NCBI GenBank assembly: GCA_004293905.1
Contig: RDZE01000015.1
Location: 248,001-312,000 of the forward strand
Direction of reading: 5' to 3'
From: Cytophagales bacterium
Lineage (GTDB): Bacteria; Bacteroidota; Bacteroidia; Cytophagales; Microscillaceae
Length of the DNA: 64,000 nt
Shown here: piece by piece, positions 1 through 64,000 of the stretch
Layout: each line of letters begins with the position of its first letter
Position numbering within the stretch: the stretch's first letter is position 1
Made by a program: the position numbers and the translations under genes
The notes under the pieces: model-generated
Told to the model about the DNA's origin: nothing
Databases searched by the model: none
The model's input: only the letters and a program-made list of their open reading frames with translations

Positions 1-285
1 TTGTAACCAAAGATAGTTGAGGTCATCGGGCGAATAGTTGTAATAGGTGATGGTTTCCGCGCCTTTGAGGGTTTGGTCTTCATCGTTGAGTTCTGCTTTT
101 ATTTTGTAGTCTGCTTTTTGTTGCCAATATTCGTGTCCGGGCGCGCCTGAGGCAGTTCTGTAATTGTTCGGCGTTGGTAGTATAGTACCTAACTGCTCGA
201 ATTTGCTACTTGTGTATTGTTTATTTTGTGCAAAAGCAATAATCGCAACAAAGAAACTGAAAGAGAAAAGTGCTAATTTTTTCAT
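1..285 (-). CDS. M1-family aminopeptidase, N-terminal fragment (cut by window edge)
   Basis: Only the first 95 codons are present; the gene runs off the left edge. It starts with a clear signal peptide (Met-Lys-Lys, a hydrophobic core, then an Ala-Gln cleavage region near residue 20). The following stretch, with an NNYRTASGAPGHEYWQQ segment and a beta-rich part ending in NYSPDDLNYLWLQ, resembles the N-terminal domain of secreted Bacteroidota M1 zinc aminopeptidases. The HEXXH catalytic motif lies outside the window, so activity cannot be judged. Its ATG overlaps the TGA of the upstream HupE-like gene as ATGA, which suggests translational coupling. The family call is inference from the N-terminus alone. 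Confidence 0.6.
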   Translation of the reverse strand, partial: MKKLALFSFSFFVAIIAFAQNKQYTSSKFEQLGTILPTPNNYRTASGAPGHEYWQQKADYKIKAELNDEDQTLKGAETITYYNYSPDDLNYLWLQ

Positions 286-857
286 GAGAGTAGATTCGTT
301 CGTTCTATAATGATATAAAGGGCTACTAAGGTAGCAGTGAGAGAAATGGTTTGTTTGAGTATTTTTTGGTGATGTTGAAATAATTTTGCAAAGATAATAA
401 AAATAATTAATAATAATACTACGATGGCTAATTGTCCGATTTCTATGCCTATATTAAAAGCCAATAGTTTGATAATGAAGTTTTCTTTGGAAAACATAAG
501 CAGGCTTTTGAGGTCTTTGGCAAAGGCTAAACCGTGTATGATACCAAAAAAGACAGCCATGAAGTAGGGGATTTTTTGCTTGTTGTATTGCAATAAATTG
601 TTAAGTGCGGTGATGATGATGGTAATTGGAATGAGTGTTTCGATGAGGTTTTTATCAATCGGAATGAGGTCAAGGGTGGCTAAAATGAGCGATAAGGTAT
701 GCCCTATGGTGAAGGCAGTTACTAAAAGGAGTATTTTTTTCCAATCTTGGGGGCTATAAGCGGCACAAAGCACCACAATAAAAAGGATATGGTCTAAGCC
801 TTCGAGATTGATGATGTGTTGTATGCCTATTTGTAAAAAAACTTGGAACTCACTCAT
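282..857 (-). CDS. HupE/UreJ-like integral membrane protein
   Basis: A 191-residue protein with about six hydrophobic segments. It carries the histidine motifs typical of HupE/UreJ_2 proteins: a GLDH motif near residues 20-23, a GHT motif near 52-54 and an HGLAFA motif near 107-112. HupE/UreJ family members are linked to nickel or cobalt uptake in other bacteria; the Bacteroidota branch is uncharacterised, so metal transport is an inference. The start overlaps the end of the upstream J-domain gene by 8 bases and its stop overlaps the following aminopeptidase gene by 4, so the three are probably co-translated. Confidence 0.75.
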
Positions 858-1707
858 GCGTTATTAATTGTTGTTTGGCAAATTGGTCTAAAAGTTCTTT
901 TTCTTCAGTGGTTATTTTCTCTGGGAATTGTAGTTGAATAGTAACATATAAATCGCCAAATTTGTTAGAATCTTGGTAAAAAGGCATTCCTAAACCTTTG
1001 ATTCTGAGTTTTTTACCGCCTTGTGTTTGTGCGGGTATGGTTATTTCTTTTTTTCCCTGTAGGGTATCTATTTCTACTTTTCCACCTGCCCATGCTTTGG
1101 CTATATTGAGGTTTAGGGTGGTGTAAAGGTCATTTTCGCGCCGCTCAAATTGCTCGTGTGGTTGTATTTCGATGGCTACTCTATAGGTTTGTTTTTCTTT
1201 CGTGATTCGGAGTATTTGCCCATTGGCAATGCCGGGCTTGAGTTTTAGTTTGAGTGCCATTTTTTGCAAAGTGATGATTCTTTCTGTGCCTGTGTAGGCT
1301 TCGTCTAATAATATTTGCAGGGTTTGGTCTATTTTATTGTTCTCTTTGGCTGATTCTTCGCTGCCGAAAATGGTTTCGTAGATGTCTGAAAAAACCTTAC
1401 CACTGACGATGCTATCGAAAATACTTTCAAAAACCGTAGTACCACTACCACCATTGGGGTTGGGTTGTGGATTACTGCCAAATTGCCAATTCAGCAAGCG
1501 TGCTAAATCATAGTCGCGCTTCTTTTTAGGGTCGCTCAGTATGTTGTAGGCTTCCGTAATTTCTTTGAATTTTTCTTCTATCTCTTTGTTGCCTATGTTT
1601 TTGTCGGGGTGGTATTGTAGGGCTAATTTTCGATAGGCTAATTTGATTTCTTCGGCATTGGCACTTTTAGGAATACCTAATATGGCATAATAATCTTTGA
1701 ATGACAT
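850..1707 (-). CDS. J-domain co-chaperone, CbpA-like (no zinc finger)
   Basis: A 285-residue DnaJ-class protein. Residues 1-70 form a J domain with the HPD tripeptide at 33-35, the element that stimulates Hsp70 ATPase. A Gly/Asn-rich linker follows near residues 77-90, then a DnaJ C-terminal substrate-binding region from about 125 to 280. The cysteine-rich zinc-finger repeats (CxxCxGxG) of canonical DnaJ are absent, so this is a CbpA/type II co-chaperone. It sits 3 bases after the coiled-coil gene and overlaps the HupE-like gene by 8 bases. The specific client is unknown. Confidence 0.88.
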
Positions 1708-1710
1708 AAT

Positions 1711-2472
1711 TTATTGGTTTTGAATGACTACAGTATCTTTTTTGGTTTTGATTTGCTCTAATAGCTTTTCCATATCTTCTTTGGAAAGCATACCTTCAAA
1801 TTTTTTCTCTATTTCGGCAAGTTTTTGCATGAGTTCTTTGTTGGTAGCATCTATTTTTTCTATTTTTTCATCGGTTTTTTTCTGCCCTTCTTTGATGCCT
1901 TCGGCTACTTCTATGAGCGAATTGCTGAGAATTTCTTGGTTTTCTTCAAGCACATTGCTGATGTTTTCTTGGGCTTTGTCGAGTTCATTGCGAAGGTTAC
2001 CGATACTTGCATTCATCTGCACGAGGTTGTCGCCTAAGGCAGTAGCATCTTTTTGCACATCGGAAATGCTGCTGATGGTTTTGCCAATTTCACCTCCTAA
2101 ACGGCGAGCGTTCGCATCGGAAGATTGCGAAAGTTCGTCGGCGGTATTTTGGAGTTGTTTCTGAAGTTTTTTCAGGTCATCGCTCATTGCTTTTAGCCTT
2201 TGCTGTGCTAAACCTAAGTTATGTTTCAAAGAATCTATTTTGTTATTTGAACGTTGGAGTTTATTATGCAAATCTTTATTAAGCAATTCCGTTACTTCTT
2301 TTTCTTGGTTGCCTGTGTAAATCATATACATAGAAATTCCTAAACTAATGACCGTAACCACAATAATAACAACTCGTAAAATGAGCTTGTATTTGCTGCT
2401 GATTTGGTCAAAATCTGTAAAAACACTTACAATAGTAATGAGTGTGAGAATGATATTACTGATATAATCCAT
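1711..2472 (-). CDS. Membrane-anchored coiled-coil protein of unknown function
   Basis: 253 residues. Two hydrophobic segments lie near residues 4-20 and 30-52, and the remainder (about 56-245) is almost entirely predicted coiled coil with heptad-like Leu/Ile spacing and many Lys, Glu and Gln residues. A central stretch (about 118-165) is richer in Ser, Ala, Gly and Asp and resembles the helical hairpin of chemoreceptor signalling domains, but no receptor motif is convincing. It lies 21 bases downstream of the P460-like gene and 3 bases upstream of the J-domain gene, so it is probably in the same transcript. No function is claimed. Confidence 0.7.
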   Translation of the reverse strand: MDYISNIILTLITIVSVFTDFDQISSKYKLILRVVIIVVTVISLGISMYMIYTGNQEKEVTELLNKDLHNKLQRSNNKIDSLKHNLGLAQQRLKAMSDDLKKLQKQLQNTADELSQSSDANARRLGGEIGKTISSISDVQKDATALGDNLVQMNASIGNLRNELDKAQENISNVLEENQEILSNSLIEVAEGIKEGQKKTDEKIEKIDATNKELMQKLAEIEKKFEGMLSKEDMEKLLEQIKTKKDTVVIQNQ

Positions 2473-2493
2473 AATATATATAATGACTAAAAA

Positions 2494-2961
2494 TTATTTT
2501 TGCGAAAATACATAATCCGAACTTTTAGCTAAAGCATGGCAATTATTGCAAAGGCTTGAGGCATTTCTGCTGATTATTTTTCCATTGTTATCGAGCTTAA
2601 ACCACTCCCAATATTGGTGTTCTGCATTATAAGTTCCTCCTCTTTTTACCATCGCTACGATACCATACCCTCCTTGTACTTCTTTTACTAAAATAGTTCC
2701 TATTGGGTATTGTTCATTAGGATTGGGTTTTGTATTTTGTTTTATCCAAATAACTCGTGCAGCGTCAGTATGAGCACGCCCATCATTGGAAAGTGCATTG
2801 GGTGACTCTATAATTTTCACCCAATTTCTGAAGTTTTCAAAATCAACATCTTGAGCTATAAACTCAGATGTATTAGTAATATTTACTTCCTCTTTTTTTT
2901 GACAGTTCCAAAGAACAACCGAGAAAAAGATTAACACGACTAAAGACCGAACTATTTTCAT
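2494..2961 (-). CDS. Cytochrome P460-like lipoprotein
   Basis: 155 residues. A lipoprotein signal ends at Cys20 (context LWNC), so the protein is probably lipid-anchored. A single c-type haem motif CNNCH sits at residues 138-142, close to the C-terminus. The central region with a permitted-to-transport-like segment (GGYGIVAMVKRGG, then YWEWFK) matches the cytochrome P460 family, whose characterised members oxidise hydroxylamine or detoxify nitrogen oxides. Many Bacteroidota members are uncharacterised, so the reaction is not assigned. The peroxiredoxin gene lies 12 bases upstream on the same strand, consistent with a shared redox role. Confidence 0.65.
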   Translation of the reverse strand: MKIVRSLVVLIFFSVVLWNCQKKEEVNITNTSEFIAQDVDFENFRNWVKIIESPNALSNDGRAHTDAARVIWIKQNTKPNPNEQYPIGTILVKEVQGGYGIVAMVKRGGTYNAEHQYWEWFKLDNNGKIISRNASSLCNNCHALAKSSDYVFSQK

Positions 2962-2973
2962 ATTGGTATTCTT

Positions 2974-3573
2974 TTATTTGGCTAAATTACTCAAAACTGC
3001 TAATAAAAGCCCTTTACTGATTCTTTTTTTATAGTTAGGATTGATGAATAAGAACTCTATTTCTTGTTCAGTATTGACAACAAAAACAGCAGGAACAGGT
3101 AAAAAACTTTCATTCACACCTCCCGAAGATTTAGAAAGCATTCCTTTGTAGAGTCCGGGGGCTTCGTAGGCTATGCCCAATATTTTTGATAAATTACCTT
3201 CACTATCTGAAAATAATTGATAGCCTAAATTGTGTTTTTGAACAGACTCTTTTAAATTCTCTGCATTATCGGGGCTGATGGCTACTATTTGATACCCCAA
3301 ATTGAGTATTTCATTTTGCGCTTGCCCTATTTCTGCTAAATGCGTATTACAATAAGGACACCAACCACCACGATATACAATGAGTACAGTTGGTTTGTTA
3401 AAAATATTTTTCGTTTCTACTACCTCATTTTGAAGGTTACGAATACTTACTGAAGTAATTTTTTCGCCGATAAGTAAAGGACTGATGTCTTCAGCAGTTT
3501 TAGCAACTTGAGCAAAAACAATTTGCGAAAATAAATAAACAAGAATTAGAAGTGAAAATCTTATTGTTATCAT
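2974..3573 (-). CDS. Secreted AhpC/TSA-type peroxiredoxin-like thiol protein
   Basis: 199 residues with an N-terminal signal peptide ending near residue 22. The thioredoxin-fold core carries the active-site motif RGGWCPYC, with Cys72 and Cys75, in the position of the peroxidatic cysteine of AhpC/TSA and PrxQ-like proteins. The WCPYC form is typical of the peroxiredoxin-like DUF899/TlpA-adjacent group and predicts thiol reductase or peroxidase activity in the periplasm. It is the first gene of the minus-strand run that ends at the left edge. The substrate is not known. Confidence 0.8.
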   Translation of the reverse strand: MITIRFSLLILVYLFSQIVFAQVAKTAEDISPLLIGEKITSVSIRNLQNEVVETKNIFNKPTVLIVYRGGWCPYCNTHLAEIGQAQNEILNLGYQIVAISPDNAENLKESVQKHNLGYQLFSDSEGNLSKILGIAYEAPGLYKGMLSKSSGGVNESFLPVPAVFVVNTEQEIEFLFINPNYKKRISKGLLLAVLSNLAK

Positions 3574-3777
3574 ATCATTATAGGGTTATGAGATAAAAAA
3601 TACTGCACGATTATTGTTCAAATAAACAACTATTATGCTTTTCAATTAGGTAACAAAATAAGATAAATACTTAGTTCGAAATTAAATACAATTAAATGCT
3701 TTGTATCATAGAAGATATACAAAAAAAACTTATTTTTGCAACCCATATAAAAAATAAACCCTAATTTCTTTTTTCAA
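3574..3777. promoter_or_regulatory. Divergent intergenic region with a -7-like element for the FIST gene
   Basis: 204 bases between the divergent peroxiredoxin and FIST genes, so promoters in both directions are expected here. On the plus strand TATTTTTG at 3731-3738 matches the Bacteroidota -7 element TAnnTTTG and lies 39 bases before the FIST start codon. The nearest TTTG upstream (3700-3703) is 27 bases away, longer than the usual 19-23, so the -33 element is uncertain. No hairpin or operator was seen. Confidence 0.35.
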
Positions 3778-4917
3778 ATGAAAATACAACAAAGACATTG
3801 GACAAAAGACAAACAATGGCACATACACACAGGTGAAGATTTGGGTGCAGAAGCGCAATTGGTATTGGCTTTTGGGGGTAAAAATACGCTTGTTTCTCAT
3901 AACTTTTACAACGATTTACGTGCTTGGTATCCCAAAGCACATATTTTATTAGGCTCTACTTCAGGCGAAATTATAGATACAGAGGTGCACGATGAGAGTC
4001 TTGTGGTTACGGCAATGGCTTTCGAGAAAACGATGCTCAAGATAGCCCATACCGAAATAAAACAGAGTGCTGATAGTTATATGGCGGGTGAAGGACTCGC
4101 AAAACAACTGAATGCCCAAGATTTGAAACATATCTTTATCCTTTCCGATGGTATGCAGGTGAATGGTACTGCCTTAGTTGCAGGGCTTGCCTCTATTTTG
4201 GGCGATGCCGTTTCGGTTACAGGAGGGCTGGCAGGCGATGCCGCTTCGTTCCAATCTACGTTGGTAGGTATAGACAACGACCCGCAAACAGGACAGTTAG
4301 TTGCCGTAGGGCTCTACGGAGAAGCCCTCAATGTAGGATATGCCTCTTTTGGAGGTTGGAGTTCTTTTGGCGCAGAACGTACCGTAACAAAATCAGATGC
4401 CAATGTGCTCTATGAGTTAGATGGCAAACCTGCTTTAGAACTCTACAAAACTTATTTGGGAAAAAAAGCCCAAGAACTTCCTGCTGCTGCGCTTTTATTC
4501 CCGCTGAGTATTAAAAATAACCAAGCCGAAAGCAACGAATTGGTAAGAACCATATTGAGCATAGATGAAGCACAACAAAGTATGACTTTTGCGGGTGATA
4601 TTCCTATGGGCAGTATCGTAAAGTTGATGAAATCAGACCACGAAAGCCTCATAGAAGGGGCAGAAAAAGCTGCTCAAAAAAGCCAAGAAATACTGGGAAG
4701 TAATGCAGAATTGGCTGTGTTGGTAAGTTGTGTGGGGCGTAAATTAGTGTTAGGACAAAATGTAGAAGAAGAAATAGAAGTAATACGCGATAATTTGGGA
4801 CAAGAAACCATCATTACAGGTTTTTATTCCTACGGCGAACTCGCACCCGCACGAAAAAACAGTGCTTGTTTGCTTCATAACCAAACTATGACCATTACAC
4901 TTTTTTCAGAAAAATAA
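3778..4917 (+). CDS. FIST domain sensory protein (FIST_N plus FIST_C)
   Basis: 379 residues with no signal peptide or membrane segment, so it is cytoplasmic. The N-terminal half (about 20-210) has the FIST_N signature, including a GSTSGEI segment near residues 61-67 and a Gly-rich segment near 145-155. The C-terminal half (about 220-360) matches FIST_C, ending in a GFYSYGELAP motif. FIST domains are predicted small-ligand sensors found beside or fused to signalling output domains. The gene is followed after 35 bases by a PAS-SpoIIE phosphatase in the same direction, which is the likely output partner; that pairing is inference. Confidence 0.88.
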   Translation: MKIQQRHWTKDKQWHIHTGEDLGAEAQLVLAFGGKNTLVSHNFYNDLRAWYPKAHILLGSTSGEIIDTEVHDESLVVTAMAFEKTMLKIAHTEIKQSADSYMAGEGLAKQLNAQDLKHIFILSDGMQVNGTALVAGLASILGDAVSVTGGLAGDAASFQSTLVGIDNDPQTGQLVAVGLYGEALNVGYASFGGWSSFGAERTVTKSDANVLYELDGKPALELYKTYLGKKAQELPAAALLFPLSIKNNQAESNELVRTILSIDEAQQSMTFAGDIPMGSIVKLMKSDHESLIEGAEKAAQKSQEILGSNAELAVLVSCVGRKLVLGQNVEEEIEVIRDNLGQETIITGFYSYGELAPARKNSACLLHNQTMTITLFSEK

Positions 4918-4952
4918 ACTTTCAATCATTTAATCATAGAGGCGCATAGGGT

Positions 4953-6608
4953 ATGCCTACTGAAGTAAAATATCATAAAGTATTAGAAAGGCAAATTCGT
5001 AAAGTGTTTGGCAAAGAAAGTGAAATTCCTTCTGAAATTTTTCCTTTGTTAGACCTCATCAGTCGTACTTACATACAATATGATGACGAAAAAGAACTTC
5101 TCAACAATACTATGGACGTAGGCATGAGAGAATTGGCGGAGTCTAATAACACACTCATTTCCCAAAAAATAGCCTTAGAAGAAGCCTACCAAACCCTAAT
5201 CGAAACCCAAAATAAACTTTCCGAAGCAGAGCAGATAGCTTCCCTAATGCATGAAGTTGCCAATAAAAATGACCAACTCGTTGCAAGCGAAGAAGAGCTT
5301 AAACAAAACTTAGAAGAACTACAAACCACTCAAGATAATCTAAAAAACAAACAAAAAGCCCTTAGTGCCGCTTTAGCCCAAAATAAGGCAGTTACTGACG
5401 CGCTTGATAGCAGTGCCATTGTTTCCATTACCGACCTCAAAGGCAATATTATCAAAGCCAACAAAGCATTTTGTGATGTTTCGGGCTATGCCGAAGATGA
5501 ACTATTGGGCAAAAATCACAATTTGGTCAATTCTGGTTTTCACCCTAAATCATTTTGGACAGATATGTGGAAAACTGTTGCACAAGGCAATACTTGGCGT
5601 GCCGAAATATGCAATCGTGCCAAAGATGGCTCATTATATTGGGTAGAGGCAGTCATCAATCCTATCTACAATGACCTTGGCAAAATTCATCAATATTTAG
5701 CCATTCGCTACCTCATCACACAACGCAAAAGAGCGGAACAAATCATACAAGAGCAAAACCAAGCCCTACAAAACAGCCTTGCCGAAGTTACTTCTCTAAG
5801 ACAAAAAAGCGAGGAGGCGCGTCAAAAAACCGAACAACTCCTCAACGACCTTAAATCGAGCATAGAATACGCACACCGCATACAAACAGCTTTTTTGCCC
5901 AAAAAAGAAAGCATGGAAACGCACTTCAAAGAATTTATGCTTCACTATGTGCCCAAAGATATTGTATCGGGTGATTTTTATTGGTTTACTACCCTGCCAA
6001 GCCAAGAGCTAATACTTGCCGTAGCCGATTGTACAGGGCACGGCGTACCCGGTGCTTTTATGACCGTAGTAGGGCAAAATCTTTTAGACCAAATCGTTAA
6101 TAAAGAACATATCAATAGTCCTGCTCAAATTTTAAAAGAATTAGATAAACGTTTATCAAGCACCATTCATAACCAACATGTAGAAAATGAAGGGCTTTAT
6201 GACGGAATGGACATCGCTGTTATAAAATGGAATCCTAAAAAACAAAGTATTTGCTTTGCTGGCGCACGCCGCCCCCTTTGGCTTTTCAACTCCGAACAAG
6301 GCGAAATTACAGAGTACAAAGCCGCCATGTTCCCTATCGGCGGAGGGCAACAATGGGAGAAAAAAGACTTTACGGAGGTGCATCTTGAACTCAGTAGCCA
6401 ATCAGTGGTTTATTTACTTACTGATGGCTATGCTGACCAATTTGGAATGAAAAGAAAATTTACAACCAAAAAACTGAAAAGCCTGCTTACAGATATTCAT
6501 AAAAAATCTTTTGAAGCACAACAACTCATCTTACAACAAACTTTTCTACAGTGGAAAGGTACGGAAGAACAAACCGATGATATACTCATCATTGGCATCA
6601 GAATATAA
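4953..6608 (+). CDS. PAS domain SpoIIE-type PP2C serine phosphatase
   Basis: 551 residues, soluble. Residues 1-60 are a helical N-terminus, about 60-145 a coiled coil, about 148-258 a PAS domain with the FCDVSGYAEDELLGK segment, about 260-305 a second coiled coil, and about 310-551 a SpoIIE/PP2C phosphatase. Metal-binding acidic motifs are intact: VSGDFYW, ADCTGHGVPGA, LTDGYADQ and TDDIL near the C-terminus. Such enzymes dephosphorylate STAS-type anti-anti-sigma or similar proteins. It lies between the FIST gene (35 bases) and the NlpC/P60 gene (10 bases), so the FIST protein may feed its activity. The PAS ligand is unknown. Confidence 0.92.
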   Translation: MPTEVKYHKVLERQIRKVFGKESEIPSEIFPLLDLISRTYIQYDDEKELLNNTMDVGMRELAESNNTLISQKIALEEAYQTLIETQNKLSEAEQIASLMHEVANKNDQLVASEEELKQNLEELQTTQDNLKNKQKALSAALAQNKAVTDALDSSAIVSITDLKGNIIKANKAFCDVSGYAEDELLGKNHNLVNSGFHPKSFWTDMWKTVAQGNTWRAEICNRAKDGSLYWVEAVINPIYNDLGKIHQYLAIRYLITQRKRAEQIIQEQNQALQNSLAEVTSLRQKSEEARQKTEQLLNDLKSSIEYAHRIQTAFLPKKESMETHFKEFMLHYVPKDIVSGDFYWFTTLPSQELILAVADCTGHGVPGAFMTVVGQNLLDQIVNKEHINSPAQILKELDKRLSSTIHNQHVENEGLYDGMDIAVIKWNPKKQSICFAGARRPLWLFNSEQGEITEYKAAMFPIGGGQQWEKKDFTEVHLELSSQSVVYLLTDGYADQFGMKRKFTTKKLKSLLTDIHKKSFEAQQLILQQTFLQWKGTEEQTDDILIIGIRI

Positions 6609-6618
6609 ACCATTGATT

Positions 6619-7482
6619 ATGAAATACTTACAATTCTTTTTATTGCTCATCATCTTACTTACTAACGATGAAGTAAAAGCGCAAACAACTCCTCAATACG
6701 CGCTCTGTATTGAGGGAGTAATGGCAGTTCGCAAAGAACCTAACCAACAAAGCGAACAAGTAACCCAATTACTTTTTGGCGACCTTTGCAAAATCATGGA
6801 ACAACCCACAGGCAGTGCTTGGGTTTATATAGAAAACTATGCAGATACTTACAAAGGTTGGATACTCAAAAATGCCCTTTATGAAGTAGAAACGCAATAT
6901 GCAGAGGCTTATATTGCACAACCGCAAGCCATTTGTGCAGAAAAAAAAGTGGTTTTGCAGTGGCGAAACAAAAATATTCCCCTCTACATTGGCAGTACAT
7001 TGCCATTTTTAGAAAATGACTCTTTGCGCATTGGCTACGAAAAAATAGCCTACAAAGGCAAAAGTATTCTTATTAGTGAAAAGCAAACAAGCGAGCAGAT
7101 GCTAAATACTGCCTACCAATATTTAGAAACGCCCTACCTTTGGGGAGGCAAAAGCCCCGAAGGAATAGACTGCTCAGGATTTACACAAATGGTTTTCAAA
7201 ATCAGTGGTTATTCACTCCTCCGCGACTCTTACCAACAAGCAGAGCAAGGCGAGTTAGTTCTTTTTGAAGACATTAGGGCAGGCGATTTGGTTTTTTTTC
7301 AGAAAATACCCCTTTCACAAGGCACAGAACGAGTGAGGCATGTAGGTATTGCATTGGGCAATGGCAAAATTATTCATGCCGATGGCAAAGTACGCATCAA
7401 TACGCTCAATGCCACAGGGCTCTACCGCGAAGATTGGGGGGCTTATTCTCATTACCTCAAATGGATTCGCCGCATAAAGTAA
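6619..7482 (+). CDS. SH3-NlpC/P60 cell-wall hydrolase
   Basis: 287 residues from the ATG at 6619, chosen because it starts a good signal peptide (MKYLQFFLLLIILL to about residue 22); the open frame extends further upstream inside the phosphatase gene. An SH3-like domain covers about 25-95 and an NlpC/P60 domain about 155-285. The catalytic triad is visible: Cys in GIDCSGF, His in RVRHVGI and a third His in IIHADG. It predicts a periplasmic or secreted peptidoglycan endopeptidase cleaving D-gamma-glutamyl-diaminopimelate bonds. It is probably co-transcribed with the phosphatase upstream. Confidence 0.9.
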   Translation: MKYLQFFLLLIILLTNDEVKAQTTPQYALCIEGVMAVRKEPNQQSEQVTQLLFGDLCKIMEQPTGSAWVYIENYADTYKGWILKNALYEVETQYAEAYIAQPQAICAEKKVVLQWRNKNIPLYIGSTLPFLENDSLRIGYEKIAYKGKSILISEKQTSEQMLNTAYQYLETPYLWGGKSPEGIDCSGFTQMVFKISGYSLLRDSYQQAEQGELVLFEDIRAGDLVFFQKIPLSQGTERVRHVGIALGNGKIIHADGKVRINTLNATGLYREDWGAYSHYLKWIRRIK

Positions 7483-7498
7483 AAATCTCAATAGTGTC

Positions 7499-8236
7499 AT
7501 GAAAATAATTATTGTAGATGACGAAGCCTTAGCAAGAACCGCCCTTAGTAGTATACTGACTGAAAATTTTCCCGAAATCAGTATCTTGGCTTCCTGCGGA
7601 CATGTACTTGAAGCAGTAGAAAAAATAAAATCGCTCAAGCCCGATTTGGTTTTTTTAGATATAGAAATGCCCGAATACAGTGGTTTTGATTTACTCAATT
7701 TTTTCGAAACTGCGCAAATGAATTTTCAAATTGTTTTCATCACTGCTTATAGCCATTTTTCTTTGCGTGCTTTTGAAGTATCAGCAGTAGATTATTTGCT
7801 AAAGCCTATCCGAATAGAGCAACTTAGTAAGGCTATAGAAAAAGCAAAAAAAATAAATCAACAAAAAAATATACATTACCAAGTTCTAAAAGAGAACCTA
7901 CAACACAAACAGCCGCAAAAAATTATTTTACATACCGCCGAAAATATTTTTATACTCAAAATTACAGATATTCTTTATTTGGAAGCCGAAGGCAGTTATA
8001 CACGTTTTTTTAGCACTACACACCCCCCTATTTTGGTGTCAAAAAAAATAGCCGATTTTGAATATATAGAAGAGTTGCCTTTCTTTTTTCGCTCACATAG
8101 AAGTTATCTTATCAATCTCAATAAAGTAACACAAGTAGACAAGCGCGATTTTGTGATTGTCATGGAAAATGGTGCAAGTGTATATTTGGCTCAAGAGAAG
8201 AAAAAATCTTTTCTGGACAAACTCAATGAAATATAA
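7499..8236 (+). CDS. LytTR-family response regulator
   Basis: 245 residues. The receiver domain (about 1-120) has acidic residues Asp7-Asp8, the phospho-acceptor Asp54 in FLDIEMPE, and a LLKPI motif near residue 100. The LytTR DNA-binding domain (about 140-240) contains the YLEAEGSYTRFF and FRSHRSYLINL segments typical of the family. No sensor kinase gene adjoins it; in Bacteroidota LytTR partners are usually 5TM or 7TM LytS-type kinases, so this is an orphan within the window. It follows the NlpC/P60 gene by 16 bases and overlaps the start of the next gene by 11. Confidence 0.92.
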   Translation: MKIIIVDDEALARTALSSILTENFPEISILASCGHVLEAVEKIKSLKPDLVFLDIEMPEYSGFDLLNFFETAQMNFQIVFITAYSHFSLRAFEVSAVDYLLKPIRIEQLSKAIEKAKKINQQKNIHYQVLKENLQHKQPQKIILHTAENIFILKITDILYLEAEGSYTRFFSTTHPPILVSKKIADFEYIEELPFFFRSHRSYLINLNKVTQVDKRDFVIVMENGASVYLAQEKKKSFLDKLNEI

Positions 8237-9686
8237 CTCAAAACATTTACTCATAGGCTTATTGCTATGCTTGTTTATTTTCTATAAAGTATGGATTTTG
8301 CCCTATCAATCGTTGCCTTGGGTAGATGAAACTACTTTTGCAGATACCGCTTTGCACCTTAACCAAACAGGGCGTTTGGAAGTGAGCGTACTGAGTGGAG
8401 TAGCCGAACCGATGCTTCAGTATGGTTTTTTATACTTCTTTTTGGTTAGTTTGGTGTTCAATACGTTGGGTTTTGGCATTGGCTCATTCCGATTGGTTAC
8501 TTGTTTGGCTGCTATATTGTTTGTAGGTATTTGGCTACGTTTTTACCAAAGAACCCATACTTCCGCCCCCATCTCAAAGGCTTTAGTAGGCATTTTATTA
8601 CTTACTGACCCCTTTTTGTCTTTTACTTCAGGCGAAGGGCGTATGGAGTGGTTGGCAGTTGCACTCTACTGGGCTGGGTTGGGCTGTTTTTTTTTCTCAA
8701 AAAAATATTATTGGAGTCTTTTGTTCTTTCTTTTAGCACTATTGACTACGCCGCGCATCATTGTATTGCTTTTGCCTATTTTCTTTTTTATCTGCTGGAA
8801 GGTATACAAAGCACCTCAAAGTTGGGTGGTTTGGGGGATTGGGTTGCTTTTTGTAATGCTGGGTTTGTATAGTTGGATATGGTTTGCATTTGGCAGTTAT
8901 GAGGCGTTTTGGCAATATTATGCATCAAGGTATGCCATTAATGAAATTTCTTGGCGCAGTCGTTTGGGGGGCAATGGTTATGTACCTCCTCAAAGCCGTA
9001 TTCTAATTGGGCTGAGTATTTGCTTTTTAGCCCTGCAATTATTATTGTTAATTCTTAAAAAAGTACAATTACAGTTACAGCCATTTCATGGGTTAAGTAT
9101 TCTTTCATTAGTCATTTTTTATGTTGTATTATACGATTTCGGACCTTATTCGGCATTGGTATTAGGCTTTTGGTACTTGCTTTTATTAGTGCCATTCACC
9201 AATAAAATACCATTTTTACATTCATTATTTATTGGCTTGTTATTATTCCACAATCTATCTTATTTTAGCCTAAAACAAATACAAATATTGAGTTCTATGG
9301 CAGCAAAAGACCCTGAACAAGCTACTTTGTTTGTAAAAAAACATGTTCCCACAGGCAGTCGTGTAGTTGGTGAGCCTATATATTACTATGCCGTAAAACA
9401 AAGTGGTTCTGACTACCAATATACCAATATATATGGCGATTTGCGCATTACCGAATACCGACAGCGTACTGAATGGCAGTATGACTATTACATCGTTACG
9501 GAACAAGCGCGTTGGCGATATAGAGATACGGTCAATTACTATTTAGGGCAAGCAAAATTTGAGAAAGTAGCTGTGTTGTCATTCCAACGAAGTAGTTGGG
9601 CAAAATGGATTGATAGTTGGAATTTATTATCAACAGTTGATAAAGAGGGTTATTCAGCTACTTTATACAGAAGGCTCAAAGAGTAA
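8226..9686 (+). CDS. GT-C-like polytopic membrane glycosyltransferase (putative)
   Basis: 486 residues from the ATG at 8226; the longer open frame to 8157 would run deep inside the LytTR gene. It has about ten hydrophobic segments and a short loop after the first one containing WVDETTFAD, which resembles the acidic first-loop motif of GT-C transferases (GT39/GT83, ArnT-like) that use lipid-linked sugars. A soluble C-terminal part of roughly 130 residues follows. The donor and acceptor are unknown. It ends 8 bases from the convergent globin gene. The enzyme class is inference from topology and one motif. Confidence 0.6.
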   Translation: MKYNSKHLLIGLLLCLFIFYKVWILPYQSLPWVDETTFADTALHLNQTGRLEVSVLSGVAEPMLQYGFLYFFLVSLVFNTLGFGIGSFRLVTCLAAILFVGIWLRFYQRTHTSAPISKALVGILLLTDPFLSFTSGEGRMEWLAVALYWAGLGCFFFSKKYYWSLLFFLLALLTTPRIIVLLLPIFFFICWKVYKAPQSWVVWGIGLLFVMLGLYSWIWFAFGSYEAFWQYYASRYAINEISWRSRLGGNGYVPPQSRILIGLSICFLALQLLLLILKKVQLQLQPFHGLSILSLVIFYVVLYDFGPYSALVLGFWYLLLLVPFTNKIPFLHSLFIGLLLFHNLSYFSLKQIQILSSMAAKDPEQATLFVKKHVPTGSRVVGEPIYYYAVKQSGSDYQYTNIYGDLRITEYRQRTEWQYDYYIVTEQARWRYRDTVNYYLGQAKFEKVAVLSFQRSSWAKWIDSWNLLSTVDKEGYSATLYRRLKE

Positions 9687-9694
9687 TGTAGTGC

Positions 9695-10111
9695 TTAGGC
9701 TTCTTTCATGTTCTCTACCATTGCTTGTGCTACTGCATTGTAGATGGCTGTCCATGCTTCTTGCATTTCAGCGTTCCACATTTTTCTTTCTGTAAGAATG
9801 CTGCCTACCATTTTGACGAAGGCTTTGCCAAAAGACTCAAAATAATTTGCTTTTACACCATATCCCTTGTGTTTTTTAGAGAGGTATTTTATTTCATCTT
9901 TAATGTTCTCTATCCGATTAATTTTTGTGAATATAAGCGTAACTGCCATGATTAATTTTCTTTGTTGCTCTTTAGAATCGCCAGTAAAAAGGCTTTTTGT
10001 TTCAGGGGCAAGCGCGAAAAAATTTTCATAAAAAATTTGTCCTGCTTCACTTACATGGGCTACAACATCAACCCAAGAGTTTTTTACTAATGAAATTTGT
10101 TTGTCTGTCAT
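9695..10111 (-). CDS. Single-domain globin (paralogue 1)
   Basis: 138 residues from the ATG at 10111 (start MTDKQ), matching its neighbour at 10261-10677; the open frame further upstream crosses a promoter. It has the flavohaemoglobin-type globin pattern: Tyr in IFYENFF at the B10 position, a Gln-rich E-helix region, and the proximal His in KKHKGYG near residue 85. No reductase domain is present, so it is a single-domain (SDgb) globin likely to bind oxygen or nitric oxide. The two globins share most residues and are a tandem duplication. They lie just downstream of the cbb3 oxidase operon. Confidence 0.85.
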   Translation of the reverse strand: MTDKQISLVKNSWVDVVAHVSEAGQIFYENFFALAPETKSLFTGDSKEQQRKLIMAVTLIFTKINRIENIKDEIKYLSKKHKGYGVKANYFESFGKAFVKMVGSILTERKMWNAEMQEAWTAIYNAVAQAMVENMKEA

Positions 10112-10131
10112 GATTCTTTGTGTTTTTTTCA

Positions 10132-10164
10132 CAAAGATATAATCATTGTTTTTATTATCCCAAA
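10132..10164 (-). promoter_or_regulatory. Bacteroidota-type promoter for globin 1
   Basis: Read on the minus strand, TTTG at 10164-10161 and TATCTTTG at 10139-10132 are separated by 21 bases, matching the Bacteroidota consensus TTTG-N19-23-TAnnTTTG. Transcription would begin about 15 bases before the ATG at 10111. The fit supports the short start rather than the longer open frame. Confidence 0.55.
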
Positions 10165-10260
10165 TCATTTGATAGATAATTGAATATTGGTGATAAATAT
10201 AAATGATAAAATGACAAAAACATCAGATTTTTATGCTCTTGAGATAGATAAATAGAGTGC

Positions 10261-10677
10261 TTAGGCTTCTTTCATATTCTCTACCATTGCTTGTGCTACT
10301 GCATTGTAAACGGCTGTCCATGCTTCTTGCATTTCAGTATTCCATATTTTTCTTTCCGAAAGGATAGTACCTACCATTTTAATAAAGGCTTTTCCGAAGG
10401 GTACAAAGTAATCTGTTTTTACACCATATCCTTTGTGTCTTTTAGAAAGGTATTTTACTTCGTCTTTTATATTTTCCAAGTGGTTTACTTTAGTAAATAT
10501 AAGTGTGATAGCCATGATGAGCTTTTTTTGTTGTTCTTTGAGATCGCTCGTGAAAAGTGAACGCGCTTCGGGCGCAAGTACAAAGAAATTTTCATAGAAT
10601 ATTTGCCCTGCATCGCTTACATGGGCTACTATGTCTATCCATGAGTTTTTTACCAATAAAACTTGTTTGTCTGTCAT
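10261..10677 (-). CDS. Single-domain globin (paralogue 2)
   Basis: 138 residues, starting MTDKQ as in globin 1. The same globin landmarks are present: Tyr in IFYENFF, the Gln-rich E helix, and the proximal His in KRHKGYG. Most differences from globin 1 are conservative (for example Ile/Val and Lys/Arg), so this is a fairly old tandem duplicate under purifying constraint. Each copy has its own upstream region rather than sharing one transcript, because 149 bases with a promoter separate them. Gas binding is the family role; whether the copies differ in ligand or timing is unknown. Confidence 0.85.
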   Translation of the reverse strand: MTDKQVLLVKNSWIDIVAHVSDAGQIFYENFFVLAPEARSLFTSDLKEQQKKLIMAITLIFTKVNHLENIKDEVKYLSKRHKGYGVKTDYFVPFGKAFIKMVGTILSERKIWNTEMQEAWTAVYNAVAQAMVENMKEA

Positions 10678-10713
10678 ATTTTTTAATCTTTTTATCAATA
10701 GTGGAGTAATATA

Positions 10714-10748
10714 CAAATTTAAGAAAATTTTTTTTTCTCTCTAAACAA
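10714..10748 (-). promoter_or_regulatory. Probable promoter for globin 2
   Basis: On the minus strand TAAATTTG at 10721-10714 matches TAnnTTTG. A TTG at 10748-10746 lies 24 bases upstream, one more than the common spacing. A 14-base motif just further upstream (10765-10778) is shared with the region before globin 1. Confidence 0.4.
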
Positions 10749-10775
10749 TTTTATCAATGATTTTATATTGGCGAT

Positions 10776-10810
10776 AAAAAAAAGCTACCTCTAAAAGAAG
10801 TAACTTTTTT
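10776..10810 (-). terminator. Rho-independent-like terminator of the cbb3 oxidase operon
   Basis: An imperfect inverted repeat (10776-10792 against 10796-10810) flanked by A and T runs. In minus-strand RNA the two mismatches become G-U pairs, giving a 13-pair stem followed by a U run. It lies 26 bases past the ccoP stop codon, and on the minus strand it also separates the oxidase operon from globin 2. Confidence 0.65.
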
Positions 10811-10835
10811 ATCTGAATGATATAGTGTCAAATTT

Positions 10836-11693
10836 TTATTTTTCTTTCATTTTTTCGCCTTGTGGCTCTTTAGCATTGGGTGGGTTAGTACCTTGCAAAG
10901 TAATGATATAGCTCGATACATTTTGCATATCTTTGGCAGTAAGTTTTTTCTGCCAAGCAATCATCCCTTGTTTGGGTACGCCGTATTTTACTGTTTTAAA
11001 TACGTCATTGATAGTGCCACCGTGAATCCAATAAGCATCAGTAAGGTTCGGACCTGTACCACCTTCGCCTACTTGCCCATGACAAGTAGCACAGTTTTTA
11101 ACAAATAGGTCTTTCCCCGAATTGATAGAGGCATCGTCTTTAACCATTGTTACATTGGTTTCATTGAGGTTTGCCGCTACGGTTTTTTGGTATGCTTCTA
11201 TTTGTTTTTGAGCTTCGGCTACTTCTATGTTGTACTCTTCTGTGGAAAGCGGCGCAGATTCTAAGACGTGATAGTTAATCATATATACAATAGAGAATAC
11301 TACTGTGCCATAGAAAAGATAAAGCCACCAAGGGGGTAGATGGTTATCGAGCTCGTGGATGCCATCATAACTATGCTTGAACATAATCGTTTCTTCTTTT
11401 TCAAGAGGGATAGCATCAGTAAGCGAGCGGTCAACGCGTTGCCACCACATTCCTAATAGACTCTTTTCTGCACCTTTTTCTTCTTTAAGCAATACCAATT
11501 GAATGATGGTAGTTACTTGAAAAATGACTACAAGCATCAATATACAAACAAATACCAATAGAGATATTGCCGTCATGAGCAGCCAGTCATTGTTAGTGGC
11601 TGTGTTAGAGTTCGCTGTTGCAACTGCATTGTCTTGTGCCCAAGTAACCGAGCTAGTGAGCAATGCGAAGGTTGCTAAATAGATTTTTTTCAT
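10836..11693 (-). CDS. ccoP: cbb3-type cytochrome c oxidase subunit III (CcoP), monohaem form
   Basis: 285 residues. Two hydrophobic segments lie near 38-66 and 122-145, with the FixP_N signature (HELDNHLPPWW at about 113-123) before the second. A single cytochrome c motif CATCH is at 201-205, with a likely axial Met in KQGMIAW. Typical proteobacterial CcoP carries two haem c motifs; this one has one. CcoP passes electrons to CcoO and the CcoN binuclear centre in the cytoplasmic membrane. Its ATG overlaps the ccoQ stop as ATGA. Confidence 0.9.
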   Translation of the reverse strand: MKKIYLATFALLTSSVTWAQDNAVATANSNTATNNDWLLMTAISLLVFVCILMLVVIFQVTTIIQLVLLKEEKGAEKSLLGMWWQRVDRSLTDAIPLEKEETIMFKHSYDGIHELDNHLPPWWLYLFYGTVVFSIVYMINYHVLESAPLSTEEYNIEVAEAQKQIEAYQKTVAANLNETNVTMVKDDASINSGKDLFVKNCATCHGQVGEGGTGPNLTDAYWIHGGTINDVFKTVKYGVPKQGMIAWQKKLTAKDMQNVSSYIITLQGTNPPNAKEPQGEKMKEK

Positions 11694-11893
11694 ATATCAC
11701 CTTCCTTTTGTTTAGTTTCTGTACTTGAAGTATTAGCCTCTTCAAGTGGTATATTTTTCATCATTTGAATGTGCCCTTTGGTCATCAGTTTTACCCAAAT
11801 AAGTAACAACATAAAGAATCCAAAGAATACTAATAGTGAGAAAATAGGGTACATTTCTACGTTGTCTATTCGCTCGAAATAGTGTTTAAACAT
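11690..11893 (-). CDS. ccoQ: cbb3 oxidase small subunit CcoQ/FixQ-like
   Basis: 67 residues with one membrane segment (about 14-38) and a polar, Glu/Thr-rich tail. Size, topology and position between the fused ccoNO and ccoP fit CcoQ, which stabilises CcoP in the complex. Sequence conservation in this family is low, so the call rests mainly on context. The start is 13 bases after ccoNO and the stop overlaps ccoP by 4 bases. Confidence 0.75.
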   Translation of the reverse strand: MFKHYFERIDNVEMYPIFSLLVFFGFFMLLLIWVKLMTKGHIQMMKNIPLEEANTSSTETKQKEGDI

Positions 11894-11906
11894 AATACTT
11901 TAAAGT

Positions 11907-14042
11907 TTAGGGTTGGTTAGTAGCTATTTCGTCTTTTACTTTGATGTCTGTGCCCAATCTTTGTAAGTAAGCAATCAAGGCAATGATTTCTTTGTCTTTG
12001 TCTGCATTGATTTTTGCTTCTTTTTTCAGATTGGCTACTATGCGACTTGCTTGTTTTTCGGTTTCTTCTGCTACGGAGGCTTCAAAATTATCGGGGTAAG
12101 GCACTCCTAAAGTACGCATTGCTGTTATTTTGGCTTTGATACCTTCTTTGTCGTAGTTGCTTTCGTATAGCCATCCATAAGCAGGCATAATAGAGTTAGG
12201 CGACATAGAGGTAGGGTCAAGCATGTGATAGTAGTGCCAGCTATCGTTTCTTAAGCCACCTTCGCGGTGCAAATCAGGACCTGTTCTTTTAGAGCCCCAT
12301 AGGAAAGGGTGGTCATACACAAACTCACCTGCTTTGGAGTATTCGCCGTAGCGTTCGGTTTCAGAACGGAATGGGCGTACCATTTGAGAGTGGCAGTTTA
12401 CGCAACCCTCGCGTATGTAGATGTCTCTTCCTTCTAATTCTAAGGGGGTATAGGGTTTTACGGCAGCTATAGTAGGCACGTTCGATTTGATAAGGAAAGT
12501 GGGTACCATTTCCACAATTCCGCCTATAAGAACGGCAATGAGTGTTAATACAGTGAAAAGGGTAGCTCTGCGTTCCAATACGGCATGCCAGCCTGTTGAG
12601 TGTATAGGGGTTGCTTCCATAGGAGGTGCTTCGGCACTTTCGTTGGGTAAAAACTTGCCTTGTGCGGCTGTTTTGATGAGGTTATAGCTCATAATGAATA
12701 CACCTACAAGATACAACAAGCCCCCTAATGCGCGAAGCATATACATTGGTAGTATTTGCGTTACGGTTTCGAGGAAGTTGCTATATTGTAATAAACCTTC
12801 GGGCGTAAATTGTTTCCACATCATACTTTGTACAAAGCCACCTACATAGAGGGGTAATGCATAGATAATGATACCCAATGTACCTAACCAAAAGTGTAAA
12901 TTGGCTAATTTAACAGAAAACAGTTTGGTTTGCCACATACGAGGCACTAACCAATAGAACATACCAAAAATGAGGAAACCATTCCAACCTAAGCCACCAA
13001 TGTGTACGTGTGCTATAATCCAGTCAGTAAAGTGCGCAATGGCATTTACATTTTTCAATGAAAGCATCGGACCTTCAAAAGTAGACATACCATAAGCAGT
13101 TACGGCTACTACCATAAATTTAAGAATAGGGTCTTCGCGCACTCTATCCCAAGCACCGCGCAAAGTAAGCAATCCATTGAGCATACCTCCCCAAGAAGGG
13201 GCAATGAGCATAATGGAGAATACTGTACCTAAACTTTGTGCCCAATCGGGCAATGAAGTATAGAGAAGGTGGTGAGGACCTGCCCATATATAAATGAAGA
13301 CGAGTGTCCAGAAGTGGATAATGGAGAGTTTGTAAGAGTATACAGGACGGTTAGCTGCTTTAGGTAGAAAATAATACATCAAACCTAAATAAGGAGTTGT
13401 AAGGAAAAATGCTACTGCATTGTGTCCATACCACCATTGTACTAAAGCATCTTGCACACCCGCGTACACATAGTAGCTTTTGAATAAGCTAATAGGTAAT
13501 TCAAATGAATTAACTACGTGCAATACGGCTACAGTAACAAAAGTGGCAATGTAAAACCATATTGCTACATACATGTGTCGCTCGCGGCGTTTGAGGATAG
13601 TACCTATCATGTTGATACCAAACACCACCCAGATTAGTGTGATGGCAATATCAATAGGCCACTCAAGCTCAGCGTATTCGTGTCCTGTTGAGATGCCTAA
13701 CGGCAAAGAGATAGCGGCTGCCAGAATGATGAGTTGCCAGCCCCAAAAATGGATAGAACTCAATGCATCACTGAACATTCTCGCTTTGAGAAGACGCTGC
13801 ATTGAGTAGTACACCCCCGCAAACATTGCATTTCCTACGAAAGCAAAAATGACAGCGTTGGTATGCAAGGGGCGAATCCGCCCAAAACTTGTGTAGGGAA
13901 TGCCAAAATTCAGTGCGGGGTAAAACAACTGAATAGCAATCAGTAAGCCTACTGTCATACCTACGATGCCAAAAATAACAGAGGCAATCATGAACAATCG
14001 CACTATCCTGTTATCGTATTCGAATTTTTCAACTTGGCTCAT
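11907..14042 (-). CDS. ccoNO: Fused cbb3 oxidase subunits I and II (CcoN-CcoO)
   Basis: 711 residues from the ATG at 14042 (MSQVEKFEYDN). The frame opens earlier at a TTG (14084), but that codon lies inside a promoter element, so it was rejected. About 1-470 is CcoN, a multi-span haem-copper subunit with conserved His segments (RIRPLHTNAV, GHNAVAF, HIGGLGWNG). After a linker and one membrane span near 505-530, the CcoO part follows with a haem c motif CVNCHSQMVRPF. The complex reduces oxygen with high affinity under microaerobic conditions. The fusion is a known Bacteroidota arrangement. Confidence 0.92.
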   Translation of the reverse strand: MSQVEKFEYDNRIVRLFMIASVIFGIVGMTVGLLIAIQLFYPALNFGIPYTSFGRIRPLHTNAVIFAFVGNAMFAGVYYSMQRLLKARMFSDALSSIHFWGWQLIILAAAISLPLGISTGHEYAELEWPIDIAITLIWVVFGINMIGTILKRRERHMYVAIWFYIATFVTVAVLHVVNSFELPISLFKSYYVYAGVQDALVQWWYGHNAVAFFLTTPYLGLMYYFLPKAANRPVYSYKLSIIHFWTLVFIYIWAGPHHLLYTSLPDWAQSLGTVFSIMLIAPSWGGMLNGLLTLRGAWDRVREDPILKFMVVAVTAYGMSTFEGPMLSLKNVNAIAHFTDWIIAHVHIGGLGWNGFLIFGMFYWLVPRMWQTKLFSVKLANLHFWLGTLGIIIYALPLYVGGFVQSMMWKQFTPEGLLQYSNFLETVTQILPMYMLRALGGLLYLVGVFIMSYNLIKTAAQGKFLPNESAEAPPMEATPIHSTGWHAVLERRATLFTVLTLIAVLIGGIVEMVPTFLIKSNVPTIAAVKPYTPLELEGRDIYIREGCVNCHSQMVRPFRSETERYGEYSKAGEFVYDHPFLWGSKRTGPDLHREGGLRNDSWHYYHMLDPTSMSPNSIMPAYGWLYESNYDKEGIKAKITAMRTLGVPYPDNFEASVAEETEKQASRIVANLKKEAKINADKDKEIIALIAYLQRLGTDIKVKDEIATNQP

Positions 14043-14081
14043 ATCTTTATGAATATCTTCGGTTTTTGAATAAATCTTTCT

Positions 14082-14147
14082 CAAAGGTATGGAAAGGTAC
14101 TTCTATCACGAATGATATACATTAGTGTAAAAACTGACATTTGTCAA
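14082..14147 (-). promoter_or_regulatory. Candidate FNR/CRP-type box and -7 element upstream of ccoNO
   Basis: On the minus strand the palindrome TTGACAAATGTCAG occupies 14147-14134, close to the FNR/ANR/DNR consensus TTGAT-N4-ATCAA in both arms and spacing. TACCTTTG at 14089-14082 matches the Bacteroidota -7 element, with no good -33 element. If transcription starts near 14077, the box is centred at about -63, a spacing typical of class I activation. This fits oxygen-responsive control of a cbb3 oxidase. It is an inference from sequence only. Confidence 0.45.
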
Positions 14148-14176
14148 TTTTTAAGATGAGTATTGAAAAATTTGTG

Positions 14177-15253
14177 TTATTTTGGTATTCGCCAATACAT
14201 AAAGTATCCGATGAGGCAAAAAATAATATTGGGCAACCAAGCGGCTAACAGTGGAGGCATATCGCCTGCTTTGCCTACTCCTCTGCTTAGGATAATGAAA
14301 AGCACATAAACAAATGCCAATATAAACCCAAATGCGATTTGTAGCCCTGCTCCTTCACGCGTTTTTCGGGCTGAAACAATCACGCCAATAATTGTTAATA
14401 TTATGATAGCAAAAGGATAAGTAAAACGTTCATAACGTTCAATGAGATAGGTTTCTAAATCTTCTGCCCCTCTGATTTGTAACTTTTCGATGTGTTCATT
14501 GAGTTCGGGCAAGGTGAGTTGCTCATTGAGCATATATTGACTTTCAAAATCTTTGGGTTTTATGTTAAGTGTAGTGTCTTTAGCTTTGAAATATTCTATA
14601 GTTTCTTTATCTCCCTCAATAGTCCGCACCTTAAAATCGGGTAGTTTCCATTTGCCAATAGCTCTATCCCAAATAATATGAGGGGCATCTAATTTTTGTT
14701 TCAGCAAGAGCCCGTCTATAGTTTCTATGCAAAAGCGGTATCCTACGTGGTTGATATTGTCGTAGCTTTCTAAGTATATATATTGAGTAAGTCCCGTTTT
14801 GATGTGTACATTCCTTTTGTTAAAATAAAATTTATCTTTAATATAAGTATTCTCAAAGTGAATGCGTACTTTATTGGCATTAGGAATGACCCAATTGATA
14901 AGAAAAAATACAATCAAGCCTAAAAAAGAAGAACCTATCAAATAAGGCACGAGTATTCTTTTAAGACTTACGCCACTGCTCACAATGGCAACAATTTCAG
15001 TATGAGTAGCCAATCGTGCTGTAACAAAAACCGCACTGATAAAAACAATGATTGGGCTCAGCATATTGGCATAGTAAGGTATAAAATTGAGGTAGTATTC
15101 AGTCGCAATTTGCCAAGCAGTTCGGTTCATGCGGTTGAAATCTTCTATCTTCTCGGTCATGTCAATAATTACTAATACTGCCGAAAGTAGAAATACTACA
15201 AATACAAAAGTAGTAAGGTATTTTTTTAGAATGTAGAGGTCTAGAATTTTCAT
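14177..15253 (-). CDS. LptF/LptG-family lipopolysaccharide export permease
   Basis: 358 residues. Three membrane segments at the N-terminus (about 12-35, 50-78, 98-122), a periplasmic beta-rich domain (about 130-265), and three more segments at the C-terminus (about 272-355) give the YjgP/YjgQ topology. The ARLATHTEIVAIVSSGVS segment near 78-95 is the cytoplasmic coupling region that meets the LptB ATPase. It would help extract LPS from the inner membrane. Whether it is the LptF or LptG member cannot be settled without comparison. Confidence 0.9.
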   Translation of the reverse strand: MKILDLYILKKYLTTFVFVVFLLSAVLVIIDMTEKIEDFNRMNRTAWQIATEYYLNFIPYYANMLSPIIVFISAVFVTARLATHTEIVAIVSSGVSLKRILVPYLIGSSFLGLIVFFLINWVIPNANKVRIHFENTYIKDKFYFNKRNVHIKTGLTQYIYLESYDNINHVGYRFCIETIDGLLLKQKLDAPHIIWDRAIGKWKLPDFKVRTIEGDKETIEYFKAKDTTLNIKPKDFESQYMLNEQLTLPELNEHIEKLQIRGAEDLETYLIERYERFTYPFAIIILTIIGVIVSARKTREGAGLQIAFGFILAFVYVLFIILSRGVGKAGDMPPLLAAWLPNIIFCLIGYFMYWRIPK

Positions 15254-15280
15254 GCTACAAAAATACGATTTTTTGTACTT

Positions 15281-15637
15281 TTAAGCATAAATAGGTCGGG
15301 AATAAATATAGGTCGATAAGATATTTTCTAAATCGAGCATGGCTTGTGTGCCTGCTATAAGTTCTTTGAGCCATACTAATTCGGCAAGACTCAGTACCCA
15401 GCATACTTCTATAGTAGGGAGGTGTAAAATAAACAGTTCACTTCCTTTTTCTTCGTCTAAAAAACAGGCTTTGAGGTCAATGGCTTTGATATGTTTTGAA
15501 AAGAATAAAAAATTGCGCGTGTTTAATAGCAGACTATTATTGCGAAAAGTGATTGAAAACTCATTTTTTCCTTCCAATTGTTTGATAGCTCCCTGTGTGG
15601 TTTGGAAGATTTCTTTTTCAGGTGTGGTAAATTTCAT
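15281..15637 (-). CDS. Hypothetical protein, 118 residues
   Basis: Start placed at the ATG at 15637; the two upstream codons rely on a TTG. The protein is soluble, with a beta-rich first two-thirds (alternating hydrophobic strands around residues 25-80) and a helical end (about 80-105). It may be a small regulatory or PilZ/STAS-size domain, but no motif is recognised and no function is assigned. It is 27 bases upstream of the LptF/G gene on the same strand. Confidence 0.55.
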   Translation of the reverse strand: MKFTTPEKEIFQTTQGAIKQLEGKNEFSITFRNNSLLLNTRNFLFFSKHIKAIDLKACFLDEEKGSELFILHLPTIEVCWVLSLAELVWLKELIAGTQAMLDLENILSTYIYSRPIYA

Positions 15638-15733
15638 AAGCAAGGCGACCTAAAGAAATGGTATTTTGTAATACTGAATTGCGAAGGTAGCTCTTATTTA
15701 TAATTAATCCAAATAAATTCCTATATTTTTACC

Positions 15734-17101
15734 TCAAAAAAATGTTTTCAGCGCGGTGGCTCTTGTAATGGCTATTTTGGCGAATGATTTGGCTAACTCA
15801 CTTCGCAAATAAGGTGGGCAGGTAGCAAGAAAATCTTCATAGGAAATCTCTTTTGCAAAGAGTTTTTTGATGTCATCGAGCATTGCTACAATGCCTTCTG
15901 TACCTAAAAATTGGTAAATATAGGCGGCTATAGGTGAACTTTTAATTTCAAGCCCTGTATCTCCTACTCTCCCTTCTACTAATAATTTGAGCACTTTAGG
16001 ATTGATTTCTCTGATTTGCGCACTTTCGAGGGGTGTGAGAAAATATTCTGCGCGTTCGGTTTGTGGGCTTGTTTCTGTCTTCATCATCCCTATTAGCATA
16101 GACATTGGCGCATCTCCTCCTGTGGCAAAGGCAAACGCTTCTAATAAAGTAGCGAAACAAAGTTTTGTAGCCAAATACTCTCTTGCGATGGCTACGTTTT
16201 TTTGTGCTTGGTGCGTAAGCCTTGCATATACTACCGATTTGGGTACGTTTTGGAATCGGTGAAATATATTGGCTGTTTGTAAATAACGCAAAAAGCCTTC
16301 TGTTTTCATGAGTCCTTCTCTGTATTTTACAACCGAGTAGGCATGGTTCTCTAAATCGTTCAGTGCTACGTTGCCTTCATAGATAAGTCGCCAAGTGTTT
16401 TCGAGAAAATAGCCTGTGTTTTCGGAAGCAAAGTTGGCTACATCTTCATTGGCTACATCTACAGAAAGGTGTACTGCTTGTATAATCTCATCTTTTGATA
16501 CTTGAGGCGCGTGAGCATCTGCCCATTGTTCGAGGCGTTGCGCCATGTGGTCAAAAGAAGAAAAACCTGACTCATCGAAACCTCTAAAAGGAATGGTAGC
16601 CTCTATACAAGTGGCAATGGGAATGAGTTGGTTGATAGAAAAAAACGGAGCTAAAGTATCCATCGCTACAATAGTGCTGAGTAGTTCGTTCATTCCGCCA
16701 AATACATTGAGCACTTGCCCCCCTTTAAAGCCATAAGTTGCCAATAACATATTCCACCATAAAGGTGCATTGGGCACTTCTGTATGAATAAGGGCTTGGT
16801 TTTGGGGTTGTACAGTAATATAAGGAGCTAATTGTTGGGCTACATTGGGCGAAAAACCTTCATCTACTTGGTAGTAAACCACATCATGAAATAAGCCCGC
16901 CAATACTTGATAAGGACTCTGCAAAGACTCGCAAACATCAAATACGTGATTGAGCGTGTGAAACTTTCGCCTTGTGCCTACCATACAGCCATAAATTAAA
17001 ATGGCTATTTCCTCCAAATCTTTGTCGTCTATGGTTACTTGAAGTTGTTCAAAACAACGGCGAAGTTCTAAAATCAAGAATGTAATAGGTGCTTTTTTCA
17101 T
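15734..17101 (-). CDS. HD-domain-like protein of unknown function
   Basis: 455 residues, soluble and mostly helical. Residues 47-75 contain a split HD signature: His in KFHTLNHV, then the pair HD in AGLFHDVVYY, the arrangement of metal-dependent phosphohydrolases. The rest (about 110-455) is a helical region with no recognised motif. Similar multi-hundred-residue HD-like proteins occur in cyanobacteria and Bacteroidota with no known substrate. It stands alone on the minus strand, divergent from the sugar epimerase. The catalytic assignment is inference. Confidence 0.55.
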   Translation of the reverse strand: MKKAPITFLILELRRCFEQLQVTIDDKDLEEIAILIYGCMVGTRRKFHTLNHVFDVCESLQSPYQVLAGLFHDVVYYQVDEGFSPNVAQQLAPYITVQPQNQALIHTEVPNAPLWWNMLLATYGFKGGQVLNVFGGMNELLSTIVAMDTLAPFFSINQLIPIATCIEATIPFRGFDESGFSSFDHMAQRLEQWADAHAPQVSKDEIIQAVHLSVDVANEDVANFASENTGYFLENTWRLIYEGNVALNDLENHAYSVVKYREGLMKTEGFLRYLQTANIFHRFQNVPKSVVYARLTHQAQKNVAIAREYLATKLCFATLLEAFAFATGGDAPMSMLIGMMKTETSPQTERAEYFLTPLESAQIREINPKVLKLLVEGRVGDTGLEIKSSPIAAYIYQFLGTEGIVAMLDDIKKLFAKEISYEDFLATCPPYLRSELAKSFAKIAITRATALKTFF

Positions 17102-17189
17102 GAGAAAGCGCGGAAAATATGAAACTTAATCTATCAAATTTAATTCCTAAAATCCACAATTACAAAAACTACACAAAACTTTTTAGATG

Positions 17190-17223
17190 TTGTCAATATA
17201 ATTAAAAAAAAGAGTTAGTTTTG
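17190..17223 (+). promoter_or_regulatory. Promoter of the sugar epimerase gene
   Basis: TTG at 17190-17192 and TAGTTTTG at 17216-17223 are separated by 23 bases, within the range for Bacteroidota promoters. The -7 element ends 14 bases before the ATG at 17238, implying a very short leader. Confidence 0.45.
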
Positions 17224-17237
17224 CCCTAAAAAAAAAG

Positions 17238-18218
17238 ATGGAACAAAAAACAATTTTACTTACAGGGGCAGCGGGCTTTATAGGTTCGGTAGTGGCTCAA
17301 AAGCTATTGGAAATAGGACATCAGGTAATAGGGATTGATAATTTGAACGATTATTATGATGTAAAATTAAAATTCTATAGATTAGATAACCTAAAAAAAT
17401 ATCCTTACTTTCATTTTTATCATCAGGACATAGAGAATCTAAGCGAACTTCAAAATGTATTTGCACAGCATAAAAACATAGACGCTATTCTCAATTTGGC
17501 GGCGCGTGCAGGGGTGCGCTATAGCATGGAAAACCCCCATGTATATATGACTACCAATGCCAATGCTACGCTTAATTTATTAGAGATGATGCGCCAGCAC
17601 GAGATAAAAAAAATGGTATTGGCTTCTACTTCTTCGCTTTATGCGGGGCAGCCTCTTCCTTTTACTGAAAAATTACCCGTAAACACACCTATTTCGCCTT
17701 ATGCTGCCTCAAAAAAGGCGGCTGAAATGATGGCTTATACCTATCATTATTTGTTTGGTTTAGATATTTCGGTGGTGCGTTATTTTACAGTGTATGGTCC
17801 GGCAGGGCGTCCCGATATGAGTATTTTCCGATTTACGAAGTGGATAGATGAGGGCACACCCATAGAATTATTTGGTGATGGCGAGCAAAGCCGCGATTTT
17901 ACATACGTAGACGATATCGCCAATGGCACTATTGCCGCAATGAAACCCGTAGGTTATGAGGTTTTCAATTTGGGCGGAGGGCGCGAACCTATGTCTATGA
18001 ATCAGGTAATTCGTTCATTGGAAAAATTATTGGGCAAAAAAGCACTTATAGACCACAAACCCTTTCATAAAGCTGATATTACAGATACACAAGCTGATAT
18101 TAGCAAAGCCAAACATATTCTGGGTTGGCAGCCGCAAGTGGCTATGAGTGAGGGAGTTGCTAAGACTACTGAGTGGTATCTTGCCAATAAAACTTGGCTC
18201 AAAGACATTAAATTATAA
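17238..18218 (+). CDS. NAD-dependent nucleotide-sugar epimerase (UDP-glucuronate 4-epimerase-like)
   Basis: 326 residues with an extended short-chain dehydrogenase fold. The NAD-binding motif GAAGFIGS lies at about 10-17, NLAARAGVRYS (substrate region) near 88-98, Ser-Thr-Ser-Ser near 128 and the catalytic YAASK motif near 153-157. The overall pattern is closest to UDP-glucuronate 4-epimerases and related capsule-sugar epimerases. It would supply activated sugars for surface polysaccharide; the export cluster lies at 29365-37730, not adjacent. Substrate specificity is not provable from motifs. Confidence 0.85.
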   Translation: MEQKTILLTGAAGFIGSVVAQKLLEIGHQVIGIDNLNDYYDVKLKFYRLDNLKKYPYFHFYHQDIENLSELQNVFAQHKNIDAILNLAARAGVRYSMENPHVYMTTNANATLNLLEMMRQHEIKKMVLASTSSLYAGQPLPFTEKLPVNTPISPYAASKKAAEMMAYTYHYLFGLDISVVRYFTVYGPAGRPDMSIFRFTKWIDEGTPIELFGDGEQSRDFTYVDDIANGTIAAMKPVGYEVFNLGGGREPMSMNQVIRSLEKLLGKKALIDHKPFHKADITDTQADISKAKHILGWQPQVAMSEGVAKTTEWYLANKTWLKDIKL

Positions 18219-18224
18219 GTTAGT

Positions 18225-19718
18225 TCAACCTAACTTTTTTAGTTGTTCTAAATTTTGGAGAATATGCGCCGTTTTTTCTGTGTCTTGAAGCAGATAAGGC
18301 GGCGCAGCTCTTTCTTGGCAGTGCAAATGGCTACATCTTTCGCAAGCTACTCCTACCTCGCGCAGGGGGGCAGTGTGGTGAAATTTGGCTTTTTGTTTGA
18401 ACTCCTCATTCATCAAAAAACCTATGGTTACACTGCTATTTTTATTGGGTGTGGGAAAAGCAGCACTGGCTAAAGAAATGCAAAAATACTCATTGTCGGA
18501 GTCAAAATAGCTTGACCTTTGTACTTTGCAGAGCATTTCTTGGGGGGTTTGTTCCAAATCTTGTAGTATATGAATAGAAACCCATCTTCGGCAGTAGTGT
18601 TGGTTCAGCACTGAGCCATGTGGATTGTATAAGCCTGCCAAATGCAATTCTTTATCCAATGAATATTCGTTGCTGTGGGGTTGGTTTCGAAAACGAAGGA
18701 AAAAGAGGTGCGAAAGTCCAAAAAAGCGTGGGGCGATATTGGTGAGTCTGTGCAAAAACATTTCGGGCGATGCTTGGTATTTTTGCGTAAGCGAAAGGAA
18801 AAAGTGGCTGTTCCAATTAGGTTGCTCGAAGAGTGAGGTGCAATCTTTTATCATTTCGTCTTTGGGTATGAGCAATGCACCCGCAAAATAAGAGGCTTTG
18901 AAATTATTAAGAATTTGCTCAAAAGATTCTATTTTTACCCAACTGGTGGTGTAGGTTCTATTTTTAAGATGCATAAACAAATAGCCTATTTCTTTTGCAA
19001 AAGTAAAACGGCGTTGTTGTGCATTGAGCAAAGGATTGATATAAAGTTTTTTTTTCTCAGGAATGACTACAGACCGAAGGTGTTGCAGATGCTCAAAACG
19101 TTGGAGCGTATCTTCATCGATGGTATATTGGTATTTTTCTTCTAAGATTTGCTGCAACTCTTTTGTTGTGAGTTGACTTACTGCTTTTATTTCATTTTGG
19201 GTGATGAATTGTTCTACTTCAGTTTCTATTTCTTCGAAGTAGTTTTCGTGCATTTCTTGGTAGGAACGTAGTACTGAAAAGTAAAAACGCTCTACGGTCA
19301 TATCGTGGTTGCGGGCTATTTCGATGAGTGTGCTGATGAAGGCACTCAATTGGGTGGGTGAATCTGAAAGTTTTTCGATGAGGTCGCTCAATTCTATCCC
19401 AAAGATGTCTAAGGGCAGGCTGGTTAGCAAATCCATTTTGAGTAGTTCTACAATGGGGGCAAGTCTTTGACTTACTTGTAAGGAAACTAACCACTCATAA
19501 CTTACGCCTAAGGCTTTTGCGATGGCAGTGATTTTATCTATTTTGGGGTATTTTTTCCCTTTTTCTATTTCATTGAGATAAGAAACAGAAAGCCCTGTGG
19601 TTTCAGCTACCTCAGATTGTGAAAGAGATTTACTTTTTCGGAGATGCCTTACTTTCAGCCCAAAAATGAGGCGTATGCTTTCTTCTTTGCTTATCATGGT
19701 TGCTTTTTTTAGGAGCAT
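18225..19718 (-). CDS. XRE-family regulator with ImmA/IrrE-like and RamB/ScfR-type C-terminus
   Basis: 497 residues. An XRE helix-turn-helix covers about 15-75 (SQSEVAETTGLSVSYLNEIE). A central region (about 215-310) resembles the ImmA/IrrE peptidase-like domain but lacks a clear HEXXH. The C-terminus has a Cys-rich motif, CERCSHLHCQERAAPP near 450-465, typical of DUF2083 in short-chain acyl-CoA-responsive regulators such as RamB and ScfR. These control propionate and acetate metabolism. An alternative start is Met8 (19697). It follows the SiaB-like gene by 6 bases, so the two are probably one transcript. Confidence 0.8.
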   Translation of the reverse strand: MLLKKATMISKEESIRLIFGLKVRHLRKSKSLSQSEVAETTGLSVSYLNEIEKGKKYPKIDKITAIAKALGVSYEWLVSLQVSQRLAPIVELLKMDLLTSLPLDIFGIELSDLIEKLSDSPTQLSAFISTLIEIARNHDMTVERFYFSVLRSYQEMHENYFEEIETEVEQFITQNEIKAVSQLTTKELQQILEEKYQYTIDEDTLQRFEHLQHLRSVVIPEKKKLYINPLLNAQQRRFTFAKEIGYLFMHLKNRTYTTSWVKIESFEQILNNFKASYFAGALLIPKDEMIKDCTSLFEQPNWNSHFFLSLTQKYQASPEMFLHRLTNIAPRFFGLSHLFFLRFRNQPHSNEYSLDKELHLAGLYNPHGSVLNQHYCRRWVSIHILQDLEQTPQEMLCKVQRSSYFDSDNEYFCISLASAAFPTPNKNSSVTIGFLMNEEFKQKAKFHHTAPLREVGVACERCSHLHCQERAAPPYLLQDTEKTAHILQNLEQLKKLG

Positions 19719-19724
19719 TTAGGT

Positions 19725-20267
19725 TTATACGCGCTTTATGTTAACGGCTAATACGTAGAAAGCTAAGTTTTCATCTATTTCCTTAACATTTACTTCGAGT
19801 TGGTTGTCAGAGGTAAGGGCTACGTGTATGAGTCCAATGCCTGCACCTTTGCTGTCTTCGGTATCGGGTCCTAATGCACGTTGTTGCCTTTTAAATTCGC
19901 GGAGTGCTTCACGGTCAAGAGAGTTGATGGTTTCACACTTCTTGAGTATTTTGGGTACGGCGGTTCGGCTTACAAGGTTGCCTGTCATTACTTTGTAGTG
20001 CTCGGCAGTTTTTACGATGGCTAAAGTTCCTACTTTGTCTTTTCCATCAAATTGGTCGCTTTCTTTGGAGTAATAGAGTACATTTTGGGAAAGCTCCATA
20101 AATATGGCAAATACCTTATTGCCTATGCTCACATTGTCATAGAGCTTGAGTCTTTTACGAATGTTGTTACTGAAGTCAGCCAAAAGCACATTGTTTAGAG
20201 GTCCTTTGTATGAAAAAAGGACTTTTTCTCCATCAGTTTGGTTTTGGTATTCATAATAGTTGAACAT
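19725..20267 (-). CDS. SiaB-like (DUF6272) kinase-fold protein
   Basis: 180 residues, soluble. An FAIFMELSQNVLYYS segment near 70-84 looks like the N-box helix (E-x-x-x-N) of GHKL ATPases, and GAGIGLIHVAL near 145-155 like a G-box. This is the pattern of SiaB-type protein kinases (DUF6272) that phosphorylate a small partner, opposed by a SpoIIE-type phosphatase such as SiaA. Its gene is 6 bases upstream of the XRE regulator. No SiaC (DUF1987) partner lies in the window. The kinase role is inference from family resemblance. Confidence 0.65.
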   Translation of the reverse strand: MFNYYEYQNQTDGEKVLFSYKGPLNNVLLADFSNNIRKRLKLYDNVSIGNKVFAIFMELSQNVLYYSKESDQFDGKDKVGTLAIVKTAEHYKVMTGNLVSRTAVPKILKKCETINSLDREALREFKRQQRALGPDTEDSKGAGIGLIHVALTSDNQLEVNVKEIDENLAFYVLAVNIKRV

Positions 20268-20335
20268 GTTTGTAGTATTTGAGCTTAGATTTATGGTTCG
20301 AAACTACACAAAAAAAGTAGGAATTAAAATTTTTT

Positions 20336-21265
20336 TTATATATTTTTCTGTTTTGTAGTTTGTATTTGTTGGTTTTGCTTCTTAATGTATTGTTCGAAAT
20401 TTTTGTCTGAATCCATCTTTAGGGTGATGTCGCGTTGTGGGAAAGCGATGATAATATTGTTGCGTTGAAATATTTCAAAGATTTTGAATCGTATTCGGCT
20501 TTTAATGATGTCTTGATCCCAATTATTTTTTGACCAAAAGTAGATTTCGAAAATGAGTGCAGAGTCGCCAAAGTTTTTGAGTAGTACTGTGGGTGGTTCT
20601 GGTTTTTCTAAGACATCGATGCTGGCTTCGCGGGCAGCTTCTACGAGGCATTGCGATACGAGTTCGGCAGAGCTTTCGTAGGCAACACCTACTTCTACTT
20701 TGAATCGGGTGGCTTCGTCATTGTCGCTCCAGTTAATTACTTTGTCCGATACCATTTTAGAATTGGGGACAATGAGGCTGATGGCATCGCGAGTTTGTAC
20801 GGTAGAGGTACGAATGCCTATGGAGGTTACGCGCCCCATGATGCCATCTACTTCTACGATGTCGTCTACTTTTACTGTGCCTTCTATGAGAAGTACTAAT
20901 CCACATATAAGGTCGCTGAAAGTTTGTTGTAACCCTAAGCCTATGCCTACAAACAATGCTGCAAAACTGGTGAAGAAGGCAGAGCCAATTTTTAGGTGCT
21001 CTAACATTACTGATATTGCCATTACATAGATTACATATCTTACGATTTGTTTGATGGCAAATTCGCGCCCACGGTCTATGGCACGCATGTAAAAGAGGCG
21101 TTGTATGAAAATTCTGTTAATGAGCAGTTCTAAAATTCGTGCACTTGCAAAAATGAGAAAAATAACAAGGATGTGCATTAATATTTCTTCGAGGGTAAGT
21201 TGCTCAAAAGTGGTTACGAGCATTTCTTTGATGCCCCCTGTTTGTGTGGCGGTGCTATCTTTCAT
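20336..21265 (-). CDS. MscS-family mechanosensitive channel
   Basis: 309 residues. Three membrane segments lie near 25-48, 68-88 and 93-125; the third is the Gly/Ala-rich pore helix (FAALFVGIGLGLQQTFSDLI) characteristic of MscS TM3. The beta domain follows with VDDIVEVDGIMGRVTSIGIRTS near 137-158 and a soluble C-terminal vestibule to about 280. It would release solutes after osmotic downshift. It is separated by 68 bases from the SiaB-like gene and by 83 from the TonB receptor gene. Regulation cannot be seen. Confidence 0.92.
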   Translation of the reverse strand: MKDSTATQTGGIKEMLVTTFEQLTLEEILMHILVIFLIFASARILELLINRIFIQRLFYMRAIDRGREFAIKQIVRYVIYVMAISVMLEHLKIGSAFFTSFAALFVGIGLGLQQTFSDLICGLVLLIEGTVKVDDIVEVDGIMGRVTSIGIRTSTVQTRDAISLIVPNSKMVSDKVINWSDNDEATRFKVEVGVAYESSAELVSQCLVEAAREASIDVLEKPEPPTVLLKNFGDSALIFEIYFWSKNNWDQDIIKSRIRFKIFEIFQRNNIIIAFPQRDITLKMDSDKNFEQYIKKQNQQIQTTKQKNI

Positions 21266-21348
21266 AAATAAAAATCTTTTGGTTTCATTGTTTTAGAGTA
21301 CTGATGAAGCAAAGGTATTAATTTTTGATTATTTTCCTACTTAAATTG

Positions 21349-23667
21349 TTAAAATTTTAGCAACATTCTTAAGTTTAAAAATCTTGTAGAGAGTGTATTG
21401 GGTACGGCGTAGAGTTGTTGGTTAATGTCTTTTATCCATGTATAAGAAATAGTATTTTCTATGCCCAATAGGTTGAGTACTTCTAAGCCTATCCATAGGT
21501 GGGGTGTTTTTTGGGTTGATCCGATTATTTTTGCAAAGCCTATGTCTACTCTTCTGTAGAAAGGGGCATTGAGTGCAGAGCGGAATGCGGGTTGGTTCGG
21601 AGGGCTAAAAGGAAGCCCTGTGCCAAAGATGAGTTGTAAATTGACTCGCCAAGTGGGGTTTTTAGGTAGATAATCTTCTAAATAAAGGGCTACAGTAAGG
21701 CGTTGGTCGGTGGGGCGGCGGATATAGTTTTGCGTATTGTTCCAAATGTTTTCTTCTGTTTTCAGAAAACTGATACTGAGCCAAGAGATGGCATCTTTGA
21801 CAAATTCGCCACTGATGCGAAGGTCTGCACCGTAGGAATATGCGTTGGCTGTATTTTGGGCAAAATAACGGATTCGCATGTTGTCTATATCATAGGGTAC
21901 TACGTCATTGAGGTATTTGTAGTAGGCTTCTGCTGTCCATTTGAATTTTCGTTGCCCTACTTTGAAACGGTGTTCTGCGCCTATGATGCAATGCAAGGCT
22001 TTTTGTGCAAGTAGTTGAGGGTTGAGTTCGCCTGCGTTGTTGCGTAGTTCGCGGTAAAAAGGTGGTTGTTGATAAAACCCGATGGCGAGGTTAAAAGTCC
22101 AATTGTTGAGTGGTTGGGGGTGAAAACTGTATTGTATTCTGGGGCTGAAAATCCATTCTTGGTTATAAGTCCAATAACCTATGCGGAAACCTATTTGCAG
22201 TAGATGTTGTTGTTGATTCCATTGCCATTGGTGTTGTAGATAGCCTGCCCAACGGTAAGAGTAGAGTTGTGTTTTGGCATCGAGGCTTGCATCGGGGTAG
22301 GTATAGCCTGCCGAATCTAAGAAACTATATTCTAAAAGTCGGTCGTTGAGGGTTTCTTGACTAACTTTGATGCCCCATTTAAGTTGCTGATATTGAGAAA
22401 TTTGCCATTGATTTCTGTTTTCTATGCTGAAGATTTCGGCTTGTAGTCTATTTCGGGCTGATTGGAATACAGTTCCCAAACTACTTCGGTCTATGCAGTT
22501 TTCTTCGCCAATGACTTCGCATAGTCTATAGCCTCCCTCCCATTCTTGGTATTCTTTTTCTTGGGTATATAGGGCTGCAATAATCCAATCCATTTGCCAT
22601 TTTTTCTTAATGTTGATTTGGAAGTTCAATGCCGATTGTAGCATTTCGTATTGCAATTTTTCGAAGCCCTCAAAAGCCGCTGTTAGCTTCAATACTTGTG
22701 TTGATGTTCCAAAAGAGGTTTCACGGGTGGTAGGCTCAAAGTAATAATCGTTGTTTGCATAGATATTGAGCCACGTAATTTGCACAGCAGGTGTTATTTT
22801 AAATCGAAAAAGTAGTTGTAAATCGGCAAAGCGGGGCAAGTATTCGCCTTTGGTGGGCAGTGTGCGAAAAAGATACCTACCGTCTTTGTATCTAAAGCCT
22901 GCTAATAGGCTTTTATTTTTAGTGCGGTTGGTGAGTTCGAGGTGAGCATTGGCAGTAAGGAATCCTATACCGAATGAGCCTTTGTTTTGGGTAGGTTCTT
23001 TATAGGTAATATTGAGCATAGAAGCCATTTTATCGCCATATTCGCTTGCCCATCCGCCTGTGGAAAATTGGGCATTTTGAACTAAATCGGGGTTGATGGA
23101 ACTGAGCCCTTCTTGTTGTCCAGAGCGTACTAAAAAAGGGCGGTATACTTCTATTTGATTGATATAGACTAAGTTTTCGTCAAAATTTCCTCCTCTTACG
23201 GAGTATGTACTGCTGAGTTCGCTGTTCGTAACTACACCTGCCAATGTATTGAGTAGGTTATTAAAGTCGCCAAAAGCGGAGGGCATTACCCTTACTGTTT
23301 GGCTTTCTATTTCGGTAATAAAAATTTTTTCGGGTCTGATGATGGGGTTACTCTCAATGACAATGACATTGAGTAAATTTTCTTTGAGTATAAAATTTTG
23401 GGTATAAATTTCATTTTTTTGAGGTATCACTTGTAGGGTGTCATTTTGGTAGCCTACATAACTGACTACAATGGTATTTTTTTGATTGGGCGATAGTGTT
23501 AGTTCGAAAAAGCCATTTGCGTTACTAATTGTTCCTGTGTTTTGTTCTACTATTCTTAAGGTTGCCTGCTCCAATGCTTCGCCTGTAGTATTTTTTATAT
23601 AACCTTTTAACTGTTGCGCTTGCGCAAAAAATGGCAGTAGGCTTATGATTATGGCTATTGCTCTCAT
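21349..23667 (-). CDS. TonB-dependent outer membrane receptor with carboxypeptidase-like N-terminal domain
   Basis: 772 residues. A signal peptide (to about residue 17) is followed by a CarboxypepD_reg-like domain (about 20-95), a plug domain (about 115-215) with the SVRGGNFDENLVYINQIEVY segment, and a beta-barrel rich in alternating aromatic strands to the C-terminal Phe. This is the general Bacteroidota TonB-dependent transporter architecture; no SusD partner gene is adjacent. The gene starts at the last 4 bases of the upstream M43 protease gene (ATGA), so receptor and secreted protease are probably co-expressed. Confidence 0.85.
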   Translation of the reverse strand: MRAIAIIISLLPFFAQAQQLKGYIKNTTGEALEQATLRIVEQNTGTISNANGFFELTLSPNQKNTIVVSYVGYQNDTLQVIPQKNEIYTQNFILKENLLNVIVIESNPIIRPEKIFITEIESQTVRVMPSAFGDFNNLLNTLAGVVTNSELSSTYSVRGGNFDENLVYINQIEVYRPFLVRSGQQEGLSSINPDLVQNAQFSTGGWASEYGDKMASMLNITYKEPTQNKGSFGIGFLTANAHLELTNRTKNKSLLAGFRYKDGRYLFRTLPTKGEYLPRFADLQLLFRFKITPAVQITWLNIYANNDYYFEPTTRETSFGTSTQVLKLTAAFEGFEKLQYEMLQSALNFQINIKKKWQMDWIIAALYTQEKEYQEWEGGYRLCEVIGEENCIDRSSLGTVFQSARNRLQAEIFSIENRNQWQISQYQQLKWGIKVSQETLNDRLLEYSFLDSAGYTYPDASLDAKTQLYSYRWAGYLQHQWQWNQQQHLLQIGFRIGYWTYNQEWIFSPRIQYSFHPQPLNNWTFNLAIGFYQQPPFYRELRNNAGELNPQLLAQKALHCIIGAEHRFKVGQRKFKWTAEAYYKYLNDVVPYDIDNMRIRYFAQNTANAYSYGADLRISGEFVKDAISWLSISFLKTEENIWNNTQNYIRRPTDQRLTVALYLEDYLPKNPTWRVNLQLIFGTGLPFSPPNQPAFRSALNAPFYRRVDIGFAKIIGSTQKTPHLWIGLEVLNLLGIENTISYTWIKDINQQLYAVPNTLSTRFLNLRMLLKF

Positions 23668-25748
23668 CTGACTACTATTTTTTTGGTTTCTTGAAAACTT
23701 TCGCCTACAATTTCTACGATGAATATGCCTTTTTGGTGAGGTGGTATGATGAGGGTATGTGTATATAGTGTAGGGCTAACAAATTGCTCTGTGATGATAT
23801 TTTTCCCTTGTTCATCATACATTTGTAAGGTTATTTTTTCTGTTTTTTGCAGTGAAAAATAGACATAAGCAATGTTTTGTGTAGGGTTTGGATAGAGAAT
23901 GATAGAACTCTGTTGTGGTAAATCTTGTAGGGAGAAATTATCTAAAAACAGATTGTTGCCATAACCATTAGTACTTACAAAAACGATTTGAATGTTCTTT
24001 TTATTGACCCACTTGCTTAGGTCTATGGTTTCTCTCCTCCATTGACTTTCCGATGAAGGTGTCCAGTCGTTTTGGCGTAGGTTGGTAGTGATAAGTTGTG
24101 TGGCGGTTTTGTCGTAGAGTAGTTCAAGAGGCTGTTTTCCGCATTGTTCGTAGAGCCATATTTGTAGTCTTTCTTGGTTGCTATTCAGGTTGTCTTTAGT
24201 GGGTGCGTAGGCTACATCAAAACTGAAGATAGGTTTTTGGAAAGAAAACAGGGAAAGATTGGCTGAGAAAATTTTATCTTGGGCGTTCAGCGTTCGGTAT
24301 TGGGCGGCATTGAGCCACAAGACTTGGTTGTTATTTATCTTTTTTACTTCCCAACCGATGAGTTGGTCGTTGTTTTCTATAGTCCAATCACTATTGGAAG
24401 GGCTATAGTTTTCAAAATTTTCTTGGTTTTTAGTGCTGAGTGTATTTTTTATTTCAATGGAAGTATTTCGTTGGTCGTTATTGGGGTTTAGGTCTGTTGT
24501 ATTGTTAGGGCTTTGTGCTTTTATTTCTACTTGGTAGCTCCCTTTGCGAACATTGACTGTAGGCAATGTGAGGGTTGTTCTTTCCAAAGAAGATAAATTA
24601 CCTTGCCAAAGTGATTGGTATTGTTTAATCCCATTGAGCCAAAGTTCTATGACAACATTTTGGAGGGCTGCACTCCCATAATTTCGGAGAGAAATAACAG
24701 GTTGTATGGTTATGTTACAATCTTCTCCCGAAATTGTAATTATCCTTTCTATTCCTGCATCGTTTGCGGTTACAATTTTGGGTGTTAGGGCAGGCGAATT
24801 AAGCAAAGTTTTTCGGCGTATACTGTTTTCTAATACATACCTCATCCGGTTTTTTTGGTCGTTGGTAAAAATGTTCATACAAGCATCGTGGGTATAATCC
24901 ATGTAGTTTTCGAACATTTCAGGCAAGTTGGGGTCGCAATCACTTCTGCGCTGGGTGGGGCAGCCTGTGTTGCTTGTAAAAGCGGGGGGAGTATCGTTGC
25001 AAAAATCAGTACCAGAACAACCATCTATATCGCCCCATATATGCCTTAGCCCTAAAAAATGAGCCATTTCGTGCGTGGCAGTTCTGCCCAAATTAAATGG
25101 TGGCAAAAGGTTGCCTTCGTCTCCAAATCGTTGATAATCAATCACGATACCATCGGTGAGAGGATTTTTAGAGGCTTCTTCTAATCCTTGTAAATTCGAC
25201 TCTGGAAATTGGGCATAGCCCAAAAAACCTACTAAATCGCAAACCCAAATATTAACATACTCTTCGGCGTTCCAATAGCTTGTAGATTTTAGTTCTATGT
25301 CGTCGCTTAACGACCATGCTGTATTTTTACCTTTCTTCCGCACGATTCCATCTGTGGGATTGCCTTGAGGGTCTATACTTGCTAACTCAAAATTGATTTT
25401 TGTATCTGCGCCGTTGGGGTGATTGTTGAAACCTCTTGTGCCGATTTGCCTTCTAAAATCTTCATTGAGTACTCTTATTTGCGACTCTATTTGTGCTTTT
25501 GATAGGTTAGTACCTACTCCTTCGGGTTCGCCATTGTGTATAATATGTACTACTACGGGTAGTATATAAATGGTTTCGCTATTGAGTTGGTGTGGATTAA
25601 GAGATTGTTTGGGCAGTTGGGTGGGTGTGTTTGCAATGTGATAAATTTGTGCATATTCTTGTGTCAGGCAGCGTATCTCTTGCGCTCTCGCAAAATGAGT
25701 GCTCATAATCATTAAGAAAACACTCCCAAACAGAATATGCACTTTCAT
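23664..25748 (-). CDS. Secreted M43 (cytophagalysin/pappalysin-like) metalloprotease with T9SS sorting domain
   Basis: 694 residues. Signal peptide to about residue 22. The peptidase domain (about 55-315) contains the extended zinc motif HEMAHFLGLRH at about 226-236 followed by WGD, the metzincin pattern HEXXHxxGxxH, with Cys-rich loops (GCSGTDFCNDT) nearby. About 330-440 is a CARDB-like region, and residues 610-694 form a type A T9SS C-terminal sorting domain beginning ILYPNPTQN. It should cross the outer membrane by the type IX system and be released or attached. It overlaps the TonB receptor gene by 4 bases. Confidence 0.9.
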   Translation of the reverse strand: MKVHILFGSVFLMIMSTHFARAQEIRCLTQEYAQIYHIANTPTQLPKQSLNPHQLNSETIYILPVVVHIIHNGEPEGVGTNLSKAQIESQIRVLNEDFRRQIGTRGFNNHPNGADTKINFELASIDPQGNPTDGIVRKKGKNTAWSLSDDIELKSTSYWNAEEYVNIWVCDLVGFLGYAQFPESNLQGLEEASKNPLTDGIVIDYQRFGDEGNLLPPFNLGRTATHEMAHFLGLRHIWGDIDGCSGTDFCNDTPPAFTSNTGCPTQRRSDCDPNLPEMFENYMDYTHDACMNIFTNDQKNRMRYVLENSIRRKTLLNSPALTPKIVTANDAGIERIITISGEDCNITIQPVISLRNYGSAALQNVVIELWLNGIKQYQSLWQGNLSSLERTTLTLPTVNVRKGSYQVEIKAQSPNNTTDLNPNNDQRNTSIEIKNTLSTKNQENFENYSPSNSDWTIENNDQLIGWEVKKINNNQVLWLNAAQYRTLNAQDKIFSANLSLFSFQKPIFSFDVAYAPTKDNLNSNQERLQIWLYEQCGKQPLELLYDKTATQLITTNLRQNDWTPSSESQWRRETIDLSKWVNKKNIQIVFVSTNGYGNNLFLDNFSLQDLPQQSSIILYPNPTQNIAYVYFSLQKTEKITLQMYDEQGKNIITEQFVSPTLYTHTLIIPPHQKGIFIVEIVGESFQETKKIVVR

Positions 25749-25753
25749 TGTTC

Positions 25754-26011
25754 TTAGAGTGCTACGTTCACAGCAACTACTTGTGTTACTTCAGGTACGG
25801 CTTTTTTGATGGTTTCTTCTATACCTGCTTTGAGTGTCATAGAAGACATAGGACAGCTTACGCATGTGCCTAAAAGCTCTAATCGGGCGATTCCTTCTTG
25901 TGTGATTTCTAACAAGCGCACATCTCCTCCATCAGTTTTCAGATAAGGTCTTATGTGGTTCAGTGCTTCTTCTACACGTTGGTTTAGTTCGGAGGAGGTT
26001 GTTGTGGTCAT
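25754..26011 (-). CDS. NifU-like Fe-S scaffold (Nfu C-terminal domain)
   Basis: 85 residues from the ATG at 26011 (MTTTTSSELNQ). An in-frame ATG also exists at 26056, but the added 15 residues are outside the usual domain. The Nfu core is clear: LKTDGGDVRL near 25-34 and the cluster-binding CVSCPMSS motif near 54-61. It would carry a 4Fe-4S cluster to apo-proteins. It lies immediately downstream of the cystathionine synthase/lyase gene, separated by a stem-loop. Confidence 0.88.
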   Translation of the reverse strand: MTTTTSSELNQRVEEALNHIRPYLKTDGGDVRLLEITQEGIARLELLGTCVSCPMSSMTLKAGIEETIKKAVPEVTQVVAVNVAL

Positions 26012-26063
26012 ATTCAATGGGATAGAATGAGAGATATATTGGTAGTTAAATAACACATTTTAT

Positions 26064-26090
26064 AAGCAATAGGTTCTTAGCCTATTGCTT
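26064..26090 (-). other. Stem-loop at the end of the cystathionine synthase/lyase gene
   Basis: A perfect 10-base inverted repeat, AAGCAATAGG and CCTATTGCTT with a 7-base loop, overlaps the last codons and stop of the PLP enzyme gene. There is no U run after it on either strand, so it may be an mRNA end-stabilising or processing structure instead of a terminator. Confidence 0.4.
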
Positions 26091-27216
26091 GTTTTAAATC
26101 TTCGATAAGGTCTTCAGCATCTTCAATACCTACACTGAGGCGTATGAGGGTGTCTTTGAGTCCTGTTTTGTCACGTTGTTCTTTTGGTATAGAGGCGTGT
26201 GTCATGGTGGCTGGGTGCGTACATAACGATTCGACACCGCCCAATGACTCCCCTAATGCAAATATTTTGAGGCTTTCCATTACTTTTTTGGCTTCGTCCA
26301 TTTGGTCATTTTTGAGTGTAAAAGAAACCATTCCTCCGAAGCCCTGCATTTGTTTGAGTGCTATAGCATGGTTAGTGTGTGTAGGTAACCCTATCCAATA
26401 AACGCGGTCTACTTTGGGGTGTTGTTGTAGAAACTCGGCTACGGCTTTTCCATTCTGTCCATGTCTTTCCATTCTGATATGTAAGGTTTTGATACCTCTA
26501 AGCACAAGAAAACAATCGTTAGGACTTGGCACAGCCCCACAAGCATTTTGAATGAAAGCTAATTTTTGGTGCAATTCGGGTTTGTTGGTAACCAATGCAC
26601 CCATCACTACATCAGAGTGCCCGCTGAGGTATTTGGTAGCAGAGTGCATCACGATGTCAGCTCCCCAAAGCAAGGGATTTTGCAAACAAGGAGTTGCAAA
26701 GGTATTATCTACGCAAAGCAACAAATCATTTTTTTGGGCAATAAGGCTAATGGCTTCAATGTCTATCAAGTTGAGTAGCGGATTGGTAGGTGTTTCGAGC
26801 CATATTAATTTCGTGTTAGGATTAATGAAACGCTCTACTTCTGCGGGTTGGTTCATATCCAAAAAATGGGCTTTGATACCAAATTGCTGAAATACTTTGG
26901 TGATGATTCTGTAAGTACCGCCATACAAATCGTTGCAAGCGATGATTTCATCTCCTGCCGAAAGCAGTTTAAGAACGGCATCTATGGCAGCCATTCCAGA
27001 GGCAAAACAAAGACCAAATTGAGCCCCTTCTAAAGCCGCTATATTGTTTTCTAAGGCAGTTCTTGTGGGGTTTTGTGTTCGTGCATATTCATAGCCTTTG
27101 TGCTTGCCTATGCCCTCTTGCACATAAGTAGAGGTTTGAAAAATGGGCGTCATGATAGCACCTGTGGAGGGGTCGGGGTGCACGCCTGCATGAATGGCTT
27201 TCGTTCCGAATTTCAT
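26077..27216 (-). CDS. Cystathionine gamma-synthase / gamma-lyase family PLP enzyme
   Basis: 379 residues with the Cys/Met metabolism PLP-dependent fold. Landmarks in order are [10 protein letters not shown] near 73-82, NDLYGGTY near 99-106, ETPTNP near 145-150 and the PLP lysine in [12 protein letters not shown] near 191-202. The C-terminal RLSVGIED motif is also present. The enzyme acts in transsulfuration or methionine synthesis; synthase and lyase branches are not distinguishable by eye. The gene is divergent from trpS, with 127 bases between starts. Confidence 0.9.
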
Positions 27217-27343
27217 ATTTTGCGTTTTTTTGGTTTCAAAATGCTAAATTATAAAAAACAAATGGACAAAACAATTTGGACAAAAAAGATTTATGCCTAT
27301 TTTTGTGCCTTATCATCTTATTTATATTGCACAAAAACCACAC

Positions 27344-28321
27344 ATGGCACGCATACTTACAGGTATTCAAAGTTCGGGCAAACCTCATTTAGGCAATCTT
27401 TTGGGGGCTATAGTGCCTGCTATAGAGCTTTCGCGAGAGGCAAATAATGATTCTTTTTTCTTTATTGCTGATTTCCATTCACTAACAACTATCAAAGAGG
27501 CACAAATACGCCTTGAAAATACGAACGCTGTAGCGGCGGCTTGGTTGGCTTTTGGCTTTGATACCCAAAAAAATACTTTCTATAGACAATCAAGAGTGCC
27601 CGAAGTAGCAGAATTGGCTTGGTATTTAGGCTGTTTTATGTCTTATACGCGCCTCAGTTTGGCACACTCTTTCAAAGACAAAGCCGATAGGCTCGATGAT
27701 GTCAATGCGGGTTTGTTTACTTACCCTGTGCTCATGGCAGCCGATATTTTACTCTATGATGCACAAATTGTACCTGTGGGCAAAGACCAAAAGCAGCATC
27801 TCGAGATGACCCGCGACCTTGCCGAGAAAATTAACCATCATTACCAAGAAGATGTTTTTGTAGTACCCGAAGCACGCATAGATGAGCAAGTGATGACGAT
27901 ATTGGGCACTGATGGGCAAAAAATGAGTAAATCGTACCAAAATTATATTGATATTTTTCTGCCCGAAAAAGAACTGAAAAAAGTAGTTATGAGCATCAAA
28001 ACCGACAGTACGCCTTTGGAAGACCCTAAAAATCCAGATACTTGTTTGGTTTTTGGATTGTACAAACTTTTGGCAAATGCCGAAAACACAGCGCAAATGC
28101 GTAAAAACTATGAAGCAGGTGGGTTTGGTTATGGGCATGCTAAAACTGCCCTTTTCGAGCTTATTTTAGAAAAATACAAAGAAGAAAGAATCCGTTTCAA
28201 TGATTTGATGCAAAATACACAAGCCTTAGAACAAGCACTGAGTATAGGCGAGCAGAAAGCTAAAGAAGTAGCCTTAAAAGTACTTAACAGAGTTAGAAAA
28301 GTGATGGGCTTTTTATCATAA
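27344..28321 (+). CDS. trpS: Tryptophanyl-tRNA synthetase
   Basis: 325 residues from the ATG at 27344 (MARILTGIQSSGKPHLGN); the frame is open to 27293 but class I TrpRS proteins begin directly with this strand. The HIGH-like motif is PHLGNL at 14-19 and the KMSKS motif appears in DGQKMSKSYQN near 190-200. GKDQKQHLEMTRD, the tryptophan-binding region, is near 145-157. The enzyme charges tRNA-Trp in the cytoplasm. It is followed after 15 bases by hemE on the same strand. Confidence 0.95.
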   Translation: MARILTGIQSSGKPHLGNLLGAIVPAIELSREANNDSFFFIADFHSLTTIKEAQIRLENTNAVAAAWLAFGFDTQKNTFYRQSRVPEVAELAWYLGCFMSYTRLSLAHSFKDKADRLDDVNAGLFTYPVLMAADILLYDAQIVPVGKDQKQHLEMTRDLAEKINHHYQEDVFVVPEARIDEQVMTILGTDGQKMSKSYQNYIDIFLPEKELKKVVMSIKTDSTPLEDPKNPDTCLVFGLYKLLANAENTAQMRKNYEAGGFGYGHAKTALFELILEKYKEERIRFNDLMQNTQALEQALSIGEQKAKEVALKVLNRVRKVMGFLS

Positions 28322-28336
28322 AAAAACTAAAAAACG

Positions 28337-29380
28337 ATGACTTACCAAAACGATATATTACTACGTACTTTGCGTGGCGAAAAAACCGAACGCCGACCTG
28401 TATGGATGATGCGGCAAGCAGGGCGTGTATTGGCTGAATACAGAGCCGTGAGAGAAAAAGCAGGCAGTTTTATTGCTTTAGCTACTACCCCCGAATTGGC
28501 TTCGGAGGTAACTGTACAACCTGTTGATATTTTTGGAGTAGATGCTGCTATCATTTTTTCTGATATATTAGTAGTGCCCGAAGGTATGGGGCTACCTTAT
28601 GAAATGTACGAAAAACAAGGTCCTTTTTTTCCTAAAACGATTCAAACGGCTGCCGATGTAGAAGCATTGCACCTGATAGAACCCGAACAACATTTGGGGT
28701 ATGTGATGGAGGCAATTCGACTTACTAAACAAAAATTACAACAAAGAGTGCCTTTGATAGGTTTTGCGGGAGCTCCTTGGACTATTTTTGCCTACATGAC
28801 GGAGGGCAAAGGCTCTAAAACTTTTTCAAAAGCAAAGGCTTTTTTGTACCAACAACCTACTATAGCCCATGCTTTACTTCATAAAATTACACAAAGCACT
28901 ATTGCCTATCTCAAAGGACAAATAGTAGCAGGCGCAGATGTGTTACAGCTTTTTGACTCTTGGGCAGGCATTCTTTCGCCTGAAAGTTATAGGACTTTTG
29001 CATTGCCTTATATCGCTCAAATTTGTGAAGCCATCAAAGACGTACCTATGATTGTTTTTGCTAAAGATGCTCACTTTGCGCGGGCATGGTTGGGTGAGTT
29101 GCCCTGTGCAGCAGTAGGGTTAGATTGGACAATGGAAGCAGGCGATTCGCGCAGGCTCATCGGGGCAGATAAAGTTTTGCAAGGCAATTTAGACCCTTGT
29201 GTGCTTTATGCCGATGAAACTAATCTGCGAAAAGAAGTAGAAAAAATGTTGCGTAGCTTTGACTCTAAACATATTGTTAATTTAGGGCATGGACTTTATC
29301 CAGATATTTCACCTGCCAAAGCAAAACTTTTTGTAGATACTGCCAAAGAAATTTCTACAGAACTTCACTTACGAATGTAA
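28337..29380 (+). CDS. hemE: Uroporphyrinogen III decarboxylase
   Basis: 347 residues, the usual HemE length. The diagnostic [10 protein letters not shown] motif is near 21-30, [12 protein letters not shown] near 73-84, and [13 protein letters not shown] near 141-153. It decarboxylates the four acetate groups of uroporphyrinogen III to make coproporphyrinogen in haem synthesis. Haem is needed in this window by the cbb3 oxidase, globins and P460-like protein. Its 3' end overlaps the convergent membrane-protein gene by 16 bases. Confidence 0.96.
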
Positions 29381-30792
29381 ATATTCTTGTTTTTCTGATA
29401 AGGCTCATAGTATGCCGCGAGGGTTGGAGCGATGCTAAATAATTTTTTGGCTTTGCCTTCTTGGTCTACTATTACATCGGGCAAATCGCTCATAAAAGCC
29501 TTGTGTATATCTATCAATCGATTGTATTTATCTAAATGCTCCCAATGACTGCCTGCCAAATACCAGTTGAAATAAGGTGTAGAAGCATAGCCATATTGGT
29601 AGGGGCGCGTGTCGTAACCCAAGACTACTATCTTCTTCCCTTTGAATACTTCTGCTTCGGGGTGTGCGTCTAAAAGTGTAGATTCGGGGTGTATCCATAC
29701 TTGCTCATTGTTGAGGTATTTTACGCCTATATTCCAAACACTATCATAGTAAAAAAAAGTACAGTTAAAAATCAATACTAAAAAAAGGACTTCTTTGAGC
29801 AAAATATTTTTGAAAGTGAGAAAAAAATGGGTGAGTAAAAAAGTAATGACAGGGATTAAACTAACGAGCAAGTTCGCGCCCCATGTTAGGTCTAAGAGTA
29901 GTACGGAAGGAATAGACACTAAAAGCCAAATAAAACTCGCACTCTGACATCTGTTTTGATAATTATTATAGCGTTTGGCTGTACTTAACACTGAAAAAGT
30001 CATAAAAATGAGAACAAGAGTATACGCAAATAAATATAAAAACTCCCAACTATATAATTGAAATTGTTTGGGTATGATAAAAATAGCATAGAAGAAAAAA
30101 ACAAAAAAATCAGCTTCGCGATTACCCAAATAAAACACCAAGAAACTAATCAAAATGGCAAAAAAGTAGGCAAAAAACAAACCTATGTAGTTCTGAATTT
30201 GAGCATTGGAGTAAAGCGTGAATACAAAGAGAGGAACAATAATGAGAAGGAAATTGGGCAAATAGATAAGCCCTGCTAAACCTAAATATGCGCCAATAGC
30301 AAAGTACACATTCTGCTTTCTTTTTTCATTTACTTGGTAAAAAATGAGATTGAGCACCCAAATCAGTGCAGTATTGGCAAGAAGCGCGGGGGTGAGTATA
30401 AAAGAATCGATGTATAATGAAGACAAGAAAATATAAATAATGGCGGGCAGTAGTGTTCTTTCGGGGAATACATCGCGTTGCATGAAGAGTTGATTGATGA
30501 ACAACGCTTGCAAAAAAATAAGAACGGCTGCCATAATGCGGTATACGAGCAGTGTTTCATTGGCGATGTACATCGTTAGCCAATAGATAAATGCGGCTAT
30601 AGGGCTAATGTGCACCCAAATATGGCTATACAATGCTTCTCCTTCCATCATTTTATTGGCGACAGAAATCCATACTAACTCTTGTTGGGTAAGTGGAAAA
30701 TTGTACCAAAGTGCAGGAGCTCTCAGGGCTAAAAATAATAGGAATAAGATGATGAGTTTGTAGGTAGCATTGATTTTAAAAAAACTGACCAT
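29365..30792 (-). CDS. Polytopic membrane protein, GT-C-like
   Basis: 475 residues with about ten to twelve hydrophobic segments and a soluble tail of some 110 residues. The first loop has [19 protein letters not shown] followed by [11 protein letters not shown], the layout (not the exact acidic motif) of GT-C glycosyltransferases that face the periplasm. It could attach sugars to a lipid-linked or surface polymer made by the adjacent polysaccharide cluster. No catalytic Asp/Glu pair is certain. It lies 63 bases downstream of the GIN-domain gene on the same strand. Confidence 0.5.
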
Positions 30793-30855
30793 AGTTTGTT
30801 TTTAGTAGTTTGGTGTTCAGGGTGTAAAACTAAGCAAATAAATCGATTTGAACAA

Positions 30856-31557
30856 TTAACGTTTGATGATTTGCCCGCCCCATTCGTTGGTAAAATCAGT
30901 ATCAGGGTTGCCTATATATTCTATAAGTGCGCCTGTTGAGGCATTGGCTTTCAAGTATTGTTTTACTTGTAGTTTAGCCCAAGCACCTGAACTACAGCGC
31001 AACGTTGCACGGTCGGCAGTGAGGTAAGTTCCCTCGAGCCAACTCCCCTCTTGATTGTCTACGCTTAGTTCTTTTATTGCTCCTTTGAGGTATAAACCAG
31101 AAGCTCCCCAAAGTTGGCAGTCCATTTTAGGCGTTTGTAGGTTGAGTTGTATGCTACTTCCTGAGGTTACTTTAAGGTATAATTGCGGAGGTTCGAACAA
31201 ATCAGTGCCTATGATGTCAGCAGAGGCTTGTGCTTGTATTTGCTGAATATTTTTAGAATAAATTGTTATTTTTATTTCGTCTTTTTCGCCTTTTCCATAC
31301 CATACTTCGGGCTTGGCAAGGTAAATAAATAGTGTATTGCCTTTTACTTCTGCTTTTGTATGCTGCCAAAGTGGGTTTTGCGCATCTATTTCTATTTTGT
31401 TAGTATTATGAGGTATTATATAGACATCAAAACCTCCTCTTACGTCTAATATTTCAAAGTCGGTAAGTGTTTGTGTGTTATTTTGCCCCAATGCAACAAA
31501 ATATAACAAGTAAAAAATTACGATTAAGCCTGTTGTTTTTTGCATAATTATTGTCAT
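30856..31557 (-). CDS. GIN-domain (DUF2807) putative adhesin head protein
   Basis: 233 residues. It has a signal peptide ending near residue 25 and then a repetitive beta-helix-like body with the DUF2807/GIN pattern (DVRGGFDVYI near 38-47, repeated polar-hydrophobic strands, and ending in NEWGGQIIKR). Such proteins are predicted surface or periplasmic adhesins. The first ATG overlaps the radical SAM stop as TAATG; a second ATG 12 bases in would give the cleaner signal peptide. Its role in the polysaccharide operon is unclear. Confidence 0.75.
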   Translation of the reverse strand: MTIIMQKTTGLIVIFYLLYFVALGQNNTQTLTDFEILDVRGGFDVYIIPHNTNKIEIDAQNPLWQHTKAEVKGNTLFIYLAKPEVWYGKGEKDEIKITIYSKNIQQIQAQASADIIGTDLFEPPQLYLKVTSGSSIQLNLQTPKMDCQLWGASGLYLKGAIKELSVDNQEGSWLEGTYLTADRATLRCSSGAWAKLQVKQYLKANASTGALIEYIGNPDTDFTNEWGGQIIKR

Positions 31558-32564
31558 TAAAAAATTACTTTACTCCCTTCCGTACAATTACTACATATTT
31601 CTATTTCTGAACGATTTTTCAGGATTTGCAATCTAAATTGTTGGTATTTTTCACTTGCCCATATTTGCTCAAATGTATTTTGGTGTAGGTTTCCGAAACT
31701 GTGTTGGGCATCTTTATCAAATGCACAAGGGATTACGCTACCGTCCCAAGTGATGACACTACCTGTCCACATACGCCAGCAATGATTATCTAACCGATTT
31801 TTGAGCACAAAGGTATCTCCTTTTTTGATATAACGCGCATATTGGGTTTCAGTGGTAGGAATATAGGTTTGGTCTTGGTCGTAGTGGTATACTTGTGCGG
31901 TTTTTATTTGAAAATCATCTACGGGTAGTGTTTTTGCCCATTGGTGTATGTTTTTCAATTCGTGTTCATTGTGTTTAAAAACAATAAATTGGGCTATCGT
32001 GTAGGGTTTTTTAGATTTTAGTTGGGCTTTTAGTTGGGCTAATGTTTGTATGCCTTGCATTACTTTTGAGAGTTTGCCACCGATTCTATACTGTTCGTAG
32101 GTTTTTTGCTCTGTTCCGTCTATCGAGATGACGAGTTTGTCCAATCCGCTTTGAATGGTTTTGAGTGCTTTTTCCTCTGTAAGGAAGTGTGCATTGGTAG
32201 AGGTTGCAGTGTATATTTTGTGTTTGTGTGCGTAGGTTACTAAATCTAAGAATTGTGGGTTTAGGTAGGGCTCTCCTTGAAAATAGAGTGTAAGGTATAG
32301 GAGTGTGGGGTGTAGTTGGTCTATTACTTTTTGGGCGGTTTCGGGCTTCATGTTGCCTGTCGGTCGGGTAAAACTCCTAAGTCCACTTACGCATTGTGGG
32401 CATCTTAGATTACAACTTGTAGTAGGCTCTATAGAAAGGCTTAAGGGGCGTGTGGAGGGGTCAAATTTTTTGCGTTTATAGGCAATCCAAAGTTTATAGG
32501 CGTTTTTTATTTTAGCTGTGTTTGCATATTGCCACCATGCGAGGTGTTGTAGGGCATGCTTCAT
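31557..32564 (-). CDS. Radical SAM / SPASM domain protein
   Basis: 335 residues from the ATG at 32564, which overlaps the CpsB-like stop as ATGA; the frame is open upstream but that part lies inside the neighbour. The radical SAM cluster motif is CNLRCPQC near 49-56, followed by a TIM-barrel region and IDGTEQKTYEQYR. The C-terminal SPASM part has Cys at IPCAFDK and CSNCTEG, fewer than in classic maturases. It likely modifies a peptide or small molecule, substrate unknown. Translational coupling to the capsule phosphatase gene ties it to surface polysaccharide synthesis. Confidence 0.85.
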   Translation of the reverse strand: MKHALQHLAWWQYANTAKIKNAYKLWIAYKRKKFDPSTRPLSLSIEPTTSCNLRCPQCVSGLRSFTRPTGNMKPETAQKVIDQLHPTLLYLTLYFQGEPYLNPQFLDLVTYAHKHKIYTATSTNAHFLTEEKALKTIQSGLDKLVISIDGTEQKTYEQYRIGGKLSKVMQGIQTLAQLKAQLKSKKPYTIAQFIVFKHNEHELKNIHQWAKTLPVDDFQIKTAQVYHYDQDQTYIPTTETQYARYIKKGDTFVLKNRLDNHCWRMWTGSVITWDGSVIPCAFDKDAQHSFGNLHQNTFEQIWASEKYQQFRLQILKNRSEIEICSNCTEGSKVIF

Positions 32565-33310
32565 AGTTGGTAATTGAGCAAGGGTAATTCGGTGAGTTGT
32601 TGGTAGGTTTTGGTTTTTTGTGCTTCTGTTAAGGCTTTTATATACCTTTTTCCATGACAATCGGAGCCTGCCCAAGTGATGAATTTTTGCTCTATGAGTT
32701 TTTTGGCTAATTTTTCTTCTTCCCTGCCATAATAGCCTGCAATGGAGTTGATATTAAGTTGTAGAAAAACTTGGTGTTGTAAGAGCTTTTCGACAATGGC
32801 AAAGTTTTCTTGTAAATATAGATACCTTTCGGGGTGTGCTAAGATGGGTTTGTAGCCTAAACTTTGCATCAGGAAAATAGCTTCCCATAAGAATGCAGGT
32901 TGACTGATGAAGGAGGTTTCGAAGAGTAGGTATTGATTGCCAAAACTGAGTAATTCTTCTCCTTTTTCTAATTTTTGGAACATAAACTCATCTAAATAAT
33001 ATTCGGCGGCAATATCGATGCTGAGGTCTATCTGATTTTGTTGGAGTGCTTTTTGAAGTATTTGTGCCGTTTTTTTGATATTTTCGGGTTCGTTGTTATA
33101 GTACCCTTTCATAATATGTGGCGTACATATTAGTTTCTTGTAGCCTCGTTGTTGCATTTCTTTACTAAGTGCAATGCTTTCTTCTAAGGTTTTGGCACCA
33201 TCATCTAACCCATGTAAAATATGGGAGTGAATGTCGGTAGTAAGCGTGTTGGTGGTAGTGTTGAAAGTGTTTTTTGTACTTTTTTTACTTTGAAATAATA
33301 ACCCGAACAT
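32561..33310 (-). CDS. CpsB/YwqE-type tyrosine phosphatase (PHP domain)
   Basis: 249 residues with the PHP metal-binding motifs: DIHSHILHGLDDGA near 27-40, TPHIM near 63-67, LAHPERY near 167-173 and GSDCHG near 222-227. These enzymes dephosphorylate the C-terminal tyrosine cluster of bacterial tyrosine kinases and so cycle polysaccharide polymerisation. The kinase gene lies 4 bases upstream. It shares an ATGA overlap with the radical SAM gene downstream. Confidence 0.92.
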   Translation of the reverse strand: MFGLLFQSKKSTKNTFNTTTNTLTTDIHSHILHGLDDGAKTLEESIALSKEMQQRGYKKLICTPHIMKGYYNNEPENIKKTAQILQKALQQNQIDLSIDIAAEYYLDEFMFQKLEKGEELLSFGNQYLLFETSFISQPAFLWEAIFLMQSLGYKPILAHPERYLYLQENFAIVEKLLQHQVFLQLNINSIAGYYGREEEKLAKKLIEQKFITWAGSDCHGKRYIKALTEAQKTKTYQQLTELPLLNYQL

Positions 33311-33314
33311 ACGT

Positions 33315-35753
33315 TTATTTTTTTGTTAAGAAAGACCAAAATGTTTTTTTCTTTTCCTCTTCATAGTAGTTATTTTGGTAGTTATATCCATAGCCATAAC
33401 CATAGCTTGATTGTCTTTGTATGGCATTGATAACGACTGCGAGGTTTTTAAAATTGTTTTGTACTCTAAGTTTTTCTATTTGTTGTATAAAATGTCTTCG
33501 AGAATAGTTGGCTCTTACGATGTAGATAGGTAGGTCTACTTTTTGCATAATTACTACTCCATCGGTAACCAAACCTACTGGGGGGGTGTCTATGATTATA
33601 ACGTCATATACTTCTTTTAGTTGTACGATGAGTTCATCGAAAGACGCACGAAGAAGAAGTTCGGAGGGGTTCGGTGGGGTAGGTCCGGAGGAGATATAAT
33701 GTAGGTTTTCGAGGGTGCTTTTGCGTATACATTCTTGGTAAGGGTGCTTCCCAATGAGTATGGTGCTCATTCCTTTGTGATTGTCTTCATTGAGTTGGTC
33801 AAAGGCGAGATGCACCTTAGGGCGGCGCATGTCGCAGTCTAAAACAACTACTTTGAGGTCAGAAAGGGTGAGTATACCCGCAATATTGACGGTTACAAAA
33901 GTTTTTCCTTCGCCACTGACTGTAGAGGTAATAGATAAAACGCGTTTTTCTCTGACAACTTCTGCATTTTTTTTGTTTGGAAAAAGGAAATCCATATTGG
34001 TTCTGATGGTGCGCAGTGCTTCATTGAGGGCTGATTTTGGATTTTTATTTACCAACAGTGTAGAATATTGTTTCTGAGCATTTTTCTGTTCGGGTACGCC
34101 TCCTAAAATAGCTGCTTGTGTTAGTTTTTCGAGTTCTTTTTGTGTACTGATGACATTGTGCAATAAATATCTTACTACTACTAACAATGTGCTTAAGATG
34201 CCCCCAAAGGCAAATGCAATGGTATAAACGTATGATTTATTAGGAAAAATAGGTTGGCTTGAAAAACTTGCTGAAGAGAGTATAGTAAATTCGGGAATGA
34301 TGCCCGCCCCTGCTATTTCTATTTCGGCTTTTTTGACGAGCATTTGCTGGTAATACACTTCGTCTATGGCATTGAGTCTTTTCATGCGGTTGAGGGTTCT
34401 TTCGCGTGCAGGGAATCCTAAGAAGTCTTCTTGTATTTCTGAAATTTGTGATTGTAGTTTGCTGATATTGGCATATAGTTTTGACCGTGTTTTATTGAGT
34501 AGACTAATGGCTACTTTTTTCACTTCCTTTATTTTCTGTGTTCTGATGATGACAGAGTTAGTGCTTTCGGTTTTGGAATAAAGTAGTGCTTCACGTTGTT
34601 GTTTGAGTGTATTGAGCGCGTTGATATTGGTTTTTAGGTTTTCATCTTTGAGGAATGCGAACAAATTGCTGAGGTCGGTAGCACTGCTATCTTGAAGAAT
34701 GAGCACCTCAGCATCATCTAAGAGTGCAAGTTGTTCGGCAAGTTCCATTTTTTTGGCTAAAAGCTCTTCTATTTGTTCTATTGATTTTTCAAATTTTCCA
34801 TCTACTTCTTTACCTTTGTTTTCGAGGACAAATTTTTCTACTTCTAATTCGTGGTCTTCTATTTTTTTTGCTAAGTTTTTGAGTTGTTCATCTAAATATT
34901 TGAGTTGTTGTTTGCTGGCTAAGTTTTTTTGGGCTAAAGTTTTTTGCAGATAAACGCTATCAATGATGTCAACGATGTGCTTGGCTTTGATGAGGTCGTG
35001 GTCTTGGAAACTAATGCTGATAATACGCGCAGGTTCATTCTCGATGCGTACTCTTAAATTGCGTGTGATATAATTAATGAGTGTATTTCGGCTGTTGATG
35101 ATAAAATAATAGTATTGGTTGTCTTCTTTGCCTTGGTATCTTTCGGGTATAAAATGTAGTCTGATGCTTACGCCTTGTAGGATAAATTTTTGACCAAATT
35201 GTTTTTTTTGTATTTGGTTTTGGTCTGAAAAATTTTGTTCTGATATTTCAAATTCATTTTTGTTAAGGATGTGTACATAGAAAGGTCGGTCGATGATTCT
35301 TTGTGTTTGTAAGGAGTCGTAAGTAATATAAAAAGGGCAACTTCCGAAGCGTTCGTAGTCTAAGATATTGCCTTTGGCAAAATAACTCACATCTATATTG
35401 GCTTTGTCAATTACGGCTTCGTAAACTAAGTTAGATTGTATAAATTCTACTTCTCCCACAAGGTCTGGATTTATGTTATTAAATCCCTGTAAGCCTAATA
35501 CGTTTTTTTCATCTGTTTTTAAATTGAGTTTTAGTAAAGATGTTGATTGGTGTATAGGTTTGGTATAGCGAAGGAATAACCAAGCTAAAAAGACAGAGAT
35601 TATCATAATGATCACAATCCACAGAAGGCTTTTTCTTAGAATGCGTAAGAATTTACCTAAATCAAAATCCGCTAATGCATCAAAATTCTCATTGTTCTTG
35701 TCTTTTAATGCGTTAGAATGTTTGCCTATGTATGCATAGTAGGGATTTTTCAA
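33315..35753 (-). CDS. Wzz-type chain-length regulator fused to BY-kinase
   Basis: 812 residues. A Wzz domain with two membrane segments (near 43-65 and 505-525) encloses a long coiled coil (about 270-440). The cytoplasmic tyrosine kinase (about 555-790) has Walker A SGEGKT, Walker A-prime LDCDMRRP and Walker B IIDTPPVG. A Tyr-rich tail (SSYGYGYGYNYQNNYYEE) is the autophosphorylation cluster. The only start is a TTG at 35753: no ATG exists before the first membrane span, and the frame stays open upstream through the end of the wza-like gene. It controls polymer length and export. Confidence 0.9.
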   Translation of the reverse strand: MKNPYYAYIGKHSNALKDKNNENFDALADFDLGKFLRILRKSLLWIVIIMIISVFLAWLFLRYTKPIHQSTSLLKLNLKTDEKNVLGLQGFNNINPDLVGEVEFIQSNLVYEAVIDKANIDVSYFAKGNILDYERFGSCPFYITYDSLQTQRIIDRPFYVHILNKNEFEISEQNFSDQNQIQKKQFGQKFILQGVSIRLHFIPERYQGKEDNQYYYFIINSRNTLINYITRNLRVRIENEPARIISISFQDHDLIKAKHIVDIIDSVYLQKTLAQKNLASKQQLKYLDEQLKNLAKKIEDHELEVEKFVLENKGKEVDGKFEKSIEQIEELLAKKMELAEQLALLDDAEVLILQDSSATDLSNLFAFLKDENLKTNINALNTLKQQREALLYSKTESTNSVIIRTQKIKEVKKVAISLLNKTRSKLYANISKLQSQISEIQEDFLGFPARERTLNRMKRLNAIDEVYYQQMLVKKAEIEIAGAGIIPEFTILSSASFSSQPIFPNKSYVYTIAFAFGGILSTLLVVVRYLLHNVISTQKELEKLTQAAILGGVPEQKNAQKQYSTLLVNKNPKSALNEALRTIRTNMDFLFPNKKNAEVVREKRVLSITSTVSGEGKTFVTVNIAGILTLSDLKVVVLDCDMRRPKVHLAFDQLNEDNHKGMSTILIGKHPYQECIRKSTLENLHYISSGPTPPNPSELLLRASFDELIVQLKEVYDVIIIDTPPVGLVTDGVVIMQKVDLPIYIVRANYSRRHFIQQIEKLRVQNNFKNLAVVINAIQRQSSYGYGYGYNYQNNYYEEEKKKTFWSFLTKK

Positions 35754-35758
35754 GGCTT

Positions 35759-36559
35759 TTAGCGGTTTGTGGTTTGTATAAGTAGAATAAATGTGAGGAT
35801 AGTAGTAACAAAACCTAAGATAGGGGATACGTCAGAGATGCGCTCTAAGAATGTTTTTCTGATAGGTTCTACATAAATAATGTCATTAGGTTGTACTAAT
35901 AAATTGGCTTTTTTCACTCCATCTATGGTTGTTAGGTCTATTATGTACACATTGGGGTTTTTAAGGTCGCCTCTGATGATTCTTATGTTAGAAGCTCTTT
36001 GAGTATTGTCAAAGCCTCCTGAACTGGCTAATATTTCTATGAGGTTCATGCCTTCATTGCGTAGGGGAACTATTGCGGCGGAGTTGCCTCTGAATACGAT
36101 TACTCTTTTGTTTTCGTAGTTTGTTCTTACAAAAGGTTCTTTGTAATAGGTCGCAAATTTTTGAGCAAGTAGGCTGTCTGCTTGTTTTAGGGTATAGCCT
36201 TCGAGGTGCACACTTCCGAGCATAGGCATACGCACATTTCCATCTTTTTCTACTAAAAATGCTCTATTATTTGCTAAATTGTTATTATTGGGAGCATAAT
36301 CACTCCCTACGTTTTGTTGTAGAGTTAAAATGGGGGGTTCTAAAATAATTTCGCCTTGGTTGGTGAAGAGTTGGAATGTAAGGTAATCGTTAGGTTGGAT
36401 AATGTAGTTTTGCTCTGTTTGTTGGAGCATTTCTTCTATGGGTGTAATATTGATTTCTGTGGGTGTTTTGAAAAGAATATTTTGGTTGTATAGTTTACAA
36501 GAATAGAGTTGAAGGCTATAAATGATTAGTAAAATATATGCAATCCATTTTCTTTTCAT
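35759..36559 (-). CDS. Wza-like polysaccharide export outer-membrane lipoprotein
   Basis: 266 residues from the ATG at 36559; the extra upstream codons begin with TTG and were dropped. A lipoprotein signal ends in LQLYSC near residue 21. The poly-export domain (about 50-145) starts with IIQPNDYLTF, and an SLBB-like domain follows (about 155-230). A hydrophobic segment near the C-terminus suggests the outer-membrane helix of Wza. It forms the export channel with the adjacent BY-kinase, whose TTG start lies 5 bases downstream. Confidence 0.88.
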   Translation of the reverse strand: MKRKWIAYILLIIYSLQLYSCKLYNQNILFKTPTEINITPIEEMLQQTEQNYIIQPNDYLTFQLFTNQGEIILEPPILTLQQNVGSDYAPNNNNLANNRAFLVEKDGNVRMPMLGSVHLEGYTLKQADSLLAQKFATYYKEPFVRTNYENKRVIVFRGNSAAIVPLRNEGMNLIEILASSGGFDNTQRASNIRIIRGDLKNPNVYIIDLTTIDGVKKANLLVQPNDIIYVEPIRKTFLERISDVSPILGFVTTILTFILLIQTTNR

Positions 36560-36611
36560 AGTGGTACACCCCAAATATAGAAGTAGAGTTAAAATAAGTA
36601 GCCAAAGATAA

Positions 36612-37730
36612 TTACTTCTGCAAAGGTGCGCAAATTTCTTGAATAGTTTTCAAATAGCTATGCACGACTATTTTTTCATCAAATTGTTTTTCGGCTTTTT
36701 TTCGGCTTTTTTCGCCCATAAGTGTTAGTTCTTCGTCTGAGAGTGCATACATTTGCATCATTTTTTGGGCTAAATCATGGGCATTTTTCACTTCGCAAAG
36801 GTAGCCATTCTGTCCATCGTCTATGGTTTGTCTACAGCCTGCTACGCGTGTTGCTATGAGGGGTTTAGCCATGCTTGCGGCTTCGAGTAGCGAACGGGGA
36901 GTGCCTTCGCGGTAAGAAGGTAAAACAATGCAATCTGCTTGGTTTATATAGGGTTTTACATCTTTGGCACTTCCTACATACTCTATCCATTGTTCTTTCT
37001 GCCAAAGTTCTAATTCTTTTTGAGGAATGCGTAAGTAGTCATTGGGGTCGTAACTGCCTACTAATAGCAATTTGGCATTGATTCCTTTTTGCTTCAATAT
37101 ATGCCCTGCTTCGGCAAATTCTCTAACACCCTTATCGGTGATGAGACGCGAGAGCATTAAAAAGGTAAATTGTGGATTGCGCTGAAAGGGTTGTGGCTGA
37201 AATTCTTGGAGTGAAACACCAGAACCGGGTAGTAAATCACTGATATTTTTATCTACCAATCGGTTTTCGATAAAAACGCTTAGGTCGTCTACGTTTTGGA
37301 AGTATACTTTTTGAGGAAATCTAAAGGAAACTTTGTAGAGCCATTGGGCAATGGTAGAAGTCCAATGTTTTTGTAGAAATGTAGTGCCTAAACCGCATAC
37401 ATTATTCACAGCAGGAATACCACAAAGGGCAGCCGCCATCGCTCCGAAAATATTGGGTTTGATAGTGAATTGTAGTACTATATCGGGTTTTTCTTTCTTA
37501 AAGATAGTCCATAATTGATAGAGATAATAAAAATCTTTGATAGGATTCGTTCCTTTGTTATCCATTTTAACATCTACATACTTGCAACCCCATTCTTCTA
37601 ATTTTTCAGAGTACTCGTCTTTGGGCGCAATGGCTAATACTTGATGCCCTTCTCTTAGTAGTGTTTGAACCAATCCTTTGCGAAAATTATAGATATTCCA
37701 AGAAGAGTTTAAAACTATGGCTATTCGCAT
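36612..37730 (-). CDS. Glycosyltransferase family 4
   Basis: 372 residues with a GT-B fold. The N-terminal half carries ATGs of the acceptor domain (VLNSSWNIYNFRKGLVQTL near 7-25). The C-terminal half has the donor-binding pattern LLSRLITDKGV near 195-205 and SYREGTPRSLLEAASMAKP near 274-292, where the Glu-x7-Glu pair binds the nucleotide sugar. It is close to the capsular CapM/WbpX-type transferases. It is the first gene of the export cluster, 52 bases upstream of wza. Confidence 0.9.
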   Translation of the reverse strand: MRIAIVLNSSWNIYNFRKGLVQTLLREGHQVLAIAPKDEYSEKLEEWGCKYVDVKMDNKGTNPIKDFYYLYQLWTIFKKEKPDIVLQFTIKPNIFGAMAAALCGIPAVNNVCGLGTTFLQKHWTSTIAQWLYKVSFRFPQKVYFQNVDDLSVFIENRLVDKNISDLLPGSGVSLQEFQPQPFQRNPQFTFLMLSRLITDKGVREFAEAGHILKQKGINAKLLLVGSYDPNDYLRIPQKELELWQKEQWIEYVGSAKDVKPYINQADCIVLPSYREGTPRSLLEAASMAKPLIATRVAGCRQTIDDGQNGYLCEVKNAHDLAQKMMQMYALSDEELTLMGEKSRKKAEKQFDEKIVVHSYLKTIQEICAPLQK

Positions 37731-37761
37731 ACAATTGTTTGTTTTTTTTGAATTTATTTCG

Positions 37762-37769
37762 CAAAATTA
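37762..37769 (-). promoter_or_regulatory. -7-like element before the polysaccharide cluster
   Basis: Read on the minus strand, TAATTTTG at 37769-37762 matches TAnnTTTG and lies 31 bases before the GT4 start codon. No TTTG is found at 19-23 bases upstream, so only half the promoter is supported. Confidence 0.3.
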
Positions 37770-37849
37770 CAGCATTATTCAACTATGCTATTAAACGTTA
37801 AAAAAAGCAAAAAATTTTTAAATTGTAAGAAATTATCCTTTTTAATACA

Positions 37850-38632
37850 ATGTTATTAGCTGCTGATATTGGTAATTCTGATATTACTTTGGGGTTTTAC
37901 GATAAAAACACTTGGTTGTTTGAGTATCGTATAGCGACACAACCTCTGCGCAATGTGCCGACTTATGCACATTTGCTACGTGATTTTATGTTAGAAAATG
38001 ACATAAAAACAGATAAAATACAAGAGGTGATAGTAAGTAGTGTTGTGCCTACTCATACTGAGGCTGTTTCGGAGGCTATGAAGCTGCTTTTCGATTTTGT
38101 GCCTTGGGTAATGGGGGCAGATTTGTATGCAAAGTTGCCTATTCCTATTTTGAACCCCTATGAAATTGGGGCAGATTTGGTGGCAAATGTAATGGCGGCG
38201 CATCGTATTTATCCAAAAAACAATGTTTTGGTGATTGATTTTGGCACTGCGCTTACTTTTACTTTGCTGAGTGATGAGGGGCAAATATTGGGTGTTAATA
38301 TTGCACCAGGGCTTAAAACGGCTATGTATTCTTTGTTCCAAAAAACAGCACAGTTGCCTGAAGTGCCTTTGCAATTTCCGCCGAGTATTTTAGGCGCTAC
38401 TACCGAAACTGCCTTGCAAGGGGGCGTACTTTGGGGGTATGTAGGTTTGGTAGAAGGCATGGTAAAACGCATCAAAACACAACTACAACTCTCTGATTGT
38501 AAGGTAATTGCGACGGGTGGCTTGGTAGAGGTATTGTATCCTTTGCATGCACTTTATGACCAAATGAACCGATTTCATACCTTAGAGGGTTTGCGGTATG
38601 TAGTAGATGTGTTAAAAGATTCAAAATCCTAA
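37850..38632 (+). CDS. coaX: Type III pantothenate kinase
   Basis: 260 residues. The phosphate-binding ASKHA motif DIGNSDITLGFYD starts at residue 5. VIDFGTALTFTLL near 130-142 and PGLKTAMYSLFQKTAQLP near 157-174 match CoaX, as does the ATGGLV motif near 223-228. It phosphorylates pantothenate, the first step of CoA synthesis. It is divergent from the polysaccharide cluster and its end overlaps the convergent RMD1-family gene by 12 bases. Confidence 0.95.
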   Translation: MLLAADIGNSDITLGFYDKNTWLFEYRIATQPLRNVPTYAHLLRDFMLENDIKTDKIQEVIVSSVVPTHTEAVSEAMKLLFDFVPWVMGADLYAKLPIPILNPYEIGADLVANVMAAHRIYPKNNVLVIDFGTALTFTLLSDEGQILGVNIAPGLKTAMYSLFQKTAQLPEVPLQFPPSILGATTETALQGGVLWGYVGLVEGMVKRIKTQLQLSDCKVIATGGLVEVLYPLHALYDQMNRFHTLEGLRYVVDVLKDSKS

Positions 38633-39424
38633 GATTTCTTTCCAAAAGAGATTGATGACTTCTATCAAGATGAGTATGATGACAATGATTTCTAAGTTAT
38701 TACTTTCGCGATGTTGGAGTATCTCGGTAAATAGGCGCAGGTTGCCTTCTATGATTTGTAGGCGGTAGTCGAGGTCGCGAAAACGCGCATAGATGTCAAA
38801 AACTTCTTTCATTTGTTTGTTGAGTTGGTCGAGTGATGCATCGTTCCATACCAACTCGGGAGGGTCTAAGATATAGAGGTTGTCAATAACACTGTTTTTA
38901 ATCATGAGGGTTCTGCCGATGAATTTGAGCAGTTTTTTCTTTTGTGTCTTTATTTTTCCATATTCTGCTAATTGTTTTACGTATTGTTCTGTGCTATTGA
39001 GCATTTCTTCGCCTAAGTTTTCGTAGTACTCTAAGCCTACCGATTGCCCTACACTGAGCATTACTATTTTAATGGCTAATTCGGAAAAAAAATCGGGCAT
39101 AGATAGGTATTCATCTGTTACTTTGATTTCGGGGCTTTGGTCAAAGATGATGGCATATTCTTCACTGATTTCGGTTTCGAGGGGTTCTTTGGCGGCTATT
39201 TTTTTGGCAAATAAAATAAGTTCGCTTCGGCTTACTTCGTCGTAGCCTGCTAAAACTATTACTCCATGATGAAAAACATATAGATAGCGTTGGTTTTCTA
39301 ACTTATAAAAGATTTCATAATTGTTGCCTGAATGTGGGTTTGCCGTAAATTCGGCTTTGAATTTTCGGATATTGAGGCTTTCAGCGATTTGGTAGGCTTG
39401 AATATTGAGGGTAGGGGTTATCAT
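38621..39424 (-). CDS. RMD1/YagE-family protein (DUF155)
   Basis: 267 residues. The N-terminal half (about 1-90) has the RMD1 segment RYLYVFHHGVIVLAGYD, and the C-terminus ends in a single membrane helix (about 245-265), the usual family layout. In yeast and plants homologues are mitochondrial or sporulation-linked; bacterial function is not established. It is translationally coupled (ATGA) to the upstream epimerase gene. Confidence 0.85.
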   Translation of the reverse strand: MITPTLNIQAYQIAESLNIRKFKAEFTANPHSGNNYEIFYKLENQRYLYVFHHGVIVLAGYDEVSRSELILFAKKIAAKEPLETEISEEYAIIFDQSPEIKVTDEYLSMPDFFSELAIKIVMLSVGQSVGLEYYENLGEEMLNSTEQYVKQLAEYGKIKTQKKKLLKFIGRTLMIKNSVIDNLYILDPPELVWNDASLDQLNKQMKEVFDIYARFRDLDYRLQIIEGNLRLFTEILQHRESNNLEIIVIILILIEVINLFWKEILGF

Positions 39425-40341
39425 AATAAACTTCGAAGGCTATTTTCTAATTGAGGGTATTGGAAATGAAAGCCTGCTTCTTGTATTTTTTGGCTACTGA
39501 CACGGTTGCCTCCTAATACAATATTTGCCATTTCTCCTAATCCCAATTTGAGTGCAAAAGCGGGTACATTGGGAAGTATTAGGGGTTTTTTGAGTATTTT
39601 GGCTACGGCTTTTGTAAATTGTTGGTTGGTTGCGGGTTCGGGTGCTACGGCATTGTAAGTGCCTTGTATGGTTTCGTTTTTGAGTGCAAAAATGAACATA
39701 TTGGCGAGGTCTTGTATGTGTATCCAAGAGAGGTATTGTTTTCCTGTGCCTAATGCGGCTCCTGCACCGTAGCGTATGGGTTGGGCTATTTTCTCAAGTG
39801 CCCCTCCTTCATCGCTTAGTACAACTCCTATGCGTAGTTTTGCAGTTCGCAGGTTTAGTGTTGAGAGTGTATCTACTTCTTTTTCCCACTCTACGACTAC
39901 ATTTGCGAGAAAATCGTTCGCGGCGGGGCTATTTTCTTGCAGCCAATTTTCGCCTGTATCTAACCCATAGATGCCAATGGCGGAGGCACTAATGAAGGTT
40001 TTTAGTGTTTCGGGTTGGTTCGCTTTGATGGCATTGTAGAGCAGAGCGGTGCTTTGGGTACGGCTTTCTAAGATGGCTTTTTTTCGGCTGGCAGTCCATG
40101 CTTTTTCGGCTACATTTTCGCCTGCTAAATGAATGATGGCTGTGCAATTTTGAAAGGCTTCTGGGTCTATGTAGTTATTGTTAGTATCCCATAGAAATAC
40201 TTCTACGTGTGGAATGGCTCTTTTTTGGCGGCTCAGAAAGGCTACTTGGTAACCTTCGGCGGTGAGTATTTCGGTTATTTTTTTGCCTACTAAGCCTGTG
40301 CCGCCCGTGATGAGTATTTTTTCTTTTTGGGTATTATTCAT
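39421..40341 (-). CDS. TIGR01777-family NAD(P)-binding epimerase
   Basis: 306 residues from the ATG at 40341, which overlaps the phospholipase-like gene by 8 bases; the frame is open upstream to 40401 but that would overlap 68 bases. The Rossmann motif GGTGLVGKK is at about 14-22, and IIHLAGENVAEKAWTASRK near 71-89 is typical of the SulA/YfcH group. The C-terminal DUF1731 region (about 255-306) is present. Its substrate is not known. The stop overlaps RMD1 as ATGA. Confidence 0.9.
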   Translation of the reverse strand: MNNTQKEKILITGGTGLVGKKITEILTAEGYQVAFLSRQKRAIPHVEVFLWDTNNNYIDPEAFQNCTAIIHLAGENVAEKAWTASRKKAILESRTQSTALLYNAIKANQPETLKTFISASAIGIYGLDTGENWLQENSPAANDFLANVVVEWEKEVDTLSTLNLRTAKLRIGVVLSDEGGALEKIAQPIRYGAGAALGTGKQYLSWIHIQDLANMFIFALKNETIQGTYNAVAPEPATNQQFTKAVAKILKKPLILPNVPAFALKLGLGEMANIVLGGNRVSSQKIQEAGFHFQYPQLENSLRSLL

Positions 40342-41407
40342 TGTTTTCTTCTTTTCTTTTAAGGTAATAGGCTTGGTATTTTTGGAGAATGTTTTCATCA
40401 TTACAACAACATTCTTGGCTGGTTGTTTCGTGGGGGCGTCCGGGAATGAGCGGTGCTTGCTGCCATTGTTTTTTTTCTTCTTCTGTGTCTTCTATTTCTT
40501 TTTTGAGTGTTTCTTCGTTCGTAAGTGTAAATATTTCGGGACTTCCTGCTTCTATCCAAGCGGTGTACCAAAGGTCGCCCACCATTTTGATGGCTTTTCT
40601 CATTTGTCTTTCTACTTGCCCTGCGAGTATTTTGTGATAGGCGGTGGAGAAATCGCGGGAGTAGGTGCGTATGGTTTGCCCGTTTCTTTGTTCGAAGGCG
40701 TATTTTTTTTCTCCAAATTTTTGGGTGAGTTCTTTTTCGTAGTGTAGTACTGAATCGAGTGCGGCGTGTGCTTGTATCACGGCTTCCCAAGCATAGAGTT
40801 GTGTATTGTCTATGAGTTGGGCTTGCCCTACAAAAAAGTTGTATTCTTTGGCAAAAAGTTCGGGCAATCTTGATTCCCAGAAGCCATGTATGCCGTTTTG
40901 GTTGCTGAGTTGCCCGTTGTAGTTTTCGGTGGTGTGTAGGGGTACGTTGGCATCGGCTATGTAGTGGGCTAAATCGGTGGAGATGCGCAATATGGCTTTT
41001 GAGTCGCGTATTTTGAAGGCTTGTACAAGTTGTCTTTTCATTTTTTCTATATGCCAAGGCACAATGCCATACGCCATGAGGGTGTCTTCTGAAAATCTTT
41101 CTACGGCTTGTTTCCAATAGCGTGGTAGTTGTAGTATGGCTTGCCCTTTTCCGCCATAGTATTTATCGTATACATCGGCATCTATGAAGTGCCTTGGGGC
41201 TTCGCCTTCTACTACATAACGGCGGTTGTCGGGGTTGGTAGCGTTTTCGGTGATATAAACGATGTAGTATTTATAGAAACCTATCATTTCGGGGGGGAGT
41301 GTGAAGACTGCCATTCTATTGATTTGGCGATGCCCAAAAAAGCCCCATGCATGGCTTGTGAGTGGGTGAAGTAGGTAAAAAAGCGATAGAAGAAGGTAGT
41401 ATTTCAT
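40334..41407 (-). CDS. Zinc-dependent phospholipase C / S1-P1 nuclease-like protein
   Basis: 357 residues with a signal peptide to about residue 20. Zinc ligands match the family: Trp-Gly-x3-His at the mature N-terminus (AWGFFGHRQIN), His in RHFIDAD, and DLAHYIADANVPLH plus GIHGFWE further on. These helical enzymes cleave phospholipids or single-stranded nucleic acids. The C-terminal 60 residues are charged and probably disordered. It is the first gene of a three-gene run with the epimerase and RMD1 protein. Confidence 0.85.
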   Translation of the reverse strand: MKYYLLLSLFYLLHPLTSHAWGFFGHRQINRMAVFTLPPEMIGFYKYYIVYITENATNPDNRRYVVEGEAPRHFIDADVYDKYYGGKGQAILQLPRYWKQAVERFSEDTLMAYGIVPWHIEKMKRQLVQAFKIRDSKAILRISTDLAHYIADANVPLHTTENYNGQLSNQNGIHGFWESRLPELFAKEYNFFVGQAQLIDNTQLYAWEAVIQAHAALDSVLHYEKELTQKFGEKKYAFEQRNGQTIRTYSRDFSTAYHKILAGQVERQMRKAIKMVGDLWYTAWIEAGSPEIFTLTNEETLKKEIEDTEEEKKQWQQAPLIPGRPHETTSQECCCNDENILQKYQAYYLKRKEENNE

Positions 41408-41460
41408 TGGTGAATGGGGTTTGGTGGCGGCTGGAGCAAATTTAGGAAAAATATTTTTGT

Positions 41461-43533
41461 TTATATTCTAATTGCTAAAATGAGTATATCATCGGTTTGT
41501 TCTTCTTCTGCTTTCCAATGTTGGTATTTTTCTTCTAAAATTTGTTGCTGTTTTTGGAGTTCATGGGGGTGTATTTCTTCTAAAATTGTTCTGAAATGGC
41601 GAATGGTGAGTTTTCCTTCTTTTCCGAATTGGTCGGCGTAGCCATCAGTAAATACATAAAGCAGGTCGTTTTTTTGGAGTGTTATTTCTTGTTGTGTAAA
41701 TATTTTTTGGTGAAATTGGTGACTTCCAATGGGAAATTTATCGCCTTTGTACTCTTGTGGTGTGGTATTTTGAGCATTGAACAACCAAAGAGGTCTTTTT
41801 GCGCCTGCAAAGGTTAGTTTTTGGGTATTTAGGTTTATTTTTAGGAGGGCTATGTCCATACCATCATTGAGCTTTTTGGATTCTAAGCCTTGTTGTTGAA
41901 GTGTTTGTAGTAGTCGTTTGTCTAACTCGGTGAGTATTTGAGCAGGTGCATAGATTTGGTCTTTGTTGATAATTTGTTCTAATAGATTTTGCCCTACTAC
42001 GGTCATAAAAGCACCGGGTACGCCGTGTCCTGTACAGTCGGCTATGGCAATGATGATTTCTTGGTTGGGCAGGTGGGCAAACCAATAAAAATCGCCCGAT
42101 ACGATGTCTTTGGGTTGGTAATAAAGCAGTAGTTCTGGAAATATTTTTTGGAGTGTTTCTTTTGGGGGCAGTAGTGCAGTTTGGATTCGGCGCGCATAAT
42201 TGATGGAGGCGAGTATGTCATCATTTTGTTGTTCTATAATAGTGAGGGTGTTTTCTATTTCGTTTTTTTGATGAGAGAGTAGGTTTTTGGCTTCTCTTTC
42301 TTTTCGGCTGAGCCTCCAGATAAAAAATAGAAAAAAAATAGCGATGAGTAAGCCTGCCGAAATCCAATAGTTCCAATAGGCTTGTTGTTTGATTTGTAGG
42401 TCTTTTCGTTCTATGATGGCTTTGGTTTCGAGTTTTGTAAGGGCTTTTGATTTCTCAATGCTTGAGAGTGTATCATTGGTTTGTTTGTGTATTTCGAAGT
42501 ATAAGAGTGCTTTTTCATAGTTTTTTTGTTGTTTATAGGCTTTATAGAGGAGGAGAGCGGCTTCGTTAATTTCAACGGGTATATTGAGTTTTTGTGCTAT
42601 TTGTAGTGCTTCTTCGGCATAGGTTATGCTCTGTTGATAATCTTGCTTTTGTATGCTTATATTTGCTAAGCCGTTGAGTGCCGTAATGATTCCTAATCTG
42701 TAACTTATACTTTGTGCTATTTTGAGGGCTTTTTCATAATTTTGTTGTGCTGTTTGCCAATCTTCACGTTCTACGTATAGCCTTGCTATTTCATTTAGAG
42801 TAGATGATATTCCTTGTTTATCTTGATTTTGCGTTGCTATTTCTAAGGCTTCCTGAAAATATTTTAATGATGATTCATATTTTTTTTGAAGTCTATGTAT
42901 TACACCTATATCACTGAGTGTGTTTGAGATTCCTTTTTTATCAAGTGCTTCTTTATAAATAGAGAGTCCTTTTTGGTAGTATTCAAGGGCTGTGGCATAG
43001 TTTTGTTGATTTTTATAAATTACACCTATGTTGGTGAGGCTGGTTGCCAAACCTCTTTTGTCTTTTATTTTTTCTTGTATTTTGATTACTTCTTGGTGGT
43101 ATTCTAAGGCTTTGATTTCATTGCCTTGATTTCGATAAATAATAGCCAGCCCATTGAGTGTGGAGGCAATTCCTTTGAAGTCGTTGTTCTGTTTGTGCAG
43201 GGGCAAACATTGTTCGTAATATTGTATTGCTTGTGCATAGTTTCCTCTTAGGTAGTAGCCTACGCCAATTCTATTCAGAGCCCATGCTTGTCCTTTTTTA
43301 AAATTGATTTTTTCAGCTTTTTCGAGGGCTTCATTGGCTAATAGAATGGTGGTGTCAGGTTTGAAGGTATGGTATTGAAAGGCAATATCGATGAGTGCCA
43401 AAATACGGGTCGTATCTTTATTGTTATTGTTATGGTATACGTTTTGGAGGCTATCTATTTTTTTTAGGTTTTGTGCCTTTGTAGATAGGTAGAAGGAAGT
43501 AAAAAAGATACACAAAGCCCATGTATACTTCAT
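41461..43533 (-). CDS. TPR-repeat SpoIIE-type serine phosphatase
   Basis: 690 residues. Signal peptide or first membrane segment (1-20), about seven or eight TPR units (about 45-370) whose consensus is close to GLAxxLNxIGxIYxxQxNYxxALEYYQKALxI, a membrane helix near 388-408, a short coiled coil, and a SpoIIE/PP2C domain (about 445-690). Metal motifs are intact: VSGDFYW, ADCTGHGVPGA, FTDGYADQ and TDDILI. The TPRs would lie in the periplasm and sense a protein or peptide. The catalytic region shares a 71-base identical stretch with the next phosphatase gene. Confidence 0.92.
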   Translation of the reverse strand: MKYTWALCIFFTSFYLSTKAQNLKKIDSLQNVYHNNNNKDTTRILALIDIAFQYHTFKPDTTILLANEALEKAEKINFKKGQAWALNRIGVGYYLRGNYAQAIQYYEQCLPLHKQNNDFKGIASTLNGLAIIYRNQGNEIKALEYHQEVIKIQEKIKDKRGLATSLTNIGVIYKNQQNYATALEYYQKGLSIYKEALDKKGISNTLSDIGVIHRLQKKYESSLKYFQEALEIATQNQDKQGISSTLNEIARLYVEREDWQTAQQNYEKALKIAQSISYRLGIITALNGLANISIQKQDYQQSITYAEEALQIAQKLNIPVEINEAALLLYKAYKQQKNYEKALLYFEIHKQTNDTLSSIEKSKALTKLETKAIIERKDLQIKQQAYWNYWISAGLLIAIFFLFFIWRLSRKEREAKNLLSHQKNEIENTLTIIEQQNDDILASINYARRIQTALLPPKETLQKIFPELLLYYQPKDIVSGDFYWFAHLPNQEIIIAIADCTGHGVPGAFMTVVGQNLLEQIINKDQIYAPAQILTELDKRLLQTLQQQGLESKKLNDGMDIALLKINLNTQKLTFAGAKRPLWLFNAQNTTPQEYKGDKFPIGSHQFHQKIFTQQEITLQKNDLLYVFTDGYADQFGKEGKLTIRHFRTILEEIHPHELQKQQQILEEKYQHWKAEEEQTDDILILAIRI
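41978..42048. repeat. 71-base stretch identical in the neighbouring phosphatase gene (copy 1)
   Basis: Identical base for base to 44111-44181, including third codon positions, in the catalytic GHGVPGAFMTVVGQNLL segment. The same protein segment in the phosphatase at 4953-6608 uses different codons, so identity is not forced by protein sequence. Confidence 0.85.
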
Positions 43534-43593
43534 AGTGTTAGAGATGATAGTTGTAGGACAAAAATAACAAAAAGTTTTTAAAGATAAAAGTTT

Positions 43594-46014
43594 TTAGAAT
43601 TTAATTCCTGCCACTAATACATCATCGGTTTGTTCCTCATTTCCTTTCCAATTGTGAAGATTTTGGAGTAGTAATCGTTCTTGGTCAGCAAATTCGTAGT
43701 AGCGTATTTCTTGTAGTAGTTGTCTGAACCTTCGAGTGGTGAATTTGCGTTCTACGCCAAATTGGTCGGCGTAGCCATCAGTAAATGCATAGACAATATC
43801 GTCTTTTTTTAGGAAAATCTCTTTTTCTGTAAATTGTTTCTGTTTGTACTGTGAGCTACCAATAGGGAACTTATCGCCTTTGTACTCGGTAGGCTCTATG
43901 TTTCCATTTTCGAATACCCAAATGGGTCTGCCTGCTCCTGCAAAAGTAACTTTAGATTCGCTCAGTTCTATTTTAAGGAGGGCGATGTCCATTCCATCGT
44001 TTATTTTTTCGGATTCTATACCTTGTTGTTGTAGTGATTTCAACAATCGTTCGTCTAATTGAGTAAGAATATGCGCGGGTTGTTGTATTCCATCTTTATT
44101 GATAATTTGGTCTAATAGATTTTGCCCTACTACGGTCATAAAAGCACCGGGTACGCCGTGTCCTGTACAGTCGGCTATGGCTAAAAAAACCTGATTTTGG
44201 TAGGTTGTAAACCAGTAAAAATCGCCCGATACGATGTCTTTGGGCATATACAATAAAAGGAGTTGGGGTACATACGCCTGAATGATTTCTTTTTTGGGCA
44301 GGAGTGCCGTTTGGATTCGGCGCGCATATACAATAGAGGAGAGAATATTATCGTGCTGCTTTGATATTTTTTGGTTGGCTTCGCGGAGTGCTTCTGCTTG
44401 TGTAGAGATTTCTTCCATTTGTTGTTCTATTTCTGAACTTTTTTGTAAAATATCATCTCTTTGGGCTTCTATCTCTTCCATATTTTGGCGTAGTTCTTCG
44501 TTTCTGACGGCTACTTCTTCGTTGGCTTCGCGGAGTGCTTCTGCTTGTGCAGAGATTTCTTCCATTTGTTGTTCTATTTCGTTGCGTTGTATTTTGAGTG
44601 ATTGCGCATTTTCGTTAAGAGCAGTAGCCAAAATGCTGATTTCGTCTTTGGTACGAATAGGCGCACGGATATCAAGGTTGCCTTTGCTCATTTCATTTAT
44701 TTTTTCTACCAATTCCATCACTGGTTTGGCTATGCTATGGGCTATCAGTAGAGAGAGCCCTGCTACGAATAGCGCGGCTATCAGTACGCTTGTAAGTGAG
44801 CGAATGGCAAATGCTCTTACTGGTGAAAAGGCTTCATCGGCATCTATTTCGGCTATCAATACCCATTTTACGTTGGCTATCTCGAGCGGTGTGAATGAAC
44901 TTAGTACATCTACTCCACGATAATCTTTTATGATTTCTGTTCCTTTTCTATTGCCAATGGCTTTGGCTACGGCTTGGGTTCTGATGTTTTGGAAAAGCAC
45001 CGTAGTTTTATAAAATTTGATAAGAGCTATTTCGTTAGTATCTATTTTATTTTTCTCTAATTGGGCTATGAAAGCACTTTCGTCTTCGATGATGAATCTT
45101 GAATCGCTCCGCATTTTATAATCATTGCCCACGATGTAACTTTCGCCTGTTTCGCCGAAACCTTCTTCTTTCCAAGATTTGTTATTTGTCATTACAGCAT
45201 CTATACGGTCTATCGGGATTTGAAACACAAGTGTTCCTATTTTTTGATTGCCTGCAAAAATAGGCGCAGCAATGAAAGCCGCAGGAGCTAAAAAAGAAGG
45301 CAAATAGGGTTCAAAATCGCACATTAACACTTCGTTCTTGATGCCTGAATAGCGTATTTTTCTGAATAATTTTCCTAAGTTGGTATCTTTGTGCGCATCG
45401 GTGAGTAGGCTTGTACCAAAATCTATTTCTTTGGCAACAGAATAAACGATGTGCCCTTTTTGGTCGTCTATCAAAAATATGTCATAATAACCATAAGTTT
45501 GTAAAAAAGTAGCCAAAGTAGCGTGGTACTTTTGATGGGTTTGGTGATAAGGGTGAGGCTGAAAATTACTTTTATTGCCTGTAAGATACTGTGATTGTAG
45601 AAAGATGCTTTTGTAATCTTTGGGTACAATGCTTTGCACCTTAAAAGTATCTCGTTCGTGATGTTCTATCTTGCCGATGAGTTCTTGGGCATAGTATTTT
45701 TGTAATATTTCTATAGTTTGTTGATTGATTTGATTGGGGCTGATGCTGTCAAAACTTTTTTTGAATTCATTCATTGCATCTATCACACTACTGCTTTGGG
45801 CAAAAAAACTAATCTCTTGTCTGATTTGGCGAAAATACTCTTCTATCTTTTTCTTCTTAATTTCGCGTACTGTAGTAAGTTGGTCAAAAGAGCGTTGTTT
45901 GAGCATATCTGCCACATGCTGGTATTCTATGTAAATGGTAATAGAGAAAGGTATTACGCCTACTATCAAAAAATAGAAAAGAAGTTTATAGCGAATTTTA
46001 GAGAATTGAAACAT
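43594..46014 (-). CDS. Cache-HAMP SpoIIE-type serine phosphatase
   Basis: 806 residues from the ATG at 46014; the longer frame starts with TTG. A membrane helix (10-30) and a second near 395-420 bracket a large periplasmic dCache-like sensor. A HAMP domain (about 420-470), a long coiled coil with an internal 49-residue repeat (about 475-565) and a SpoIIE domain (about 575-806) follow. PP2C acidic motifs are intact: VSGDFYW, ADCTGHGVPGA, FTDGYADQ and TDDVL. It should sense an external small molecule. It lies 60 bases upstream of the TPR phosphatase on the same strand. Confidence 0.92.
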   Translation of the reverse strand: MFQFSKIRYKLLFYFLIVGVIPFSITIYIEYQHVADMLKQRSFDQLTTVREIKKKKIEEYFRQIRQEISFFAQSSSVIDAMNEFKKSFDSISPNQINQQTIEILQKYYAQELIGKIEHHERDTFKVQSIVPKDYKSIFLQSQYLTGNKSNFQPHPYHQTHQKYHATLATFLQTYGYYDIFLIDDQKGHIVYSVAKEIDFGTSLLTDAHKDTNLGKLFRKIRYSGIKNEVLMCDFEPYLPSFLAPAAFIAAPIFAGNQKIGTLVFQIPIDRIDAVMTNNKSWKEEGFGETGESYIVGNDYKMRSDSRFIIEDESAFIAQLEKNKIDTNEIALIKFYKTTVLFQNIRTQAVAKAIGNRKGTEIIKDYRGVDVLSSFTPLEIANVKWVLIAEIDADEAFSPVRAFAIRSLTSVLIAALFVAGLSLLIAHSIAKPVMELVEKINEMSKGNLDIRAPIRTKDEISILATALNENAQSLKIQRNEIEQQMEEISAQAEALREANEEVAVRNEELRQNMEEIEAQRDDILQKSSEIEQQMEEISTQAEALREANQKISKQHDNILSSIVYARRIQTALLPKKEIIQAYVPQLLLLYMPKDIVSGDFYWFTTYQNQVFLAIADCTGHGVPGAFMTVVGQNLLDQIINKDGIQQPAHILTQLDERLLKSLQQQGIESEKINDGMDIALLKIELSESKVTFAGAGRPIWVFENGNIEPTEYKGDKFPIGSSQYKQKQFTEKEIFLKKDDIVYAFTDGYADQFGVERKFTTRRFRQLLQEIRYYEFADQERLLLQNLHNWKGNEEQTDDVLVAGIKF
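44111..44181. repeat. 71-base stretch identical in the neighbouring phosphatase gene (copy 2)
   Basis: Matches 41978-42048 exactly. A second shared block follows about 30 bases on (AAAATCGCCCGATACGATGT and flanks, near 42087 and 44217), so the two phosphatase genes share patches of recent DNA identity rather than uniform similarity. Confidence 0.85.
44374..44580. repeat. In-frame direct repeat within the coiled coil of the Cache-HAMP phosphatase
   Basis: A 60-base segment at 44374-44433 recurs at 44521-44580 with one mismatch. The 147-base offset equals 49 codons, so the coiled coil has duplicated in frame; the repeated residues are EIEQQMEEISAQAEALREAN. Confidence 0.85.
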
Positions 46015-46203
46015 TTTCAGTAGTACATGATTTATATACAAAGGATAAAACGTTCAAAATTGAAAAGTTTTAAATATGTTGTCAAAATAATACCCTAAAA
46101 ACTTTCTAACAAATATTAATTTTATAAAATATTTTCGCCTTTTTTTACTATAATCAAATTAAGATTACATAAAATTGCATTAGATTTGCATAGGTTTTTA
46201 CAC

Positions 46204-48318
46204 ATGTTAAAATACATTTTCATTTTTCTTTGTTTTCTTTTTTTAACAACATTTACTTGCAAGGTAAGAGGGCAAATAAATGACGAAAGTGTCAATGTCC
46301 AAAACCCTACCCTCCGAAAAGGTACTATAGACCTCCGCCAATACGATTTTGAGCAAAACCCTACCATAGACCTCAATGGAGAATGGGAATTTTATTGGAA
46401 ACAACTGCTAAATCCTCGTGATTTTGCCAAGTACCCCCTTCCCAAAGACAAGGACTATCTCAAAGTACCTGTTGAATGGTCAAACGCACAAAAAAAAGGC
46501 GTAACAACCATAGGCTATGCTACCTATCGCATACGAATACTTTTACCTAAAAACCAAGAAAACCTATCTTTGCAACTTCCCACTATTGGTACTGCTTACC
46601 AACTATGGGCAAACGATACACTCATTGCCAAACGTGGCACTGTAGGGCGCGAAGTCCATAGCAGTTTCCCCGAATATGTCAATCAGATAGTTAGCATACC
46701 CGCACACCAACAAGAAGTACAATTGGTGATGCAAGTTTCCAACCATAATTTTTTTAGAGGAGGTATTTTTCTCAAAGTAATTTTAGGCAAAAAAGACTTT
46801 CTTACGGCTCGTTATGATAATCTTGTAGATATGGAGCTCTTCCTTATAGGGTGTTTGTTTTTTATGACCATCTATCACCTTATTCTCTATCTATCGCGCC
46901 GTAGCGATATAGCTCCTCTTTTTCTGAGCTTTATTCTTATTTCTATCATCATCAGGTTTCTCATCACAAATGGAGGGGCACAATATTGGCAACATCATTT
47001 TCCCGACACTTCTTTTGAGTTACTCATGAAGTTAGAATACATAGGCTTATACGCCTATATTCCTATGTCTATTCTTTTCATTTCTAATTTTTTCCCTACC
47101 GAAACCCCCTACCCTATTGCTAATATTTTCCATGCAATAGGAATTGTATTAGTAGGTATCACAATTGTTACACCCGCTACTATTTTTCCTCATTTTTTGG
47201 TGGTTATGTATCTTAAGCTATTGTTGGGTTATATTTTCATGGTATATATCCTCATCAAAGCAGCACTGCGCCGCCGCTTGGGTGCAAACATAATGCTATT
47301 GGGTATGGTCATATTGTTAATCTCTGCTATCCCCGAAATATTGCACGACCTGAGCATCATACACCTGCCCTATTTTAACCTAAGCAGTATAGGAATGTTG
47401 GTATTCCTATTTTGCCAATCTATTGTCATTTCAGTTCGTTTTTCACGCGCCTTCGTACAAGTAGCCCAACTCTCTAACAATTTAGAGCAAATGGTGGAAG
47501 AAAGAACAAAACGCATAGAAAAACAAAAACGAATCATAGAAGCCAAAAACGAAAGCATATTAGAAAGTATTTACTATGCCCAAACCATACAAGAAGCCAT
47601 ACTCCCAACCGAAGACGAGTTAAACAATATATTCAAAAATTATTTTGTCTTTTTTCAACCACGCGACATCATAGGTGGCGATTTTTACTACGCACAACAG
47701 TACGAAGACAAAATATTTATCATTGTAGCCGATGCCACAGGGCATGGCGTACCGGGTGCTATGATGAGCATGATAGGCAATACTATGCTCAATGAAATCA
47801 TAGTCCAAAAACGTATAGAAATGCCGCATCTTATTCTGGAAAAACTACATCAAAATATACAAGAAGCCCTCAAACAAGAGGGAAATCAAAACAAAGACGG
47901 TATGGACGTAGCCGCCATTACTATTCACTTACAAACCCAAACTTTGTATTTTGCAGGGGCAAAAAGACCGCTCATTATTTCTCAACAAGGAAATTTACTC
48001 AAAATAGAGGGCGATAAAATCAGTGTAGGAGGCTACCATCTCAAAGCTAAAGACCAAGAAACACTTTTCAAACTTCACCAACACAACTACCAAACATCGG
48101 ACTTGTTATATATTTTTACAGATGGCTATGCTGACCAATTTGGAGGGGAAGATGATAAAAAGTTTCTTTCCACACGACTCTACAACTTGCTCAAAAAAAT
48201 GGCTACCTTACCCATGCAAGAGCAAAAACAAATGCTCATTAGTCATTTTGAAGATTGGCGAGGATACCAACAACAAACCGATGATGTATTAGTGGTAGGT
48301 GTTCAACTTCATTTTTAG
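46204..48318 (+). CDS. 7TMR-DISM SpoIIE-type serine phosphatase
   Basis: 704 residues from the ATG at 46204; the frame extends to a TTG at 46186. After a signal peptide there is a 7TMR-DISMED2-like beta sensor (about 30-190), then seven membrane helices (about 200-400), a coiled coil (about 415-460) and the SpoIIE domain (about 465-704). Acidic motifs are intact: IGGDFYY, ADATGHGVPGA, FTDGYADQ and TDDVLV. DISM domains usually sense carbohydrate-like ligands. Here GAMMSMIGN replaces GAFMTVVGQ of the other phosphatases. It is divergent from the Cache-HAMP gene. Confidence 0.92.
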   Translation: MLKYIFIFLCFLFLTTFTCKVRGQINDESVNVQNPTLRKGTIDLRQYDFEQNPTIDLNGEWEFYWKQLLNPRDFAKYPLPKDKDYLKVPVEWSNAQKKGVTTIGYATYRIRILLPKNQENLSLQLPTIGTAYQLWANDTLIAKRGTVGREVHSSFPEYVNQIVSIPAHQQEVQLVMQVSNHNFFRGGIFLKVILGKKDFLTARYDNLVDMELFLIGCLFFMTIYHLILYLSRRSDIAPLFLSFILISIIIRFLITNGGAQYWQHHFPDTSFELLMKLEYIGLYAYIPMSILFISNFFPTETPYPIANIFHAIGIVLVGITIVTPATIFPHFLVVMYLKLLLGYIFMVYILIKAALRRRLGANIMLLGMVILLISAIPEILHDLSIIHLPYFNLSSIGMLVFLFCQSIVISVRFSRAFVQVAQLSNNLEQMVEERTKRIEKQKRIIEAKNESILESIYYAQTIQEAILPTEDELNNIFKNYFVFFQPRDIIGGDFYYAQQYEDKIFIIVADATGHGVPGAMMSMIGNTMLNEIIVQKRIEMPHLILEKLHQNIQEALKQEGNQNKDGMDVAAITIHLQTQTLYFAGAKRPLIISQQGNLLKIEGDKISVGGYHLKAKDQETLFKLHQHNYQTSDLLYIFTDGYADQFGGEDDKKFLSTRLYNLLKKMATLPMQEQKQMLISHFEDWRGYQQQTDDVLVVGVQLHF

Positions 48319-48325
48319 ACGCACC

Positions 48326-49252
48326 ATGCAAATACTTACCAAAATAGAAAAAAAACATCACCTTGTAGGGCACAAAGACTGTATTTATGCACTTGCCAAA
48401 ACCGACCCCACTCAATACCTCTTTTCGGCTGATGGCAATGGTATGGTAGCACGCTGGAATTTAGAAAATCCTGAAATAGGCGAACTCGTAGCCAAAGTAC
48501 CCAATTCGGTATATGCCATGCAATACGATGAAGAAGAAAAACAACTCATCATTGCCCAAAATTTTGAAGGCATTCACTGGATCAATCTACAAGAAAAAAA
48601 AGAAGAAAAATCTTTGTACTTAGGCAATAAAAATTTCTTTGCACTCCAAAAACACCATCAATTTTTATATGTTGGCGATAGCGAAGGCACACTTTCTCTC
48701 ATTGATAGCGCGGAAAAAAAACTCCTAAAAACAGTACAATACAGCACTAAAAGCCTGCGTGCATTGGCACTAAATCCCAAAAAAAAGGAAATTGCAGCCG
48801 CCTACAGCGACCATCATATACGCCTACTCGACTGCGATACTCTACAAATCAAAAAAGAATGGAAAGCGCACGAAAACTCTGTTTTTTGCTTACAGTACAC
48901 CAAAGATGGTCAATATTTACTAAGCGGTAGCCGCGATGCACATCTCAATATTTGGAATGCAGAAAAAGACTATTTCTTGGAAAAAAGCATCGTAGCGCAT
49001 CTTTTTGCCATCAACCACATCGCCATCAGCCCCAGCGGAAAATATTTTGCGACTGCCAGCATGGATAAATCTATCAAAATATGGAGAATAGACTCATGGC
49101 AACTACTCAAAGTCATAGACCGCGCTCGGCATGCAGGGCATGGTACTTCTATCAATCAATTGTTATGGACTGACTATCAAGGCTACCTCATCTCAGCAAG
49201 TGATGACCGTACCCTTTCTGTTTGGGAAATAGCATTTGCAAAAGCAGAATAG
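48326..49252 (+). CDS. WD40 repeat protein
   Basis: 308 residues from the ATG at 48326; earlier codons overlap the phosphatase gene. About six to seven WD-type blades cover the protein, with clear units near 18-60 (GHKDCIYALAKTD to WN), 180-225 (AHENSVFCLQYTKDGQYLLSG, WNAEKD), 225-265 (AHLFAINHIAISPSGKYFATAS) and 270-305. It would be a beta-propeller scaffold. It starts 7 bases after the phosphatase stop, so it may hold that signalling protein's partners; that is inference. Confidence 0.88.
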   Translation: MQILTKIEKKHHLVGHKDCIYALAKTDPTQYLFSADGNGMVARWNLENPEIGELVAKVPNSVYAMQYDEEEKQLIIAQNFEGIHWINLQEKKEEKSLYLGNKNFFALQKHHQFLYVGDSEGTLSLIDSAEKKLLKTVQYSTKSLRALALNPKKKEIAAAYSDHHIRLLDCDTLQIKKEWKAHENSVFCLQYTKDGQYLLSGSRDAHLNIWNAEKDYFLEKSIVAHLFAINHIAISPSGKYFATASMDKSIKIWRIDSWQLLKVIDRARHAGHGTSINQLLWTDYQGYLISASDDRTLSVWEIAFAKAE

Positions 49253-49296
49253 TAACCCATCTCGAACTTTTTTGCCACTTAGTTGTTCTTATAATT

Positions 49297-50076
49297 ATGA
49301 AAGCGCAAATGGCATACCACAACAGCCCTACTTCGCTCAACGACTCAAAAGAGTGGTTCAGCGAATGGTTCAACTCGCCCTACTACCACATTCTTTATAA
49401 AAATAGAGATGAACAAGAGGCGCAACGCCTTATTGATAACTTATGCCAATATTTGGGCTTAGAAAATACCGAACAAGTAATGGATTTGGCTTGTGGCAGA
49501 GGCAGACACGCCATCTATTTGCATCAGAAAGGGCTCAAAGTATTGGGGGTTGATTTATCAGAAGAAAATATACGATTTGCTAAACAGTTTGAGAAAGAAA
49601 ACCTACACTTTGAGGTAGGCGATATGAGACAACTCACCTACCACGATACTTTTGATTGTATTATGAATTTATTTACAAGTTTTGGCTATTTCGACACTCC
49701 CCAAGACAATATAGAAGTACTCAAAAGGGCTAATAATAACCTAAAAAAACAAGGAAAAATCATCATCGATTTCTTCAATACCGAAAAAGTAATACAAACC
49801 CTCCCAAGTCAGGAAATCAAAACCATAGAAGGCATTAATTTTCAAATAGAAAAAAAGTGTGAGCAGGGTATCATTACCAAAGACATTTATTTCAATGCAA
49901 ACGCCCAAAAACATCATTTTCAGGAACGCGTACAAGCCATCAGTTATGCCGATATGCAATACTATTGCCGTGAAGCAAAAATGGAGGTATTGGCAGTTTT
50001 TGGTAATTATTCATTAGAGCCCTTCGATGTTGCTCACTCCGATAGAATGATTTTTATAGCTCAAAAAGAGGCTTAA
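49297..50076 (+). CDS. Class I SAM-dependent methyltransferase
   Basis: 259 residues from the ATG at 49297, with a second candidate at 49309. The SAM-binding motif I is VMDLACGRGRHAIYL near 61-75, the acidic post-I residue lies in LGVDLSEENI, and GDMRQL and FDCIMNLFTSFGYF follow. The acceptor is unknown. It ends at 50076, overlapping the convergent TPR gene stop by 4 bases. Confidence 0.9.
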   Translation: MKAQMAYHNSPTSLNDSKEWFSEWFNSPYYHILYKNRDEQEAQRLIDNLCQYLGLENTEQVMDLACGRGRHAIYLHQKGLKVLGVDLSEENIRFAKQFEKENLHFEVGDMRQLTYHDTFDCIMNLFTSFGYFDTPQDNIEVLKRANNNLKKQGKIIIDFFNTEKVIQTLPSQEIKTIEGINFQIEKKCEQGIITKDIYFNANAQKHHFQERVQAISYADMQYYCREAKMEVLAVFGNYSLEPFDVAHSDRMIFIAQKEA

Positions 50077-50939
50077 TTGGCATATTTACTCAATTTTTTG
50101 GGCTCTTTTTTAGGAAATTCTATGCCTAAGGTACGTAATTCGCGAACGGCTTCATTTTTCCTTACAATATTAATAATAAGCAGAGTAAGTAAAATAGCAA
50201 TTACAATACTAAAACCCACAGCCATTTGTACCGTACTTGTATCTTGTACATTGCCTTGCAAATCTTTCATGCGTTGGTATTTTGCCAACAACCGTGCATT
50301 CTGTATTTGTTTAATGCCTAACCCTTCTTTGATTTGTTGTGCTTCACGCAAGTTTTTGAGTGCTTTGTCATCTTCTTGCAAGTAGGTAGCCAATTCGCCA
50401 ATGCGTTCATAAGTATCGGCTAAGGCTAATTTAGAGCCTATTTTAGGGTTTTCTTTGCGTACTTTGAGGGCTTCTTCGTAGTAGGTCATCGCTTTGCGAT
50501 AGTTTTCAAAATTGCCTAACTTATAGTAAAAAGTACCTATAATTTCCAAAATAGAAATTACTTTGTCTTTCAAGCCCAATTCACGGTAAATATTGAGTGC
50601 TTTTTGGTATTTTCGGATTGTATTGGCAAACTCCTCTATGCCTTTGTCGCTGAAATAGGCAATATGTACCAAAGCATCGGCAACGCCTTTTTGGTATTTT
50701 TTATCTTCAGCCATTCGGAGTGCTTTCTCAGCATAAAGTGATGCGTAGCCCTTATTGTTCGTTTCGGCATTGGCTACTGCCAAGGCATTGTAGGTATCGA
50801 TGAGTGCACTATCTGCTTTGACAATCAATAACATACGTTGCAAACTATCTAATTTTCTACAAGGTGATTGCGCATTAATTTTTTGGGGTGTCAGGCAAAA
50901 AAATATGCCTAAGCATGTAAGTACAATAAAACGTTTCAT
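50073..50939 (-). CDS. TPR-repeat protein with C-terminal membrane helix
   Basis: 288 residues. Signal peptide to about residue 23, about four TPR units (about 45-220), one membrane segment near 235-258 and a short charged tail. The architecture resembles the input half of the TPR-SpoIIE phosphatase at 41461 but without an output domain; it could be a remnant of one or a stand-alone scaffold. No function is assigned. Confidence 0.75.
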   Translation of the reverse strand: MKRFIVLTCLGIFFCLTPQKINAQSPCRKLDSLQRMLLIVKADSALIDTYNALAVANAETNNKGYASLYAEKALRMAEDKKYQKGVADALVHIAYFSDKGIEEFANTIRKYQKALNIYRELGLKDKVISILEIIGTFYYKLGNFENYRKAMTYYEEALKVRKENPKIGSKLALADTYERIGELATYLQEDDKALKNLREAQQIKEGLGIKQIQNARLLAKYQRMKDLQGNVQDTSTVQMAVGFSIVIAILLTLLIINIVRKNEAVRELRTLGIEFPKKEPKKLSKYAN

Positions 50940-51051
50940 GGTGGTATAATTTTAGCATCGAATGGAAGTAATGCAAAATTATTACCAAAATAGTACTTTT
51001 TTTATTTTTATTTCTGCCAAATATTACATAGTGTCGAAAACTACAAAAGAA

Positions 51052-51075
51052 AGGCTCAACCTAATTGCTGAGCCT
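51052..51075 (-). terminator. Terminator-like hairpin after the 146-residue secreted protein
   Basis: AGGCTCA (51052-51058) and TGAGCCT (51069-51075) form a 7-pair stem with a 10-base loop. On the minus strand it is followed by TTTCTTTT, so it could end transcription of the gene whose stop is at 51088. Confidence 0.5.
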
Positions 51076-51087
51076 ATTCTACTTTTT

Positions 51088-51528
51088 TTAGTTTTTGGCT
51101 TTTTCTTTTTCCAAAGTCATAATACCTGTTTTGGTGTCAAAATTAAAGATGAGTTTGGTATCATCCATTGCCCTAATTTTGATTTCGATATTCCTACCAC
51201 CATTTGAGGTAAGTTTATCAAACATCTCAATAGAAGGGTAAGTTTCGTTTACATACTTAATCATACGCCTTCTTTTTCTGCGTACATACATTCGCGAAGC
51301 CTCATCAAGGTTCAAATCTAATTCTTTGAGGTCTTCTACTTGCATATCTTGGATAGCAGAGCGAAATACATCTACGTATTTATCAAACTCATGCGCCTCT
51401 ACAGTAGTAATGGGTGCTTCGTCAGATTCTTCGTCATTTCCGACATCAGTTTGTTGCGCAAACACTGTATTCGCAAAAGGAATTGTGGTAAGTGTTAAAA
51501 AAAGTAAAAAGAATAATTTTTTTCTCAT
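51088..51528 (-). CDS. Small secreted protein of unknown function
   Basis: 146 residues with a signal peptide (to about residue 25). The mature part has an acidic region (about 28-40), a charged helical stretch including RRKRRR near 79-84, and a beta-rich end. No family is recognised. It is divergent from the tail-specific protease gene, and a -7-like TAAATTTG (51560-51567) sits in the 68-base gap on the plus strand. Confidence 0.6.
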   Translation of the reverse strand: MRKKLFFLLFLTLTTIPFANTVFAQQTDVGNDEESDEAPITTVEAHEFDKYVDVFRSAIQDMQVEDLKELDLNLDEASRMYVRRKRRRMIKYVNETYPSIEMFDKLTSNGGRNIEIKIRAMDDTKLIFNFDTKTGIMTLEKEKAKN

Positions 51529-51596
51529 AAGATTACTATATTTATAGCATAGAAACGTATAAATTTGTAAATTAGATTGAAAATACTTTAAAATTT

Positions 51597-53633
51597 ATGA
51601 ATAATATTATCACAAAAACTCAAAAAAGTGTAGTTGTCTATTTAATGCTAATGCTTAGTGGTGTTTTTACTGCCTGTGCCAATGCCACTGATGACTCAAG
51701 CTTAGTACTAAAACCACAACCCATTCATATCAAAAAAACGGTATTACTGACCAGTTTACTCAATAATTATCATTATCGCAAACTCCCTATTGCTGATTCA
51801 TTGGGCAATGTAGTATTAGATTTGTACCTCAATGATTTGGACGGTAGCAAGATTTATTTTTTGCAAACAGATATAGACCAATTCAAAAAATACAAAAACA
51901 CTATAGATGATGCCCTCAAAGGTGGCGACCTTACTGCTGCTTACGAAATCTTTAACCTTTACACACAGCGTGTAATGCAACGCATAGATTATGCTATTAA
52001 AAATATTGACAATCTATATGACTTTAGCAAAGATGAACAATACGATGCAAACCGCGAAAATGTGAGCTGGGCAAAAGACGAAAAAGAACTCAATCAGATT
52101 TGGGACAAATTTCTAAAAAGCCAAATATTGAGCCTCAAACTCACTGGAAAAGAACAAAAAGAAATCAGCGAAACCATTCGCGGACGCTATGAAAGATTCA
52201 AAAAAACGATGCAGCAAACCAATGCGGAAGATGTTTATGAAATCTACATCAATACGCTTATGACTGCTTACGACCCCCATACAAGTTATTTTTCGCCTAT
52301 CTCTTCCGATAATTTTAATATGCAAATGCGCAACTCTTTAGAAGGCATAGGCGCTGTTTTGCGTAGCGAAAATGATTTTACGAGAATACAAGAAGTAAGA
52401 CCGGGCGGTCCTGCTTTCAAAAGTAAAATGCTCAATGTAAACGACAAAATCATAGCAGTAGCTCAAGGCGATGATGGCGAATTTATAGATGTAGTAGGCT
52501 GGCGACTTGACGAGGTGGTGCAAAAAATAAGAGGCCCCAAAGGAACGGTAGTTCGCCTGAAGGTAATCCCTGCCGAAGGTGGCGCAAATGCATTGCCTAT
52601 AGAAGTGCGTATGGTACGTGAAAAAATTACTTTTGAAGAACAATCTGCCCAAAAACAACTCATCACTTACAACAAAGATGGTAAAACCTATAAAATAGGT
52701 GTTGTTTCTGTACCTTCGTTTTATTTCGATTTTGAGGGTTATCAGAAAGGAGACCCCAGCTATAAAAGCACTACCAAAGACGTAAAAAAATTAGTAGAAG
52801 AACTAAAAGCTGAAGGTATTAATGGCTTAGTAATAGACCTGCGCGACAATGGCGGCGGTTCGCTCAAAGAAGCCATTGACCTATCGGGCTTGTTTATAAA
52901 AGATGGACCAGTAGTACAAGTACGCAACTCTGATGGCTCAGTTGAAGTAGGACGCGACAGCGACCCTACCAAAATATGGGACGGTCCAATGGCAGTGTTG
53001 GTGAATCGTTCAAGTGCTTCTGCTTCTGAAATTTTTGCAGGTGCTATGCAAGACTATCATCGTGCAATTGTTATTGGGGAGCAAACCTACGGAAAAGGTA
53101 CAGTACAAAGCATGATAGATGTAAATAAACTTGACAAAAACGAACCTGAAAAAATGGGGCAAATCAATCTTACGCTTGCTAAATTCTATAGAGTAACAGG
53201 TAGTAGCACACAACACAAAGGCGTAACTCCTGATATAGAACTGCCTATGCCCTACGATAAGGCAAGATTTGGCGAAAGTGCCGAAAAAAGCGCATTGACT
53301 TGGGACGTTATCAAGGGTACGAAATTTACGCCTTACAGCGATGTTACACCACAAATGTTGGAAAAAGTGAATAAATTTTATCAACAACGTCTCCAAAATG
53401 ACCCTCATCTTCGTAAGCTCATTGCTGATATAGAGGAACAAAGAAAAGACCGTGAAAACACTATTATATCGCTCAATGAGGAAAAAAGGAAAATAGAGCA
53501 ACAAGAGTTTGAACAAAGACAAAATGAAAAGAAAAAAGCACTTGAAAGCGACCAAGACCCCAATAAGGTAAAAGATGCTTATGTAGAAAATGCCATAGAA
53601 ATCATTATTCAGATGATTAAAATCAATAGTTAG
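51597..53633 (+). CDS. prc: Tail-specific (carboxy-terminal processing) protease, S41 family
   Basis: 678 residues. A lipoprotein-like signal (GVFTAC near residue 26) precedes the N-terminal helical domain, then a PDZ domain (about 245-330), the S41 peptidase core (about 345-560) and a charged C-terminal domain. The catalytic Ser lies in RSSASASEIFAG near 468-479 with the Lys in EQTYGKGT. Prc/Tsp cleaves periplasmic proteins at non-polar C-termini, including cell-wall hydrolases such as NlpC-type spr proteins in other bacteria. It is transcribed alone and ends at a strong terminator. Confidence 0.93.
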   Translation: MNNIITKTQKSVVVYLMLMLSGVFTACANATDDSSLVLKPQPIHIKKTVLLTSLLNNYHYRKLPIADSLGNVVLDLYLNDLDGSKIYFLQTDIDQFKKYKNTIDDALKGGDLTAAYEIFNLYTQRVMQRIDYAIKNIDNLYDFSKDEQYDANRENVSWAKDEKELNQIWDKFLKSQILSLKLTGKEQKEISETIRGRYERFKKTMQQTNAEDVYEIYINTLMTAYDPHTSYFSPISSDNFNMQMRNSLEGIGAVLRSENDFTRIQEVRPGGPAFKSKMLNVNDKIIAVAQGDDGEFIDVVGWRLDEVVQKIRGPKGTVVRLKVIPAEGGANALPIEVRMVREKITFEEQSAQKQLITYNKDGKTYKIGVVSVPSFYFDFEGYQKGDPSYKSTTKDVKKLVEELKAEGINGLVIDLRDNGGGSLKEAIDLSGLFIKDGPVVQVRNSDGSVEVGRDSDPTKIWDGPMAVLVNRSSASASEIFAGAMQDYHRAIVIGEQTYGKGTVQSMIDVNKLDKNEPEKMGQINLTLAKFYRVTGSSTQHKGVTPDIELPMPYDKARFGESAEKSALTWDVIKGTKFTPYSDVTPQMLEKVNKFYQQRLQNDPHLRKLIADIEEQRKDRENTIISLNEEKRKIEQQEFEQRQNEKKKALESDQDPNKVKDAYVENAIEIIIQMIKINS

Positions 53634-53666
53634 GCATATTTTTTTACTGCAACATATTATTACACA

Positions 53667-53702
53667 AAAGAGCAAAACCTTCCAAAGTTTTGCTCTTTTT
53701 TT
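53667..53702. terminator. Bidirectional terminator between prc and purL
   Basis: A perfect inverted repeat, AAAGAGCAAAAC (53667-53678) and GTTTTGCTCTTT (53687-53698), encloses an 8-base loop and has an A run before it and a T run after it. It lies between the convergent ends of the protease (+) and purL (-) genes and should stop transcription from both sides. Confidence 0.85.
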
Positions 53703-53733
53703 ATTCTTTTTTACTGCTTGGTAAATTTTTATT

Positions 53734-55971
53734 CTACTGAGTGAGGTGTTTTTCTAAGGCATTTTGGTACAAATGCTGTGCTTCTTGCACTGTCATGAGC
53801 CATTGTTCATCTACAATAAAATTGTTTTCTATCACCTCGCCCAAATATTCATAAGTACAGCCTTCTTGTTGTAAAAAAAGCTCCCATTCGGCAGTTTGCT
53901 CTGCTTTTATTGATACTATTGCCCTGCTTTGCGACTCTCCGAAGAGGTAAGCATCTTTGCGAATTTGTTTAGAGGTATTAATCTTAAAACCTACTCTACC
54001 TGCCATTGCTGACTCTGCCAAAGCAATGAAAAGTCCTCCTTCTGAAACATCGTGCGCTGATAGGATTTTGCCTCCTTGAATGGCTTTCTTGAGCGTATTT
54101 TGAAGCAGTAATTCTTCCTCTATATCGAAATAAGGGGCTGGGGATTCTTTCACTTGACAATAACTATAGAGATATTCTGAAGAGGCAATATCATTATGGG
54201 TTTTGCCCAAAAGGTAGATTTTATCTCCTGTTTTTTGAAAATTCAGTGTGGTTTGCCATGCCAAATTATCCATAATACCCAACATTCCGATTGTAGGCGT
54301 AGGGAAAACAGCATTGCTCACATCTCCACCTGCTTTATTGACACTGCTTGATTGGTTATAAAAACTCACATTACCACCTGTTACGGGGGTTTTCAGTTTT
54401 TCGCATGCTTGTTTGATACCTTTTATACTTCCTACAAATTGCCAATATACTTCTGGGTTATAGGGATTTCCGAAATTGAGGTTGTTGGTGATGGCTACAG
54501 GCTCTCCTCCTGCGCATACTACATTTCTTGCGGCTTCGCAAACTGCAATCATCGCACCTATTTCAGGGTTTGCATATACATAGCGTCCATTGCAATCAAC
54601 ACTCATTACAAGTGCCTTATCCAATGGTTTTACTAATACTACTGCTGCATCAGCGGGTTTATTGGTGCTTAGGTTGGCAGTGCCTACCATAGAATCATAT
54701 TGTTCATATACCCATTTTTTAGAGCATATATTTTCGTGTGTGAGTAGAAACTGGGCGATTGTAGAGTAAGCGTCTTCTTGTGGTTCGCTAATTTGTTGTA
54801 TGTCAAATTTTTGGAGTGTTTTGAAATAGGCAGGCTCTCTGTATTCACGCTCATAAATGGGTGCTCCTCCTCCTAATACTAAACTATCTGCGGGGAGTTC
54901 CGCTACTAATTCCCCATGTTGATAGAAGCGAAGTTGAGTACTATCGGTTACTTTTCCTATTTGTACGCAGTTTAAGTCCCATTTTTTGAATATTTCGGTG
55001 ATTTCTTTTTCAAGCCCTTTTTTGCCTACTACCAACATTCTTTCTTGCGATTCGGAGAGCAAAATTTCCCAAGCCAACATATTGGGTTGTCGTAGGGGTA
55101 CTAAATCGAGGTCAATGTCCATTCCTGCTTTGCCTTTGGCACTCATTTCAGAGGTGGAGCAGATGATGCCTGCCGCGCCCATATCTTGTATGCCTATGAT
55201 GAGGTCTTGCGCTATGATTTCGAGGGTGGCTTCAAGGAGTAATTTTTCTTGGAAGGGGTCTCCTACTTGTACCGCAGGAAGGTCTTTGATAGAGTCTTCT
55301 GTGAGGTCTTTGGAAGCAAATGCTGCTCCGTGTATGCCATCTTTGCCAGTGGAAGAACCTACAATGAATACGGGGTTGTCTTTGCCGATGGCTATGGCAC
55401 GTGCTATTTTGTGTTTTTCTACGATTCCTGCTGAAAATGCATTGACCAATGGGTTGGTTTGGTAACAACTATCAAAGAAAACCTCTCCTCCTACGGTAGG
55501 TACGCCAAAGGCATTGCCATAGTCGCCTATGCCTTTTACTACGCCCCGCATAAGGTACTGAGTACGAGGATGTTTGATGTCGCCAAATCGAAGTGTATTC
55601 ATTTGGGCTATGGGTCTTGCGCCCATTGTGAAGATATCGCGGTTGATGCCTCCTACTCCTGTGGCTGCTCCTTGATAGGGTTCGAGTGCAGAGGGGTGGT
55701 TATGAGATTCTATCTTGAAAGCACAGCCCCAGCCATTGCCAATGTCTACAACGCCTGCATTTTCTTCGCCTGCTTTGGCGAGCATACGTTCTGAATCTTT
55801 GGGTAGGGTTTTGAGCCAAAAAATAGAGTTTTTGTAACTGCAATGCTCTGACCACATTACGGAGTAGGCACTGAGTTCGGTGAAATTGGGTTCGCGCCCT
55901 AAAAATTCCTTAATTTTTTGGTATTCTTCGGGGTTTAAGCCCAGTTGTTGTGCAGTTTCAAGTAGATTCAT
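53734..55971 (-). CDS. purL: Phosphoribosylformylglycinamidine synthase II (small PurL)
   Basis: 745 residues, the small PurL form. Typical segments are [12 protein letters not shown] near 38-49, [21 protein letters not shown] near 88-108, [10 protein letters not shown] near 265-274 and a C-terminal DVSEGGL motif. It makes FGAM from FGAR, glutamine and ATP. The small form needs separate PurQ and PurS subunits, which are not in the window. A -7-like TACATTTG lies on the minus strand at 56000-55993, 22 bases before the ATG. Confidence 0.96.
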
Positions 55972-56035
55972 GGAGAAGATTTTTTATGGTTGCAAATGTA
56001 AAAAATATTTGCTACTCTTACTGCTTTTGGGTATA

Positions 56036-56071
56036 TAAAAAAACTCATAAAATTGATTAGGTTTTATGAGT
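56036..56071 (-). terminator. Terminator after the SpoIIAA-like gene
   Basis: ACTCATAAAA (56043-56052) and TTTTATGAGT (56062-56071) form a perfect 10-pair stem; on the minus strand it is followed by a U run (56042-56036). It lies 30 bases past the stop at 56101. Confidence 0.75.
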
Positions 56072-56100
56072 AGTAGGTCAGTAGTTTTTTGTGGGTTTGT

Positions 56101-56514
56101 TTAGTGTTCTTGCAACCACTTATGGGCGGCGTTCTCTTGTTGAAAAAATCCGACTTGAAAACTGTTGGGGGGAAAGCGGTTTGGCATGGTTTTTTTGAGG
56201 GCTGTTTCGCCATTGGTTTTTTGTGATACTAAAAATGCCATAGAGATATTTCCTAATTTTTTGAGGGCTTCGGGTAGCCATTTTTGCTCAAACCAAAGAT
56301 GCCCTTCGGCAAGGAGTTGCAGTTGTCGGTGGTCAAAGATATATTTTTTGATATGGTGGTTGTGTGCGTAGTTCAGACTTTCGAGGAGTGCTGTTTTATA
56401 CTCTGTCATATCGGTATATGCGTGGCAGTGTAATAGGATTATTTGTTGTGAATTGTCGCATTCTACCCAAGTTTTTTCGCCTTGATAAATGTGAGAGTTT
56501 GTATTGGTCGTCAT
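56101..56514 (-). CDS. SpoIIAA-like (STAS/SEC14-like) small protein
   Basis: 137 residues from the ATG at 56514; the longer frame to 56658 would start in AT-rich, low-complexity sequence. It has the pattern of SpoIIAA-like proteins: a first beta strand (WVECDNSQQ), YIFDHRQL near 70-77, WFEQKWLPEALKKLG near 87-101 and a C-terminal GFFQQENAAHKWL. The fold binds or mimics STAS proteins of partner switches, but no phosphorylatable Ser in a DSS motif is visible. It resembles the protein at 57982-58434. Partner-switch function is inference. Confidence 0.6.
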   Translation of the reverse strand: MTTNTNSHIYQGEKTWVECDNSQQIILLHCHAYTDMTEYKTALLESLNYAHNHHIKKYIFDHRQLQLLAEGHLWFEQKWLPEALKKLGNISMAFLVSQKTNGETALKKTMPNRFPPNSFQVGFFQQENAAHKWLQEH

Positions 56515-56646
56515 CAGATAAATAGTTTTGTGAAAATGAATGTTTGTGAATGAATTATTAATAACGGAGAGTAAATGTATGAATAAATTTATAAATACAA
56601 TAAATGGTGTTTTTAGATTTATGTAAGAATATAGTCTTTTGGCTAA

Positions 56647-56701
56647 ATAGTTAAACAAAATTTTGCTTTTATTGATTTTTAGAGTAGTTTTGTTTAACTA
56701 T
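56647..56701. repeat. 14-base perfect inverted repeat
   Basis: ATAGTTAAACAAAA (56647-56660) is the exact reverse complement of TTTTGTTTAACTAT (56688-56701); 27 bases separate the arms. It could be an operator or a transposon remnant end. It lies 133 bases upstream of the ATG at 56514. Confidence 0.7.
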
Positions 56702-56797
56702 AATGATAAAAAATAAAACAAAATAAGGTTTTTAGATATTCAACATTTTACTTTCAGTCTTTTTACTAAAATATCTTACATCAAAAAGTTTATATAA

Positions 56798-56829
56798 AAA
56801 AAAGACCTTCTTTCGGGAAGGTCTTTTTT
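56798..56829. terminator. Bidirectional terminator after the first winged-helix-like gene
   Basis: AAAAAAGACCTTC (56798-56810) and GAAGGTCTTTTTT (56817-56829) form a 13-pair stem with a 6-base loop and flanking A/T runs. It ends transcription of the minus-strand gene that stops at 56857. Confidence 0.85.
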
Positions 56830-56856
56830 GGTTTGTCAGTTGGTAAAAAAGTATTT

Positions 56857-57189
56857 TTACATCATCATTTCGCGGTAAGGAGGGAAAAACTCCGTAGCGC
56901 GGTTGATGTCGCGGAATACATCTTCAACGGCTTTAACGCCTTTGTGCGTGATATTGGCTTGGTACATGCCTCCGTTGCCATTAAAATTACCTTGTGCGTG
57001 CATTTGAATAAAATCGTGCATATATAGGTATTTGTAAGCAGATTGGAAATTTTTGTTACTAATGCCTATTTGCATAGCTAATTGTTGAATGTCCATGATA
57101 TAATCAATATCAGACTGGCTTTGACGGTACATTTCCATTAAAATTTGGAAACGATACATTTGATTTTCGTTTACAACGTTCATTTGCAT
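56857..57189 (-). CDS. Winged-helix-like small protein A
   Basis: 110 residues; a second ATG lies at 57183. It is helical for the first 70 residues, with LAMQIGISNKNFQSAYKYLYMHDFI near 36-60 looking like helix-turn-helix recognition helices, then a beta wing (MYQANITHKGVKAVEDVF) and an unusual conserved end FFPPYREM. It is a clear paralogue of the gene at 57601-57936. A DNA-binding role is inferred from the winged-helix pattern only. Confidence 0.65.
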   Translation of the reverse strand: MQMNVVNENQMYRFQILMEMYRQSQSDIDYIMDIQQLAMQIGISNKNFQSAYKYLYMHDFIQMHAQGNFNGNGGMYQANITHKGVKAVEDVFRDINRATEFFPPYREMMM

Positions 57190-57247
57190 ATATTTAAAAA
57201 AAATTTGAAAAGTGTGAATAAATAATTGACTAATATAAAAATTTAAA

Positions 57248-57604
57248 ATGGATTTACAAAGAGTACATAAATTGCTTCAAAATAAGGCTTATGACTTGTC
57301 TTTAGAGGTGGTTTCCTTGTGTAAAGATATTCATCTGAACTATAAGGAAGACTTTCTAACGGTGCGCCTTCTTGAGCGTGCTACTACTGTGGGCGAGCTT
57401 ATTATAGAGGCTGTAACGCATACAGAGCCACAAAAACGGCGCGCTATTTTGGTAGAAGCACTCAGCACTTTGAACAAGGCTCACTATTGGTTTAATTTGA
57501 CGCATGATAGTGGCTATGTAGGTGCTGACAAGTACAGGGCTTTTCACTTTATTCATAGTGATTTGTCTACTATTTTGCAACAATTGTTAGGAGCTAAAGC
57601 CTAA
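57248..57604 (+). CDS. Four-helix-bundle (23S rRNA IVP/S23-like) protein
   Basis: 118 residues predicted to form four helices (about 1-35, 38-62, 66-100, 103-118). The YDLSLEVVSLCKDI and LVEALSTLNKAHYWFNL segments match the S23/IVP four-helix-bundle family found in 23S rRNA intervening sequences and as free-standing genes. It is the only plus-strand gene of the region and lies between two paralogous minus-strand genes, overlapping the end of the second by 4 bases. No rRNA or reverse transcriptase is nearby, so its role is open. Confidence 0.75.
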   Translation: MDLQRVHKLLQNKAYDLSLEVVSLCKDIHLNYKEDFLTVRLLERATTVGELIIEAVTHTEPQKRRAILVEALSTLNKAHYWFNLTHDSGYVGADKYRAFHFIHSDLSTILQQLLGAKA

Positions 57605-57936
57605 AAAATCATCTCACGGTAAGGAGGGAAATAATAGGTAGGCTCTTGGTCGTTGTTATAAACATCTTCTATGGCTTTGATGCCTTTGTGTGTGATGCTG
57701 GCGTAGTAGTGCGGGTTTCCTTGAAAACTACCGTAGCTACTCATGGGGCGTATTTTGATGAGTTCTTCCATGTGTAGGTATTTCCAAGCGGTCATGAAAG
57801 AGCGCAATCCTATGCCTTCGTTGATGGCTAATGACTGTAGGTCAGTGGCAAAATCTACGTTGGCATCGCTTCGTTTGTAAAGTTCCATTAGGATTTTGAA
57901 ACGAATCATTTTTTTTTCAAAAATTAGATTGACCAT
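57601..57936 (-). CDS. Winged-helix-like small protein B (paralogue of A)
   Basis: 111 residues. It aligns with protein A over its whole length, sharing IRFKILMELY against YRFQILMEMY at the start, AWKYLHM against AYKYLYM in the middle, ITHKGIKAIEDVY and the end YFPPYREM. The loop before the wing is longer and Ser/Gly-rich (PMSSYGSFQGNP). It is the last gene of the six-gene run that starts with the SpoIIE phosphatase at 61153, 45 bases after the SpoIIAA-like gene. Confidence 0.65.
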   Translation of the reverse strand: MVNLIFEKKMIRFKILMELYKRSDANVDFATDLQSLAINEGIGLRSFMTAWKYLHMEELIKIRPMSSYGSFQGNPHYYASITHKGIKAIEDVYNNDQEPTYYFPPYREMIF

Positions 57937-57981
57937 AATAGTTATAAAATAGAGTTTAGGGTGAATGAAAAAATTTTATCT

Positions 57982-58434
57982 TTAGTTCTCGATGGCTTCG
58001 CGAATGGTTTCTGTGTTTTGAATATCCATCTGGTGGCAAAGGCTATCGGGGTATTTATTTTTTATTTCGTTTCTTCCAGCTTCTATGGCTTTTCTGAACC
58101 ATAGGTCTTTGGTGAAGAGTTTTCGGTGAGTACGCAGTCCAAATTTTTCGTATATTTTGGGTTTCCAAACCACGTAGTACCATTCCATAGAGGGTTGGTG
58201 AAATACGCTGATGGCTCTTTTGTCGAAAATGAATTTTTCGCAGGGGTATTGTTTTAGTAATAGCCCTTTTTGGAGTAGCAAATTTTTAAAATCCTCGATG
58301 GGTATATAGGGTTGAATTATTTGGCAAATGAATATTTGGGTACGTTGGCTTACGTAGATTTTACCTACTTTGTCTTCGTATTTGAGCTCAAAGCCATATT
58401 CTTGCATTGCCTTTTCATCATCTGTAGTCATCAT
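57982..58434 (-). CDS. SpoIIAA-like small protein of the phosphatase run
   Basis: 150 residues. The pattern resembles the protein at 56101: IFICQIIQ strand, EKFIFDKRAISVF near 65-77, then WYYVVWKPKIYEKFG near 84-98 and a helical basic end. SpoIIAA-like domains are usually targets or competitors in phosphatase-controlled partner switches. It lies 25 bases downstream of the degenerate SpoIIE-fold gene. No conserved phospho-Ser site is visible. Family assignment is moderate. Confidence 0.5.
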   Translation of the reverse strand: MMTTDDEKAMQEYGFELKYEDKVGKIYVSQRTQIFICQIIQPYIPIEDFKNLLLQKGLLLKQYPCEKFIFDKRAISVFHQPSMEWYYVVWKPKIYEKFGLRTHRKLFTKDLWFRKAIEAGRNEIKNKYPDSLCHQMDIQNTETIREAIEN

Positions 58435-58459
58435 ATAATTATGAAAGCGTTATTGGTAT

Positions 58460-60046
58460 TTAGATTCTGAAACTAAGTAAAATGAAATCGTCTAAGTTGT
58501 TTTTTTGTATTTCTGTTAGGTTTTCGAGGTTTTCTTTTTGTTCGTTGAAGGGTAGATGTTTTTGTTTTTCTAATTGTGTTTGTAGTGTTTCTATGAAATT
58601 GTTTTTTTCTACACTTTCTTGGTAAAAGGCGGGCAGAAAGAAGTTTGTTCCTTTTCTGATAGGCATGATGGTTTTATTGATTTTTACTTTATGGCTATTT
58701 TTGCCCAATTTCCAATCTTGCCCACTGATGATTTGGAAGTTATCGGCTCTTTGTACCATTAGGTTGAAGCCAAAACCTGCAAAATAGAGTGTAGTATTGA
58801 GCGAATCGATGACGCAAAGGGCTATCTTTATTTCTTGTTCTTGTGAGATGGCTTCGCTTTTATAAAGTTCTTCTATGCGGAAGTGCAATCTTTCGATGAT
58901 GCGCTCAATGTCGATACTGATTTTATTTTCTAAAATGATATGATTGAGTAAAAAATTGAGTGTTAAGGTTAGTGTTGAACTTTGTTGGCTTGTATTTCCG
59001 CAATTCACCACTGCTAAGTAGTTGAGCCCCATTTTTTCGCCTACCCAAAAGAATGAGTTGTGTTGTTTTTCGGGTTGCCAATAGTATGATTGTGTAATGG
59101 CTTTTTCGAGGTCTTTTTGTGAGCAGAATATATTTTGACGTAGTATATCCCAATCGACAGCGGTATTGTTGTTTTTATATTCTGCAAGTATTTGCTCCAT
59201 CGTTTCTCGTTCTTTTTGGGCAAATTGCTGTTGAGAAATGAGCATGCTCTCAAAGTTTTCTTTTTGTTGTTGTGTAACTTGTCTTTGCTCAGCTATGATA
59301 TGCTGTAATTCTTCTTTTTCTTTGCTCAGCGTTTGGTTTTGGTTTTGTAGGTCAGTATTTTTTTGTTTTATACTACTAATTTCTTGTGTTTGACTGTTTG
59401 CTGTGGCAAGTTGTTGCTTGAGTTGTGATAACTCTTGGGTTTGTGTTTTATATTGCTCTACTATTTTTTTAAGCTCATTGAGTTCTTGTGCTTGACCGTT
59501 TGCGGTAGCAAGTTGCTGTTTGAGTTGGGCTATCTCTTGAGTTTGTGTTTGGTGCTGTGTAGCTATTTTTTTAAGCTCATTGAGTTCTTGTGCTTGACCG
59601 TTTGCGGTAGCAAGTTGCCGTTTGAGTTGGGCTATCTCTTGAGTTTGTGTTTGGTGCTGTGTAGCTATTTTTTTAAGCTCATTGAGTTCTTGTGCTTGAC
59701 CGTTTGCGGTAGCGAGTTGCTGTTTGAGTTGGGCTATCTCTTTTTGTAGTTTAGGATTTGTATTTTGTTCATTGCTATCTTGTTTTGCAACATTTTTTGA
59801 GTTGTTTTTAAGTTGTTCGTTTTCTTTTTCTAAATGCGATACTGTGAGTGTGAACATTTTAGCTTGAGCCACTATTTTTTCTTGCAGTTGTTTGTTTTCT
59901 TCTATTATTTCTATCATTTTTTGATGTATAGGCTCATGCATGCCTTCTATGTAGGCTTGTGAAGGAATTTGTGCAACTCCTAAAAGGGTCAAATCTTGCA
60001 AAAATTCTCTGATGACTTTTAGTATAATGATGTCTTCTTTTTCCAT
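58460..60046 (-). CDS. Coiled-coil protein with degenerate SpoIIE/PP2C domain (pseudophosphatase)
   Basis: 528 residues from the ATG at 60046; the longer frame runs into the upstream gene. About 30-300 is coiled coil, with three near-identical 34-residue repeats (ELNELKKIATQHQTQTQEIA then QLKRQLATANGQAQ). The last 230 residues follow the SpoIIE fold in order, but the metal motifs have changed: SGDFYW to NSFFWVG, ADCTGHGVPGA to VNCGNTSQQSS, TDGYADQ to LPAFYQES and TDDIL to LDDFIL. FAGFGFNLMV still matches FAGARRPLWLF. It should bind but not cleave phosphoprotein partners. This is inference from lost ligands. Confidence 0.65.
   Translation of the reverse strand: MEKEDIIILKVIREFLQDLTLLGVAQIPSQAYIEGMHEPIHQKMIEIIEENKQLQEKIVAQAKMFTLTVSHLEKENEQLKNNSKNVAKQDSNEQNTNPKLQKEIAQLKQQLATANGQAQELNELKKIATQHQTQTQEIAQLKRQLATANGQAQELNELKKIATQHQTQTQEIAQLKQQLATANGQAQELNELKKIVEQYKTQTQELSQLKQQLATANSQTQEISSIKQKNTDLQNQNQTLSKEKEELQHIIAEQRQVTQQQKENFESMLISQQQFAQKERETMEQILAEYKNNNTAVDWDILRQNIFCSQKDLEKAITQSYYWQPEKQHNSFFWVGEKMGLNYLAVVNCGNTSQQSSTLTLTLNFLLNHIILENKISIDIERIIERLHFRIEELYKSEAISQEQEIKIALCVIDSLNTTLYFAGFGFNLMVQRADNFQIISGQDWKLGKNSHKVKINKTIMPIRKGTNFFLPAFYQESVEKNNFIETLQTQLEKQKHLPFNEQKENLENLTEIQKNNLDDFILLSFRI
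59471..59745. repeat. 102-base tandem repeat array in the pseudophosphatase gene
   Basis: Copies start at 59471, 59573 and 59675; the first two are 102 bases with one mismatch, the third is identical except one base until it diverges near 59742. Units are 34 codons, so copy-number changes keep frame. A more diverged unit precedes them (about 59369-59470). Confidence 0.9.
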
Positions 60047-60068
60047 AAGGCTTCGATTGGGTAAAAAA

Positions 60069-60353
60069 TTAGAAACTATCAAAGTCAAAATCGTCAAATG
60101 TGGTTTTATCGTCTATTGGAGCTTTGTTGTCCTTTTTTTGTATTTCATTGATAAGTTCTAATATGTGCTGTGGTGTTTGTTTGTTATTAATTATTTGATG
60201 ATTGGTCGGTTGGTTAGTTTTGAGAATTGGTTGAGGTTTGTATGAGGGTTCGTATTTCTCGATGAGATAGTCTATGAGGAAAATAGCCAAGTTGAGGTCT
60301 TCTGACCATTGCATTTTTTCATCGTTTTGGTTGTATGGTTCAGTATTATTCAT
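60069..60353 (-). CDS. Small acidic-tailed hypothetical protein
   Basis: 94 residues from the ATG at 60353, which overlaps the upstream gene by 8 bases (ATGAATAA); an ATG 30 bases earlier is also in frame. A short helix (WSEDLNLAIFLIDYLIEKY) is followed by a Pro/Gln/Asn-rich linker and a TTFDDFDFDSF tail that looks like a short linear binding motif. It may bridge its two neighbours. No family is recognised. Confidence 0.5.
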   Translation of the reverse strand: MNNTEPYNQNDEKMQWSEDLNLAIFLIDYLIEKYEPSYKPQPILKTNQPTNHQIINNKQTPQHILELINEIQKKDNKAPIDDKTTFDDFDFDSF

Positions 60354-61080
60354 TTGTGCTATTGTTTTGTTTGGCTGTTCCATGAATGTGTTCGATGAGC
60401 ATCTCTATTTTATTGAGCAATTTGGTGATGTAGTAGCTATTGGCACTAATTTCAGACATTATCTTCTCGGTATTGATTTGAAAATCGCTGAATACGTGGT
60501 GTAGTTCATTGACTTTTCCTTTCAGGTATTGCACATCTTGAGCGATGGCTTCTTGGTTGGTGTTATTGGCATTTTGTTGTATAAGTTCTTTTATTTCTTC
60601 CCAATGGTTATTGGTATGATTGGGTTGTTGTATTGCGGTGATATTTTGGTCTATATGGTTGATTTTTTCATAGAGTTGTTGTATTTTTTCATGAGGGTTG
60701 TATTGCTCTATATAAGTAGAGAGGTCTTGTGGGCTTTGGTTTTGGTTGAGTTTGTTTTCGAGGCTATTTATAATTTGGCTAAATTCTGTTATTTTGGTAT
60801 ATATTTTCTCGTTTGTTTCGTTGTTTTTATGGATTTCTTTTTGCAAGTTTTCTTGGTTTTGTTTTAGTGCCTCCCAATTGTTTTCATTTGGTTTTATATG
60901 GTTGCTATTTATCTCATAATCAAGTTTTTGATTATCTTTTTCGAGACCTAAAAATTCATCTATCTTTCTCATTTCTGAAGCTACATCTATGATAGTATTA
61001 TCAACGATGTTGAGGTTATCAGTTTTTTGGTTGATAAAGTCGAAAAATTTCTTTTTATTTTGGTATGAATTATTTTCCAT
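60346..61080 (-). CDS. Asn/Gln-rich coiled-coil protein
   Basis: 244 residues, no signal peptide. Two coiled-coil blocks (about 70-110 and 130-225) separate Asn-rich linkers; the composition is strongly Asn, Gln, Glu and Lys. The last helix (about 205-235) contains ANSYYITKLLNKIEMLIEHI. It is the second gene of the six-gene run and lies 72 bases downstream of the SpoIIE phosphatase gene. A scaffolding role is possible but unproven. Confidence 0.55.
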   Translation of the reverse strand: MENNSYQNKKKFFDFINQKTDNLNIVDNTIIDVASEMRKIDEFLGLEKDNQKLDYEINSNHIKPNENNWEALKQNQENLQKEIHKNNETNEKIYTKITEFSQIINSLENKLNQNQSPQDLSTYIEQYNPHEKIQQLYEKINHIDQNITAIQQPNHTNNHWEEIKELIQQNANNTNQEAIAQDVQYLKGKVNELHHVFSDFQINTEKIMSEISANSYYITKLLNKIEMLIEHIHGTAKQNNSTNE

Positions 61081-61152
61081 TTTTATATTGTTTTCGAACC
61101 ATATTTTATGTATATCTAATATTGTTCCATTTTTATATTTTTAGTACTTTTT

Positions 61153-62475
61153 TTATATTTTTATTCCCATTACTAAGATATCATCTATTTGTTGAGCTCC
61201 ATTTAACCATTCTTCTAAATTATTTTCAATGATTTCTATTTGTTCTTGACAGTTTTTTTGGTGTATGTTGAGCAAAAGTTCTTTCAATCTTGATGACATA
61301 AACCGTCTTCCTCTGAGTCCGCCGAATTGGTCTTGGTATCCATCGGAGTACATATAAATAGTATAATCGCTTTGGTCGGAGAGCATTATGGTTTGGTCTG
61401 TAAAGTTTTTGGCAATTTGCCTTTCTTTGTAGCCGCCTACACCTCTTTTATCAGCTTTGTACTCTATGAGTTCTCCATCTTTGATGAGTATGAGAGGGTT
61501 GTGCGCACCTGCATATTTGATTGTTTTTTGGTTTTTATCAATTATGCAAACTGCTGCGTCCATTCCATCATTGTTGTTTCCATCTGCATTTTGCTTCAAT
61601 ATGATATTTAAGCCTTTATCTAAGTAGTTAAGTAATTTGGCGGGGCTTATTGTTTTTTTAGTTCTTGTAAATTCTCTGATGAGGTTGATGCAGAGCATGC
61701 TCATGAGTGCTCCCGGCACGCCGTGTCCTGTGCAATCAGCGGCAATAATGACAATTCTTTCACCCTCTACCTGAAACCAATAGAAGTCGCCTGATACGAT
61801 GTCTTTGGGTTGGTAAAAAATGAATGCGTCTTTGGTGAAACTTTTGAGTATATTAGTATTAGGAAGCATTGCTTCTTGTATTCTTTGGGCATAGTTGATG
61901 CTTGCCGTGATGTCGGAGTAGGCAAGGTCTATTTCGCCGAAAGCGTCTTCGATGATTTTTTTCTGTTGGCTCAGTTCTATTTCGCTTTTCTCGAGTTCTT
62001 TGATGGTAACTTCGAGGTATTGCTTTTGCATTTCTATTTCATCATTGTTATCTTGAAGTTCTTTAATCATCGCCTCGAGATACTGCTTCTGCATTTCTAT
62101 TTCATCATTATTGTCTAATAGTTTTTTGATGGTGGAGCGTAGTTCTTCTGATTGCAGTTTTATTTTTTTGTTTTTTCTTCTGAGTTGTTGGTTTTTTTGT
62201 TTTACTTGTTCTTTTTGTAATTCATTTTCTTCAATGACTTTTGCCATATATTCACTGGTTTGAATGAACATATTTTTTTGTGCTTCTACATATTCCTTCA
62301 AATAATCATATTCGTTTTCTTTTCTTTGTAGTGTATTTTGTGTGTCTTTTAGCTCTATAGACAAAAGATTGACTTCAAGCTCTTTTTCAGCCAATAATGC
62401 ACGTAGTTTTTCTATTTCCTCCTGTTGGGAGGTAGTAGATGCATTAGAATCTAATATTTTGTCTATTTTTGTCAA
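61153..62475 (-). CDS. Coiled-coil SpoIIE-type serine phosphatase
   Basis: 440 residues, soluble. About 15-195 is a coiled coil with two near-identical MQKQYLEAMIKELQDNNDEIE-type heptad blocks, then a SpoIIE domain (about 200-440). Metal motifs are intact: VSGDFYW, ADCTGHGVPGA, MYSDGYQDQ and IDDILV. The start is a TTG at 62475: an in-frame stop lies just upstream at 62487-62485 and no ATG appears in the first 60 codons. It is the first gene of a six-gene run with a pseudophosphatase and SpoIIAA-like protein. Confidence 0.88.
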   Translation of the reverse strand: MTKIDKILDSNASTTSQQEEIEKLRALLAEKELEVNLLSIELKDTQNTLQRKENEYDYLKEYVEAQKNMFIQTSEYMAKVIEENELQKEQVKQKNQQLRRKNKKIKLQSEELRSTIKKLLDNNDEIEMQKQYLEAMIKELQDNNDEIEMQKQYLEVTIKELEKSEIELSQQKKIIEDAFGEIDLAYSDITASINYAQRIQEAMLPNTNILKSFTKDAFIFYQPKDIVSGDFYWFQVEGERIVIIAADCTGHGVPGALMSMLCINLIREFTRTKKTISPAKLLNYLDKGLNIILKQNADGNNNDGMDAAVCIIDKNQKTIKYAGAHNPLILIKDGELIEYKADKRGVGGYKERQIAKNFTDQTIMLSDQSDYTIYMYSDGYQDQFGGLRGRRFMSSRLKELLLNIHQKNCQEQIEIIENNLEEWLNGAQQIDDILVMGIKI

Positions 62476-62512
62476 TGTTATTATTTATAAAATTATTTTA
62501 CTTTACCGAAAT

Positions 62513-63220
62513 ATGTTATCACATTTAAGTTTATTACATAGCCTTGTTTTATCTTGGCTTGAACGCATAGGAGCTCGGACGTTGGCAGTACCTTCTGAAT
62601 TGGCTTTGATGGAGGCTACAGTCAAAGGTGAGCAAGCTGAGATGCGTAGTTGGGCTTGGGAGCAAGATTTTTTTCACTACATTCGGCTGAGTTACTTTCG
62701 AAGTAAACAGCGCGTAGAGATGCTCAATTTAACTCTTTACCCACGTATTGAGTATGAAATTCCCATGTTTGCGACTGATTTTGTGATAGTGGGCGACCGT
62801 TTAAGGATAGGGTTGATAGATGCTATGCCTTTATTAGATACTGCCGAATATCAGGCGCATTGGGTTACTCCTTTTGCTCCTTTGTATGCAAAAAGCAAGG
62901 CTTTGGCGGTGCAGTATGAGCGAAAATTGGATTGGAGTTTTCGCTATTTGAGCCCTCATGCTTGTATGGCTACCCAATTAGAGTTGAATCAATTGCCTGC
63001 TTTGTTTGAGTTATGGGAGGCTTATTTTTCTTTGTATTGGCAACTTTTGAACAATACGCCTCAACACACTTCGGCAGATTTTCAATCTTTAGTGCAGCAT
63101 TGGCAGCAAGACTATAATACATCGCATTTAGCCGTTGAGCACGATAGAAACCCTTTGATGCATTACTTTGGTACAGAATTGGGTAAGCGTTATCATGAGG
63201 AGTTTCTATTCCGTTTATGA
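62513..63220 (+). CDS. Probable ferredoxin-dependent bilin reductase (HY2 family)
   Basis: 235 residues from the ATG at 62513; the upstream frame lies inside the phosphatase gene. The order of motifs fits HY2-family reductases: IRLSYFRSKQRVEMLNLTLYP (about 57-77), PMFATDFV with Asp89 in the place of the PcyA catalytic Asp105, a LIDAMPL strand near 101-107, and an end HDRNPLMHYFGTELGKRY then LFRL. Asn72 stands where PcyA has His88, as recalled for PebA/PebB/HY2-type enzymes. Length is right (230-260). It would reduce biliverdin to an open-chain bilin. No haem oxygenase or phytochrome is in the window. Confidence 0.65.
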   Translation: MLSHLSLLHSLVLSWLERIGARTLAVPSELALMEATVKGEQAEMRSWAWEQDFFHYIRLSYFRSKQRVEMLNLTLYPRIEYEIPMFATDFVIVGDRLRIGLIDAMPLLDTAEYQAHWVTPFAPLYAKSKALAVQYERKLDWSFRYLSPHACMATQLELNQLPALFELWEAYFSLYWQLLNNTPQHTSADFQSLVQHWQQDYNTSHLAVEHDRNPLMHYFGTELGKRYHEEFLFRL

Positions 63221-63223
63221 TTG

Positions 63224-63658
63224 TCAGACTTCGAGAGCTGGCTTGCTTAGTGCAGTATCTGCATATTTTTCGGGCAGTAGCCATGCTTTTGCCTCAAGTT
63301 CGTCATTGAAGAAGGCAATATCTACTTGGTATTTCTGAATGTATGTAGAAATGATGCGCACAGAGATACGGTTGAAGATATTTTTTGCTACAATTACGGC
63401 TATTTTCTTTACGCCTGACGAAACGGCTTGTATCGCTTTGGGCAACCACTCTTCTACTGTCCAATCTTGGTCTTCATTGATGATGTTTTCACTTTCTTTG
63501 TAGTTGAGTAACCATAGGGCATTTTCGTTTTTTTCGATGAGTTGTAAAAAATCTTGATGCCCTTTGCGATAGTCTATGGTATCTAATAGTCCTAACCATT
63601 CCATAATGGCAATGGAATCGTTGGTTTGCACTTTTAAATAATTGTTTTCTGTTTCCAT
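63224..63658 (-). CDS. SpoIIAA-like small protein (tandem copy 1)
   Basis: 144 residues from the ATG at 63658; the earlier frame is AT-rich and overlaps the neighbour. Features follow the SpoIIAA-like pattern: ALWLLNYKES near 50-59, WTVEEWLPKAI near 68-78, VKKIAVIVAKNIFNRISVRII near 84-104, and a C-terminal IAFFNDELEAKAWLLPE. It aligns along its length with the partial gene at 63688. It is convergent with the bilin reductase gene, 3 bases apart at the ends. Confidence 0.65.
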   Translation of the reverse strand: METENNYLKVQTNDSIAIMEWLGLLDTIDYRKGHQDFLQLIEKNENALWLLNYKESENIINEDQDWTVEEWLPKAIQAVSSGVKKIAVIVAKNIFNRISVRIISTYIQKYQVDIAFFNDELEAKAWLLPEKYADTALSKPALEV

Positions 63659-63687
63659 TGTGAATGTAGTTATATTGGTTGTTGTTT

Positions 63688-64000
63688 TTATTCTGTGATT
63701 TCCATTTCTTCCACTTGGTCTTGTGGTTCGGCGGTGAGCAGCCAATCTATAGCATCACTTTTATTTTCGAAATAAGCAATTTCGGCAGTGCTATTTTGTT
63801 CTATTTGACCGCTGATGAGTCTTACCGCAACTTTATTAAATATATCTTGTGAAAGTATGATGGCTACTTTTTTCAAGTTGTGGTCTATGTGGTTCAGTGC
63901 AACGGGCAACCATTCTTCGGTTGTCCATTTTTGGTCTTTGATATCAATCACCTTTCCTTGTGCATAATTGAGAAGCCAGAGGGTACTTTTATGTTCTTCT
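63688..64000 (-). CDS. SpoIIAA-like small protein (tandem copy 2, cut by window edge)
   Basis: The frame is open from the window end to the stop at 63688 (104 codons visible). It contains TLWLLNYAQG, WTTEEWLPVAL, LKKVAIILSQDIFNKVAVRLI and an end AYFENKSDAIDWLLTAE, matching the neighbour at 63224 block for block. The true start lies outside; the GTG at 63951 is an internal codon. The two genes are a tandem pair 29 bases apart. Confidence 0.65.
   Translation of the reverse strand, partial: EEHKSTLWLLNYAQGKVIDIKDQKWTTEEWLPVALNHIDHNLKKVAIILSQDIFNKVAVRLISGQIEQNSTAEIAYFENKSDAIDWLLTAEPQDQVEEMEITE

Follow-up and report, generated by a model that had tools for sequence, protein, structure and literature searches.

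A plus-strand gene for a divergent four-helix-bundle protein lies between two paralogous minus-strand genes, A and B, in the window (the whole 64,000-nucleotide stretch of DNA analysed). The same arrangement is present in a second genus and appears to have been kept there by selection, indicating that the bundle gene was adopted as part of the A/B locus and is not a random passenger that landed there by chance. As an explanation, which we favor tentatively, we propose a domesticated, locus-private bundle of the S23 family that would be expressed with, and probably controlled by, A/B as part of an operon to which a pseudo-phosphatase also belongs, and would act on a protein of the same module. 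The S23/IVP bundle family is widespread and its function is mostly unknown; members are usually read as accessories of rRNA inserts or retroelements. A selected, charge-shifted, and locus-private member tied to a regulator pair offers a specific example, open to testing, of another role, and the compact module to which it belongs also includes a conserved pseudo-phosphatase.

Gene arrangement in the window

The locus comprises the following features.

56797-56829, minus strand: terminator-like hairpin of the intrinsic type, 3' of A (13-bp stem, -15.6 kcal/mol, then a U run)
56857-57189, minus strand: gene A (P0001), 110 aa, small winged-helix-like protein with the end FFPPYREMMM
57190-57247: A/bundle head-to-head intergenic region, 58 bp, 10.3% GC, candidate shared promoter/operator
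57248-57604, plus strand: four-helix-bundle gene (P0002), 118 aa, divergent S23/TIGR02436 member
57601-57604: bundle/B stop-codon overlap, 4 bases
57601-57936, minus strand: gene B (P0003), 111 aa, paralogue of A
57982-58434, minus strand: P0004, 150 aa, conserved partner gene, no Pfam match
58460-60097, minus strand: SpoIIE/PP2C-fold protein with a coiled coil and no catalytic motifs (pseudo-phosphatase); the stretch analysed was 58460-60052
60069-60383, minus strand: 104-aa gene of the same block, acidic-aromatic C-terminus

A first-pass annotation had described A and B as full-length minus-strand paralogues separated by a plus-strand gene that overlaps the end of B by 4 bases, and both parts of this description were borne out. 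The B query matched a single other copy in the genome, A (47% identity; E value, 3.6e-29), and the reading-frame coordinates agree with the stop codons, with the TAA of the bundle gene at 57602-57604 and the TAG of B, on the minus strand, at 57601-57603, giving a tail-to-tail overlap. The G+C content of the bundle gene (39.8%) is like that of the neighboring genes and thus bears no mark of recent arrival. P0004, the coiled-coil SpoIIE-fold protein, the 104-aa gene, and others share the strand of B and are located upstream of it. A literature search returned no paper that we recognized as describing the A(-)/bundle(+)/B(-) arrangement.

Distribution and history of the arrangement

An A/B profile (A1) made from six sequences matched 11 of 390 genomes of the order, 7 of them at 65 bits or more; the matches in the remaining four were weak (23 to 31 bits) and fell N-terminally in proteins about 205 aa long. 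The A(-)/bundle(+)/B(-) arrangement was found in three of the seven, namely, the genome of the window and two mutually close relatives (G047 and G100) from another genus of the same family. Three further genomes, from three other families (G093, G141, and G158), carry a tandem A/B pair without the bundle, at a spacing of 38 to 78 bp, and the seventh (G168) has a single A/B-type copy beside a transposase. Transposase-like genes directly adjoin this solitary gene (locus L035, 5658-6690 and 6792-7124), which suggests that the pair was lost or rearranged there. In a separate search of the window's family, A/B were present in 3 of 15 genomes, and among 395 genomes of the class there was a match in 2, the genome of the window and G663, which has a single copy. 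The first-pass annotation had suggested a search for the three-gene arrangement and had taken homologous loci that always lack the bundle as the sign of a random insertion; in that search the arrangement recurred in G047 and G100, whose loci carry the bundle.

The annotation had also offered two histories, entry of the bundle gene after duplication or movement of the whole unit. The bundle-less tandem pairs in three other families favor a course in which the gene was inserted into a pair that already existed and the three genes were then inherited together, and we consider it most likely that the bundle entered between A and B when these were already duplicated, with loss elsewhere as the other possible course. 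Trees of the module did not decide the matter. With G158 included, the concatenated module tree grouped the window with G047/G100 (support, 80/83); with G158 left out, it grouped G093 with G047/G100 (82/85); and in a tree of P0004 only, the window joined G093 (87/93). The A/B tree does not settle which copy is A and which is B in G158 and G141, where the copy adjoining P0004 is A-like.

Other origins were rejected. As to a mobile cassette, the interval from A to B in G047 (606 bp) matched once each in G047 and G100 and in none of four other genomes searched, and the short repeats around the interval were of the kind expected by chance. For a plasmid or phage origin there were weak matches alone, one for B among plasmids (Nostoc, 34%; none for A) and one for the bundle among phages; searches of PHROGs and PADLOC likewise gave weak matches alone. 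A Nostoc plasmid encodes a 244-aa protein (locus L113, 4977-5711) whose N-terminus is an A/B-type domain; DUF87 and NurA genes adjoin it. A recent random insertion is rejected on the basis of the conservation in a second genus together with the private orthology and purifying selection described below.

Private orthology and selection on the bundle gene

Genes of the S23 family are common singletons and are present in 9 of the 15 genomes of the family. A profile of the three bundle orthologues found an S23-type match of some kind in 156 of the 390 order genomes, and it scored 204 to 225 bits at three places, all of them between A and B, with the next best match at 62 bits. When the family genomes were searched with the TIGR02436 model, the three orthologues scored 28 to 33 bits and the other 24 matches listed, partial ones included, 43 to 127 bits. 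The orthologues formed one clade in a 40-row tree (support, 96/87), in which long branches call for caution, and in a smaller tree (98/95).

Between G047 and G100, the bundle gene differs at 10 synonymous and 7 non-synonymous positions (Fisher P = 0.0004), and the NG86 estimate of dN/dS is 0.027/0.142, or about 0.19, indicating that the gene is under purifying selection. The neighbors are all more constrained, with one amino-acid change in A, two in B, and one in P0004. Identity of the bundle protein between the two genera is 33 to 34%.

The scattered occurrence of S23-type genes gives some room to a neutral history, in which one such gene was inserted once between A and B and kept by inertia, with an unrelated function. 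The abundance of singletons in the family and order, the three tandem pairs without a bundle, and the faster evolution of the bundle than of its neighbors all accord with it. However, the site and orientation are the same across genera, no other match in the 390 genomes comes near the score of the bundle, and purifying selection acts on it; the loss of family residues and shift in charge reported in the next section further suggest a changed role. We therefore regard a neutral passenger as unlikely.

Family and fold of the bundle protein

The S23/IVP-like identity proposed for the bundle protein from its sequence was upheld. It scored 29.2 bits against NCBIfam TIGR02436 (cut-off, 24; orthologue L011, 33.2 bits) and 27.9 against Pfam PF05635, where the gathering score is 33.8 (orthologue, 31.5), and its profile matched the S23-family structure 2rld (E value, 3.4e-13). 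A monomer model made without an alignment was a confident four-helix bundle (pLDDT, 92.9; pTM, 0.84) that resembled 2rld (Foldseek E value, 1.1e-4; TM, 0.79). In VIA comparisons it matched 2gsc (Z 15.9, rmsd 2.5, 112 aligned) and the Avd protein of DGR ribonucleoprotein structures (8ub8, Z 15.5, rmsd 1.9, 107 aligned; 4dwl, Z 14.0), scores to be read with the tool's own note that chance alone can bring helical bundles to about Z 13.

The family positions YW and GT.xG are kept. At five other conserved positions, the orthologues have changed: Q40 (36 of 37 relatives) is R or K, R43 (33/37) is E, A50 (33/37) is E, N51 (32/37) is L or K, and E77 (36/37) is K. The window protein and that of G047 have other letters at all five, and the letters of G100 are those of G047. 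The exchange of R43 and E77 looks like a swapped salt bridge. The isoelectric points of the orthologues are 5.9 to 7.1, whereas those of 43 relatives have a median of 8.98, with two below 7.1. The tree and the residue counts were based on 40 of 46 rows, as six relatives were dropped by the phmmer similarity filter; these six were added back for the isoelectric points. Loci with internal stops, partial matches, and duplicates were not entered among the relatives. Because family residues are lost and the orthologues are neutral to acidic where the relatives are basic, RNA binding appears less likely for this divergent member of the S23/TIGR02436 fold family, and a changed role is suggested.

The first-pass annotation had tied such bundles to 23S rRNA inserts and remarked on their absence here. 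The second half of this remark stands: the window contains no rRNA and no Rfam family at the gathering threshold, and the bundle gene, flanked by protein genes, lies outside any 23S rRNA insert. The first half fits less well, as the family is common outside rRNA. A search for 23S genes in three assemblies found none.

Proteins A and B

Neither A nor B matched a Pfam or NCBIfam family above cut-off, and no PadR/MarR-type family was listed up to an E value of 1. A low-confidence model of B (mean pLDDT, 59) has the topology helix-helix-helix-strand-strand-helix. Its best structural matches are MarR/PadR-type regulators, with Z scores up to 8.2, which the structural-comparison tool itself grades as middling; the top match of this low-confidence model is LmrR (8qdf, Z 8.2, rmsd 3.5, 88 aligned). 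The earlier label "winged-helix-like" thus finds support in the topology and middling structural matches of a low-confidence model but not in sequence families. Since the topology and the best matches agree, it is plausible that A and B are DNA-binding winged-helix regulators.

The FFPPYREM end, which had been called unusual, is instead the normal end of the A/B domain. TxxFPxYRxM is conserved throughout the A/B family, and its T, F-P, R, and M are invariant across six aligned A/B proteins. Longer relatives have "PTEHFLPFN" or "PTNYFPA" at this position, and there the domain runs on into another region, as a linker.

Partner genes of the module

P0004, putatively STAS/SpoIIAA-like, and the pseudo-phosphatase accompany A/B in G047, G100, G093, G158, and G141; the phosphatase-like identity in G158 and G141 is based on position and alignment. 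When the P0004 family was compared by sequence with solved structures, no credible match was returned. In an alignment that included four active-type SpoIIE domains, the GHGxPGA and DGMD motifs were missing from all six orthologues of the 58460-60097 protein (the window and the five genomes above), and the window protein was not listed by the Pfam SpoIIE model. This alignment indicates a conserved pseudo-phosphatase, so that P0004 and A/B share their module with a non-catalytic phosphatase fold. The window copy has tandem coiled-coil repeats.

Short sequences that look like docking motifs recur in several low-complexity partner genes (60069-60383 and 60346-61080 in the window; L010, 84-536; L011, 6910-7443), namely, an end of acidic and aromatic residues like FDDFDFD, and D(V/I)xxEMxxxDxxF. 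The 64-kb window also holds five SpoIIE-type phosphatase genes with varied sensor parts (4953-6608, 41461-43533, 43594-46014, 46204-48318, and 61153-62475), the last confirmed by Pfam and the other four read by eye, and a gene at 19725-20267 whose product presumably resembles SiaB-type kinases of partner-switching systems.

Proposed explanation and alternatives

The arrangement and its conservation, the private orthology, purifying selection, the fold, and the loss of family residues with a shift in charge are accommodated by the following proposal; the arrangement is known from only three genomes of 390, two of them close relatives. In an ancestor of the two related genera, the bundle gene would have entered between duplicated, winged-helix-like A and B, at the end of a conserved signaling-like block (the 150-aa protein, the SpoIIE-fold pseudo-phosphatase, and the 104-aa protein), and would then have been retained by selection. 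It would be transcribed head to head with A from the 58- to 61-bp region between them. We further infer that A and/or B bind this region, a shared promoter under A/B control, and so set the level of A and the bundle, and that the bundle protein, probably an oligomer like its relatives, may have its binding partner among the proteins of the module and not in an rRNA insert. Xcc0516 is reportedly a five-bundle assembly.

The intergenic regions bear on this control. In the window, A and the bundle gene stand head to head across a gap of 58 bp. In G047 and G100 this gap is 61 bp long and agrees at 61 of 61 positions, within a 190-nucleotide identical run that spans both gene starts. In contrast, the spacer between the bundle gene and B differs between G047 and G100 at 28 of the 187 sites aligned, and the alignment has 31 further columns with gaps. 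However, identity is also complete (48/48) across the 48 bp that separate P0004 from the pseudo-phosphatase gene, which makes the argument from the A/bundle gap a moderate one. A consensus promoter scan was at chance level. The fast-changing spacer, which the window lacks, is 188 bp in one genome and 217 bp in the other (L011, 8896-9083; L020, 9437-9653). GTAC stands at its borders, and its ends resemble weak inverted repeats.

A different reading of the same architecture, possible but doubtful, is a noncontiguous operon, in which A and B would share one minus-strand transcript running through the bundle gene. The bundle mRNA would then be a full-length antisense to the B-A segment, and the two would regulate each other through colliding polymerases and RNase III, irrespective of the function of the protein. 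An opposite-strand gene inside a same-strand block is what such an operon would present, as in menE-menC-MW1733-ytkD of Staphylococcus aureus (PMC7154746). In the window, the overlapping stop codons leave no space in which transcription could be terminated between B and the bundle gene, and the strong terminator-like hairpin follows A. However, in G047 and G100 the spacer carries a small minus-strand hairpin after B, so that read-through may not occur there, and selection on the bundle protein sequence argues that the gene is more than an antisense RNA. A noncontiguous operon thus fits the window, and fits G047 and G100 less well, and we give preference to the domesticated bundle under A/B control.

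A more specific version of that proposal is improbable, less so only than the last reading below: the bundle, formerly an RNA-handling S23/Avd-type protein, would have become a protein-binding anti-regulator that oligomerizes and sequesters A and B, possibly via their TxxFPxYRxM tails. Made from their promoter, it would act as a feedback switch in a partner-switching-like module with the pseudo-phosphatase. Least likely of all is that the bundle serves RNA elsewhere in the cell as an RNA chaperone or Avd-like RNA-binding oligomer, a role suggested by the structural matches to 8ub8, 4dwl, and 2gsc but opposed by its neutral to acidic charge, the loss of conserved family residues, the level that chance matches of helical bundles can reach, and the lack of any Rfam family in the window at the gathering threshold.

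Comparison with known systems

A and B are like PadR/MarR-type regulators in predicted topology and best structural matches (LmrR), but they have an ending of their own, TxxFPxYRxM, and no sequence-family match, and the model is of low confidence. With the S23, or 23S rRNA-intervening-sequence-protein, family (TIGR02436, PF05635; 2rld, 2gsc), the bundle shares the four-helix fold and the YW and GT.xG positions; it differs in scoring below the Pfam gathering score, lying outside an rRNA gene, lacking R43, A50, N51, and E77, being neutral to acidic, and being private to one locus. Avd, the accessory protein of diversity-generating retroelements, is described in PMC10053308 as homologous to PF05635. 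The bundle shares its fold (VIA Z, 14 to 15.5), but the bundle protein is not basic and the identity is 14%. In the S. aureus menE-menC-MW1733-ytkD locus, described as a noncontiguous operon (PMC7154746), an opposite-strand gene lies within a block of same-strand genes, as in the window; co-transcription and antisense control would be putative for the present locus, and in the other genus a hairpin-bearing spacer follows B.

Follow-up and report, generated by a model that had tools for sequence, protein, structure and literature searches.

A catalytically degenerate SpoIIE/PP2C protein paired with a STAS protein in Cytophagales: a possible docking hub of a partner switch

The gene at 58460..60046 (minus strand) of the window, which here means the whole 64,000-nucleotide stretch of Cytophagales DNA that was analysed, encodes a pseudo-SpoIIE protein of 528 aa. 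Its C-terminal domain keeps the fold of the SpoIIE phosphatases and has lost three of the four metal motifs, and a STAS protein is encoded directly downstream. We propose, at about even chances, that this catalytically dead SpoIIE/PP2C protein acts in a STAS partner switch as a docking hub without enzymatic function. The model was built on the fold, the ligand loss, the selection on the gene, its genomic linkage, a coiled-coil motif and the co-occurrence with light-sensing genes, all of which are documented below.

Fold, metal motifs and conservation of the degenerate protein

Translation probably begins at the ATG at 60046, where the orthologs also start (M-x-x-E-D), and not at the TTG at 60097. 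From its N-terminus, the protein consists of an ED-x-x-ILK-x-I helix common to the orthologs (MEKEDIIILKVIREFL), a coiled coil and a degenerate PP2C/SpoIIE domain (about aa 297-528; 58463..59158, minus strand). Tandem Repeats Finder detected 3.5 copies of a 102-bp unit in the coil (59381..59742, minus strand; 92% matches), corresponding to a 34-aa repeat. The repeat-expanded coiled coil reported in a preliminary description of this DNA was thereby confirmed, though the repeat is lineage-specific: it is absent from the orthologs L049, L051, L055 and L057, and L165 carries a different one. The length of the coil is free to change, the orthologous proteins measuring 528, 343 or about 610 aa. Pfam and NCBIfam searches of the N-terminal half gave no receiver domain and only coiled-coil background matches; the NCBIfam matches of the coil to SMC and Rad50 were dismissed as such background.

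The Pfam SpoIIE model PF07228 did not match the domain. However, an HMM built from 86 domains scoring as active, with the degenerate ones left out, matched the C-terminal 230 or so residues over nearly its full length (5.7e-18). When the C-terminal domain was searched against its own genome, dozens of SpoIIE paralogs were recovered (best 6e-15), and a profile of degenerate domains only found exactly one match among the PDB sequences, namely SiaA-PP2C (1.4e-13). The AlphaFold model of the domain, whose input alignment included active relatives too, reached a pLDDT of 89 and a pTM of 0.88. It matched SiaA-PP2C (6k4e) at 1.7e-12 in Foldseek and at a VIA Z of 23.7 (2.6 A over 220 residues), the P. 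aeruginosa chains of RssB at Z about 20-21 and the E. coli chains at Z about 15. Superposition on SpoIIE (5ucg), which had been suggested earlier as a check, matched the PP2C fold with Z 18.2. The last PP2C strand is present in the model (228-234), and both alignment and model indicate that the core helices and strands are kept across families. The SpoIIE fold assigned to these residues by the preliminary description is thus borne out by the HMM and the SiaA-PP2C match, and by homology and modelling the domain belongs to the SpoIIE/PPM (PP2C) fold superfamily.

Alignment to the HMM located the four metal motifs on the minus strand. In motif 1 (59045..59059), NSFFW stands for SGDFYW (SGDFY to HNSFF); in motif 2 (58994..59011), VVNCGN stands for AADCTGHG (DCTGHG to NCGNTS), with the Asp changed to Asn; and in motif 3 (58616..58636), LPAFYQE stands for FSDGYxDQ (SDGYxD to PAFYQE). 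Motif 4 (tDDilv; 58475..58495) is retained as LDDFILL with its Asp-Asp pair. Hence the earlier statement that all four acidic motifs are replaced is wrong for the window copy. The orthologs L055 and L056 have lost motif 4 as well, and in L057 it reads DN (Asp-Asn). In B. subtilis SpoIIE, the metal-coordinating side chains are D628, D746 and D795 (PMC5468089); by motif order, two of these three are missing in the window protein, plus the Asp of motif 1. Among 78 SpoIIE matches examined likewise, 64 keep all metal Asp residues, while the others are cut or partial alignments or members of the degenerate family. Judged from alignment and model, the protein most likely keeps the shape of a phosphatase and is catalytically dead.

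Two Microscilla genomes (G007 and G008) carry orthologs that are 98.3% identical to each other. Their NG86 dN/dS is 0.059 over the whole protein (dead domain 0.061, coil 0.059), compared with 0.10 for a nearby protein with an active SpoIIE domain. The ratio is rough, as dS is low (0.12) and YN00 gives 0.15, yet it is far from 1. Because these orthologs show a dN/dS of about 0.06, the gene at 58460..60046 is no pseudogene, and by this codon comparison its family is under purifying selection rather than in decay.

Identity between lineages is only 15-30%. The whole 528-aa protein found no related loci among the genome contigs, and the related loci were gathered with the STAS neighbour as bait. 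In an order-wide search with the degenerate profile, family members scored 230-308 bits against 122 bits for the best ordinary SpoIIE, a gap that is partly built in, as the members sat in the profile. The family was seen only in the window genome (G000, two copies), G007, G008, G014, G101 and G141, with G158 as a further, diverged case. Six of the seven degenerate domains group together in the SpoIIE tree (support 95/95); the branch of the L165 domain is too long (3.67) for placement by this tree, and it is the STAS neighbour that puts L165 in the clade. As to the overall number of SpoIIE domains, 59 were counted in the 3.3 Mb of the window genome and more than 150 first-look candidates in each of the two Microscilla genomes; genome-wide counts rest on draft genomes, some of them incomplete.

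The STAS neighbour, its gene surroundings and the linked coil motif

The neighbouring protein P0003 (57982..58434, minus strand; 150 aa) lies directly downstream of the pseudo-SpoIIE gene, 14 bp apart by reading frame. P0003 had no Pfam match, and neither Pfam nor NCBIfam matched it to SiaC. Its AlphaFold model (pLDDT 94.8) matches RsbS (6jhk, Z 11.6), SpoIIAA (Z about 10.5) and other STAS domains, while Foldseek alone returned nothing below 0.001; on the modelled structure, P0003 has the STAS fold of SpoIIAA and RsbS. Identity to its orthologs is 67-74%. The family was found in 83 of 291 Cytophagales genomes and has the signature FHQPSMEW, which contains the candidate phosphosite Ser82. Since the first search had used HQPSMEW as a pattern, this position was re-counted on 31 HMM-found loci, where it is Ser in 22, Thr in 9 and another residue in none. 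Such a conserved Ser/Thr would fit a phospho-acceptor at the usual STAS position.

At more than 12 other loci, a STAS protein of this family directly follows a SpoIIE protein that is about 300 aa long and has every metal Asp. These loci occur in Flammeovirga, Crocinitomicaceae, Salinivirgaceae and other Bacteroidota, and also at a second locus of the window genome (L168). Close relatives of P0003 follow a degenerate SpoIIE in Bernardetiaceae (L055), Microscilla (L056), another Cytophagales lineage (L057) and G158 (L165), and the reading-frame spacing is 12-38 bp in the five lineages including the window. In the STAS tree, the five proteins whose partner is dead fall into a single clade (support 100/99), placed among STAS proteins behind active SpoIIE or small coil partners. 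The pairing is not universal, as the pseudo-SpoIIE of G014 (L051) has no adjacent STAS gene and the second paralog of the window genome (L047) lacks the linked coil motif described below. A pseudophosphatase within a SpoIIE/STAS partner switch, as the preliminary description had it, is well supported by the fold, the ligand loss, the purifying selection and this conserved STAS neighbour with its active-SpoIIE-paired relatives. Its closest partner is the STAS protein at 57982 rather than the one at 63224, which is of another STAS type (PF11964).

Upstream of the pseudo-SpoIIE gene lie a 104-aa protein (60069..60383, minus strand), a 244-aa coiled-coil protein (60346..61080, minus strand) and an active-type SpoIIE phosphatase with all metal Asp residues (DDDDD; 61153..62475, minus strand; PF07228 2.1e-20). 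The position between an active phosphatase and a STAS gene had thus been described with the right neighbours, but the two small genes separate the pseudo-SpoIIE from the phosphatase. Most orthologous loci show no active SpoIIE inside the module. The 104-aa protein ends in an acidic-aromatic tail, FDDFDFDSF, which is conserved in orthologs as FNDFNFDF and FDDFDFDNL; the tail resembles a short interaction peptide.

Behind the STAS gene stand two small paralogous proteins on the minus strand, B (57601..57936; ending YYFPPYREM; fold unproven) and A (56857..57189), which share the conserved end YYFPxYREM and hold this place in every module seen. A reading of A and B as winged-helix regulators gained no support from a PDB profile search, which was not significant (best 0.015). 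A four-helix 23S-IVP-like protein (57248..57604, plus strand; PF05635 2.9e-6, below the curated cut-off) lies between them, and in Microscilla its counterpart has the same place on the opposite strand (L049:8538-8894). A second type of SpoIIAA-like STAS protein (63224..63745, minus strand; PF11964 1.4e-6) takes the same place as L212:5156-5569 and is syntenic with the phytochrome block described below; a further SpoIIAA-like STAS reading frame (63688..63999, minus strand) is cut by the window end. Neither a cognate STAS kinase nor a protease or sigma-factor gene was seen in the module. Elsewhere in the window, a DUF6272 protein (19725..20267, minus strand; PF19788 2.1e-35), which we take to be SiaB-kinase-like, is a candidate STAS kinase of SiaB type.

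At loci without an adjacent SpoIIE, mainly in Cyclobacteriaceae, the STAS protein is accompanied by a small coiled-coil protein. An HMM from six such small coils matched 65 of 146 STAS-adjacent ORFs at 4 bits or more, compared with 9 of 1,808 others. Another matrix was then trained, for which small coils, histidine kinases and active SpoIIE proteins were used but no degenerate protein. Of 77 STAS loci, 69 had the motif within 1.5 kb by this matrix; of 2,109 distant ORFs, 5 had it, and three of these five proved to be STAS partners missed by the automatic assignment. Some of the training sequences came from loci that were later counted, the sequences kept apart from training being the degenerate proteins and the window's active SpoIIE alone. 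Among these, L055 scored 32.4 bits, L057 10.3 and L049 8.5, and the active SpoIIE two genes upstream of the pseudo-SpoIIE scored 24.5 (62233-62301). Free-standing coil proteins of 90 aa and histidine kinases also carry the motif, next to STAS genes where SpoIIE is absent.

In the window protein, the STAS-linked motif is the 23-residue stretch LQEKIVAQAKMFTLTVSHLEKEN (aa 54-76; 59819..59887, minus strand), a single copy of 13.1 bits, a score reached by 2 of 2000 heptad-preserving shuffles, whereas the L165 ortholog has five tandem copies of 12-26 bits. Two coils of the window genome without a STAS neighbour reach 15-16 bits with the same matrix, and for this reason the case for the motif rests on the linkage statistics together with L055 and L165 more than on the window copy. 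Taken alone, the copy in the window protein is weaker than in the active partners and only suggestive. The own paralog at L047:3306-4268 was rejected as a motif carrier, as 241 of 2000 shuffles reach its score. Judging from the linkage, we infer that the motif docks the STAS protein.

Proposed role, competing explanations and the phytochrome block

According to our model, the coiled-coil motif would bind the neighbouring P0003, and the dead PP2C domain would probably recognise the STAS surface around the Ser/Thr phosphosite and hold or shield it instead of dephosphorylating it. The phosphate on the STAS protein would be controlled by other enzymes, the likely phosphatase being the active SpoIIE two genes upstream with the same coil motif. 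The dead protein has retained the features that a STAS partner requires, coil and PP2C surface, and not those of an enzyme. On the simplest reading, the hub would bind the STAS protein free or phosphorylated, and either keep it from, or present it to, this phosphatase and some kinase, for which the DUF6272 protein is a candidate. In the window genome and two others, the switch may take its input from a kinase-less phytochrome. On the evidence, such a STAS-binding hub is favoured over the decoy or sensor suggested earlier.

As the main rival, which we consider unlikely, the dead protein could be an allosteric partner that joins the active SpoIIE (61153-62475) in mixed coiled-coil/PP2C dimers and turns its activity on or off. 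Coiled-coil linkers and dimerisation do control SpoIIE-type phosphatases (PMC12143880), the interface-forming helices are kept in the model of the dead domain, and the dead and the active protein both carry the coil motif. However, the same motif in 90-aa coils and histidine kinases beside STAS genes without SpoIIE argues that the common partner is STAS and not the phosphatase, and at most orthologous loci the module has no active SpoIIE.

It is improbable that the protein acts like RssB, with the dead PP2C domain holding a target inactive or handing it over to a protease; the target would be a sigma factor or one of the small module proteins. E. coli RssB is indeed a dead PPM adaptor, its Pseudomonas counterpart is active and shares an operon with a STAS gene (PMC12143880), and RssB is a structural neighbour of the dead-domain model (Z 21). 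Yet the 58460-60046 protein has no receiver domain, its model contains the last strand that is missing in E. coli RssB, and the module shows neither of the expected genes, protease or sigma factor.

We find it quite improbable that the protein is a structural coiled-coil protein whose PP2C domain is a vestige without a role: the low identity between lineages and the freely varying coil would suit a vestige, but the purifying selection on the dead domain and the preservation of its core helices and strands across families would not. A cryptic enzyme that still dephosphorylates via one metal or other ligands is very improbable, since the Asp-Asp of motif 4 in the window copy is its one supporting feature, against the Asn in motif 2, the loss of motifs 1 and 3, the additional loss of motif 4 in L055 and L056, and the metal-coordinating role of D628, D746 and D795 in SpoIIE (PMC5468089).

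Returning to the docking hub, its possible light input is suggested by the genes that surround the module. A ferredoxin-dependent bilin reductase is encoded at 62513..63220 (plus strand; PF05996 4.6e-31), where the homology begins at about 62513 within an ORF of 62342-63220; the L055 ortholog is 40% identical. Such reductases are known from non-photosynthetic bacteria (PMC10151467). Only 3 of 380 Cytophagales genomes have one (the window genome, G101 and G158), and all three carry the module and a kinase-less phytochrome. The chance that all three fall among the seven module genomes is about 4e-6, a figure uncorrected for shared ancestry or cluster transfer. Past the window end follow a phytochrome that stops after PHY (the next gene), a heme oxygenase, a repeat protein and a second degenerate SpoIIE. 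G101 (L212) has the genes of this block in the same order, with a phytochrome 71% identical to that of the window genome and the bilin reductase near its first module, and in G158 the phytochrome, a STAS gene and two heme oxygenases directly follow the module. All three phytochromes consist of PAS-GAF-PHY only (L047:159-1670, minus strand; L212:3160-4689, plus strand; L165:9765-11360, minus strand). In the window genome and in G101, the phytochrome carries the bacteriophytochrome N-terminal Cys (ETECDRYNFETPG) and lacks a GAF Cys; the G158 protein has a GAF Cys of plant/cyanobacterial type (RSCPDCHLQYM).

The second group of degenerate SpoIIE proteins lies beside the phytochrome block (L047:3306-4268, minus strand; L212:494-1414, plus strand). 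The two copies are 34% identical, and that of the window genome lacks the STAS-linked coil motif. Next to them stand coiled-coil proteins with a repeated TNxLYLSKLERK motif (L047:2385-3293, minus strand; L212:1438-2439, plus strand); a similar motif is found at the end of the 60346-61080 protein of the window.

Beyond the window end, at a distance of a few kb, there is a gas vesicle cluster (GvpN-like, GvpA/J, three GvpF/L and GvpK; L047:4927-9697, plus strand). Of 380 Cytophagales genomes, two have GvpA, the window genome and G158, both of which are module genomes (chance 3e-4). Gas vesicles were rejected as a core module partner, as only these two genomes have GvpA and the Microscilla module goes without them. 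Neither phytochrome nor bilin reductase is present in Microscilla, which has the module, or in G014, and neither was found in G141, where the reductase search applies only if G141 was in the sample drawn; the core module must therefore work without them. Tentatively, and as something we would rather doubt than expect, a kinase-free phytochrome pathway may exist in which the kinase-less phytochrome, served by a heme oxygenase and a bilin reductase of its own, signals through STAS proteins and two types of dead SpoIIE, one of which would bind STAS via the new coil motif, with buoyancy via gas vesicles as one output in two of the three genomes.

If the model is true, it offers a testable docking motif for the large Cytophagales STAS family. 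It also connects a STAS switch with bilin synthesis and a phytochrome that has no kinase, and in two genomes with gas vesicles as well, so that the question of how a kinase-less phytochrome passes on its signal becomes directly testable.

Comparison with known systems

The statement that pseudophosphatases in SpoIIE-type partner switches are not commonly described is fair, but one PPM/SpoIIE-type pseudophosphatase of bacteria is well established, E. coli RssB, whose domain has no phosphatase activity and is kept for protein binding under the control of a helical linker (PMC12143880, PMC5468089). The present system was not reported in the open-access literature searched, which covered SpoIIE pseudophosphatases, degenerate SpoIIE combined with STAS, SpoIIE combined with a bacteriophytochrome, and gas vesicles combined with a phytochrome in Bacteroidetes. 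The kind of working is already known from RssB as a PPM pseudoenzyme, while for the family with its STAS pairing, coil motif and light-sensor linkage no earlier report was found in that literature.

E. coli RssB shares the SpoIIE/PPM-type domain with the window protein (Z about 15 for the E. coli chains). It carries a receiver domain and is missing the last strand, whereas the window protein has a coiled coil, keeps that strand, has lost metal ligands through substitutions and has a STAS gene as its partner. In P. aeruginosa RssB-RssC, the SpoIIE-type protein is also encoded with an RsbV-like STAS protein (PMC12143880), but the phosphatase there is active. By analogy, a PPM domain can turn into an adaptor, as E. 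coli RssB demonstrates, and the enzyme state is seen in P. aeruginosa RssB.

SiaA of the P. aeruginosa SiaA/SiaB/SiaC system has the closest solved PP2C domain (6k4e, Z 23.7), and its target SiaC, whose fold resembles that of anti-sigma antagonists, is phosphorylated on Thr68 (PMC7647112). SiaA is active, however, and P0003 is not matched to SiaC by Pfam or NCBIfam. The Bacillus switches SpoIIE-SpoIIAA and RsbU/RsbX-RsbS likewise combine a PP2C phosphatase with a STAS target, and P0003 matches both RsbS and SpoIIAA, but here the phosphatase is dead and no kinase has been identified in the module.

Further counterparts, found in this analysis, are the STAS-linked active SpoIIE proteins of Flammeovirga, Crocinitomicaceae, Salinivirgaceae and others, which share the downstream STAS family, the coil motif and the SpoIIE domain with the window protein and differ from it in having all metal Asp residues. 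If our reading is correct, the window protein would represent a conserved bacterial family of pseudophosphatases in a STAS switch. Since active counterparts still exist in related Bacteroidota, the step from enzyme to hub could be traced within one STAS clade as one change of partner.
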